Source of the DNA: a virus
DNA length: 34,721 bases
IMG/VR virus record: IMGVR_UViG_3300025109_000036
Span: 1 to 34,721 of that record
Strand: one strand, 5' to 3'
Shown here: positions 1-34,721 of the stretch, piece by piece
Numbering within the stretch: position 1 is the first letter of the stretch
How the letters are laid out: every line of letters starts with the position of its first letter
Translations under genes and position numbers: made by a program
Notes under the pieces: model-generated
Databases searched by the model: none
What the model was told of the DNA's origin: nothing
The model's input: only the letters and a program-made list of their open reading frames with translations

Positions 1-212
1 AGATTGTCTAAAACCCTGTTGAAGGAGATGTAGGGTCTCCACTAATTTGTATCAACTGGCGGTTCATACAACTTGTGCATGTCCCAACATAGTAGGGAAC
101 ACCTTGCTCGTTATGAACCACTGGTACAAGAGGGTAGACAAAGAACTTACGATCTCTCTTACATAGTCTGCAAATATATGCAACATCCTTCATTTCATAC
201 CTCCTTGTTGTA
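1..212. repeat. Terminal direct repeat, left copy
   Basis: Bases 1-212 recur at 34510-34721 in the same orientation. I find two differences: G at 35 against A in the right copy, and A at 131 against G. Both fall in third codon positions of the zinc-ribbon gene (GAC/GAT and CCT/CCC), so the proteins are identical. The simplest reading is overlap of a circular or circularly permuted genome assembled from a mixed population; a genuine diverged terminal repeat is possible. Confidence 0.95.
8..193 (-). CDS. Small zinc-ribbon protein (left copy)
   Basis: This 61-residue protein has two CxxC knuckles, CRLC near residues 8-11 and CTSC near 39-42, about 30 residues apart, which is the layout of a four-cysteine zinc ribbon. 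No catalytic motif is visible; a nucleic-acid or protein-binding role is an inference. The start is supported by a perfect AAGGAGG Shine-Dalgarno sequence six bases before ATG, which is rare in this genome. The stop is TAG. In the closed genome it sits between the holin-like gene at 231-470 and the papain-like peptidase at 33530-34477. An identical protein is encoded at 34517-34702, so this is one gene seen twice at the contig ends. Confidence 0.75.
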   Translation of the reverse strand: MKDVAYICRLCKRDRKFFVYPLVPVVHNEQGVPYYVGTCTSCMNRQLIQISGDPTSPSTGF

Positions 213-239
213 TTATAAATTGTTAATTACCTATCCTAA
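212..239 (-). promoter_or_regulatory. Weak sigma-70-like promoter before the zinc-ribbon gene
   Basis: The minus strand has a perfect -10 TATAAT at 212-217 and a poor -35 TTAGGA at 234-239, spaced by 16 bases. It lies in the only gap before the zinc-ribbon and peptidase genes. The -35 match is weak, so transcription from here is uncertain. Confidence 0.3.
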
Positions 240-470
240 GTGGTTTATGAGTGCCGCTATTGCTAATGGAACTAACATTACTTGAGTTATAACTAAAGCA
301 CCTAAAACCTTATTTTTCCAACACTCAAGACTACTGAGCCTATCCTTGTTATTGGATATCCCATGATTAGACTTATCTTGTCTTTCGTGGATACCACTAA
401 ACCCTTCCTGAACATTTTTAGTGAGGGCTTTTAACATGATACCAAGCTCTCTGTTTGTGTACTCATTCAT
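231..470 (-). CDS. Holin-like protein (XhlA-like layout)
   Basis: This 79-residue protein has a charged, probably coiled N-terminal half followed by one hydrophobic segment at about residues 54-77 and a very short tail. Small phage proteins of the XhlA type share this layout: a cytoplasmic helix and a C-terminal membrane anchor located near lysis genes. It follows the 468-residue tail protein by 26 bases and precedes the zinc-ribbon gene, with the papain-like peptidase next. A role in lysis or membrane association is an inference from topology and position; no holin-specific motif is diagnostic at this length. Confidence 0.5.
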   Translation of the reverse strand: MNEYTNRELGIMLKALTKNVQEGFSGIHERQDKSNHGISNNKDRLSSLECWKNKVLGALVITQVMLVPLAIAALINHLG

Positions 471-496
471 ATTATTGTCTGCTCATATTATTATTG

Positions 497-1903
497 TTAA
501 TTCCAGCCCTCTGTGGATTCGTATATTAAAGTTAAACTTTCACCATCACTTAGAGTTGAACTAGCGTTCACCCCTATCAAAAGCTCGGCCCCATTAGGTG
601 TTAGAGTTAAATTATTAGTCGAAGTACCACAGTTAATTATCTTATAAGTCTGTCCGTCTACACCTGCTGGTAGAGTTACCGTAAAACCTCCTCCGTCAGT
701 ATCACAGAAAACTGCATAATCCGACCCTAGAACCACATAGGTGTTTGTAACTCTCGTTGTAGGCAACCTCATACCTCCAGTTAATACAGTTGTACCGTTA
801 ATAAGCAACTCATTAAATGGATTTATTACTACGTCTCCGCTTGTCGTGTTCGCAAGGACTACGTCGGTTGAATCGAAAGTGATACCAGTGTCTTCAGTTG
901 AAAGCGGCATGTATCTCTGTGCTAAAGTATTTGATACTGAAACAGCTCTACTGTTACTAATATAGTCAGTCTCGAAATCAAATGCGTATAACGCTGTAGC
1001 CGTAGCCGTAGCTGAATTGACGAAATGAGCTCCCCTATATGTACCAAATGATCCAACTCCTAGATTATCATGCTTGAATCTCGCACCTGTTCCTGTCGTC
1101 ATATTACCCGCAGTACCGAATACTCCTATTGTATGATTAAACTCGGCTCCAAGTCCTTCAGTGATTGTTCCTGAACCAATACTTGTACTGTTGAAATATA
1201 GCCCCGCTACACCAGCCACCGTCCCAGACCCTGTGAATACAGCCTCAAAGATACCACCTGTTAATGAGTCGCCAGAATGTGTCAGGTCGTCGTTACCAGA
1301 ATAAGAAATTGATGAAACAAATCCCCTATGTGATTGAGCGTTGTTTGCTGTAGTTGTTACTGTAGTTTGGAAATCAAATGCGTTCGTTGCAGCAACAACG
1401 TCAGTTAATGTAGCGTTAGCGTCAATCTTTCCCACTACAAAATCTCCATCATTATCAATGCTAGCTACAATAGTATCATCATCTTGTCGCCATTCAGTTA
1501 GCTTTTCAGTTTGAGTAGAATGACCCTGAATCATTAAAGCAGTATCATTAGTTAAAGATTCAACATGTAATAAAGCACTAGTTACCTCATTCACATCACC
1601 GATCTTTACCAGACCACTGGATTCTACTTTTATTCTTTGAGTAGCATTAGTTAGAATTGCAAAGTCATGGTTAGATTGTGTTCCAAACGTAGCAAACGCA
1701 GCTTGTGCCTGGAATAATAATTCTGCACCACCATCAAACTCAATACTAAATGTGGTGTTAGTACCACTGTCAGACCACACATCTAGCTCCCAATCATTTC
1801 TTGGAGCAATGTTTATCCCGACACTCCCTGAAATATGGATATTGTCATTCACAAATTCCAACTGTGGTGGTGTCCGCCATGAATTTGATCGGAAGTTACT
1901 CAT
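497..1903 (-). CDS. Tail fibre or appendage protein
   Basis: This 468-residue protein is rich in Thr, Ser, Asn and Gly, has few charged clusters and shows short beta-strand-like repeats, a composition typical of phage fibre shafts. The N-terminus (about residues 20-35, ISGSVGINIAP) resembles the fibre segment in which simulated-geometry 'GSVGIN' strands begin. The last 80 residues (FTVTLPAGVDGQTYKIIN and the following part) resemble a small beta domain found at the C-termini of many phage appendage proteins, ending in ..STEGWN. It overlaps the preceding 82-residue gene by 8 bases and belongs to a run of structural genes. The receptor target is unknown. Confidence 0.6.
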   Translation of the reverse strand: MSNFRSNSWRTPPQLEFVNDNIHISGSVGINIAPRNDWELDVWSDSGTNTTFSIEFDGGAELLFQAQAAFATFGTQSNHDFAILTNATQRIKVESSGLVKIGDVNEVTSALLHVESLTNDTALMIQGHSTQTEKLTEWRQDDDTIVASIDNDGDFVVGKIDANATLTDVVAATNAFDFQTTVTTTANNAQSHRGFVSSISYSGNDDLTHSGDSLTGGIFEAVFTGSGTVAGVAGLYFNSTSIGSGTITEGLGAEFNHTIGVFGTAGNMTTGTGARFKHDNLGVGSFGTYRGAHFVNSATATATALYAFDFETDYISNSRAVSVSNTLAQRYMPLSTEDTGITFDSTDVVLANTTSGDVVINPFNELLINGTTVLTGGMRLPTTRVTNTYVVLGSDYAVFCDTDGGGFTVTLPAGVDGQTYKIINCGTSTNNLTLTPNGAELLIGVNASSTLSDGESLTLIYESTEGWN

Positions 1904-2144
1904 TTCTTTTAGGGTTAGGGTTTTTAGATTTCAGCTTGAGCTTATCATAGCCGTCTTTGTCTTTAAATTTCTTCTTGATCCGATTATCATACCACCGTTT
2001 CAGATCTTTCTTTGGACCACGTGCGTAGACTGTTACTTCTTTAGTCGCCCCGTCCACTTCGTGCCGTAAGCTCATCCGTGGAGTATCAGCCTCAACGAAG
2101 AATATCCTTATGTCGTTATTCGCTATTTTATCTTTTATAATCAT
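1896..2144 (-). CDS. Small basic protein in the tail gene cluster, unknown function
   Basis: This 82-residue protein has a mixed alpha/beta N-terminal part and a very Lys/Arg-rich C-terminal 35 residues (..KKKFKDKDGYDKLKLKSK..). No family is recognised. It overlaps the preceding gene by four bases in an ATGA arrangement, so translation is probably coupled, and it overlaps the next fibre gene by eight bases. The tight packing supports a real gene. It could be a chaperone or accessory factor for the neighbouring fibre, but that is only positional inference. Confidence 0.55.
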   Translation of the reverse strand: MIIKDKIANNDIRIFFVEADTPRMSLRHEVDGATKEVTVYARGPKKDLKRWYDNRIKKKFKDKDGYDKLKLKSKNPNPKRNE

Positions 2145-2485
2145 ATTTTGTATTCACCACCATAAAGAGTAAAAGTAAGTGCGTTATTAGTGTCTGTTCT
2201 AACGGCTATATTTCCGCTGTCGTCGTCCATACCAATGTGAAGGGGGAGTATGTCCGTTGCGTTCGCTGAGAGCGTTACGTCGTAAAATAAGGCCGTAGTC
2301 TCGTCATACGTAGTACCGTTGTCGTCGTGGAACACTCTATAATCTGCTGATGCTGCTGTTTGGTTGCAAACCACTAAAGTCTTAACGTCCGTGTTCACCC
2401 CTGACGCTGGACTATAGATACTTGTAGCTGTTGTATTAGCTGGTCGTAGTTGTCCTAATTGTTTAATTGTAAATCCTGTAGCCAT
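2141..2485 (-). CDS. Small beta-rich virion protein
   Basis: This 114-residue protein opens with a GQLRPANTTATSIYSPASG-type segment. Together with the later VVCN and TTYDETTALFYDV stretches, it resembles small phage structural proteins of beta-sandwich type that are annotated only as hypothetical or neck/decoration proteins. It ends with TGA, showing that UGA is read as stop here. It lies 12 bases after the beta-helix spike gene. A structural role is inferred from composition and neighbours. Confidence 0.6.
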   Translation of the reverse strand: MATGFTIKQLGQLRPANTTATSIYSPASGVNTDVKTLVVCNQTAASADYRVFHDDNGTTYDETTALFYDVTLSANATDILPLHIGMDDDSGNIAVRTDTNNALTFTLYGGEYKI

Positions 2486-2497
2486 AGTTAATAGTTA

Positions 2498-3670
2498 TCA
2501 GTTAAAGTATGCTATTTTTTGGGTCAAAATTACACTAGTATCGAAACCTTTTTGAACCAATTCTAGGTCTCCTTGTGCAATCAAAGATGTTGAATCCGCA
2601 CCAGATGATCCTACAGTAGCCTTAATTGCATTATTAACATTCGTCAATACAAATGTGTGTGTACTGTCATCTGTATAATCAGTTATTCCAATTGTACTAG
2701 ACCCTTGGTTAAACACGTAATCAAAATCATTTAATGTGAACGTGCTACCACCAATTAAAGAAGTTGTATTTAAACCTTTACCAAGTATCATAAATGAACT
2801 TTCACTTACGGGTACAGCATGATTACCGTCTGCAATTATATCTCCACCCCCAATAAAAATATCTGAGCCTGAGATAAAAAATGTAGCTGGGGATGTTGTT
2901 GATAAATGTGTAATATTTAAGTCATATCCGATAGAGACTACTCCTCTGGAAAATGATTGAATATTCATGAATCTAACAACATTTGTTGCAATAATATCAT
3001 CACTAACAGTAGCCGTTGAATGGGTCCCTGCAACTACAAACCAACCAACACCAAAGGTTGTTTCTCCATCAAATGTTGTGTTGTAAACACCATTATCAAA
3101 AAACTCAACGGTACTTGTTTCTGAGATACTTGCACCTCTACCAGCTTCAGTAAAAGCACACCCACCAATATCAGCATTTGTTCCTGATTGCTCAACACCC
3201 ACCAAATATCTATGAAAGGTTATCCCCTCTATTACCAAAAGTGCTGCATTGTTTTCATGAGTAAATGCAGTATTTGTTTCAACTAAATCTAAACGACCAT
3301 CTACTACTACGTTTGCTGGTGTTGTTCTGTCACCTAAAACAAGAATTTCACCAACAGCATATATAGGAACAATAACGTTAGGTCTAGTATAGGTTCCAGC
3401 CGCTACATTGACTACCGTTTGCGTATTGCTGGCTTGATACCCTGCTATATTTACACCCTTTTGGATTGTTTTAAATGCTGTACCACTTGTTCTGCCATCG
3501 TTACTATCTGATCCTGTTGCTCCATTGACATATAAGTTTCTAGTTGTTTGTGAAGCAGTAAATACTGGAGCCCCATTCTCAGTGATTTCGCCACCCACTA
3601 CTAAATTGTGCGGTATGTTTACGATTGGTGCGTTTAGAACACCCCAAGCACTACCTTCCTCATAGCCCAT
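2498..3670 (-). CDS. Tailspike-like right-handed beta-helix protein
   Basis: This 390-residue protein has a short head region (residues 1-45) followed by NLYVNGATGSDSNDGRT and FKTIQKGVNIA near residues 46-75. That is the common opening of pectate-lyase-fold (right-handed beta-helix) proteins, where the first coils follow an NDG-type turn. The rest is Val/Ile/Thr/Gly-rich with regular short strands, as expected for stacked coils. Such proteins serve as tailspikes that bind or depolymerise host surface glycans. No catalytic residues can be assigned by eye, so it may be a binding spike without enzyme activity. Its start overlaps a 44-residue membrane-peptide ORF. Confidence 0.65.
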   Translation of the reverse strand: MGYEEGSAWGVLNAPIVNIPHNLVVGGEITENGAPVFTASQTTRNLYVNGATGSDSNDGRTSGTAFKTIQKGVNIAGYQASNTQTVVNVAAGTYTRPNVIVPIYAVGEILVLGDRTTPANVVVDGRLDLVETNTAFTHENNAALLVIEGITFHRYLVGVEQSGTNADIGGCAFTEAGRGASISETSTVEFFDNGVYNTTFDGETTFGVGWFVVAGTHSTATVSDDIIATNVVRFMNIQSFSRGVVSIGYDLNITHLSTTSPATFFISGSDIFIGGGDIIADGNHAVPVSESSFMILGKGLNTTSLIGGSTFTLNDFDYVFNQGSSTIGITDYTDDSTHTFVLTNVNNAIKATVGSSGADSTSLIAQGDLELVQKGFDTSVILTQKIAYFN

Positions 3671-3768
3671 AGTATGTTAATTATTTGAAGACTTAATATT
3701 GTTGCGAGAAGAAACATTACTCTCCTCATGAACTTGTTGTTTGGTCCGCCTGGTAAATGATATTTCAT
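3634..3768 (-). CDS. 44-residue single-span membrane peptide
   Basis: This short ORF starts one base after the stop of the 93-residue gene (3770-4051) and runs 37 bases into the beta-helix spike gene in another frame. The peptide has a polar N-terminus, two arginines, a hydrophobic stretch at about residues 17-34 (VMFLLATILSLQIINILW) and a basic tail, giving a plausible single-span membrane protein. Small membrane peptides of this kind can be holin or spanin-like factors. Only position, start spacing and topology support it, so it may be an accidental ORF. Confidence 0.45.
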   Translation of the reverse strand: MKYHLPGGPNNKFMRRVMFLLATILSLQIINILWAMRKVVLGVF

Positions 3769-3769
3769 A

Positions 3770-4051
3770 TTATGCGTCAAAGTAAGTTAGATTCTTTCCT
3801 CCACTTGCACATATTGCTCTAACAACACCTTTGAAGGGCTGTTCTCCATCTATCTCCAAAGAACCACCATAAGGGAATAGCGGTATCCCTTTATTGAGTA
3901 CCGCATCAGCCCCTAAGGATATATAGATTGTTTCATCAGAATCATTTACTAATAAGGCATATTTTCTTCCAGTTTTCGTGCCTAAAACAAGAGTAGAGTC
4001 TCCTCCAACCGTAATACTACCGTTTGTTCCTTCTGAAAATCCATGATCCAT
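3770..4051 (-). CDS. Small beta-rich virion protein
   Basis: This 93-residue protein contains GRKYALLVNDSDETIYISLG and a PFKGVVRAICASGG stretch. The pattern is of alternating strands with a hydrophobic core, like small phage decoration or connector-associated beta domains. No catalytic motif is seen. It starts two bases after the stop of the 116-residue gene, so the two are probably co-translated. Its structural role is inferred from its place between the capsid and spike genes. Confidence 0.55.
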   Translation of the reverse strand: MDHGFSEGTNGSITVGGDSTLVLGTKTGRKYALLVNDSDETIYISLGADAVLNKGIPLFPYGGSLEIDGEQPFKGVVRAICASGGKNLTYFDA

Positions 4052-4053
4052 AT

Positions 4054-4404
4054 TTATGCGTATTTACTGTATGAGTTATTTTCTCCTGGGTTTGATCTTC
4101 CGACCTGTACGCTAACCTTAGCGTCACCACCGGTTCTGATGAGTTTTAGTTTTGTTAATGGAACACCTCTAAAGCTATAAATGTTAGTTACTTTTAGTAA
4201 CAATCCATTGGCACCTGTTGGTGTATTGCCATCAAACAATACTCTTATATCATCATCCTCAACAATTAAATCTACTGCGTTTAAATCTCCTGGGAGATCG
4301 TTGGCTGTACTTGCTGCTGTGTCTAGCAGGTCATACAAACTTGTTGCAGCTGCTGTAACCGTAATAAGGCTTGCAGCTGCATTTGCTAATTTGTGTACAT
4401 ACAT
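4054..4404 (-). CDS. Small structural protein downstream of the capsid genes
   Basis: This 116-residue protein has an Ala/Thr-rich N-terminus and a beta-rich remainder (DIRVLFDGNTPTGANGLLL, then a GVPLTKLKLI segment and KVSVQVG). Phage head or neck proteins of small beta-sandwich type look similar, but I cannot name a family. It is separated by 14 bases from the 52-residue gene upstream and by two from the 93-residue gene downstream. It is probably part of the virion. Confidence 0.55.
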   Translation of the reverse strand: MYVHKLANAAASLITVTAAATSLYDLLDTAASTANDLPGDLNAVDLIVEDDDIRVLFDGNTPTGANGLLLKVTNIYSFRGVPLTKLKLIRTGGDAKVSVQVGRSNPGENNSYSKYA

Positions 4405-4418
4405 ATTAGTTAGAACAG

Positions 4419-4577
4419 TTATTTGCTGGTTTTTTTAACAACCTTCTTAAGCTTCTTAGATTCTTCTTTAACAACTTCTTTAACAACTTCTTTAACAGCT
4501 TCTACTACCACAGGAGCATCTAACTCTCTGTAGGTAGAAACTTTACCGTCTACTTTCACTAATGAATCTTTATTCAT
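4419..4577 (-). CDS. 52-residue Lys/Val-rich helical peptide
   Basis: The peptide begins with MNKDSLVKVDGKVSTYREL and continues into an alternating segment with VVKE repeats and a Lys-rich C-terminus, so it looks like an amphipathic or coiled helix. It fills the gap between the capsid-adjacent 378-residue gene and the 116-residue gene. The ATG lies after an A/T-rich leader just below the C6/G6 stem-loop. No homology is recognised. Confidence 0.5.
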   Translation of the reverse strand: MNKDSLVKVDGKVSTYRELDAPVVVEAVKEVVKEVVKEESKKLKKVVKKTSK

Positions 4578-4597
4578 ATTTATTCTTATTTATTAAG

Positions 4598-4618
4598 CCC
4601 CCCCTAATAAAAGGGGGG
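4598..4618 (-). terminator. C6/G6 stem-loop after the 378-residue structural gene
   Basis: A run of Cs at 4598-4604 and Gs at 4613-4618 form a six-base-pair GC stem with an eight-base loop on either strand. There is no T-run after it on the minus strand, so it is a weak terminator at best. It may instead stabilise or punctuate the late transcript between the capsid genes and the small genes downstream. Confidence 0.4.
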
Positions 4619-4632
4619 ACATTGAGAAGCAA

Positions 4633-5769
4633 TTAAGCAACTGCGGCTGCTCCACCTAATCCAAGTACATACCAACCACCTGTGCTGGAATATACTAGAT
4701 CGCATGAATCACCTAAGTTGTTTAAAGTGATAGTTGAACCTCCTGCAAGAGTTGCAGGAGTGATAACTGCTGTGTCTCCACCTGCTCCTTCGGCAACGTA
4801 TACAACGCAAAGTCTTTGACCCGCCGTACCATTAGCTAGAGTAAGTGCGTCACCTGTACCAGTAGTGGTCACTTCGTGAACACCACCAGTAATAGCTACT
4901 GCACCTGCTCCTGAAGTAGTTGTCCTCTCTCCATAGACAATACCGCCATCTAAGACCACGTTGCTTGCGCCCCCTGGACTTAAGTTAATATCACCTGATC
5001 CGTCTGTATCTATTGTAAAACTATCGCCACTGTTGAAAGCTGAGAGCTTAACTTCTGTAGATTCTCTAAGAATAGACATCCATTCAGAGTGTGAACCTGA
5101 ACCGTCTTGTCCGCCAATTAGCAAACCACCCAATTCTGCACCACCTGTTGGATCTGCAATGATACCTTCTATTGTTACATATTCAGTAACATTGCCACCG
5201 TCATCTTTTCCTTCGAAGCCGATAAGACCTATAGAATCCATTGCAGCTGGTGAAGCTGAGTTTTGGTAAAGGATTAGTTCTGCTCCCTCCGATCCGTCAT
5301 CTGTATGGATGATTGTAACTTCGCCTGAGCCATTAGAGAGGTCTGCAACTAGAGGGATAGCTGAAGACACTGTTACTTCACCCAGATTATCCATAGTGGT
5401 ATGCCCACTCATAGTAACTGCTGCGGCTACGGCTGATACGTTACCAACTAACAAATCACCATCAGCTAATGCAATTTCGCCAGCCACAATAGAATCCAAC
5501 GCTTCAAATGTACATGAAGTTGTTAAACCTGTATTTCTATACAACCCCTCTGTCGCAGCTCCCGCATCAGTCTTCCTGAATGTACCAGCTTTTGAAAAGC
5601 CAGCCAATGAACTTGGAACCGTTGTTCCACTTGACAGTAAAATGTGCCCGTCACCATCTACCATCTCTATCTTTACCTCTGTGGTTCCGATAGTAACTAG
5701 TTGACCAGCAGCACCTAAATAGTTAGCTGTTATTGGTCTATTAAATATTTTTCCTCTTGGTTGTGCCAT
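4633..5769 (-). CDS. Capsid-adjacent structural protein (decoration or appendage)
   Basis: This 378-residue protein is strongly acidic to neutral, rich in Gly, Ala, Thr and Ser, and beta-strand-like throughout. It opens with a basic segment (MAQPRGKIFNRPITANYLG) and ends in a C-terminal domain with TITLNNLGDSCDLVYSSTG that resembles the C-terminal domain of the 468-residue fibre (both end in a strand followed by a Trp-containing turn). The low charge and repetitive strands suit a virion surface protein. The gene follows the major capsid gene by about 100 bases containing two RNA stem-loops. Head decoration and fibre are both possible; I recognise no specific family. Confidence 0.5.
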   Translation of the reverse strand: MAQPRGKIFNRPITANYLGAAGQLVTIGTTEVKIEMVDGDGHILLSSGTTVPSSLAGFSKAGTFRKTDAGAATEGLYRNTGLTTSCTFEALDSIVAGEIALADGDLLVGNVSAVAAAVTMSGHTTMDNLGEVTVSSAIPLVADLSNGSGEVTIIHTDDGSEGAELILYQNSASPAAMDSIGLIGFEGKDDGGNVTEYVTIEGIIADPTGGAELGGLLIGGQDGSGSHSEWMSILRESTEVKLSAFNSGDSFTIDTDGSGDINLSPGGASNVVLDGGIVYGERTTTSGAGAVAITGGVHEVTTTGTGDALTLANGTAGQRLCVVYVAEGAGGDTAVITPATLAGGSTITLNNLGDSCDLVYSSTGGWYVLGLGGAAAVA

Positions 5770-5780
5770 AAATTTTATTA

Positions 5781-5820
5781 TGTATAGAGACTAATAAGTT
5801 CTTACCCAAAGGTCTATACA
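5781..5820 (-). promoter_or_regulatory. Stem-loop in the leader of the 378-residue structural gene
   Basis: The arms TGTATAGA (5781-5788) and TCTATACA (5813-5820) pair over eight bases, extended by GAC/GTC across a two-base bulge, about 12 bases before the ATG at 5769. It lies between the capsid gene and the next structural gene and may affect translation or transcript processing. Confidence 0.4.
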
Positions 5821-5837
5821 TGAATTATTACTTAAAC

Positions 5838-5863
5838 GAGAGGTGGCCATAAGACCACCCCTC
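5838..5863 (-). terminator. Terminator-like stem-loop after the major capsid gene
   Basis: The arms 5838-5846 and 5855-5863 pair over nine bases with an eight-base loop. In minus-strand RNA the one imperfect position is a G-U pair, whereas on the plus strand it is an A-C mismatch, so the structure fits the minus transcript. Only GTTTAAG follows, so it may be a partial terminator or mRNA stabiliser that sets capsid expression apart from downstream genes. Confidence 0.5.
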
Positions 5864-5870
5864 TATATTT

Positions 5871-7049
5871 TTACACAGCAGGTTCTACATTAACCTCAAC
5901 AAGAGCATCAGCACCATCACTGAATGTCTTTAGACCATATAGGTCATAAGCGATTAAGTATACACCTAATTTTAGTTCTGCGTCCTGAATCTTTAGACTA
6001 GGAGCAGCTTGTACTACCATGTCAATAGCGCCTTTTCGGCCGAACATGCAGTATACAGTTTCTGCGGACCAAGGATCTGCGGTCTCTGAAGCTTCTACAG
6101 CAACTTCACCACCACCAGGCATAACAATACCTAATGTAGTTGTTCCGTCAGTAGCTTCCAATCCTTCTAATAAAGCTTGGCTATCAGCTGATAAAGCAAT
6201 ACCTGTAGCTGTAGTTGTTGTAGGGTCATCCAATAAAGTTACAATGTTATCAATTGTAACAGCAGTTGATCCACCAATGTCAATTTGACCAGCAGTTGCA
6301 GGAGCAGCTTTAAACTCTAAAGTAACACCGTTGATTTCAATTGTATCACCGTCTGTTGGGTTATTTGCTGGAGTCCAAGTAGCTGAGAATCGTAGGTTAT
6401 TTGAAACATAAATCTCAAATCCGAATCTTCGTCCTACTAGTCCGTTAGCACCAACTTCGTCTCCGAAATCTGTGTCTTTACCTGCTAGATAAAGTTGGAT
6501 TTGTTCCAACATACCTGGAGTAATAACAGCATATCGCATGTCTTGCTTTATATTCAACTGGTTCAATTTTCGTGAAGCAGCAGTAAATAAAGAATTAACA
6601 TTTGAAGTTGAAACTACTACTGAGTTTCCTGCAGTACCACCAATGTCACCGTCATCTATATCAGATGTAGCATTAGTAACTTCTGCCAAGAAAGCAGCAT
6701 CCATTTGTCTAGAGAGATCTTCTTGCATGTCTCTTGCGAAACTTGCTTGTGTTGTATAACTATTCTGGATAGCATCAATGTCATCCAAGTAAATAGGTAC
6801 AGCCTTGATCTGGTCAACATCTAAATATTCATCAGTTGCTGATACATCTTGTGCTGTTAGTGCAGTTGCTTTAGTATAATTAACTGCGTATAAGTTTGAA
6901 CGATAAGGTTTGTGTGCTTTGTCCCCATCGGTTAGCTTTGCTCTTAATTCGGTGTTAGCCAGTGCCATTGCTACTGTCATTTTTTCTCTGACAAGTTGCA
7001 TTTCATCTGACCAAACCTCCTTATTTAGAGCTGTTAAGGAATTAGCCAT
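5871..7049 (-). CDS. Major capsid protein (HK97-fold, P22-like class)
   Basis: This 392-residue protein sits directly after portal and scaffold genes, the standard place for the major capsid protein. Its N-terminal helix-rich part (MANSLTALNKEVWSDEMQ..), the central VNYTKATALTAQDVSATDEY-like strand region and the ..RYAVITPGMLEQIQ segment are typical of P22-5-like HK97-fold capsid proteins. A Thr/Gly-rich stretch at about residues 221-328 is best read as an inserted surface domain, comparable in position to I-type insertions. The ATG has no Shine-Dalgarno sequence. Two stem-loops follow the stop. Confidence 0.85.
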   Translation of the reverse strand: MANSLTALNKEVWSDEMQLVREKMTVAMALANTELRAKLTDGDKAHKPYRSNLYAVNYTKATALTAQDVSATDEYLDVDQIKAVPIYLDDIDAIQNSYTTQASFARDMQEDLSRQMDAAFLAEVTNATSDIDDGDIGGTAGNSVVVSTSNVNSLFTAASRKLNQLNIKQDMRYAVITPGMLEQIQLYLAGKDTDFGDEVGANGLVGRRFGFEIYVSNNLRFSATWTPANNPTDGDTIEINGVTLEFKAAPATAGQIDIGGSTAVTIDNIVTLLDDPTTTTATGIALSADSQALLEGLEATDGTTTLGIVMPGGGEVAVEASETADPWSAETVYCMFGRKGAIDMVVQAAPSLKIQDAELKLGVYLIAYDLYGLKTFSDGADALVEVNVEPAV

Positions 7050-7087
7050 AAAGTTTGGTTTAATACTTCAGGCCATAAGAGAATAAA

Positions 7088-7723
7088 TTATCTCTTCATA
7101 AACTTCATTCCACCACTATCTGAATTTGCTTCAAGGTACGCTCGGAACTCTGTCTTCTTTTCAGAAGTTAAGTTACGATACGCCTCACCAGATTCATCAG
7201 CGGCAATTCTTTCAAAGCTCAAGTTGCCTGTACCAGTTCTATCAGTAGAATTAGTAATAGCATCTTCAACTCTGTTCTCACGAGATTCTTCATTCACCAT
7301 AGACTGAAAGTATGGTGATTTAATTATTTCTTGTGGTGTTTTATTTTCAACTGTTGCGTACTTTATAGCCATGTTGACTTGACCCATGGTTAGTTCAGGG
7401 TTGTCAACCTTTACCTCTAAAGCAGCTAGTCTATCAATTTCCACCTTGGCCTCGCTAGATTTAGATTCCTTCTTAGGTTCTTCCTTAGGCTTTAAGGCCT
7501 CTAGATCACCTTGAAGCTTTCTTGAAGCTTCCTCTTGTTCTTTGAACTTGTCCCTCCAGTATTGCTTTTGGGCAATAGCTGTCTGGAACTTCTTTGAAGT
7601 ATCATCGTCTAGCATGTCCAACTCTTCACTTGATAGAGTTAGGTCTTCATTGTTTTCATTAGATGTTTGCTCATCTACGCTTGTTTCATTAGGCTCTACG
7701 CTGTCCTTGATGTCTTCTATCAT
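7088..7723 (-). CDS. Capsid scaffolding protein
   Basis: This 211-residue protein is highly charged and acidic at its N-terminus, has a central coiled-coil-like region (about residues 45-95, Lys/Glu-rich) and a helical C-terminal region ending in basic GGMKFMKR. Those are the properties and position of tailed-phage scaffolding proteins, which direct capsid assembly by a C-terminal helix that contacts the capsid protein. It lies between the portal cluster and the major capsid gene. A six-base-pair stem-loop overlaps its stop codon. Confidence 0.75.
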   Translation of the reverse strand: MIEDIKDSVEPNETSVDEQTSNENNEDLTLSSEELDMLDDDTSKKFQTAIAQKQYWRDKFKEQEEASRKLQGDLEALKPKEEPKKESKSSEAKVEIDRLAALEVKVDNPELTMGQVNMAIKYATVENKTPQEIIKSPYFQSMVNEESRENRVEDAITNSTDRTGTGNLSFERIAADESGEAYRNLTSEKKTEFRAYLEANSDSGGMKFMKR

Positions 7724-7774
7724 ATAGTTTTTGAGGGTTTGTTCCCTATTTAATTTATTGTGGGTTTTTTCCCA

Positions 7775-8014
7775 TTATTTAAAGGATCGTCTCTCGCCTT
7801 CCTTTCGGTTGGCTACTGAACGCTCTATTACACCTACTACTTCACTTATGATCTTTACCGCCTTCTCTCTACTCAACGCTTCCAATGCAACCTCCCCAGC
7901 TATCCTTGATCCATACTCTTTTGAGATCAACTTATCTGTTACCTCCTTGAACAGTTCTTTTACTAGATCAAAGTAATCGCTCTCTGCTAATCTTTCTAGC
8001 TTTGATGTATCCAT
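7775..8014 (-). CDS. Small helical protein between portal and scaffold
   Basis: This 79-residue protein is predicted alpha-helical and charged, with a Lys/Arg-rich tail (RKEGERRSFK). It begins one base after the portal stop codon and precedes the scaffold gene by about 50 bases, so it belongs to the head-assembly operon. Small helical genes in this place can be head-assembly accessory factors, but no family is recognised. Confidence 0.55.
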   Translation of the reverse strand: MDTSKLERLAESDYFDLVKELFKEVTDKLISKEYGSRIAGEVALEALSREKAVKIISEVVGVIERSVANRKEGERRSFK

Positions 8015-8015
8015 A

Positions 8016-9827
8016 CTATTCTGTTGCTATATTAGCGTCAGGTGGCCCTGTAGGAGCTCCTATGGCTCCCTGTGGTCCTGACGGTGCTTGTTGTGGTTGT
8101 AGTTGCTGTACAACCTGTGCCTGTTGTTTCTGGATATCTATCTCACTTAATCCTGATAGGTTCAATAACTCTTGCAATACTGGACTATTAACCAACTGTG
8201 GACTAGCTCCAAGTAGTTGTAGGATAGTAGTAAGCGTTGTTATTCGTTCAGCCTTATCCAGACTCTCATCTGTTACTACCACCTTAAGTTCTACATCCTT
8301 ATAAAAGTCTTTAGAGATGTTGATAGCCATTCCATTAGTAGATACTGCTCGTTGTACTAGCATGTCCTCTATCTGTTGTGCTTCTTCTGCTGTTGGGAAC
8401 TTACCTGTATCCATCACAATGTTCTTTACTGCATCCCATGCTTGCTTCTTACCAACCTCTCTTGCTAGGTATTCATACTCAGCCTTATCAGTAATTTGAA
8501 GTATATGCTCTTGACTAGTCTTCTTCATCAGTTCAGGTAAGATCCAGTCTTGTACAAGCTCTTCTAGGAATAGACCATAGTTCTGTCTAATGAAGTCAAA
8601 CAACTTGTTTGCGTTTCTGTTAAGCATCAACCCAAGTCTGAATGGTGTACCAGCAGGCATTGTCTCACCTGTGGTAGCTTCAAAACTGTTTGCTAACTCA
8701 TTTGCTAAACTATCCACTTGTTGTGCTACTGCACTATTAACATTCATTGATCGTACTTCTGTAGGTATTCTATTAATAGCTCCTTCTACCTGTATAACAT
8801 CTCCACTCATTAGATCAGTTAATACATTCTTTGCGAAGCTCTTGTCATTAGTAGCTAGTAAGATAAGGTTAGCTAGTTCCATTGCCTTGATCTCATAGTT
8901 GACTTGTGTATTCTTTAACTCCTGCATTTCAAACATATCCTCTACAATACCGTATCCGAGCCATCTACCTACCTCCTTGTCATAATGTACTTCTTTATAT
9001 AACTTCGTTCTATACTCTTTTGTTGTTAGTTTCTCGCTAAATAGTTTTAATCCGTCACCTGCAGTCTTCTGTTGACCTGTACCTTCAGGCATTACTACAA
9101 CCCACATCTGTGGCACTATATCTGTATCATCATAGTCGTCTGTTAGGAAGGTCTCTTCCATCTCAGCAGTAAGTTCCACCACTCGTATAAACTTAGCATT
9201 GCCCATTTGTGGTTCGTACTTATCTTTACTCGTGACATAGTTTTCTTTTCTATATGTACTAAAATTCTCAATAGCGTTCTCAATGTTCTCTTTATCCCAG
9301 CCTTTCTTCTCTCTTAACTCACTAGGAGTGTAATAATGTTCTTCTAACCGCCAACTGTTCTTTAAGCTACTAGCAGTCATATCATTCTTAAAGTTCCGTA
9401 AGTCTACCATCTCAAAGATCTCGTCTCCACCTACACGCTTGACCGCAACTGTACCATATTTAGGTAGTGTTGCTGTGATCTCATTAAGCTTCTTTCCAAG
9501 CTTGGTGTCTCTCATATAGATCTCAAGCTCTCTACGAAGTAACCACACCTTTGAATAGTCTTCAGGCTTCATGGCCATTAGTTCTATGTTCTTTGTATCT
9601 ATGTCAATGTTCTTCTGTGCATTCTTCACCCTCGGTTTAGTAAAGTTATAAAAAAACTTACGACCAAACTCGTCTATATTACCTGTATCAAACTTACCAG
9701 CGTAATAACGATTGATCTTCTTAATTGTGTCTAATTGACTAAATTCGTATCCGTCAACAATAGTCACGGAGTTGTTATCAAAGTCCTCCTCAAAATCGTT
9801 AATGATACTGTAAATGCTTTTTGGCAT
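8016..9827 (-). CDS. Portal protein
   Basis: This 603-residue protein is the dodecameric head vertex through which DNA enters and leaves, by its place between the packaging genes and scaffold/capsid. The sequence begins with a mixed helical N-terminus, has a wing-like alpha/beta region (residues about 100-260) and a long helical stem/crown region. The conserved-looking segment with ANSFEATTGETMPAGTPF near residue 385 resembles the podovirus portal region containing 'tG..p.g.p'. The last 60 residues are Gln/Pro-rich (QKQQAQVVQQLQPQQAP), as in the disordered portal tails of many phages. Stop is TAG. Confidence 0.85.
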   Translation of the reverse strand: MPKSIYSIINDFEEDFDNNSVTIVDGYEFSQLDTIKKINRYYAGKFDTGNIDEFGRKFFYNFTKPRVKNAQKNIDIDTKNIELMAMKPEDYSKVWLLRRELEIYMRDTKLGKKLNEITATLPKYGTVAVKRVGGDEIFEMVDLRNFKNDMTASSLKNSWRLEEHYYTPSELREKKGWDKENIENAIENFSTYRKENYVTSKDKYEPQMGNAKFIRVVELTAEMEETFLTDDYDDTDIVPQMWVVVMPEGTGQQKTAGDGLKLFSEKLTTKEYRTKLYKEVHYDKEVGRWLGYGIVEDMFEMQELKNTQVNYEIKAMELANLILLATNDKSFAKNVLTDLMSGDVIQVEGAINRIPTEVRSMNVNSAVAQQVDSLANELANSFEATTGETMPAGTPFRLGLMLNRNANKLFDFIRQNYGLFLEELVQDWILPELMKKTSQEHILQITDKAEYEYLAREVGKKQAWDAVKNIVMDTGKFPTAEEAQQIEDMLVQRAVSTNGMAINISKDFYKDVELKVVVTDESLDKAERITTLTTILQLLGASPQLVNSPVLQELLNLSGLSEIDIQKQQAQVVQQLQPQQAPSGPQGAIGAPTGPPDANIATE

Positions 9828-9835
9828 ATCTTATG

Positions 9836-11629
9836 TTAAATATTTATTCTAGCCTCGGCTATTTTTATATAATCTTCTTCTCTTTCTATTCCTATAAATT
9901 GTCTACCTGTATTCTTACAAGCTACACCTGTCGTTCCTGAACCCATAAATGGGTCTAGCACTATTCCACCAGTAGGAGTTTTAGTTAGTGTGCATAGGTA
10001 TTCCATTAGTTTAAGAGGTTTAACAGTGGGATGAGAATTTCGCATCAAATTATTCCTTTCATTCCCTGAACCAGTTTTTAATGTCTTGTCTTGTGTTACA
10101 GCCATACCACCACCTACCTTCTCCTCCAACCCCTCACACCCTGCGTTTCTTTCACTCTTTGAAGCCTTAGCTGTGTAGAAATACCTCTTCCATTCTTCAT
10201 CTTTTGCCACTTCCTCATCTAGTATTATATTAGCTGGGAATCTGCCTTGTGTTGTTGCGTTCTTAATCTCTTCTTTGACACATTCTGGGTCTGAATAAAT
10301 CTCTTTATCTGTAAATCTTAATACCTTATACCCACACTTTTTCATATAAGAATCTTGGCTTTTATCAAGTGCTTTCCTTTTTGGTTTACTGTGCCAATAT
10401 TCTCCATCCCATTGAATAACCAGTTTATCTTTAGGGATATACACATCTACTAAGAACTTCTTTTCTATTAAAGATTGTTCTTCAAACTCAACGCCAAGTT
10501 CTCTTAATATCTCACTACCTCGTTTTTCAAGATTATTTAATCCATTACTTTCTGCTTGCAAATAAGACACCCAAACGCCTTTACATTTCTCTGAACAAGT
10601 GCTTCTATCTCCTTGACTTTTCGGTGCTTCAAATTCATTCTCACAAATATTACAAATATGCTTATTGCGATTCTTTTGAAATTCCTGCCTACATTCTGCA
10701 TTGCAAAAATGATTTTTATACTTATCAAGAAAGCATTTCTTTACATACTTTTCCTTTCCACAACTATCACAGTTCTTGTAAGCTCCTTTTTGCTCTGGTT
10801 TAATCCGTGCTCCGTCAATGTTTAACCCAGCCACTTTGTGTTTAAGAGCATTGTTTGCATAAGTTCCGTCATTAGGTTTTTGGGCTACCAAAATTGGTTC
10901 ATAGGCTGGTTTAAGGCCGTGAGACTTCCAACCGTTCCATAGTTTGGCTTCGGGTGTTGATGGTTGAGTGATATCTTCTAAATCACCTACACTTGCATTC
11001 ATTTTTATATTAGAATTTTCACTATTTGCCCTTTGTTTTTTTTGGGCTATAATCTCCCTTTCTGCTTCTCCTCTTTTAATAAGTTCATCAAACCTGTCAT
11101 CCAAATCTAAAACTTCCTTTAGCTTTATATACATTCCCAAAGTAGGCAATTCATTGGTTTTTTTATCACCCATAACACAACTCGCAAATCCACCACCTGT
11201 TAAGGCACTCTCCATTAATTCATTAACTTTTTTTAGTGTATACACTTTTTCTTTGCGTTTCTCGTTACAATATTCTTTAAATCTTTCATCAAAATACCTC
11301 CCATTCCTCTTATCCAACTGTTTACTAATATCAGTAGCTTTCGGGAATCCTGAGCCATACAACCACATAATAGTATCTTTCAAAATAAACCCTGCGTCTT
11401 CTACATTACAAGCCATTCTGTGTTGTGTTCTACTACCTGCAAAGATCAATGCTGTGCCACCTGGTTTCAGTACCCTCAAACACTCTTGCCATATCTCTAT
11501 ACTAGGTACATCATCATCCCATTTCTTTCCCATGAACGATAATCCGTAAGGAGGATCTGTTATTACAGTATCAACCGAGTTATCTTCAAGCTCTTTAAGT
11601 TTTTCTAAACAATCGCCATGTATAATCAT
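9836..11629 (-). CDS. Beta-class DNA methyltransferase with an inserted nuclease domain
   Basis: The start at 11629 directly follows the TerL stop and gives 597 residues; a longer start would overlap TerL. Motif IV DPPY is at residues 25-28 and motif I DPFMGSGTT at about 559-567, preceded by HPTVKP. The order IV then I marks a beta-class N4-cytosine or N6-adenine methyltransferase, using S-adenosylmethionine. Between LNIDGARI (269-276) and QGRFPANIILD (461-471), which read as adjoining methylase segments, lie about 175 residues of zinc fingers plus a Vsr/DUF559-like nuclease. The enzyme may protect phage DNA from restriction, or pair methylation and cleavage in one chain. The specificity is unknown. 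Confidence 0.85.
   Translation of the reverse strand: MIIHGDCLEKLKELEDNSVDTVITDPPYGLSFMGKKWDDDVPSIEIWQECLRVLKPGGTALIFAGSRTQHRMACNVEDAGFILKDTIMWLYGSGFPKATDISKQLDKRNGRYFDERFKEYCNEKRKEKVYTLKKVNELMESALTGGGFASCVMGDKKTNELPTLGMYIKLKEVLDLDDRFDELIKRGEAEREIIAQKKQRANSENSNIKMNASVGDLEDITQPSTPEAKLWNGWKSHGLKPAYEPILVAQKPNDGTYANNALKHKVAGLNIDGARIKPEQKGAYKNCDSCGKEKYVKKCFLDKYKNHFCNAECRQEFQKNRNKHICNICENEFEAPKSQGDRSTCSEKCKGVWVSYLQAESNGLNNLEKRGSEILRELGVEFEEQSLIEKKFLVDVYIPKDKLVIQWDGEYWHSKPKRKALDKSQDSYMKKCGYKVLRFTDKEIYSDPECVKEEIKNATTQGRFPANIILDEEVAKDEEWKRYFYTAKASKSERNAGCEGLEEKVGGGMAVTQDKTLKTGSGNERNNLMRNSHPTVKPLKLMEYLCTLTKTPTGGIVLDPFMGSGTTGVACKNTGRQFIGIEREEDYIKIAEARINI
10262..10792 (-). mobile_element. In-frame zinc-finger plus Vsr/DUF559-like nuclease insertion in the methyltransferase
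   Basis: This covers residues about 280-456 of the methyltransferase. Zinc knuckles CDSC, CNAEC, CNIC and CSEKC occupy residues 287-349. They are followed by a PD-(D/E)XK-type fold of the DUF559/Vsr kind: E373, D395 in FLVDVYIP, then VIQWDGEYWH with D408 and H413, and D425 before the KKCGYKVLRF strand. These families include very-short-patch repair enzymes and EDxHD homing endonucleases. No intein ends flank it, so it is probably translated as part of the methylase. The boundaries are estimates. Confidence 0.65.
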
Positions 11630-11630
11630 T

Positions 11631-13862
11631 TTATGTAAATCTATTTTTAGCTTTTGTTCTTGTTTCTTCAAAGTAGTCCAACTGATCCCTGTTACCTGTC
11701 TCACTAGTAGCATTAAGCCTACTGCTTATCTGTGCAAACTGTCTGAATGCATCACTGTTACTAACCAACAACCCGTTTGCCAGATAACAATGGTGATGGC
11801 TTACGGTTATATCATATACAGGACACAAATTTCCCGTTGATAAGTTTACTACCCTTGCGTAATTTTGCTGATCGTTTCCCTGCTTCTCGTAGTTGCTTCT
11901 TGTTTGCTTCGCTTCCAACCCACTTATTCGTTTTTGCATGTAGTTTAGAATGGTTTGAAGCGGAAATACACGCAAGGTTTTCAACAACATTGTTACTCTT
12001 ATCGCCGTCCTTATGATGGATATGATAACCTTTCGGTATTTCTCCATTAACATCACTCCAAATAATCCTATGCAAGAAACTGTTTGTATACTTGCGACTA
12101 TAGTATCCATCTGATTCTCTTTTGTAATATTTTTTTCCTTTATATTCTTGGAACGGATGTTTACTAGGCACTTTTCTGTTTGAACCCTTCTTTCTTTTTC
12201 TCCAATTATCTTTTTGGAAATTCTCCCAATCCCCATCAATCGGATAAATCTCATCTTTTCTAGTAATTTCACCAACCCTATCTTCCCACAAAACTCTATG
12301 AAAAAGTTTTGTTTCCCCTCCTTTTTGCGACACGTAAAGTCTTCTTGTTTTCCAATAGTTATATCTTGTCCCTCCATATAAGATATAACACCCTTTCTTA
12401 TCCCCTCTTTTTGAAATTTTTTCACATTCCATATTGGTTTTGTTAGTGTATGAATACTATCATTATACACTAACTCATCTGCACATACAATACCTCTAGT
12501 CGTGAAAAACTTATGTTCAGGCGAAGTCTGTATTTCTGTACCATCTGTCAAACCAATCTTTATTGTTAAGGAGTCTTTTACATAACCTGAATGAGTAACC
12601 TCCCCATATACGCCATGAATATCTACTATGTCACCAACTAATATATCTTCTATGTTTTTATAACCATTTTTCATCTTAATTTGCGTGCCAGCAACCGTAC
12701 ACCCGTGTGATGCCCAGTCATGTTGTGGTGTGTCGGAAAAGATCTGCATCTTATCGTTCCATCGCTTCTTATAGCTCATTAGAGAGTTTAGTCCCTGGAA
12801 ACAATTGTCTTTATCAAACCAACATTTATGGAATATAGCCCTTGTTGCCTGTATACCATCAGCTAGGCTTGGAGTTCTAGGCACTATCTTGAATGTAATA
12901 CCCAACTTCTGTGCTGTCTCCCATCTAGTGACCCCTGTTGTTAGCTCTCGCACCTCTATATCGTGTGGAGCATAGTGACTGTCGTATATATAACCTTTCT
13001 GTTGACATATCTGTATGTAGTGTTGAAGACTCTCACCCTCGTTCTCATAGTAGTCTATGAATCTATACTCTTGTCCAACTATCTGCATGAACCATATTGT
13101 CATGCTATCGCTTATACCTAAGTCCCAGAATGTGTATACAGGTAAGTTAGCGTCATATGGTATTCTAGTTATCCTGCCACTATTTCTAGCCTTCTCTAGT
13201 TGGTTAGCATAGTAAGCTCCTTTTAACGAAGCCTCAAACGAACAATAGAACTCTTGGTTAAACTCATCTGCATCCATTACCTCTTGTGCATCTGCTAATT
13301 CTTCCTTATCAAGTATACCTGTGTCCTCAACTGTGAGTAGTGTAGAAAACCACTTATCATTAGTTTTTGCCTTGCTATATAGCTGGTAGAAGTCATTCAT
13401 TCCCTTCGGTGTTCCTATCCATATCCCATACCCCTTATTATCAGCCAACGCTGGTCTTATAATTTCAGTAAAGATGTTGCTTGGTTGTTGTGAGTACTCA
13501 TCAAATACCACACCCCACAAAGCAATTCCACGCAAACTGTCTGGATTGTCTGCTCCATATAATGTAATTCTCGCACCATTAGGAAAGTCTACTCTCAATT
13601 CACTCTCATTTGTCTTTACTCCAGGAATAACCATTGAATAGTGTTTCAAGTAGTCCCAAATTATTTGCTTTCCTTGGCGATATGTGGGACTTATGAACGC
13701 GTATCTACTATCCTTATTCTTACAAGCATCTCTTATTAAATGGTTTATAGCTGCAACGCTTTTCCCGCATCTTCTATGGGCAACTATAACATTCCATCTC
13801 TTGTCAGTATCATGAAGTGCCAAAGCCCATTCTCTCGGTGCATATGGTATTTCGTATTTCAT
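11631..13862 (-). CDS. Large terminase subunit interrupted by an intein
   Basis: With the ATG at 13862 this is 743 residues, of which 315 are intein, leaving a normal-size 428-residue terminase. The ATPase carries AHRRCGKS (Walker A, 28-35), VVFDEYS (Walker B, 118-124) and GTPKG (150-154). The nuclease domain begins near YTFWDLG. The intein lies between HDWASHG and SDAFRQ, that is, inside the conserved nuclease motif, so terminase activity needs splicing. The protein translocates DNA into the prohead and cuts it. An upstream in-frame start at 13913 would add 17 residues that overlap the RNA element; the MKYEIPYAPREW start resembles other terminases better. The intein also hosts an overlapping HNH gene. 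Confidence 0.9.
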   Translation of the reverse strand: MKYEIPYAPREWALALHDTDKRWNVIVAHRRCGKSVAAINHLIRDACKNKDSRYAFISPTYRQGKQIIWDYLKHYSMVIPGVKTNESELRVDFPNGARITLYGADNPDSLRGIALWGVVFDEYSQQPSNIFTEIIRPALADNKGYGIWIGTPKGMNDFYQLYSKAKTNDKWFSTLLTVEDTGILDKEELADAQEVMDADEFNQEFYCSFEASLKGAYYANQLEKARNSGRITRIPYDANLPVYTFWDLGISDSMTIWFMQIVGQEYRFIDYYENEGESLQHYIQICQQKGYIYDSHYAPHDIEVRELTTGVTRWETAQKLGITFKIVPRTPSLADGIQATRAIFHKCWFDKDNCFQGLNSLMSYKKRWNDKMQIFSDTPQHDWASHGCTVAGTQIKMKNGYKNIEDILVGDIVDIHGVYGEVTHSGYVKDSLTIKIGLTDGTEIQTSPEHKFFTTRGIVCADELVYNDSIHTLTKPIWNVKKFQKEGIRKGVISYMEGQDITIGKQEDFTCRKKEGKQNFFIEFCGKIGLVKLLEKMRFIRLMGIGRISKKIIGEKERRVQTEKCLVNIRSKNIKEKNITKENQMDTIVASIQTVSCIGLFGVMLMEKYRKVIISIIRTAIRVTMLLKTLRVFPLQTILNYMQKRISGLEAKQTRSNYEKQGNDQQNYARVVNLSTGNLCPVYDITVSHHHCYLANGLLVSNSDAFRQFAQISSRLNATSETGNRDQLDYFEETRTKAKNRFT
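11757..12701 (-). mobile_element. Intein in the terminase nuclease motif
   Basis: The intein is 315 residues. It begins with Cys (CTVAGTQIKMKNG, block A). It has a block-B-like TSPEHKFF. It ends with CPVYDITVSHHHCYLANG and LLVSN, followed by the extein Ser of SDAFRQ. The last residue is Asn as required; the penultimate residue is Ser instead of the usual His. The Hint splicing halves are the first 90 or so and the last 35 residues; the middle is covered by the HNH gene in another frame. Insertion at a conserved active-site motif is typical of inteins. Confidence 0.88.
11812..12432 (-). CDS. HNH homing endonuclease gene nested out of frame inside the intein
   Basis: This 206-residue ORF lies wholly within the intein sequence but in a different frame. 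The HNH core is HRIIWSDVNGEIPKGYHIHH followed by KDGDKSNNVVENL and SNHSKLH near residues 122-166. The N-terminal half carries a degenerate copy of the same unit (LFHRVLWEDRVGEI), so the protein looks like an internal duplication. Homing endonucleases of this class nick or cut the empty allele and copy themselves and their host element. The protein reading is far better in this frame than in the intein frame, whose middle part is Ile/Lys-rich and has no recognisable domain. No clear Shine-Dalgarno sequence precedes the ATG; expression could also come by frameshift. Confidence 0.75.
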   Translation of the reverse strand: MECEKISKRGDKKGCYILYGGTRYNYWKTRRLYVSQKGGETKLFHRVLWEDRVGEITRKDEIYPIDGDWENFQKDNWRKRKKGSNRKVPSKHPFQEYKGKKYYKRESDGYYSRKYTNSFLHRIIWSDVNGEIPKGYHIHHKDGDKSNNVVENLACISASNHSKLHAKTNKWVGSEANKKQLREAGKRSAKLRKGSKLINGKFVSCI

Positions 13863-13867
13863 AACTA

Positions 13868-14005
13868 TTATACTTTTAAACCCAGAGATACTTCCACCAT
13901 ATACATGATGCAAGCTTCAAGGAAACTAGTCTGTGTATTACGTGCAGATACATTTCCTAGTCTCCCTTCCACTTTAGAGACTATCTTAATGTAGTTAGAC
14001 GTCAA
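13868..14005 (-). other. Weak TTG ORF overlapping the RNA element (not called as a gene)
   Basis: Beginning with TTG at 14005, 45 codons run to a TAA two codons before the TerL ATG. The frame continues openly further upstream, and a second open frame reads on from the TerS stop to about 14003. Neither has an ATG, a ribosome-binding site or a recognisable product. The strong pairing pattern over the same bases suggests an RNA rather than a protein. Confidence 0.2.
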
Positions 14006-14140
14006 CTTGACGATGAGCCTTGCAGAAGTCTCTGGTTTCGCTCACCCCAGTAGTATACAACACTTTTACATACTATTGGTGGGAGTGAACTACCTTCTTC
14101 AGCTCCAGTCACATTGTATTTAGCGTCGCAAGCCACTGAC
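13915..14140 (-). ncRNA. Group-I-intron-like structured RNA between TerS and TerL
   Basis: On the minus strand the pairings fall in group I order: P3 CTTGC (14128-14132) with GCAAG (14019-14023); P4 GTGACT (14107-14112) with AGTTCAC (14085-14091); P6 at 14070-14085 with 14041-14056 (13 pairs, three mismatches); P7 AGAGACT (14027-14033) with AGTCTCT (13976-13982); P8 CGTCAAGTTGACG (14000-14012); and a P9-like stem AGGAAA (13953-13958) with TTTCCT (13920-13925). The J8/7 region reads TTAAGATA, close to the conserved AAGATA of group I introns. P5, P1 and the splice sites are not clear. An alternative stem TAGTCTC/GAGACTA competes with P7. It could be a degenerate intron or another structured RNA. 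Confidence 0.4.
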
Positions 14141-14163
14141 CACGACGGCACGTAAATTGTACT

Positions 14164-14499
14164 CTATTCTTTTTTATTAGTAGCCCAGCCTATAACTATT
14201 GACTCACCACCACTGGTTACATCTAATTTATCCTTACTCTTACCTAACTGTCTATCTAAATATTCTTTTATAGCAGAAATATTTCTTTTACTTACACCTT
14301 CCTCATAAAGCACATCTAATAATGCTAGACATCTTTCCTTCTTTCTAGTTTCATCGTATTCAGATCCATGCTGGGAAATTAACTCCTTAACCTTCTCTAA
14401 TTCTTCTTTGTTAAGCAAAGGTCTTCTTCCTGATCCTTCTCGTTTTCCACCCCAACTTGATTTATTTCGTTTTTCAAGTTTCTCAAGTTTCTCTTCCAT
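14164..14499 (-). CDS. Probable small terminase subunit
   Basis: This 111-residue protein is highly charged, with a basic N-terminus containing WGGKREGSGRR, a motif shared by many small terminase subunits and related DNA-binding phage proteins. A helical oligomerisation-type region and a C-terminal LDVTSGGES follow. Small terminases bind the packaging site and regulate the large subunit. It is the nearest gene upstream of TerL, with the structured RNA element between them. Its stop is TAG and the frame remains open for about 50 more codons beyond it, which looks incidental. The assignment rests on motif and position. Confidence 0.65.
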   Translation of the reverse strand: MEEKLEKLEKRNKSSWGGKREGSGRRPLLNKEELEKVKELISQHGSEYDETRKKERCLALLDVLYEEGVSKRNISAIKEYLDRQLGKSKDKLDVTSGGESIVIGWATNKKE

Positions 14500-14558
14500 G
14501 TGTTTTATTCTTATTTTGCGCTAGGAATCATTCCTATTAAGCTAATCAAAAAAATATA

Positions 14559-14855
14559 TTACTTCCACACCTTAGTTACATCTTTCTCTAACTCTTCTAT
14601 AGTAGCTAAAGTTTCTCTAAATGCTTTTAACCTACCTGACACTTTCTCTATCTCGTCTTTTAGGTCTTGTAGTTTCTTTGCTTTCTCATCTTTACCCATC
14701 TTAGTATCAGCAGATGCTTTTGTTAGCTCTTGCATAAACCCTCTAACCTGTACTTCATGAGTAGCTAACATCTCTAACATGTTTACTCTCTCGTTTTGTA
14801 AAATTCTTTTAGATAAATCTTCGTTTGACAAGACTTCAAATTCAAATTTTGACAT
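14559..14855 (-). CDS. Coiled-coil protein of unknown function
   Basis: This 98-residue protein has long heptad-like stretches of Leu, Lys and Glu (about residues 40-95) and looks like an extended helix that would dimerise. No enzymatic motif is present. It lies in the leftward operon before TerS and is followed by a 60-base spacer. Its role in packaging control or assembly cannot be determined. Confidence 0.55.
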   Translation of the reverse strand: MSKFEFEVLSNEDLSKRILQNERVNMLEMLATHEVQVRGFMQELTKASADTKMGKDEKAKKLQDLKDEIEKVSGRLKAFRETLATIEELEKDVTKVWK

Positions 14856-14889
14856 ACTTGTTTGTTTCTCTTATTAAGAATTATTCCTA

Positions 14890-15027
14890 TTAAGCTTTTC
14901 TATAATGATCATCGTAACCACTTTCTTTAGTTATTCTCTCTACTACTATAACATTTTTGCCCTCCTTGCTTCTAAGGCAAACCTTATGCTCTACTCCTTT
15001 TATTTCCATCACCTGATCTTCATACAT
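14890..15027 (-). CDS. 45-residue small protein
   Basis: This ORF is the first after the strong promoter at 15263-15291. The peptide begins MYEDQVMEIKGVEHKVCLR and continues with KEGKNVIVVERI, giving a small beta-hairpin-like and helical pattern. No family is recognised. The stop lies about 30 bases before the coiled-coil gene. The ATG has no clear Shine-Dalgarno sequence but is preceded by a GGGTTACCC near-palindrome. Confidence 0.5.
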   Translation of the reverse strand: MYEDQVMEIKGVEHKVCLRSKEGKNVIVVERITKESGYDDHYRKA

Positions 15028-15262
15028 ATATCTTTAATGAGGGTAACCCTAGATGAATACAGCTGTTTCACTACCAAACATCTGAAAAACTAGTCGAAAC
15101 CAATCAATAGATGCTATATAATTGGATTTATATTTTTTATTTGATCTGTTATCTAAAGCTACCCTCAATAAAAAAATCTCCATTACTAAATAATGCAGTC
15201 ATATCCGTTAAATTTATTCTCTTTTCCCTCCATAGCGTAGATGTGCTATGTATTATGACTCT
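15028..15262 (-). other. Long untranslated leader after the strong promoter
   Basis: About 230 bases separate the expected transcription start near 15256 and the first convincing ORF. Only 15- to 17-codon mini-ORFs are present, for example near 15190-15240, one of them with GGAGGG inside it. A CCAAT/ATTGG stem-loop and a TGTTT/AAACA stem-loop are visible. I see no gene here; it may be a regulatory leader. Confidence 0.45.
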
Positions 15263-15291
15263 ATTATATCATACTTTTTCGTAAAAGTCAA
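15263..15291 (-). promoter_or_regulatory. Strong sigma-70 promoter for the packaging/head operon
   Basis: On the minus strand a -35 TTGACT (15286-15291) and a perfect -10 TATAAT (15263-15268) are spaced by 17 bases, with an extended -10 TGA just before TATAAT. It is the best promoter match upstream of TerS, TerL, portal, scaffold and capsid and probably drives the late head genes. Transcription would begin near 15256. Confidence 0.8.
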
Positions 15292-15292
15292 T

Positions 15293-15577
15293 TTAATGAA
15301 TGTTAGATTGCCAACTTATCATGTGATCAGCCTCAATATCGTAGACAAACTCAACATATCCTATACCAATAGCCCACTTAAAAACCTCTCCAACTATATA
15401 CCTTTTTGTATAATAACAATCAATCTTGTCTCTAGCTTGAAAACCATAGCGTTCTTTTATCTTGTTCATTAATCCTATCTTCATGTTATATGTTTTGTAT
15501 CCATTAGAACTAGACATCCCTTCCGCCCTCTTAAGCTGAATCTTGCCAAAGTTTTTATATTGTTTTTTTATACTCAT
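15293..15577 (-). CDS. Unknown 94-residue basic protein
   Basis: This 94-residue protein has a basic N-terminus (MSIKKQYKNFGKIQLKR) and a C-terminal alpha/beta region with KIKERYGFQARDKIDCYYTKRY. Its ATG overlaps the HNH stop in an ATGA junction, so the two are translationally coupled and may act together. I recognise no family. It ends right at the promoter for the downstream operon. Confidence 0.5.
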   Translation of the reverse strand: MSIKKQYKNFGKIQLKRAEGMSSSNGYKTYNMKIGLMNKIKERYGFQARDKIDCYYTKRYIVGEVFKWAIGIGYVEFVYDIEADHMISWQSNIH

Positions 15578-15933
15578 AAACCTAACTTCAGTGATTCTAT
15601 TATTCCTTCTATGTAGCCTATAGTGTCTTTAACAGTTACTTGCTTTGCTTTCTCTAACCTGTTTAGCCATACCTTACCTCTAACTTCATTTACTATGTTA
15701 TGTATTCTTGGATCAGACTTCTGGTGATGACTCATGTGGCAACCATTGCATATCGGTATACAGTTCTTCATGTTATATCTCAATGCGTAGCTCACGCTTT
15801 TTGGAAAATAGTGATGTAAGCAGGTATACGGTCTACCACAAACCAAACATTCATCATAAAGGTTTCTACCTATCTCCTGTAACATCTTATCTGCTTTCTT
15901 TTTTAGTCTTTGTTTTTTTTGTTGTGATGTCAT
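15574..15933 (-). CDS. HNH-type nuclease (NinG/Rap-like arrangement)
   Basis: The ATG at 15933 gives 119 residues; an in-frame ATG at 16008 would extend over a promoter-like sequence and a hairpin, so I prefer the shorter start. Zinc ligands CLVC (C29, C32) and CNGC (C62, C65) flank a CLHHYFPK segment with the His pair at 40-41 and an Asn at 57, the layout of HNH nucleases such as the NinG/Rap recombination proteins and of phage His-Me nucleases. It may resolve or nick recombination intermediates, or act as a homing endonuclease. It sits in the recombination cluster next to the SSB-like gene. Confidence 0.65.
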   Translation of the reverse strand: MTSQQKKQRLKKKADKMLQEIGRNLYDECLVCGRPYTCLHHYFPKSVSYALRYNMKNCIPICNGCHMSHHQKSDPRIHNIVNEVRGKVWLNRLEKAKQVTVKDTIGYIEGIIESLKLGL

Positions 15934-15981
15934 ATATATTAACCCGCCTACTCCTACTAGCACACTAGCAGCTTGTCGTTG

Positions 15982-16025
15982 GGTTTGACCCCAAACCATT
16001 ATACACATAGGAAGTAGGTAGGCAA
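15982..16025 (-). promoter_or_regulatory. Promoter with a hairpin over the start site
   Basis: The minus strand carries TTGCCT (-35, 16020-16025) and TATAAT (-10, 15998-16003) with a 16-base spacer. A perfect six-base-pair stem GGTTTG/CAAACC with a four-base loop (15982-15997) covers the predicted start, like an operator palindrome or a 5' RNA hairpin. It precedes the HNH gene. Confidence 0.55.
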
Positions 16026-16030
16026 ATTAC

Positions 16031-16228
16031 TTACTGTTTGATAACAACTTGAATGTTAGGAACATTACCTCTTTCTGAAACAATCATATATGCCGCTAAA
16101 GCACAACCATGTTTTTCAAGAACAGCACCAACCTCTTTAGAACACTCTTCAACCTTTTTCTTTTGCTCCGCTTTTAATACCTCTGTTGCTTCTTCTGTTG
16201 AAATCTCCTTCTTTGTTTCTTTTGTCAT
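16031..16228 (-). CDS. Small conserved-looking phage protein, unknown function
   Basis: This 65-residue protein has a Lys/Glu-rich helix (residues about 3-40), then a segment ending in VSERGNVPNIQVVIK. Small phage proteins with a charged helical start and a short beta C-terminus are common in recombination and replication clusters, but I cannot assign a function. It precedes the promoter at 15998-16025 and follows the 121-residue gene. Confidence 0.55.
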   Translation of the reverse strand: MTKETKKEISTEEATEVLKAEQKKKVEECSKEVGAVLEKHGCALAAYMIVSERGNVPNIQVVIKQ

Positions 16229-16244
16229 AAGTATTTTTACTTAA

Positions 16245-16610
16245 TTAAATTAATTTACTTTTATATTTATCTATTAACTCACTCATTTCCTTTTTGTAGA
16301 AATCGTCTACATCTTCATATTCTACACTACCTGACAACTGCTGGTTATAAAAATCAGAGATAGCATACCTCAATACTTGTGACTGACTACCCTTTTTCGG
16401 CTTTCCAAACACTACCTTATCTTCTTGTAGAATAGTAATCTCTTCTAGGTTCTGGAACTTGTATGTAATGTCTTCTTCTGTACCATCTACTGTTTGAGGC
16501 TTTCTTATTATGTTCTTTAGCCCTGCTCGTTTACAAACAAAACTAATGTCCTTGTCCTCATCTAACTTATGAGGTATTTCCATCTTTCCGCTCAATGTAA
16601 TATTAAACAT
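16245..16610 (-). CDS. Unknown 121-residue protein after the G/C-rich spacer
   Basis: This 121-residue protein is acidic overall, mixes strands and helices, and ends with a charged helix (KKEMSELIDKYKSKLI). No motif or family is recognised. It lies between the structured G/C-rich spacer and the 65-residue gene in the middle operon. The ATG follows an A-rich leader without a Shine-Dalgarno sequence, like most genes here. Confidence 0.5.
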   Translation of the reverse strand: MFNITLSGKMEIPHKLDEDKDISFVCKRAGLKNIIRKPQTVDGTEEDITYKFQNLEEITILQEDKVVFGKPKKGSQSQVLRYAISDFYNQQLSGSVEYEDVDDFYKKEMSELIDKYKSKLI

Positions 16611-16743
16611 ATTTTTTATTAAGGTGGGAGGGGAGGGAGATATTGTACCCCCCTCCCCCAGTTGGTAGTCTGTTGTGGTGGGATTCTGGCTGGGTGTTTA
16701 AGCCAACAGATGTCAGCTTTGGTGGGAGAACTAAATGTAGTTC
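16611..16743 (-). other. Structured G/C-rich spacer with no gene
   Basis: These 133 bases hold no ORF of note. Arms 16630-16637 (GGGGAGGG on the plus strand) and 16651-16658 can form an eight-base GC stem. Further right are the nested inverted repeats TCTGTT/AACAGA with TGGCT/AGCCA inside, and AGAACT/AGTTCT next to the SSB-like gene. The plus strand at 16623-16637 also has G-runs that could suit a G-quadruplex. Confidence 0.55.
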
Positions 16744-17007
16744 TTAAAACGGAATTGCTTCAGTTGGTGGTGAACTTGGTGAATCAACCTTAGTGTCTGG
16801 TTTCCAGTCGTTAAGAGCAAAATACAATTTACCTCCTTCTTTTGATTTTAGAAAGTCTAGGTTAACCCATCCGTTGTTGACGTTTTTATCAAGGAACTCC
16901 TTAAACTCATCTACTTTTATTGATAGTGAACCCTTAACCCACTCAGGGCTACCTTCTCTTGGCAATTTATAAATAAGGCCAGATGGAAATATTTTTTCGC
17001 TACTCAT
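16744..17007 (-). CDS. SSB-like protein with an SSB-type tail
   Basis: This 87-residue protein begins with a basic beta-rich core (GLIYKLPREGSPEWVKGSLS) and ends in a disordered, Ser/Pro-rich tail with the terminus TEAIPF. Bacterial single-stranded DNA-binding proteins end in a similar acidic ..IPF tip that binds partner proteins, so an SSB-related or replication-accessory role is plausible. The fold cannot be proved by eye. It follows an HNH gene and, before that invasion, may have been adjacent to the 112-residue annealing-type gene, which ends in ..DDKCPF. Confidence 0.5.
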   Translation of the reverse strand: MSSEKIFPSGLIYKLPREGSPEWVKGSLSIKVDEFKEFLDKNVNNGWVNLDFLKSKEGGKLYFALNDWKPDTKVDSPSSPPTEAIPF

Positions 17008-17014
17008 AGTTTTG

Positions 17015-17479
17015 TTAATTATATTTTAATTCTTCTAACTTTCTTGCCCTTATAGCCTCTTGCAAACAATCGAAATATCCAATGTGAGATTGCTTTTTAT
17101 TTCTTTTTATCCTTGAGTGCCACTTTCCCTTTCCCTTATTCCATTCTACACCTATTACACCAGAGATATTTTTAGTCTTATCACCCCTATTAAGATTGTT
17201 TTCTGTTCTTGTGACAGACCTTAAATTACAAAGCCTATTGTCCATTCTGTCTCTATTTATGTGATCTATTTCTTTCGGGAATACTCCGTGCACATAGAAC
17301 CATGCAAGTCGATGAGCTAAAAACCTTTTATAGTTTGCAGTTATGCTTATATACCCAGCGTTGTGCGAAGTTCCAGCAATGCCGCCCTTTCTGGCTCTGC
17401 TATTTTTATTTACAACCCATCTAAACACACCAGTGTTTTCGTCATAATGCAATAACCCTTTTAGTTCTTTTTGAGTCAT
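17015..17479 (-). CDS. Free-standing HNH homing endonuclease with an AP2-type domain
   Basis: The ATG at 17479 is one base after the previous stop codon and gives 154 residues. The central HNH core has AHRLAWFYVHG then EIDHINRDRMDNRLCNLR with D72, H73, N81 and N85, and a C-terminal AP2-like DNA-binding segment at about 105-150 (GVIGVEWNKGKGKWHSRI). This is the classical phage HNH_3/AP2 homing enzyme. It interrupts a pair of replication and recombination genes. No intron or intein accompanies it, so it is a free-standing selfish gene. Confidence 0.8.
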   Translation of the reverse strand: MTQKELKGLLHYDENTGVFRWVVNKNSRARKGGIAGTSHNAGYISITANYKRFLAHRLAWFYVHGVFPKEIDHINRDRMDNRLCNLRSVTRTENNLNRGDKTKNISGVIGVEWNKGKGKWHSRIKRNKKQSHIGYFDCLQEAIRARKLEELKYN

Positions 17480-17480
17480 A

Positions 17481-17819
17481 TTAAAACGGGCATTTATCAT
17501 CTTTATTATCTCCACCTAACTCGTCTGAACTACACATGCCAACGTTATTATACCATCTCAGTGCTCTTGCAATAGCTCTAGTCTCAGCCATTCTGATCTT
17601 GTGCTTTGCTACTAGCTTACCAACATTCTCCTCGCTAGCATCTCCCAGCCCCTGATACAGTCCTTTTTCGCCTTCAACCGTAGCCTGGACAATGAATGGC
17701 TCTAAGTTGACTATCTCTGTCTTGATTGATTTGCCTCCGTTCTCATGGAACTCGTTTAATAGCCCAGTGAACAGAACAAAGTCTTTTCCTTGTAGGTTAA
17801 TAGTAAATTTCTTGTCCAT
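17481..17819 (-). CDS. Annealing-type or single-stranded-DNA-associated protein
   Basis: This 112-residue protein contains GLYQGLGDASEENVG and HKIRMAETRAIARALRW, a layout common to phage proteins near recombination genes, some annotated as Rad52-like single-strand annealing or ssDNA-associated proteins. The C-terminus ..DNKDDKCPF resembles the acidic tips of SSB-type proteins that bind helicases and nucleases. A role in recombination or replication is likely; the family is an inference. It is coupled with the preceding 61-residue gene. Confidence 0.6.
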   Translation of the reverse strand: MDKKFTINLQGKDFVLFTGLLNEFHENGGKSIKTEIVNLEPFIVQATVEGEKGLYQGLGDASEENVGKLVAKHKIRMAETRAIARALRWYNNVGMCSSDELGGDNKDDKCPF

Positions 17820-17821
17820 AC

Positions 17822-18007
17822 TTATTTGCTTAGTAATTTATCTATACTCTCTGAGATTCTTTTCTTGGTTGCTATGAATCCATCTGCTTCTTTTCCTGCA
17901 TCCTTCTTGAAATTGAACCAGACAACCTGTCCGATCTTTTCAAGCTCTACCGCCCAACCATTTGTGATCAGGTGTACCGCAGTGTTTGTGTCTTTAGTTG
18001 TATACAT
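17822..18007 (-). CDS. DUF5659-like small protein
   Basis: This 61-residue protein starts MYTTKDTNTAVHLITNGWAV and continues with VVWFNFKKDAGKEADGF, matching the usual pattern of the phage family DUF5659, a small alpha/beta domain of unknown function often found near recombination genes. It is two bases from the lytic-transglycosylase gene upstream and two from the annealing-type gene downstream. Confidence 0.6.
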   Translation of the reverse strand: MYTTKDTNTAVHLITNGWAVELEKIGQVVWFNFKKDAGKEADGFIATKKRISESIDKLLSK

Positions 18008-18008
18008 A

Positions 18009-18503
18009 TTACTGTTTTAATGCCAACCATTGGTTCCAATTACCAGACTCTAGTCTAATTCTAATTGCCTCTTTGGTTGAACACTCTAAATTAAATGCAC
18101 ATTCGTTACTAACTTCTCTATGCCAATAGGAATTTATCATCCACAGGCCCCTGTCTATTGTTGGGTTGTCGTTTACTCCAATAGCCCAAACATCCCACCT
18201 GCTCTCTGCGTTAATTAACCTCTCTACAAACTCCCACTCATCTAGAAGTCCTGCTTTCCATAGCTCATGCTTTACATAACCTCTATCAGTTGTCAGGTTA
18301 AACTCTAATTCCCCACCTGAAAACCACATCATCTCTGCTTTAACCTCTGTCACCTCTAGTGTTCTATCCCATAGTGACATCATTGCTAGTGCTAGAACGA
18401 ATATTACCACCAACATTGCTACTATGTTCCAGAACCTAACTCTCTTTTTTCTACTCTTTGCATTTGTATAATAACCTTTCTTCTTTGTTAGTTTCTTACG
18501 CAT
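18009..18503 (-). CDS. Membrane-anchored lytic transglycosylase-like endolysin
   Basis: This 164-residue protein has a basic N-terminus, a hydrophobic segment at about residues 24-44, and a C-terminal lysozyme-like domain with a catalytic Glu in LINAESRWD (E100) and a following DRGLWMINSYWH turn. This is the arrangement of SLT-family lytic transglycosylases and of signal-anchored phage endolysins, which cleave peptidoglycan glycan strands. Unusually, it sits in the middle of the recombination cluster rather than beside the holin-like genes. The catalytic residue assignment is inferred from spacing. Confidence 0.65.
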   Translation of the reverse strand: MRKKLTKKKGYYTNAKSRKKRVRFWNIVAMLVVIFVLALAMMSLWDRTLEVTEVKAEMMWFSGGELEFNLTTDRGYVKHELWKAGLLDEWEFVERLINAESRWDVWAIGVNDNPTIDRGLWMINSYWHREVSNECAFNLECSTKEAIRIRLESGNWNQWLALKQ

Positions 18504-18514
18504 ACTTTTTATTT

Positions 18515-18904
18515 TTATTTTAACAAGTCTTTGTTCTCGTATATATTTCCTATTACTTCTATAGTATTAGAACCGTCTTCATCAAGTCCACAAAAATCCT
18601 CATTCACATCCTCTTCGTAAAAAATCTTACTATCTCCTACTGGAACATCATATACATCAAACATGGCATGATCATCTCTCCACTTAACCACCATATATCC
18701 CTCATAATCATCCTCTTCAATCTTTCCAATAATATCACCCTCGTATATCTCTACTCCGTTCTTGTCTTTAAGTCCTGTGTATTGCATGTGAATACCAGTA
18801 TCATCTTCACTGTCCAACATTGTCCAATCAGCAACAAACGGAGATTCTCCATCTGACATATATTTTTCATCCTCGTACCACGCTCTAAACTTTATTTCTC
18901 TCAT
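18515..18904 (-). CDS. YopX-family protein
   Basis: This 129-residue protein shows the YopX signature: an opening REIKFRAWYEDE, the YTGLKDKNGVEIYEGDII core near residues 40-60 and an ending EVIGNIYENKDLL. YopX proteins are found in phages and prophages of many bacteria; their structure is known but their role is not. It is followed after 11 bases by the endolysin-like gene and lies below the Lar-like gene in the same operon. Confidence 0.85.
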   Translation of the reverse strand: MREIKFRAWYEDEKYMSDGESPFVADWTMLDSEDDTGIHMQYTGLKDKNGVEIYEGDIIGKIEEDDYEGYMVVKWRDDHAMFDVYDVPVGDSKIFYEEDVNEDFCGLDEDGSNTIEVIGNIYENKDLLK

Positions 18905-18905
18905 A

Positions 18906-19115
18906 TTAACAACTCTTTTTATTTATTTGGTTTTGCCAAGCCTCTCTCTTCTCATCTCTTTCCTTCATGTCTTTTTTAGACTCATCTGTTTTAGCGGCTT
19001 CTTTCATTCCTCTAGTGTGACAGTTCACACAACAGATCACACCATACAAGAATGTCTCACAATACACTTTTCTCAATTCCTTAATTTCATTATCACAGAA
19101 TTTACATTTATGCAT
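18906..19115 (-). CDS. Lar-like zinc protein
   Basis: This 69-residue protein has two cysteine pairs, CKFC (residues 4-7) and CVNC (29-32), followed by a G and an AWQNQI ending. That matches the Lar/restriction-alleviation family layout in which CxxC knuckles are followed by ..G..AW. Lar proteins in lambdoid phages relieve type I restriction by stimulating the host methylase. It lies between the 50-residue gene and YopX, close to the methyltransferase/nuclease pair, so a part in host restriction interplay is an inference. Confidence 0.55.
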   Translation of the reverse strand: MHKCKFCDNEIKELRKVYCETFLYGVICCVNCHTRGMKEAAKTDESKKDMKERDEKREAWQNQINKKSC

Positions 19116-19116
19116 A

Positions 19117-19269
19117 TTATTCTTCTACCTCCCCAGACAACTTGTATTCATATAGACTCCAAGATGCCTCACCTCCTATTAACTCTGGTTGACCATCCTC
19201 ATCAATCTTACCAGTCCAAGCCAAGCCACAGCTCTCTGCTAACTTGATTAACTCATCGTTTTTACACAT
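19117..19269 (-). CDS. 50-residue small protein, first gene after the promoter
   Basis: The ATG at 19269 lies eight bases below the 3' foot of the leader stem-loop and gives a 50-residue peptide (MCKNDELIKLAESCGLAW at the start, EYKLSGEVEE at the end). It ends one base before the Lar-like ATG, which supports it as a real operon gene. No family is recognised. Another 31-codon ORF begins in the leader at 19343 and overlaps by 22 bases in another frame; it is less likely. Confidence 0.5.
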   Translation of the reverse strand: MCKNDELIKLAESCGLAWTGKIDEDGQPELIGGEASWSLYEYKLSGEVEE

Positions 19270-19276
19270 ACTTTTG

Positions 19277-19338
19277 AGACACAATAAAACCCACCAAGAA
19301 ATCCTTGCTGGTTTGTTAATAGGTTGTTAGTTGTGTCT
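19277..19338 (-). promoter_or_regulatory. Long leader stem-loop before the 50-residue gene
   Basis: The arms AGACACAA and TTGTGTCT pair perfectly over eight bases (19331-19338 with 19277-19284), and inner stems AAACC/GGTTT and CAAG/CTTG (19295-19298 with 19304-19307) continue the hairpin. It ends eight bases before the ATG at 19269, so it could control ribosome access. It lies inside the transcript from the promoter at 19373-19401. Confidence 0.55.
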
Positions 19339-19372
19339 TTCATAAATAAATAAATTAATTTTGTATATCTAT

Positions 19373-19401
19373 AGTATAGCATGGTTAAAAAAGGCTTGCA
19401 A
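19373..19401 (-). promoter_or_regulatory. Sigma-70 promoter for the 50-residue/Lar/YopX operon
   Basis: The minus strand has TTGCAA (-35, 19396-19401) and TATACT (-10, 19373-19378), spaced exactly by 17 bases. It sits in the gap between the nuclease stop and the leader stem-loop and is the only strong promoter in that gap. Transcription should start near 19366. Confidence 0.75.
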
Positions 19402-19403
19402 TA

Positions 19404-19901
19404 TTACTTGTGGATAAACTTTAGATCTACCTTTTTATATATTGAATTTACTTCTTCTAACGGAACAAGGAAGCCAATTGTTTTATAGTTCTCATGTGGT
19501 ATTAAACGACACTTAAACTTATCACCAGAATAAACATAACTATACATCTCCTCTGACTTTATAATATACAAGACCCAATCAACAACATCTACATAATAAA
19601 TATAGTCTAGCTTACCATTCAACAACCATCCGTTCTTTATGTTTTCACTCCTATGTTTCCAAAATATTTCTATTAGTTCAAAGAAAAAATTTCCAGTCTT
19701 TGACAATGCTTTATCAGCCTTTACATCTATATTAACCTCCCCTCCTGGCTCTCTAATAATTATATCAATACCATCTGCATAAAAATTAGGATCATCCGCC
19801 ACTAAAATAGCATCTAACCCATAACTTAATAAATAATCTAAACATCTCTTTTCTGCCTCCTTTACCCAATCTAACTTAACTTGTTCCTTAAAATTATACA
19901 T
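19404..19901 (-). CDS. PD-(D/E)XK-like nuclease next to a methyltransferase
   Basis: I choose the ATG at 19901, two bases from the MT-A70 stop and preceded by GGGGAGA, over a longer start at 19955; this gives 165 residues. The probable catalytic core is YADGIDIIIR (D46) then, after a Pro-Gly turn, VNIDVKAD (D59, K61), the D..DxK pattern of PD-(D/E)XK nucleases, followed by a helix-rich part and two strands. Such enzymes cut DNA as restriction, repair or resolvase nucleases. With the methyltransferase upstream it suggests a restriction-modification or protection module, but it may equally be a phage recombination nuclease. The motif is read by eye only. Confidence 0.6.
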   Translation of the reverse strand: MYNFKEQVKLDWVKEAEKRCLDYLLSYGLDAILVADDPNFYADGIDIIIREPGGEVNIDVKADKALSKTGNFFFELIEIFWKHRSENIKNGWLLNGKLDYIYYVDVVDWVLYIIKSEEMYSYVYSGDKFKCRLIPHENYKTIGFLVPLEEVNSIYKKVDLKFIHK

Positions 19902-19902
19902 A

Positions 19903-20736
19903 TTAAATTTGATCTCCCCACACAGTCCACTTATCACTATGTTTGTTTCTAGCAAAAAGTTCTAGATATTTTCCACTTGGATATAAAGTTTCTATCATCT
20001 CATAAAACCAACTAGGCTTTTGGGAATGTTCTCGTCTTTCTTCAGAATAAACACTATCAAACAACTTCTTGTTTTCTGGAACAAAGCTTCCTTTAGTACA
20101 AATTAACAACAACTCGTGCCTAACAGAATTATAATGACCCATGTTGTGTTTTACTTTATCCCAAATAAATGAAGTCTTATACTTAAACCCCCATGAATTT
20201 ATTACATCAAAACATTCTTCTAACAATGGTGAAGTTACCCACATAAACAAAACAGCATTATTTGCACTAGGAACTTTTAACTCACAAAGCTCTTCTATTG
20301 TCATAAGTGAGTAATGTTTCTTTGCTCCTCCTAACAAGGATGTGTCCTGTTCATCGCTATATTTCCATGGTGGATCAACATAAATTACATTATACTCTCC
20401 TTCTGGCAATGGTAACGGCTTATTAGGCTCACGCTTTTTGTTTGGTAAAACATTTTGTGTAATATCACGCCAGCTTGAATTTTCCAACGCCGTTGGAATT
20501 TCTTGAAACTTTTTTGCAAAATTAACACAATAATACAAATCAGATTTGCTTATGCCAAGATCTTTTCCCAAACCCTCTATCCGCTTACCACCATATTCTG
20601 CCTTTTCAAATTTAAGTTCATCTTCTAAAATTCTTTTACCAATAGCGTGTTTTAACTCAACTATTCTATTAACCGCCAACTCCTGTAGATCTTCTAATAG
20701 TTTTGTGTACCACTCTTGTTGTTTAGTTAACTTCAT
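19903..20736 (-). CDS. MT-A70-family DNA N6-adenine methyltransferase
   Basis: This 277-residue protein has a helical N-terminal region (about 1-100) that may contact DNA, then an MT-A70 domain: DPPW at residues 121-124, FMWVTSPLLEE near 164-174, RHELLLICTKG near 206-216, HSQKPSWFYEMIE near 237-249 and ELFAR near 259-263. MT-A70 enzymes use S-adenosylmethionine to methylate adenine N6; phage members protect their DNA or mark it. The N-terminal region resembles small ParB/DUF3102-like helical domains, which I cannot prove. It is followed at once by the PD-(D/E)XK-like nuclease. Confidence 0.85.
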   Translation of the reverse strand: MKLTKQQEWYTKLLEDLQELAVNRIVELKHAIGKRILEDELKFEKAEYGGKRIEGLGKDLGISKSDLYYCVNFAKKFQEIPTALENSSWRDITQNVLPNKKREPNKPLPLPEGEYNVIYVDPPWKYSDEQDTSLLGGAKKHYSLMTIEELCELKVPSANNAVLFMWVTSPLLEECFDVINSWGFKYKTSFIWDKVKHNMGHYNSVRHELLLICTKGSFVPENKKLFDSVYSEERREHSQKPSWFYEMIETLYPSGKYLELFARNKHSDKWTVWGDQI

Positions 20737-20984
20737 GCTTTTTTATTTAATTCATTAAATACTTTTAAGAAATATCTACTAAATGGTTTGCCTAATTCCT
20801 TACAGTCATCTAATGCTATTGTTGCGAAATGATGGCTCACCTTGAAGCACTTGAATATGCTGCCCTTAAATTTATCGCTATCTCTTAAGAACTTACAAGC
20901 GTCTAAGGCTTCATCTTGCCATTTCATTATAGTCTTGGTGGTTGGCTTTTTATGACCACATAGGATGTACTTAATGTTCTCCAT
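20733..20984 (-). CDS. Small unknown protein before the MT-A70 gene
   Basis: This 83-residue protein is rich in Cys, Lys and His (MENIKYILCGHKKPTTKT, later KCFKVSHHFATIALDDCKELG). No known motif is recognised; the cysteines and histidines are not in a standard zinc pattern. Its stop overlaps the start of the MT-A70 gene, so the two are co-translated. It is the first likely gene after the 21.0-21.5 kb regulatory region. Its function is unknown. Confidence 0.5.
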   Translation of the reverse strand: MENIKYILCGHKKPTTKTIMKWQDEALDACKFLRDSDKFKGSIFKCFKVSHHFATIALDDCKELGKPFSRYFLKVFNELNKKA

Positions 20985-21001
20985 AGGTCTTTTTTATTAA
21001 G

Positions 21002-21219
21002 TTACATACGATCTCTGCCATGCTCTTCTTCTGTACCCTTTTCTGATCCCTGATTAAAGCATAAGCCTCCTGGTCTATACCAAGTCTTTGTACTATATTT
21101 ATCTTTGTTTCCCTGTACATATATGGCTTTAGTATAATTAACCCCCCAACACCCTAACACGCAGCTTATTAGCTTGGACTCTACTCTTCTACTCTCTCCC
21201 CTATGCAATGTTACCCACC
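21002..21219. other. Region with no convincing gene below the 21.2 kb structured RNA
   Basis: A TTG-initiated frame of 68 codons occupies 21002-21208 on the minus strand, but it has no ATG, ribosome-binding site or recognisable product. Here also lies AGGAGG followed by ATG, then a stop after two codons near 21055-21070. I treat it as leader sequence for the 83-residue gene, with low certainty. Confidence 0.35.
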
Positions 21220-21350
21220 ACTCCTACGGTGTTAATATCTTGTAGGAGTAAGACTAATCAAGCTATAAGGTGATCTATTTATAGGCGATCACACCCAGGT
21301 TGTCATTATTAGTCGCTAATTATTTTAAGTTGCTCCGACTCACCATGACA
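21220..21350 (-). ncRNA. Pseudoknot-like structured RNA
   Basis: On the minus strand the pairings run: a TGTCAT (21345-21350) with a' ATGACA (21301-21306); b GACTAAT (21308-21314) with b' ATTAGTC (21252-21258); a hairpin GTGATC/GATCAC (21287-21292 with 21270-21275); and a final hairpin ACTCCTAC/GTAGGAGT (21242-21249 with 21220-21227). The a-b-a'-b' order is a pseudoknot, the same topology as P3/P7/P8 of a group I intron but without room for P4-P6. A local stem ATTAG/CTAAT (21308-21320) would compete. The function is unknown. Confidence 0.4.
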
Positions 21351-21372
21351 GGCTAGTTGCACAACATAAGAA

Positions 21373-21435
21373 AAAAGACCTCATAACTGGAGCCAAAGGC
21401 CCACTACAGCCCGTATTCCAGTTACAAGATCTTTT
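21373..21435 (-). terminator. Strong terminator with a switch-like upstream complement
   Basis: Arms 21417-21435 and 21373-21391 pair over 19 bases with only three G-U pairs in minus-strand RNA; on the plus strand those become mismatches, showing the minus transcript is meant. Six Ts follow on the minus strand (21371-21376). The loop holds TAGTGGGCCTTTGGCT, complementary over 13 pairs to AGCCAAAAACCACTA upstream at 21442-21456, so an alternative fold could block the terminator. Confidence 0.85.
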
Positions 21436-21465
21436 CAATCATAGTGGTTTTTGGCTTCTATTACA

Positions 21466-21494
21466 AGTATATAACACAAAAAGACCCATGTCAA
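21466..21494 (-). promoter_or_regulatory. Near-consensus sigma-70 promoter at the late/middle boundary
   Basis: The minus strand has a perfect -35 TTGACA (21489-21494) and -10 TATACT (21466-21471) spaced by 17 bases. The -35 lies in the loop of the terminator at 21478-21506, so read-through and initiation may compete. Transcription should start near 21459 and meet the second terminator (21373-21435) within about 90 bases. Confidence 0.85.
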
Positions 21495-21506
21495 TTGAGC
21501 CTTTTT
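21478..21506 (-). terminator. Intrinsic terminator ending the late virion operon
   Basis: Arms AAAAAGGCTC and GGGTCTTTTT on the minus strand (21497-21506 and 21478-21487) pair over ten bases with two G-U pairs and a nine-base loop, ending in a T-run. It follows the 33-residue membrane peptide gene. The near-symmetric A/T tracts could make it work in both directions. Confidence 0.75.
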
Positions 21507-21558
21507 GTTAGATATATGTTGTAAATTAACACAACCTCTCTTTGGATGGTTAATTGCC

Positions 21559-21567
21559 TGTGGATAA
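21559..21567. other. Exact DnaA-box sequence
   Basis: The plus strand reads TGTGGATAA, the complement of the DnaA box TTATCCACA. A second exact copy is at 19409-19417. Two exact nonamers could occur by chance in 35 kb of AT-rich DNA, so an origin function is only a suggestion. Confidence 0.2.
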
Positions 21568-21568
21568 A

Positions 21569-21670
21569 CTATTTTAAGAATAAAGCTAGCACAACTATAA
21601 ACAACCAAGCGGCAAGCATGAAAATGGTGAATCCAAATGTACTTGGTACTTTATTGTATTTAGCATTCAT
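21569..21670 (-). CDS. 33-residue single-span membrane peptide
   Basis: The ATG is one base after the stop of the 1225-residue gene. The peptide (opening MNAKYNKVPSTFGFT) has a hydrophobic stretch at about residues 13-32 and a short Lys end, so it is a probable single-span membrane peptide. It lies just before the two terminators, so it would be the last gene of the operon. No family is recognisable at this size. Confidence 0.45.
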   Translation of the reverse strand: MNAKYNKVPSTFGFTIFMLAAWLFIVVLALFLK

Positions 21671-21671
21671 A

Positions 21672-24600
21672 TTATTCTTTAGCTCTTAATATAGCAATTA
21701 TAGCTTTCTTTTGGCTTATTTTACCTTTCTTAAACATGTCTACCAGTTTTGCTTCAATCGGAATCATTCCTTCTTGTCTAATTTTTTTCTTCCAGTCCTC
21801 TGGTATCTTTTTGAAATCCCCTTTTAAGAGATCCTTGATAAGAGCATCCCAGTTGATTTTACTCTTTACTGCCCTTAAATTAGGTATTTCTTTAGTTCCA
21901 CCAAGTCCAACTGGTATAAGGTGGTCTACTTCTTCTCCTGTCATTGCTGCTGTTCCCTCTCTGATCTTGAACTTTTCTTCTGGTGTAATCTTGCGTGCTT
22001 CCTTTTTAGATTCTTCAGTTATTTCCTTTGTAAACAACCCTAGCTTTTCAGCAGTATCATATAATTGATTGTCATCTATTTTCTTTCTAGCATCTTTCCA
22101 CACTTTTGTCAATATTTCTTTTTCTAGCTTGTCATCTATTATGCCCTGCTTTTTCCATAATTGAATTAGAAGAAATCCTTGGGTTGAATTTGATCTAATT
22201 TTTTGATATACGGTTTGAACAATTTCACGATCTAATTCTTTTCTTATTCTATTAGCAGCAACAGCCTCGTATGCCTCAATTGGATCTTCACCCTTTCTGG
22301 TTCTGGAAAAATATTCTAGTGTCTGCTTTTCAGATAATGGTTGTCTTTGTTTGTCAAAATATTCTTTAGCTTCTTCTGTAGAATACTTACCAAACAAAAC
22401 TACTTGTACGGCATCACTTGGCAATACTGGAAATTTAAGTTTGCCCTTTTTATTAAATACTCCCTTTTGGTTAATTCCCTCTACACCCTCTATAATTCTT
22501 TTTAATTGCCCACCACCATAAGGAAGAACAAAATCATAAATACCGTTTTCCTTCTTATAAAACACACCCTCAACAGCATTGATAACAGGAATGCCACCTG
22601 GATATATACCAACCTCACTTCTACCAAAATACTTTTTCTTTAACTCTTGTGGAAAGAAATTGGCAACAAACTGACCACCGGGAACAGAAGATAACCCCTC
22701 ACCTATCATACGACCAGCAGCCTCTTTCCAATCTTCAGCATCAGAAGCATCTTGAATAGCCCGTATTGGATCTGGCAACGGCGTCCTACCAAGCAATGCT
22801 TCATAAAAAGTATTAAACAAATATAAAGAAATGCTTGTTTCAACAGCAGCCTTCATGGCCTTGTGCGGTTTTTTAAATATCTGATCAAACACTCGGGTTT
22901 TCCACAATTGAGCATGAGCATTTACTTCTAATTGAAACTGTAATGGTAGGCTCAATAAACCACTTTCAAATGCTAAAGCCTTTTCTCCTATAGCCCTACC
23001 ACCAACAACACTAGCGGCTATTTCATCTGCTACCGTCAACAACTTCTTGCCCCTAAATCCTTCTCTGTATGCAGTATCAAAAGACGCACGCCAAATCCCC
23101 TTAGTTACATTTTTTTCTATAACATTAAATGGGATAGATAAATATTTAGCACCCTTCGCAGTTTTTGTTGGCATTACGGATTCTCCAGGCATTAAGTTCT
23201 TTTTCCCGTATCTTCGGATAAGAAAGTCAGATTTTAATAATGGATCATTTTTCATTAACGGCGCTCCCACCTGCATCAACAAACCACGAGCTGTCTTTAT
23301 GGTCCCATTTCTTAACACAGAACTTGGTATCGCTGCTGGTTGCATTAGTGCAGCAGACACACTTCCTACAATTCTATTAGCGGCAAATCTTTGAGACGCT
23401 TTGCGTATTAACTCTATTGGTTTTCTACCTAAAAGTTTATCCATCAACAATCTATCAAATGGATTTGTTTTTCCAGCCAAACTATTAGCGGCATCTCTCA
23501 ATGAATGAATAAAGGTATTCAAGTTTTTAGTATCCATTGTGTTATATGCCAAAATATCAGCTATTGCATTGTGCCTAATTATTTCTGGAGTAATATATTT
23601 ATTATTTAAAGTTGGAGCCAAGTATGCTTCAAAAGCCCTAACTGCATTTTCTTCAAATTTACCCCCTTTTCTTGCTTGAGCAAACGGATTAAATTTAGAA
23701 TTTGGTTTAGTAAACATTGAAATACCCTCTAGTGCTGGGTTAATTTCTATGCCTTTTTTTAATGCCCCACTCCACAATGACCCCACTTCCTGAAAATGAG
23801 TATAATAATCTTTTCGTTTAGGAATCTCCTTTTGTCCAAACTTTCTCAAAACTGTATTAGTACTATCTAACAGTTCATCATACTTTGCTCTAAACCATTG
23901 ATCCGCTTCTACAATATTTTTCCATTTCTTTGGAGATACCTTTTGCAGCGCCTCTAATGTCATTCTTTTTTCACCAAAGCGCATAATAAGCGCCTGATCT
24001 TTTTTGGACTTTAGTTTTAGCTTATCAAAAATAACCTCTCGCATTTCTGTCTTCAGTGTAAGTTCTTCATCTATCATACCCGTAACCGCCTTTGCTCGCG
24101 GTCTTGTTAGTATATCCTTTACTTTATCTGCGTCTTTGCCAGCACTAACCTCAATCCTGTTCTCCATTGTTTTTAAAGAATTAAGCAAACGATTGTTTCT
24201 CTTTTTCCAATTTGTTACATCACCAAGAATTTCACCAATCTCTCTTTTTGTAGTCCAGGGTTTAATACCAAATTCTTCAAGAGAAATTACTTGGGGTCTA
24301 GATAAAAACTCATCACCCTTTTTCAGTGCATCCAAATCATCCAATACAGCATCTAATTGTTTTTGTGTTGCGTTCTTCCATTCTCTAATTTCGTTTTTCT
24401 CTCTTAAAAGTTTTAGTGCATTACCAGATAATTCTTTCTGTTCTTGCATTTTGGTGATTTTCTTTTTTATAAGTCCTCTCTCTTTGTATATTCCTCTTTT
24501 TATGCCCCTTTCTATATCAAGTTTGATGCTATCAAGAAGGTCCTTTTTTTCTTTCTTTGCAGCCTCTGCCAACTTAAATTCCGCAACAGCTCGTCCTTTC

Positions 24601-25349
24601 GTTGTTGTTGGCCTAATAACAGAAGGTAGCCTTAGATTCTTTTTTAATAATGGTTCACCTCCCTCTTTCAATAATCTTATTGTCTTTTTTTCACCAAACT
24701 CCTTAACAGCTTGTTCAAATACTTCTTTTGTAACTTTCTTCTTAACACCACCACCCACAGTAACATCTAAATATGTCATTAAACCAACTCCAGTAATACC
24801 CAAAATTTTACTAGACAGCTCCTCTCTAATAGCACCTAACTGTTTACTAATCTCCGCTGTTTCTTCCACCCGCTGTTCAAAGCCCTTGACTTCCTCTTCA
24901 CCAAAAAATTCCCCAATTTTGCCTGTTTTTTGTGGTAAACCTGGTCCACCAGTCTTTTTACTTAGAGTAATACCAGCGGATTGAGCAGTTCTAAAGATAT
25001 CATAAAAAACTCTTCCAACTATCTTAACAGCAGTAACAAGGTTCTGTGGTGTTTTTTTAATGTTTCTTCCATAATTAGATAGAGAGAATCTTGGTGAATA
25101 TACGGTTTCCGTTTTTCCAGTGATCTTGTTTTTTACTGTCTTCTTTTTAAAATCTTCTGGATGTTCCTCGGCATAGCTTTTAGTTGCTTCTTTAATTCCA
25201 ACTCCAAGATTTTTTGAAACATCAATAATGTCAGCAGAAACTCTACCAAATTTTGTTCGGCTAATTTTATTTAATTCAGCTTTAACCTCTTCACCCCTTG
25301 CTTCCCTTTTCTTCTTAAAAGCCTTACTTAATATACCTAATAAGCTCAT
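21672..25349 (-). CDS. Very large virion protein, putative ejection protein with a C-terminal HNH-like motif
   Basis: This 1225-residue protein lies in the place and size class of podovirus internal/ejection proteins. It is helical and Lys-rich (N-terminus MSLLGILSKAFKKKREARG) with long charged helices. The middle (about 590-930) contains FAANRIVGSVSAALMQPAA and LPLQFQLEVNAHAQLWKTR, like the amphipathic, membrane-active regions of proteins that form a channel in the cell envelope. Near 1141-1160 it has VDHLIPVGLGGTKEIPNL, a DH..G..N pattern like HNH nucleases, with a possible third ligand near NWDAL. It may cut or bind DNA during entry, or the motif may be structural. The domain boundaries are not resolved. 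Confidence 0.65.
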   Translation of the reverse strand: MSLLGILSKAFKKKREARGEEVKAELNKISRTKFGRVSADIIDVSKNLGVGIKEATKSYAEEHPEDFKKKTVKNKITGKTETVYSPRFSLSNYGRNIKKTPQNLVTAVKIVGRVFYDIFRTAQSAGITLSKKTGGPGLPQKTGKIGEFFGEEEVKGFEQRVEETAEISKQLGAIREELSSKILGITGVGLMTYLDVTVGGGVKKKVTKEVFEQAVKEFGEKKTIRLLKEGGEPLLKKNLRLPSVIRPTTTKGRAVAEFKLAEAAKKEKKDLLDSIKLDIERGIKRGIYKERGLIKKKITKMQEQKELSGNALKLLREKNEIREWKNATQKQLDAVLDDLDALKKGDEFLSRPQVISLEEFGIKPWTTKREIGEILGDVTNWKKRNNRLLNSLKTMENRIEVSAGKDADKVKDILTRPRAKAVTGMIDEELTLKTEMREVIFDKLKLKSKKDQALIMRFGEKRMTLEALQKVSPKKWKNIVEADQWFRAKYDELLDSTNTVLRKFGQKEIPKRKDYYTHFQEVGSLWSGALKKGIEINPALEGISMFTKPNSKFNPFAQARKGGKFEENAVRAFEAYLAPTLNNKYITPEIIRHNAIADILAYNTMDTKNLNTFIHSLRDAANSLAGKTNPFDRLLMDKLLGRKPIELIRKASQRFAANRIVGSVSAALMQPAAIPSSVLRNGTIKTARGLLMQVGAPLMKNDPLLKSDFLIRRYGKKNLMPGESVMPTKTAKGAKYLSIPFNVIEKNVTKGIWRASFDTAYREGFRGKKLLTVADEIAASVVGGRAIGEKALAFESGLLSLPLQFQLEVNAHAQLWKTRVFDQIFKKPHKAMKAAVETSISLYLFNTFYEALLGRTPLPDPIRAIQDASDAEDWKEAAGRMIGEGLSSVPGGQFVANFFPQELKKKYFGRSEVGIYPGGIPVINAVEGVFYKKENGIYDFVLPYGGGQLKRIIEGVEGINQKGVFNKKGKLKFPVLPSDAVQVVLFGKYSTEEAKEYFDKQRQPLSEKQTLEYFSRTRKGEDPIEAYEAVAANRIRKELDREIVQTVYQKIRSNSTQGFLLIQLWKKQGIIDDKLEKEILTKVWKDARKKIDDNQLYDTAEKLGLFTKEITEESKKEARKITPEEKFKIREGTAAMTGEEVDHLIPVGLGGTKEIPNLRAVKSKINWDALIKDLLKGDFKKIPEDWKKKIRQEGMIPIEAKLVDMFKKGKISQKKAIIAILRAKE

Positions 25350-25378
25350 ATTGTAATATTAAATTATTAGTCCATTCG

Positions 25379-27886
25379 TTAATCAAACAATCCCAGCACC
25401 CAGCTCTTTGCCTTTTCAAAGAAACCGGTTTTTTCTTCGCCAACAATTTCAGCAATTTCTTCATCTGTTAATTCTTCTTCTAACGCCGTTTCTTCAATCC
25501 CCTCTTCAACTTCTTCTCCTTCTTCTTCCACGGTTGCTGTTGTTGGTGCGGTTGCTTTTCCAGTAAGCATATTATAAATTTCTCTAGGAGGAATAAAGTT
25601 TCCGTTGCCATCTAACATGGTTATATCAAGATGTGTGCTCTTTTTGCCCATTGTCATGCCTGTATTGCCTTGTGAACCAATAACTTGACCAGCAGTAATA
25701 ACATCACCAACCCTTAATTGTCTTCCATCAACATCTCCAATACTATCTAAATGACTAAACCAAACTTCAGAACCATCGTCTAATCTTATTTTAACTTGAT
25801 TACCAAAGCCTTGATTTTGTTTTTTGGCTTGTGCGGTGGGTAATGGACCAGCGGATGGATTAGAATAACCACCCACAACAGCGGTCACCGTACCGCCAAC
25901 AGGTGTTTTTAATGGGGCGCCCTTACCACCAGCAAGAACATAATCTAAACCGTGTTCCCAAAGTGGTGAGCCAAAACCAGAAACAGCACCTGCGCCCAAT
26001 CCAGTAAATGATGTTGGACCAAGAAGACTTGTAGGTGCAGCCTCTTCTTCAGCTACTTTACTATAATAGCTTTGCATTTTCATAGCCGCCTGTTCTGGGC
26101 TATCTTCTAATGTAATACCAGCTTTAGATGCAAAGTAAGATGTTTCTTCATCTGTTAATAAACCGATAATAAACTGTTTGTTTATTTCAATTTGCTGTGA
26201 TTTTTGTTCTAATATGCTTCTCTGTGAATCAATGTATTCTTTTTCTTCTCTGTCTAATCTAATAATTTTATTTTCTTCTAATTCTAACAAATAACCATAT
26301 TGATTAAGTTGATTAGCAATATAATCCTGATAAAGAGCAACGCCATTATTTATAACACGCTCAACCTCTTGCATCTTACCCTGTATAGCCTTTGATCTAG
26401 CTTCTAAACCAGTTAATAAAATCATGCCTCTTTCTTCAACTTGTCTTTGTCGTCTTGTGCCAGATGACATAGGACCACCCATTTCTCCAACCTGAGTAAT
26501 ACCAAGATTCATGCTTTCTGTAATATCTGCCATTTCTAATTCTATTTGTTTTAACTCTTCCAATGATTCATTCCATTCATATTCATCCAGTTTTTTAAAG
26601 TAATATTCTTCTAAATTGATATCAGCTGCCGTTGTAATTTTTTCTTCAAATTCAGCTCTTCTTTCTTCTGCTTCACGAAGTTCTTGTTGTACTAATCGTT
26701 GTAGTTTGTTTTCCATTTCAAATCTATCTTTTTCAAGACCGTCTAACCACTGATTAGCCAATGAACTAAAATCATTAACAATATCAGAATCACTTATTGC
26801 CGTTATTTCTGGTGCTGGGCTGGGACCAACTGTTATATCTTCGGCAGATATATCTTCTCCTGGAGCGCCAAGGCCCGCTTCTCCTCTAGCCACACCACCA
26901 GGTGCTCCACCCTTAATAACATTATATACATCTTGTACGCCTTTTCCTGTAAATTCAGCCAATTCTTGAGTGTAAGCTTCTCTACCATGATATGCCTTAA
27001 ATACAGCATTAACATATTCTTTATTTGCCAACACTTCATTCTTTAGTTGTGCTGCTTGTTGTGTCACCGTCTGTTGCAGGCCCACCTGATCTTCAGGGTC
27101 TGGTGCAGCTTGCATTGCATCTGGTGTAGATGGAGCTTCAATCTGTGTCCATCCTTCATCAAGTTTTCCTTGAGCTGCTTGTTGTGTCATTTGTAGTTCC
27201 AGTCCAGTCTTTGGATCTTTAACATAAACTAACGGTGCTGCAATTTCAGATAGTCCTTGAGCCTGTGCTGCACTTCTTGTCATCTGTAATTTATTCGGAC
27301 CTTTCTGTACAAATATCAATTCATCATTACCACTAGCAGTTGTTCCAGTTGTTTGAGGACCTGTCCATGGATTCAATGCCCCACCAGGAGCAAGAGCTGC
27401 CTGATCTATGTTTGGGACTTCCACTCTTTCATATCCAACATCACCTGGTTGTAGCGTGGTTTCTTGAATACCTTGAGTTGGTTGAACAAAGGTTTGTCCA
27501 ACAGTTTGTCCTAATATATTTTTAAACTGTTCTGATCCAACATCTACGAAAGTTAATTTGTCTGCCTCACCCAACGCCTTTACTCCTTCTCCTATTATTG
27601 ACAGGTTTCTGTATGTTGGTAGGTCTGCAAAAGATCTTCCTAGAATACCTTCTGAAAATCCAGACATTTTAGCATCAACAGCGGCGCTTCTTGACATCTT
27701 ATATCCCTGGGAGGCCCATTCTTCTGGACTTGCAGATAATCTATTTAATCTTCCTCCAGTACCTAACGAATAAACTGAACCTGCTGAATCTTTAAATACC
27801 TCTCCTATTTCAGGAATATCAAATGTATTAGATGCAGCCTTTGCATCTCCATAGGCCTGTGAATAGGTTGTTGCTTTTCTCGCCAT
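25379..27886 (-). CDS. Virion protein with an atypical M23 metallopeptidase-like domain
   Basis: This 835-residue protein has an N-terminal mixed region, a Gln/Ala-rich linker region around 160-290, a long coiled coil (about 375-570) and an M23/LytM-like domain near 640-760 containing EHGLDYVLAGG, GFGNQVKI, SHLD and KSTHLDITMLDG, then an acidic tail. M23 enzymes cut peptidoglycan cross-bridges. Two usual zinc ligands look altered: E644 stands where the HxGxD family has His, and D754 replaces the second His of HLH, while D648, H712 and H752 remain. It may use a modified site or be inactive. The 29-base gap to the 1225-residue gene suggests that both are injected virion proteins. Confidence 0.7.
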   Translation of the reverse strand: MARKATTYSQAYGDAKAASNTFDIPEIGEVFKDSAGSVYSLGTGGRLNRLSASPEEWASQGYKMSRSAAVDAKMSGFSEGILGRSFADLPTYRNLSIIGEGVKALGEADKLTFVDVGSEQFKNILGQTVGQTFVQPTQGIQETTLQPGDVGYERVEVPNIDQAALAPGGALNPWTGPQTTGTTASGNDELIFVQKGPNKLQMTRSAAQAQGLSEIAAPLVYVKDPKTGLELQMTQQAAQGKLDEGWTQIEAPSTPDAMQAAPDPEDQVGLQQTVTQQAAQLKNEVLANKEYVNAVFKAYHGREAYTQELAEFTGKGVQDVYNVIKGGAPGGVARGEAGLGAPGEDISAEDITVGPSPAPEITAISDSDIVNDFSSLANQWLDGLEKDRFEMENKLQRLVQQELREAEERRAEFEEKITTAADINLEEYYFKKLDEYEWNESLEELKQIELEMADITESMNLGITQVGEMGGPMSSGTRRQRQVEERGMILLTGLEARSKAIQGKMQEVERVINNGVALYQDYIANQLNQYGYLLELEENKIIRLDREEKEYIDSQRSILEQKSQQIEINKQFIIGLLTDEETSYFASKAGITLEDSPEQAAMKMQSYYSKVAEEEAAPTSLLGPTSFTGLGAGAVSGFGSPLWEHGLDYVLAGGKGAPLKTPVGGTVTAVVGGYSNPSAGPLPTAQAKKQNQGFGNQVKIRLDDGSEVWFSHLDSIGDVDGRQLRVGDVITAGQVIGSQGNTGMTMGKKSTHLDITMLDGNGNFIPPREIYNMLTGKATAPTTATVEEEGEEVEEGIEETALEEELTDEEIAEIVGEEKTGFFEKAKSWVLGLFD

Positions 27887-27895
27887 ATTATTTAT

Positions 27896-28030
27896 TTATT
27901 TAAAATGTTTTTTAATTTCTTTAGGTAGTTCTATATCATCAAACTGTTTATTCTTAAATAACAACTTTAATAATTGATAAATTCCGAACATGTTTGGTTT
28001 TGCTTTTTCATCATACTGTAATTTTGCCAT
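27896..28030 (-). CDS. 44-residue small basic protein
   Basis: The ATG at 28030 follows the stop of the 937-residue fibre gene by one base, and the stop is nine bases before the M23-domain gene. The peptide (MAKLQYDEKAKPNMFGIYQL and later LPKEIKKHFK) is basic and helical. Position in the gap with coupled starts supports it, but no family is recognised. Confidence 0.5.
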   Translation of the reverse strand: MAKLQYDEKAKPNMFGIYQLLKLLFKNKQFDDIELPKEIKKHFK

Positions 28031-28031
28031 A

Positions 28032-30845
28032 CTATATTGCATCAATTATTAGGTAATTATTATTTATAATCATACTTCTTGCTCCAGCCGAACCAGATAT
28101 ACCCATTAACACTTGAGGATCATCTGCACCAGTACCAGAAGGAATATTAGAGCTTAATGTAGCCTCTAATGTATAGTCTGTTGTGCCCCTGGCTTTTACA
28201 TAAAACCTGGCATTAGTTCCATTGTCCCAAGAAATCCTATAAGCTATTTCGTCAGTTAGTGTGTATCCAGTAATAGCTGCACTCTTTGTTTGAGTTGTTC
28301 CATCTGCTACAGAAGCATAAAGCGTTCCATCCTCTATCATAAATCCAATATGCCTAGCCGTAGAGGTTGAATTGGCAGGAACTGTTGTGACAGCCTGACT
28401 AATTAATCCTAAAAAAACATCTTGAGCTGTAAGGCTGTCCGTCTCTGCTACTACAGTGTATTGCATGTCCATACTCCATGTCTCTACCCTATTAATTTGA
28501 CCACTATAAATTCTTCCATCTCTTATGTATGTATCTAGTGGATATCTAATCACTTCTGTCCCAGCTTCAGTAAGACCGTCATTGGCATTACCCCTGAAAA
28601 CTTTATTTACAAGCTCATTGTTCGCTCTGAATTGAATGTCATCAGCCGAAGTTAATGAAATGAAGCTATCACCACCAACAATGGCGTTTGTACCATCAAA
28701 TTCAAAGAATTTTGTAGAACCATCTCCAATATACATCCGTGGAGTTCCAGCATTGTATTCTATTTGTACGCCACTATTACCATAAGTAGCGTCATTTATT
28801 GAAATTGCTTTGTTAGAAGCGTCTAATATAATATTAGTTCCGTTAGATAGTGTTGTGGAGTTAATGGTCCAGCCTGCAATTAAACCCCTGTCAGATGCAA
28901 CTCCCTGTTGTTGTATTCCATTTGGATTAAGATATAAAGCCTTAACCTCATTAACTGTTAATACACGATCATAAATTCTAACCTCATCAATTGTACCATC
29001 CATCGCTTGAGTAGCATTGTCACGACTAATATATGTTGGTGACTCCACCACTCCAACTGTATAAGTAGATGTTGCGGTGTTAGCCTCAACACCATCAATG
29101 TAAAATTTATGTGTACCGCCAACTGAATCAACAACTGCAACAAAATGGTGCCATGTATCATTACTAATTAAGCCTGAATATGCAAAGTTTTCTCGCTTGT
29201 CAACACCAGCATCATCATATCTCCAGCCATAAGAAAGGTTTCCAGCACCCTTTGAAAGGTAGAACCAATTTTTAGTGTCAGTATCAGTTCCAATCATCAT
29301 AAACTCTGTTCGTGTAATGTCATCAAAATTCACCCACATACTAACAGACATAGTTCCAACGACTATTGATGCACCAAGATCTACATATTGGCTAACACCA
29401 TTAAAGTCTAATGCCGTTCCAGAAACACCCACTACAAATGTACCACCAGTTATTGTCCCAGCGTTATCAGCAGAAGAATAGTCAGACACGGTAGACCCAG
29501 ACCCTTCATCTAAACTCCAATAACCAAGAAGGTCATCATCGCTTGGTAGGCCTGGAAAACTACCAACAGCTATTGTTCCAGAAACATTAAGTGTTGTGCC
29601 ATCAAATTCTAAAAAATTACTACCACCATCTCCAATATAAGCTCTTGGTGTGCCTCCATTATATTCCAGCTGTATTCCTTGATTACCAAATGTCGTATCA
29701 TTTAGAAACAATGCCTTATTACCAGCATCTAATATTATGTTTGTACCATTTGCTATTGTAGTTGGATTAATTGTCCACCCACCTAGCAGCCCTCTGTCAG
29801 ATGCAACACCCTGTTGTTGGACACCGCTAGGATTTAAATATAAACCCTGTGCCTCAAGCAAGGAAAGCTCATGATTATAAAGTCGAGGCTCATCAATCCA
29901 TCCATCAAAGGTTCTATTGTCGTTAGTCACATTACCAATATATAGATCATTTCCAACATCGGTTTGTCTTGTTCCGTCTGGTATGTCGGTTTCTGTTGTT
30001 GTTACAACCTCACCGTTTACCGTTATAACTGGATTGTTAGCATCAGAATCACTATTATATGAAATTGTAATGTGATTATTGGCTCCGATTGTCAACACTA
30101 AATCGTCCGTTGTCCACGTTCCCTTAGTAACAGTGAATTTCTGTCTGAAGTTAAACTTTAGTTTTCCTCCAGCCTCATTGCTAACCCACACCAACCAACC
30201 ACCAGCCACTGGTTTGTCTTTATCAAAAATCCTAGAAGTGGTAGCCTCTCCTCCGCTATTAGGATTAACCCAAACACTCAATGCTCCGCCACCGTCCCAG
30301 ATATCTTGAATGGCAGTAGCGTCAGGAACACGTACATTACCAGTAAGTCCATCAAACTCTAATGCTGTTCCAGAAACACCCACTACATATGTGGCACTTG
30401 TTATCACCCCATCATTACCAGCAGAAGCATAGTCAGTAGCAACAGAGCCACTACCTTCATCAAAGTTCCAATAACTCAACAGACCGTCATCACTTGGTAG
30501 GCTTGGAAAAGAACCAACTGTTATTGTTCCACTAATTGTCGCACTAGTAGCAACCAAGTTACCATCCTCGTCAACTCTAAAAGGAGCAGATGCAGGAGTG
30601 GAGCTGCCAGCCCAGAACCTCCAGTCAGTACCACTTGTTACTTCACTTCCAAGACCAACTACTCCATTACTAGAAACCATCTCATCAGTTCTTATTCTCC
30701 ATCCACCAATAGTTCCGCTTTCCATTATGTTTCCACCAGAAAGGTTACTATACTCTGTTACTTCAGGAACAATCTCGTTGTATGTATCATCATCAAAGTT
30801 ATCTTTAATGATCTTCTTGCCTTGTGGTTTTATTATATCTGCCAT
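28032..30845 (-). CDS. Tail fibre with two LamG-like (concanavalin) domains
   Basis: This 937-residue protein has an N-terminal region (1-110) followed by two similar modules. Each module has SFP.LPSDD..L.YW, a LamG/concanavalin-A-like domain (LDEGSG..DYSSADNAG.., then SGTALDFNG and a VNP or VNF strand), and LYLNP.GIQQQGVASDRGL with a TINSTT strand. LamG domains are at about 120-335 and 435-640. The C-terminal 200 residues look beta-rich. LamG domains bind glycans, so this is probably a receptor-binding fibre. It follows the nozzle-like protein and precedes the M23-domain protein. The two modules differ in sequence, suggesting an old duplication. Confidence 0.75.
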   Translation of the reverse strand: MADIIKPQGKKIIKDNFDDDTYNEIVPEVTEYSNLSGGNIMESGTIGGWRIRTDEMVSSNGVVGLGSEVTSGTDWRFWAGSSTPASAPFRVDEDGNLVATSATISGTITVGSFPSLPSDDGLLSYWNFDEGSGSVATDYASAGNDGVITSATYVVGVSGTALEFDGLTGNVRVPDATAIQDIWDGGGALSVWVNPNSGGEATTSRIFDKDKPVAGGWLVWVSNEAGGKLKFNFRQKFTVTKGTWTTDDLVLTIGANNHITISYNSDSDANNPVITVNGEVVTTTETDIPDGTRQTDVGNDLYIGNVTNDNRTFDGWIDEPRLYNHELSLLEAQGLYLNPSGVQQQGVASDRGLLGGWTINPTTIANGTNIILDAGNKALFLNDTTFGNQGIQLEYNGGTPRAYIGDGGSNFLEFDGTTLNVSGTIAVGSFPGLPSDDDLLGYWSLDEGSGSTVSDYSSADNAGTITGGTFVVGVSGTALDFNGVSQYVDLGASIVVGTMSVSMWVNFDDITRTEFMMIGTDTDTKNWFYLSKGAGNLSYGWRYDDAGVDKRENFAYSGLISNDTWHHFVAVVDSVGGTHKFYIDGVEANTATSTYTVGVVESPTYISRDNATQAMDGTIDEVRIYDRVLTVNEVKALYLNPNGIQQQGVASDRGLIAGWTINSTTLSNGTNIILDASNKAISINDATYGNSGVQIEYNAGTPRMYIGDGSTKFFEFDGTNAIVGGDSFISLTSADDIQFRANNELVNKVFRGNANDGLTEAGTEVIRYPLDTYIRDGRIYSGQINRVETWSMDMQYTVVAETDSLTAQDVFLGLISQAVTTVPANSTSTARHIGFMIEDGTLYASVADGTTQTKSAAITGYTLTDEIAYRISWDNGTNARFYVKARGTTDYTLEATLSSNIPSGTGADDPQVLMGISGSAGARSMIINNNYLIIDAI
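28670..30512 (-). repeat. Tandem LamG-module duplication inside the fibre gene
   Basis: Residues about 112-427 and 428-725 of the fibre are two copies of the same module, each opening with GSFP.LPSDD and ending with a GGW/AGW..NGTNIILDA segment and YIGDG. The spacing is roughly 300-317 residues. Many positions differ, so this is an internal gene duplication rather than a recent DNA repeat. Confidence 0.7.
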
Positions 30846-30847
30846 AA

Positions 30848-32305
30848 TTATTGCCTTTCTAATGCGTGTCCATAAACTTCCACTTTTCTCACGGTAAAAT
30901 TATTAGTAATACTACCATTAGACCAGTCAAATTCTAGTCTAAAGTCTTCAACTCTTTGTTTTGGTTTAAATACTTTTACCACTCGTGAACCGTCACCCGC
31001 ATGAGTAATACTTCCTACCGCCAAATTGCTACCACCTCTATCATATCGTAATACGAGGTCAACCCTAGCACCAGTAGCTGTAGGTTCATAATGGACAATA
31101 ATTTCATCAACAATGGAAGGCGCGACATTAAACATTGGTGTCTTCCAAAAACAATTAACATCATAATTACTAGTTTTTGTTAATTGATAATTTGTAGTAG
31201 CATTACTTGCAAACATCAATGAATTAAATGGAGTTCCAACTGCTCCTGGATTAGTAAACCCAGCAACATATTGACTCATGGTAGAGCCTAGACTCTCGTC
31301 TTCTGCTCCCCATCTATAAATAGTGTTACCGCTAGCCCAACAAATAAAGCCACTATCTTCTGCGGTCTGACCAAAATTAGGAAGTCCACCTGTATAGTTT
31401 CTTATTAGTTGTACTCTATTGCCATTAACCACTCCGAATGAGTATGCCTGAGCGTTACTCTTCTCATACCAAACAAATACTGTTCCGTCTTTTATATAAA
31501 GAGCTCCAAGAGTTCCTTTAACACGAGGGTTAGGCTGGTCGTCGTAAAACTCACTAACCTCATCCCAATAAAAGACACCTCCAACATTACTATTAGAACC
31601 GCCAAGGTTTGGGCTATTAAGAGCCACCACAACACGGCCATTGTCATAGTCTATGTCTACAATCTGAGCGTCTTCATCAAAAAGAAGCGCCTGGGCATCT
31701 AGGACATCAGTTGCTGGGTTATATAAACCAACATACCTTCCATTTCCAAAGTAAATAATCCCGCTAGGAGCTACTACGGATGGATGCGGAGCGTCTTCTA
31801 TTGTGCTTGCACCAGACGCAGGAACTGTTGATCCCCAGTCATCATCAAATGTATCAGTAGCCAATGTCAGTCTACCAATGTCTCCAGCGTCACCCGAGTG
31901 GTTATAAAAGTAGTATAAGTAGTCCCCTGCCCTAGCAGTGCTCTCTCCATCCTCTGCGGTTACAACAGCCTTGTTTATCGTATGAGGATAATTGCCATCA
32001 CTTGTAACAGTGGTAGGAGTTATCTTGTAAAGTTCAGCACCTCCAATACCCCAGGTTATGCCATCTTCTGTGGGAGTATTTAGTATGTGCTTTATAAGAG
32101 TTGTTACTTCACCCGCTTGAGTTCCATTAGTAAGAGCTGTCATAGCAGGACCTTGTGTCATCCCAATAGGATTGCTTGTGTCCATGTTTTGCATCTTACC
32201 AGCAGAGTTTTTATTACCAACAACAGGATAGTCATCTAAAAAGTAGGCAGGTGCAAAACCAGCAAACGGTGCGTCTATGATTATGTTCCATTTTCTTTCT
32301 GCCAT
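30848..32305 (-). CDS. Tail nozzle-like protein (tail tubular B / stabilisation type)
   Basis: This 485-residue protein is beta-rich and follows the head-tail adaptor, where podoviruses encode the tail nozzle or stabilisation protein. The opening has VVGNKNSAGKMQNMDT; repeated strand motifs such as DYLYYFYNHSGDAGDIG and GIIYFGNGRYVGLYNP look like blades of a propeller or stacked beta modules. The last 60 residues have YGHALERQ at the end. The assignment to the P22 gp10/T7 gp12 class is by position and fold look; sequence identity to those is not visible. Confidence 0.6.
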   Translation of the reverse strand: MAERKWNIIIDAPFAGFAPAYFLDDYPVVGNKNSAGKMQNMDTSNPIGMTQGPAMTALTNGTQAGEVTTLIKHILNTPTEDGITWGIGGAELYKITPTTVTSDGNYPHTINKAVVTAEDGESTARAGDYLYYFYNHSGDAGDIGRLTLATDTFDDDWGSTVPASGASTIEDAPHPSVVAPSGIIYFGNGRYVGLYNPATDVLDAQALLFDEDAQIVDIDYDNGRVVVALNSPNLGGSNSNVGGVFYWDEVSEFYDDQPNPRVKGTLGALYIKDGTVFVWYEKSNAQAYSFGVVNGNRVQLIRNYTGGLPNFGQTAEDSGFICWASGNTIYRWGAEDESLGSTMSQYVAGFTNPGAVGTPFNSLMFASNATTNYQLTKTSNYDVNCFWKTPMFNVAPSIVDEIIVHYEPTATGARVDLVLRYDRGGSNLAVGSITHAGDGSRVVKVFKPKQRVEDFRLEFDWSNGSITNNFTVRKVEVYGHALERQ

Positions 32306-32307
32306 AT

Positions 32308-33045
32308 TTAGTTCATGTTTCGTTTTTTAGGTTTAACCTGTGCGACCTCGTCAGCTGTTCTTGTAGAGTAAAATGTAAGCATTTGCTGTTTCATTAGTTG
32401 ACACTTCTGAAATGCAATCATTGCTTTCTCTGGTTGATCTTTAGCGTTAAGCCATTCTACTGCAGCCAGATATGCTAATACCTCATGATAAGCAGCGTTG
32501 AATACTGGAGTGCTCGTAGCACCAATTCCTACTACCAAATCTGTGACCAGGGTTGTGGTCCATAACAACAGTCCATTTGTAACAGCAGTAGTAGGTATAG
32601 GATCAATGTAAATATTGCCATCACGAATCCAAGCGATTGGTTGCGATTTACTACCTTTGATTGCTCTATTATCACTCGTATTAGAAATAGCATTGTCGTC
32701 AATAGAATTAAGCTTAACAATGTCAAGTTTGACATAGTTGTTTGAGTCACCTGTATAATTAATTTCAGCTCTGTCCACTGTCATAATGTCAGTAGCAAAA
32801 GCATAACTATTTGTTCCAGATACCAAGTTAATAGCTCCTGAGCCTGTAGCATCCTCTGTGTTCTCTCGCCATTCATTCATTATGTTTGAAAGAATAGTCG
32901 TTTGAACGTCACGATACTTGTTGTTTATTATAGCTAAGATATCAGTATCGCTGAACGCATTTACATTCTCTTGAGAATCTGTAAGGAATCTAGTTAGCCC
33001 AAGAAGCGTACTTGGGGTAGTTGAACTCGATGCACCAATAAACAT
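32308..33045 (-). CDS. Head-tail adaptor protein (Gp4/gp11-like)
   Basis: This 245-residue protein has an alpha-helical N-terminus (STPSTLLGLTRFLTDSQENV), the FSDTDILAIINNKYRDVQ segment near 31-50 that resembles phage adaptor families, and a beta-rich middle. It lies between the holin-like peptide and the nozzle-like gene. Adaptors of this class dock on the portal and connect the tail. The family is inferred from helical organisation, length and position. Confidence 0.65.
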   Translation of the reverse strand: MFIGASSSTTPSTLLGLTRFLTDSQENVNAFSDTDILAIINNKYRDVQTTILSNIMNEWRENTEDATGSGAINLVSGTNSYAFATDIMTVDRAEINYTGDSNNYVKLDIVKLNSIDDNAISNTSDNRAIKGSKSQPIAWIRDGNIYIDPIPTTAVTNGLLLWTTTLVTDLVVGIGATSTPVFNAAYHEVLAYLAAVEWLNAKDQPEKAMIAFQKCQLMKQQMLTFYSTRTADEVAQVKPKKRNMN

Positions 33046-33046
33046 A

Positions 33047-33247
33047 TTATTTATCGCTTAAATATTCTTTAACTGCATTAATTAATATTCCGCCAATTGC
33101 TACCACAAGTGCTGTATAAGCCCCAAAATTGACGCTAGGGAGTAGTTCAGCTATATATACTAACAATGCACCACCTATAGCTATCCCAGCTCCTTTTAGG
33201 ATTTTAATGCCATTTGTTTTGTTTAACTTCATCTTTTTTGATTCCAT
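33047..33247 (-). CDS. Holin-like small membrane protein
   Basis: This 66-residue protein has a basic N-terminus (MESKKMKLNKTNG) and two hydrophobic segments, about residues 16-34 (ILKGAGIAIGGALLVYIAE) and 41-60 (FGAYTALVVAIGGILINAVK), ending in a charged tail. A two-span layout with a short loop is typical of small holins. It lies before the adaptor gene and after the UGA-interrupted ORF. A lysis role is likely but unproved; the second holin-like gene at 231-470 could share it. Confidence 0.55.
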   Translation of the reverse strand: MESKKMKLNKTNGIKILKGAGIAIGGALLVYIAELLPSVNFGAYTALVVAIGGILINAVKEYLSDK

Positions 33248-33250
33248 ACT

Positions 33251-33403
33251 TTATAATTTATAATTATTTCTATCACTCCACTCACTTTTTTTGCCATTGT
33301 TCCATCTAACAACTGGTGACAAATAACCAACTACACTTATTCACCTAGAGTATACCTCGCATTTCTGCCTAATACACTCTAGATTGTTTTCTCCTTTATT
33401 CAT
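33251..33403 (-). pseudogene. Small ORF interrupted by an in-frame UGA
   Basis: The ATG at 33403 overlaps the stop of the preceding 42-residue ORF (ATGA), and the frame ends with TAA four bases before the holin-like ATG. It reads 20 codons (MNKGENNLECIRQKCEVYSR), then TGA at 33341-33343, then 29 codons (including YLSPVVRWNNGKKSEWSDRN). The fit to its neighbours suggests one original gene of 50 sense codons. The TGA may be a nonsense mutation, sequencing error or recoded stop. TGA ends other genes here, so general recoding is unlikely. Confidence 0.45.
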
Positions 33404-33528
33404 ATTTTAATATGTTTATTTATCTTCTTCTTTTTTTTTGGTTTTATCGTTTCTCGTAGATTCTGCACAGAGAGTATAATTCTTTTATTACTTTCCATTC
33501 GCTCTTTAATAGCTTGTATAATGCACAT
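33400..33528 (-). CDS. 42-residue basic peptide with a perfect Shine-Dalgarno sequence
   Basis: The ATG at 33528 has AAGGAGG nine bases upstream, inside the 3' end of the peptidase gene. The peptide (MCIIQAIKERMESNKRIILS at the start) ends in a Lys-rich segment (KPKKKKKINKHIKI). The Shine-Dalgarno, spacing and coupling to both neighbours favour a real gene, but no family is recognised. Confidence 0.55.
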   Translation of the reverse strand: MCIIQAIKERMESNKRIILSVQNLRETIKPKKKKKINKHIKI

Positions 33529-33529
33529 A

Positions 33530-34477
33530 TCATACAGCCTCCTTTTTTGTGTTTATCTTCGGCGATTCATCCCATTCTTCCTTTGTGAGAGCTTTTGTTT
33601 TTAACAGTGAAAACTCTTCCCCATCAATTATCTTCTTCTTACTTCTCATTATTGTCGTTGCTTGTATTTCAGATAGATCGCCTACCATGATCTTTCCGTC
33701 TAGTGTCATCCCAAACTCACCACTATCTTGTGCGTCTTGAACTAACATATTGTCTTCAAATTTTGGAGTTGGCATATAATCTTCTATATTATATCGCAAC
33801 CTGTGACCAAAGTAGAAGTCCCAGGATAGCTTCTTAATGTTATTACTATAGTGATCGTAAATCAGCCAGTATTCGTATTTCTTATATCCATACAGCATCA
33901 CTGCATGATTCGTTGTTTTCTCTGTTCTTGGGTAAATTCCATTCACTGGTTTCTCCCAAGCGTAAACTGTAACTTGTAGTGGGGAATAGGTTAATGCTTC
34001 TATCATTGATTTCGCATCTCTCTCTACTACCCACTCCCAATTAAGTTTGAAATGAGCAAGCGAGTCTTGTCCAGCCTGTAAGACTTCTAATGGTAAATCT
34101 TTCATGTACTCCACCCAAGTCTTTGCTTCAAATGGCCAGAACTCTTCACCGACCAATCCGAATGTTCTTATCGTCTCTGCAACAGTTGAAAGATAGTTAC
34201 CTTGCAATGTTGTCCCAGACGCTTTAGCTATAAACCTATCGGAGAAATTCTCCTCTATGTCATACCTCCTTTTGTATAATGTCTCTAAACAATTTAATGC
34301 TGAGAAGCTTACACAACTCATCGTGTCAAAGTCCTTTCGTTGTGGCTCATACACTGGTAGATATTCATTCCAGTTGCCGTCCTCTTCCAAAACTTCAGGG
34401 ATAATACCCGTAAAACTACCAAATCTCCAATCCTTAGGATTTGCCTGTACCTCCTGTAATAAACCAAAGTTTTTCAT
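33530..34477 (-). CDS. Papain-like (C1-type) cysteine peptidase
   Basis: This 315-residue protein has the papain arrangement: a nucleophile Cys in MSCVSFSALNCLE (C55), a His in TTNHAVMLYGY (H191) and a third residue in WLIYDHYSN (D208 or the following Asn). Papain-like peptidases are known in many bacteria and some phages; here it could process virion or envelope proteins or act in lysis. The C-terminal 80 residues are charged and may be a separate domain. It lies between the zinc-ribbon gene and the 42-residue ORF, whose Shine-Dalgarno sequence lies in its 3' end. It stops with TGA. Confidence 0.7.
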   Translation of the reverse strand: MKNFGLLQEVQANPKDWRFGSFTGIIPEVLEEDGNWNEYLPVYEPQRKDFDTMSCVSFSALNCLETLYKRRYDIEENFSDRFIAKASGTTLQGNYLSTVAETIRTFGLVGEEFWPFEAKTWVEYMKDLPLEVLQAGQDSLAHFKLNWEWVVERDAKSMIEALTYSPLQVTVYAWEKPVNGIYPRTEKTTNHAVMLYGYKKYEYWLIYDHYSNNIKKLSWDFYFGHRLRYNIEDYMPTPKFEDNMLVQDAQDSGEFGMTLDGKIMVGDLSEIQATTIMRSKKKIIDGEEFSLLKTKALTKEEWDESPKINTKKEAV

Positions 34478-34509
34478 ATATAATGGTTACTTGTAAAATA
34501 CAGGGATAT

Positions 34510-34721
34510 AGATTGTCTAAAACCCTGTTGAAGGAGATGTAGGATCTCCACTAATTTGTATCAACTGGCGGTTCATACAACTTGTGCATGTCCCAACATA
34601 GTAGGGAACACCTTGCTCGTTATGAACCACTGGTACAAGGGGGTAGACAAAGAACTTACGATCTCTCTTACATAGTCTGCAAATATATGCAACATCCTTC
34701 ATTTCATACCTCCTTGTTGTA
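34510..34721. repeat. Terminal direct repeat, right copy
   Basis: This is the same 212-base segment as 1-212 with two synonymous differences. It carries the complete zinc-ribbon gene and its Shine-Dalgarno sequence and ends at the window edge, inside the -10 element of a weak promoter candidate that is complete only in the left copy (212-239). Confidence 0.95.
34517..34702 (-). CDS. Small zinc-ribbon protein (right copy)
   Basis: This encodes the same 61-residue, four-cysteine zinc-ribbon protein as 8-193, with two silent codon differences. The AAGGAGG ribosome-binding site is present in this copy too. The next gene downstream is the papain-like peptidase, whose start is about 40 bases away. 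Its function is not recognised beyond a probable zinc-binding fold. It should be counted once in the circular genome. Confidence 0.75.
   Translation of the reverse strand: MKDVAYICRLCKRDRKFFVYPLVPVVHNEQGVPYYVGTCTSCMNRQLIQISGDPTSPSTGF

Follow-up and report, generated by a model that had tools for sequence, protein, structure and literature searches.

Organization of the nested locus

A 34.7-kb virus contig from IMG/VR, whose full 34,721 nucleotides are referred to here as the window, carries on its minus strand an intein-interrupted terminase (TerL) ORF of 760 codons (11631..13913). A second ORF of 206 amino acids (12432..11812, minus strand) lies nested within it in the -1 frame. The features of the locus, all on the minus strand, are as follows.

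12702..13862, minus strand: TerL N-extein, which starts at Met18 of ORF 11631..13913 and holds the ATPase together with the greater part of the nuclease domain (Terminase_6N 7e-14)
11757..12701, minus strand: intein of 315 residues, Cys1 to Asn315, with blocks A/B/F/G intact (Intein_splicing 2.6e-13 with the intein alone as query)
12438..12701, minus strand: Hint N-half with blocks A and B, Cys1 and T60xxH63 (AlphaFold pLDDT 94-98 over residues 1-80)
12430..12432, minus strand: predicted HNH start codon ATG, without a Shine-Dalgarno sequence
11812..12432, minus strand: nested HNH ORF, 206 amino acids plus stop, in the -1 frame relative to TerL and the intein (HNH_3 1.5e-20, Pfam)
11947..12078, minus strand: catalytic HNH_3 domain, HIHHKDGDKSNN...H...H (Pfam residues 119-162)
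11757..11861, minus strand: Hint C-half with blocks F and G, VYDITVSHHHCYLANGLLVSN (pLDDT 91-98 over residues 281-315)
11812..11814, minus strand: HNH stop TGA within intein block F, where the Tyr296 codon supplies its T (the third base) and the Asp297 codon its GA
11634..11756, minus strand: TerL C-extein of 41 residues, beginning SDAFRQF (88% identity in L081)

The Pfam Intein_splicing match is also obtained with the whole long ORF as query (4e-12), and the element combines blocks A, B, F and G with Cys1, TxxH, a C-terminal Asn and Ser at the +1 position. C1, G13 and H63 of the Hint N-half are invariant in our alignments A2 and A4, while the penultimate residue of the intein is Ser instead of the usual His. 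In the TerL nuclease domain the element is inserted ahead of the DAFR motif, and the reading frame is continuous through the element, as opposed to the N and C halves of a split intein, which occupy separate ORFs.

The TerL of the window shares 49% identity with that of Pelagibacter phage HTVC010P, which is intein-less. In a relative with 82% identity to the window TerL, L081, we found an intein-less allele with the uninterrupted site SHG/ADAFRQF, the slash marking the insertion point. This uninterrupted site fixes both intein ends and bears out the 315 residues given in the initial annotation, with Cys (12701) first and Asn (11757) last. The junction DNA reads GGA/GCTGATGCATTC in L081 and GGG/intein/AGTGATGCATTC in the window, and the sole amino-acid change between the two is Ala to Ser at +1, Ser being the kind of residue that inteins require at this position. 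No HNH match was detected within the 8 kb of L081 that were examined.

The nested ORF belongs to the HNH_3 homing-type family, both by its Pfam score (73 bits against a cutoff of 24.8) and by its conserved HNH residues. H139, H140, N148, N152 and H161 are invariant across 35 aligned relatives, and the window protein keeps 9/9 of the invariant family residues, the HNH motif included. Full-length relatives from L003-L007 align over 172-191 residues. On the other hand, the intein-frame translation of the overlap gave no nuclease match in Pfam. The element, therefore, would function as a mobile intein and yet is not canonical, as it lacks an endonuclease in its own frame. The HNH_3 match in the nested frame and the Terminase_6N and Intein_splicing matches in the long ORF agree with the proposal, made earlier from the letters of the DNA, of a complete HNH gene out of frame in an intein that stays open. 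We also observed that the N-terminal half of the HNH protein (12076-12432, minus strand) looks as if the C-terminal half had been duplicated and had since degenerated there (HRVLWEDRVGEI vs HRIIWSDVNGEI), a resemblance common to L003, L005, L006 and L007.

In the AlphaFold model of the intein, the two Hint halves (residues 1-80 and 281-315) reach pLDDT values above 90 while the overlap mostly remains at 40-60, so that the overlapped stretch is predicted to be unstructured. The HNH model has a mean pLDDT of 84.5, with 92-98 in the catalytic part. By profile, the nearest solved structure to the Hint domain is the gp41-1 intein (4.6e-19) and the nearest to the HNH protein is I-HmuI (1.5e-4; Foldseek gives a weak match, E 0.044, probability 0.99), a group I intron homing endonuclease that is encoded in an RNA intron and not in an intein frame.

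Stop codons and selection in the two frames

In the other genes of the window genome, the same relative frame contains 0.077 stops per codon, corresponding to about 16 expected over 206 codons. The initial annotation had expected a stop about every 14 codons, which matches these genes but overstates the case for this locus: given the HNH protein, only 6.4 stops are expected by genome codon usage (P of zero = 0.0002) and 3.3 under a within-gene synonymous shuffle (P of zero = 0.006). Taken alone, the window locus is suggestive of more than chance; once its relatives are added, the evidence is overwhelming.

Across 42 distinct nested loci, a set partly chosen by its open frame, the intein frame contains 0 stops compared to 230 expected from synonymous codon choice at local G+C. 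Hint-flanked loci picked independently agree with this result, and among these stops were found only in the visibly split L050 and L051. Because the nested set is partly defined by the open frame, the main point is the control: 12 loci of the same family without an open contiguous host frame, both free-standing and split, presented 91 stops against 91.3 expected.

To describe which frame is constrained, we compared protein identity and substitutions. Over 1053 pairs of nested loci, which are non-independent and have a mean HNH identity of 0.40, identity in the intein overlap was 0.209, compared to 0.198 expected for an intein frame that is free except for stop avoidance. Five close pairs contain 23 substitutions, a small number of which one pair supplies most; these produce 8 amino-acid changes in the HNH frame vs 16.5 expected (P = 3e-4), and 17 in the intein frame vs 15.9 expected. 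Both tests indicate that the HNH is a conserved protein whereas the intein overlap is only kept open. The dual coding is thus asymmetric, with an overlap that is open in the intein frame yet lacks protein-level conservation. A conserved protein function for the overlapped intein stretch was considered and discarded, as there is no excess similarity and model confidence is low. The selection for dual coding proposed at the outset is sustained by the recurrence of the arrangement at about 50 loci, by the absence of stops, by the control and by purifying selection on the HNH, but on the intein side it reaches no further than an open frame.

Recurrence, probable mobility and predicted expression of the nested HNH

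Scanning IMG/VR with the window HNH returned 69 loci, and almost all of these relatives that have a Hint match encode their HNH in frame -1 relative to that Hint. With later scans counted, about 50 distinct TerL-type inteins from IMG/VR and from named phages contain an HNH of the same family in this frame. At these loci no stop interrupts the host frame along the HNH or onward into Hint blocks F and G, and at most of them the TerL DAxRY motif follows as well. The same arrangement is present in the named phages TJE1, LS06-2018-MD07 and Highwayman, where the annotation gives a terminase only, and in bacterial assemblies; the first scan of genome contigs gave no match. We also looked for homologues whose HNH shares the intein frame, which would point to a frameshift in the window; none appeared at a TerL locus, only in other genes. 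Since about 50 loci share the arrangement, we reject chance, a local frameshift or a sequencing slip as its origin, and our results confirm a genuine feature that recurs among relatives and is subject to selection.

A single nested locus, L040:1981-4128, uses another frame, with the host in the HNH +2 frame, so that either the nesting arose independently or the frame changed. Stop load accounts for the preference for -1, as nested HNH genes mostly contain 9 to 38 stops in their +2 frame and far fewer in the +1 frame. In L030:1194-4703, a TerL ORF of 1170 codons presents two Intein_splicing matches and apparently contains two inteins.

L086 and L088 share 50-60% identity in their surroundings. 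Identity rises to about 90% over the 800 nt leading up to the HNH start, which include nearby TerL and show a dip to 65% within Hint N, and it reaches 96-100% across the HNH as far as the 3' junction, with 97-100% for the HNH itself. To judge from the alignment, this pattern fits a recent transfer with co-conversion of the flanks. Other states of the same family were also found. Free-standing HNH genes occur right after an intact terL in L003, L041, L049 and L057, and beside it in BP10 and FBPa53. In L034, L050 and L054 the HNH gene lies between separate N and C ORFs of apparently split TerL inteins, making these loci candidates for new natural split inteins. In L014:1926-2462 the HNH frame contains an internal stop while the intein frame is still open, and the endonuclease has probably decayed there. 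Free-standing, nested, split and decayed forms may be stages of a cycle in which the element is gained, decays and splits; the HNH tree is poorly resolved, with nested and free labels intermingled, and neither orders these stages nor separates one origin from several.

Just downstream of terL, the window contains a DNA methyltransferase gene (9836-11713, minus strand) with an in-frame insert of about 180 residues carrying zinc-type motifs. The insert also contains a nuclease of DUF559/Vsr-like type (6.7e-12 in Pfam; 'homing endonuclease' in PHROG). No Hint was seen in it, and the methyltransferase gene is missing between terL and portal in L081.

The median distance from the previous HNH-frame stop to the HNH start is 12 nt. 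A Shine-Dalgarno-like tetramer precedes 18/48 of these starts compared to 16/143 control ATGs (P = 1e-4), while canonical slippery heptamers near the junction are present at 8/48 loci. From the start spacing, the Shine-Dalgarno enrichment and the rarity of slippery heptamers, internal initiation is our best inference for how the HNH would be made. The missing Shine-Dalgarno sequence at the window start is uninformative, as such a tetramer is absent at the expected place in 15/15 other genes checked in the record, which suggests that the host initiates without one. At the other end, the Val-Tyr-Asp codons of block F contain the end of the HNH gene: TAT GAY gives TGA in the -1 frame, and Tyr-Asn gives TAA. 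This device is common to many relatives, and because the Tyr-Asp or Tyr-Asn codons of block F supply the stop, the splicing motif itself terminates the HNH gene.

Based on these observations, we consider it very probable that the element is a mobile intein whose homing endonuclease is encoded out of frame as a separate protein. One mRNA would then have two readings. Frame 0 would yield TerL straight through the element, and the Hint halves would fold together, excise the 315-residue intein and join both TerL parts, while the approximately 190 residues between the Hint halves would link them passively and without structure. Initiation at the ATG at 12432 would, in frame -1, give a separate HNH_3 endonuclease that ends at the TGA of block F. 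When phages co-infect, this endonuclease may cut intein-less terL at the codons of the conserved nuclease motif; repair templated by the intein copy would then spread the whole element together with flanking DNA.

The nested HNH might instead be a relic in the window phage, once active and now unexpressed or inactive, so that only the intein works. The window protein lacks the C-terminal, zinc-type CxxC motifs present in most relatives, for which reason this copy could be weak, and L014 illustrates that decay of the HNH under an open intein does occur. We regard a relic as unlikely, given that all nine invariant family residues are retained and that the ORF is full length, stop-free and provided with a start, aligning with L003-L007 over most of its length. 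Less probable still is a role other than homing, in which the HNH would assist the terminase in packaging as a cofactor, an idea favoured by the free-standing members beside intact terL and by phage HNH proteins encoded next to terminase genes, which are reported as packaging components in a paper as cited in PMC10448857. The only solved relative of the family that we found is the homing endonuclease I-HmuI, the near relative L081 has an intein-less TerL and no HNH match in its examined 8 kb, and the transfer with flanks seen between L086 and L088 resembles homing.

The occurrence of the HNH in the -1 frame at all nested loci but one could also reflect its fusion to the Hint N-half through programmed -1 frameshifting. 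The lower stop load of the HNH +1 frame already accounts for that frame, and the infrequency of slippery heptamers, none of which was seen near the HNH start in the window sequence, together with the Shine-Dalgarno enrichment and start codons just past in-frame stops, renders such a fusion very unlikely. A group I intron, whose ORFs are commonly out of frame with the exons, or a sequencing frameshift is hardly credible as the cause: no Rfam family, and thus no group I catalytic RNA core, matched positions 11500-13000 at E up to 1, the intein frame is open and codes for the Hint blocks, and an assembly error is excluded by the same frame at about 50 distinct loci.

Relation to known inteins and significance

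The closest published precedent is the ShiLan insertion, an out-of-frame HNH in a phage DNA methylase, whose patchy distribution its authors took as homing (Arsenault, Gosselin, Gogarten 2025, PMC11855218). As in the window, the HNH ORF is out of frame and the insertion is open in the frame of the host gene. However, no intein splicing domain was found in the ShiLan insert, which is thought to stay in the methylase, whereas the window element has intact Hint halves and resides in a terminase; the HNH start is GTG in ShiLan and ATG in the window. The same paper cites Gorbalenya 1998 for frequent overlapping frames and a 2025 preprint on non-canonical actinophage inteins (PMC11855218), and that preprint may already describe an intein with an out-of-frame HNH. 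The initial annotation knew of no description of the arrangement; its novelty is therefore uncertain, the published precedent being without an intein domain.

Canonical HNH inteins with an HNH_3-type core between Hint halves occur in the wider family, in the dCTP deaminase of Aphanizomenon phage CL131 (L076) and in ribonucleotide reductases (L068, L103); for the CL131 intein there is experimental proof of excision (PMC6293099). These are single proteins in the intein frame, as opposed to the separate -1 frame protein of the window. L103:9-3773 is a ribonucleotide reductase from a Nitrososphaerales archaeon assembly, its intein carrying an in-frame HNH of the HHKDGD type. The SPbeta bnrdE intein was considered as an early example and set aside, being an ordinary in-frame LAGLIDADG intein with its other frames closed.

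Fractured genes with split inteins were reportedly described by Dassa and colleagues in 2009. Among solved structures the window Hint is closest to gp41-1, and L034, L050 and L054 have an HNH between the halves; in split inteins, however, the halves are separate, while the window intein is contiguous and overlapped by the HNH. TerL inteins are reported to be common in phages, and those of mycobacteriophages are likewise in TerL but in the ATPase domain (Kelley et al. 2016, PMC5050341), as opposed to the nuclease motif before DAxRY used by the window type.

Free-standing HNH genes next to terL, the nested inteins, and split inteins that have the HNH between their halves can be placed in one series. 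An endonuclease that has become independent of the intein frame would allow that frame to acquire stops, and the halves could then separate. We tentatively suggest, as a possibility we rate somewhat below even, an undescribed class of inteins, widespread and located in the terminase nuclease motif, in which the homing endonuclease is an independent gene in the -1 frame and nesting is a possible route to natural split inteins. In the standard description, an intein and its endonuclease are produced fused to each other (PMC3943268). With two activities as separate proteins from one DNA, the amount of nuclease could be tuned without regard to the host protein, and its decay would leave the intein unbroken provided no stop arises. 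Annotation pipelines overlook the HNH, as the three named phages with a terminase annotation only illustrate. For work on overlapping genes the family is a clean natural case in which free-standing relatives act as controls, and it offers a route to split inteins that can be tested.

Follow-up and report, generated by a model that had tools for sequence, protein, structure and literature searches.

The minus strand between the terS stop codon and the terL start, from about position 14165 to 13882 of the window (the whole stretch of 34,721 nucleotides analysed here), is a real, conserved and structured noncoding segment. It is a previously unclassified RNA of about 284 bases, and the marine phage that carries it is related to phages of SAR11 (Pelagibacter), its TerL being 49% identical to that of Pelagibacter phage HTVC010P over the N-terminal half. 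Phages of the HTVC010P type count among the abundant viruses of the sea; their genomes are compact, at about 35 kb, and to our knowledge few noncoding RNAs have been described for them. Their packaging genes usually touch or overlap; a conserved RNA of this length between them must pay for its space.

On the minus strand a small gene (14855-14559) is followed by terS, the gap with the RNA, terL, a methyltransferase gene and a gene that occupies the head-tail connector position. The intein in TerL lies between WASHG and SDAFRQF and is absent from the relatives L045-L047. Set beside relatives without the RNA, TerL, TerS, the methyltransferase and the small-gene product are all complete, which agrees with an earlier sequence-only reading that the RNA interrupts neither of its neighbours. 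We also considered a hidden terL exon on the precedent of phage ICP1 (PMC10448857) and rejected it, as the N-terminus of the window TerL aligns with its relatives from the first residues and no exon is therefore missing. The DNA methyltransferase gene (9836-11713) holds an in-frame insertion in which segments resemble a zinc finger and a homing endonuclease but clear intein motifs are missing, and two HNH-type nuclease genes lie upstream of terS (15574-16008 and 17015-17515; NinG-like, and HNH_3 with AP2). A palindromic motif, TAGGAATGATTCCTA, recurs at gene boundaries in the window (14522-14536), in L045 (4408-4422) and in L047 (80-94 and 441-455); in its best form it makes an 8-bp hairpin and could be a regulatory or processing signal.

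Table 1. Positions of the RNA, its parts and the flanking genes in the window.
Feature	Position	Strand	Remarks
terS	14164..14499	(-)	intact; identified from its position and its likeness to relatives
terL	11631..13862	(-)	N-terminus intact (ATG at 13862); an in-frame intein interrupts the gene
Whole structured RNA unit	13882..14165	(-)	284 nt; begins with AGAG at the stop codon of terS and ends with CTCTGG, which leaves 19 nt to the ATG of terL; based on conservation with L014:1023-1276 and z of -2.4
Core for covariance model R1	13931..14161	(-)	231 nt, 61 pairs
Closing helix, 5' strand UUACGUGC	14148..14155	(-)	homologue GUAUCAAGU/ACUUGAUGC; both bases replaced in four pairs
Closing helix, 3' strand GCACGUAA	13938..13945	(-)	partner of 14148-14155
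Hairpin GUCGU/GCGAC	14125..14146	(-)	conserved 12-nt loop GGUCAGUGGCUU; homologue GCCGU/ACGGU; one double and two single compensatory changes
Long arm	14015..14105	(-)	GAGCU/GGCUC, AGAAG/CUUCU (two double compensatory changes), GUUCAC/GUGAGC, UAGUAUGUAA/UUGUAUACUA
CCAGAGA, internal loop of long arm	14029..14035	(-)	exact complement of tail UCUCUGG; possible pseudoknot
Small hairpin CGUCA-AGU-UGACG	14000..14012	(-)	homologue CAUCA-UAG-UGAUG; compensatory G-C to A-U; P8 of the sequence-only reading
Hairpin ACAUU/AAUGU and UAGUCUCU/GGAGACUA	13950..13992	(-)	loop AAAGUGGAAG; every cell paired; U-A has become U-G in single changes
Segment before tail	13899..13930	(-)	about 30 nt, most of it inserted relative to the homologue; holds the 3' strand of the earlier P9
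Conserved 3' tail GGUGGAAGUAUCUCUGG	13882..13898	(-)	17/17 identical between lineages

The minus strand of the terS-terL gap folds better than dinucleotide shuffles (z of -2.3), as do the 284-nt unit (-2.4) and a homologue (-2.8). This one homologue, found by pattern scans (L014/L045, contig IMGVR_UViG_3300006733_000030, at L014:1023-1276), has a core about 80% identical to that of the window. Three other contigs come from the same population as the window (99.9%), two of them reaching the RNA region and carrying the RNA, so that the independent sequences number only two. Folding of the gap and covariation with the homologue confirm the structured RNA first noticed from the letters of the window, the extent given for it then (13915-14140) being too short. 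Single-base gaps separate the two sequences in the RNA and thus no reading frame can be common to both, in keeping with a noncoding RNA. No Rfam family, including such ornate phage RNAs as Rfam contains, matched at its gathering score in the whole window. The searches below gathering score, which took in the homologue, gave two matches only, IS009 (14.0 bits, E 0.36, opposite strand) and PreQ1 (17.0 bits and E 0.43, at a place that is not in the RNA); both stayed far under the cut-off and were taken as chance. For the RNA neither a promoter above chance nor a terminator was found.

Aligning the two lineages gave a model of 61 pairs in nine helices, which was drawn with both sequences in view. 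Standard pairs fill 99.4% of its cells, and the sole unpaired cell belongs to the closing helix, where the aligner put a gap; by eye the homologue has a 9-pair helix of its own at this place. Eight pairs are changed on both sides, compared with a mean of 2.7 in shuffles (0/500 reach 8) and with 0-1 when the partner is slid by 1-3 columns. In a less biased test, the fold predicted from the homologue alone was scored on the window, where it keeps 8/9 single and 6 double changes, all of the 5 broken double changes being in the misaligned closing helix; on the opposite strand only 6/15 single changes are kept. In the reverse direction the minimum-energy fold of the window differs in the 5' half and keeps 10/15 single and 7/10 double changes, and is a poorer description than the fold derived from the homologue. 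Where only one base of a pair has changed, pairing survives as G-U on the minus strand and is lost on the plus strand, so that the minus strand is known to be that of the RNA. The comparison supports a predicted fold made up of a closing helix, a hairpin, the long arm, two further hairpins and the conserved 3' tail, and in the two lineages loops and tail are conserved as well as the stems.

The tail may in addition form a pseudoknot with the internal loop of the long arm. The CCAGAGA/UCUCUGG duplex has a calculated energy of -9.8 kcal/mol, and both of its strands are invariant in the two lineages, so that covariation speaks neither for it nor against it. Alternatively, GUAUCUCU of the tail could pair with the 5' end AGAG(A)UA(U/C), at -8.4 in the homologue and -3.9 in the window.

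The homologue occupies a different site. In L045 the RNA is found between the small gene and the DNA methyltransferase gene, with 34 nt including a further hairpin motif between it and the start codon, and terS and terL overlap without a gap; the upstream gene is thus terS in the window and a different small gene in L045, the downstream gene terL and methyltransferase, respectively. L046, with a TerL that shares 89.5% identity with that of L045 and 75% with that of the window, has an empty small-gene/methyltransferase junction at which the stop codon meets the ATG, and neither L045 nor L046 has the RNA at the terS-terL junction. L047 (TerL 70% identical to that of the window) has an HNH gene between terS and terL; this gene (about 780-1320), with a strong hairpin before it, is exactly at the junction that holds the RNA in the window. 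The comparison with relatives lacking the segment, already proposed from the sequence, thus shows matching junctions that are empty and flanking genes that are complete. Because there are relatives without the RNA and two sites with it, the unit is an accessory cassette and apparently a movable one. Searching 42 TerL relatives (several of them partial contigs) and further whole records with model R1 returned the known copies only, besides a weak match in L097 (712-825, around GAAACCAGAGATTTTTGCAAGGCT; 14 bits, E 0.2 after preselection) that is probably chance, and the whole genomes of cultured HTVC010P-type phages gave no copy. Beyond the two lineages, the matches from six pattern scans of viral contigs and one of genomes looked like chance and were mostly in coding sequence, blastn against phages and plasmids found no homologue, and the literature on pelagiphage introns or like RNA held nothing matching.

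The explanation that we prefer, and to which we give about an even chance, is a phage-encoded, free-standing structured noncoding RNA of about 284 nt on the minus strand, which is moved or exchanged as a cassette between intact genes and has a fold with a complementary tail. Such an RNA would be read from the minus strand, probably within the terS-terL transcript, and would fold into a domain closed by the long-range helix, with its 3' tail complementary to the internal loop of the long arm. Sitting as an accessory cassette in gaps between intact genes, it would have been moved or exchanged between phages by recombination. We infer that it is transcribed with the operon, is released or acts as free RNA, and works in trans late in infection instead of on a single gene downstream. 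That both upstream and downstream genes differ between the two phages argues against control of one particular gene, and the differing downstream genes together with relatives that manage without the RNA favour a free noncoding RNA. Against this explanation stand the two copies themselves, each of which directly precedes a gene on its coding strand and so is leader-like in look, as well as the small number of two independent sequences, the negative result for promoter and terminator, the lack of variation in the pseudoknot strands and an absence in relatives that comes partly from partial contigs. We put forward more tentatively, and consider somewhat less probable, that this is a new class of movable, pseudoknotted phage noncoding RNA between gene junctions of SAR11-type phages, acting in trans.

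The leader-like look leads to the main rival, in which the RNA acts in cis on the operon mRNA, as a leader, a stabiliser or a processing site, and controls the gene that comes next. The RNA is on the same strand as the genes and ends 19 nt before the terL ATG, the homologue is likewise just before a gene start, and a switch could make use of the choice that the tail has between CCAGAGA and the 5' AGAG end. However, the gene to be controlled would be terL in one phage and the methyltransferase gene in the other, the homologue is separated from the start codon by 34 nt and a further hairpin motif, and close relatives have both gene pairs without the RNA, which makes this reading rather unlikely.

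It appears improbable that the RNA is a self-splicing group I intron, divergent or decayed, which came to lie between genes. Such an intron would explain core-like letters (CAGAGACU ... UUAAGAUAGUC), the U.G of a P1-like hairpin in the window, a possible P10 (AAGC/GCUU), the P3/P7-like knot that CCAGAGA/UCUCUGG would form with the arm, and the homing-type genes nearby. Yet RF00028 gave no match at E <= 10 in the window including the gap, in the contig of the homologue or in a near-identical copy, and in the T4 genome as positive control it detected three introns (105.3, 40.3 and 35.7 bits). The group I-like RNA of the sequence-only reading finds no support here: the model is silent, no gene is split, and the homologue does covary, for a different fold. 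The helices of that reading came without coordinates and were reconstructed by us from the sequence. The letters TTAAGATA before AGTCTCT are present, and the P8-like CGUCA/UGACG (14012-14008/14004-14000) is a supported pairing with one compensatory change; the P3-like GAGCU/GGCUC (14105-14101/14019-14015) is part of the supported pairing as well, but invariant. The 3' strand of P9, as reconstructed (GGAGACUAG/CUAGUUUCC), is absent from the homologue, in which P4 (GGUAGU/ACUACU) has a broken pair. P7 (AGAGACU/AGUCUCU) never varies and competes with the covarying AGAAG/CUUCU and with the local hairpin UAGUCUCU/GGAGACUA, and in the supported fold a single arm replaces P4-P6, with no P6 separate from it. 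The U.G of P1 at the putative 5' splice site is U-A in the homologue, and splicing would repair nothing, as the flanking genes are intact. A group I model built by hand (P1 GUCGU/GCGAC, P10 AAGC/GCUU, 3' splice site after TTTCCTTG) was attractive on the window alone and was dropped because the homologue has no P9/P10 segment and a changed U.G.

Two further readings are less likely. A packaging RNA, an option of the sequence-only reading that we took as an RNA of the terminase motor in the manner of phi29 pRNA, would suit a location inside or beside packaging genes in both phages; relatives with a TerL 70-75% identical to that of the window (one of them 89.5% to that of L045) have no copy in the available sequence, several being partial contigs, nor do the cultured HTVC010P-type phages over whole genomes, and the close relatives L046 and L047 in particular weaken this option to a very improbable one. 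Slightly less probable still is an element at the DNA level without an RNA role (cos or pac site, or hairpin-ended mobile element), which would fit the nearby terminase genes and the terminal AGAG/CTCT inverted repeat but not pairing that is kept via G-U on one strand only, as expected of an RNA (8/9 against 6/15).

The structure, model R1 and the coordinates allow others to test expression of the free-standing RNA that we favour and to look for further copies. Among known systems, the phi29-type packaging RNA is a structured phage RNA tied to the packaging module and is similar in this placement, whereas the RNA of the window has no Rfam match and gave no copy in relatives whose terminase is similar. 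Group I introns (RF00028; T4 td, nrdB and the third T4 intron) resemble it in size without ORF, in a few core-like letters and in a phage setting near homing-type genes, and differ by their model match, fold, P6 and P9, and split gene. In phage ICP1 an intron splits terL and a homing endonuclease is nearby (PMC10448857), again an RNA insertion at a phage terminase, although terL of the window is whole. ROOL and GOLLD are ornate phage RNAs, many GOLLD being longer than 800 nt, and are often near tRNA islands (PMC12286853). They are larger than the RNA of the window, which is without an Rfam match, and all share the character of an elaborate, phage-encoded noncoding RNA of unclear function that lies outside coding genes.
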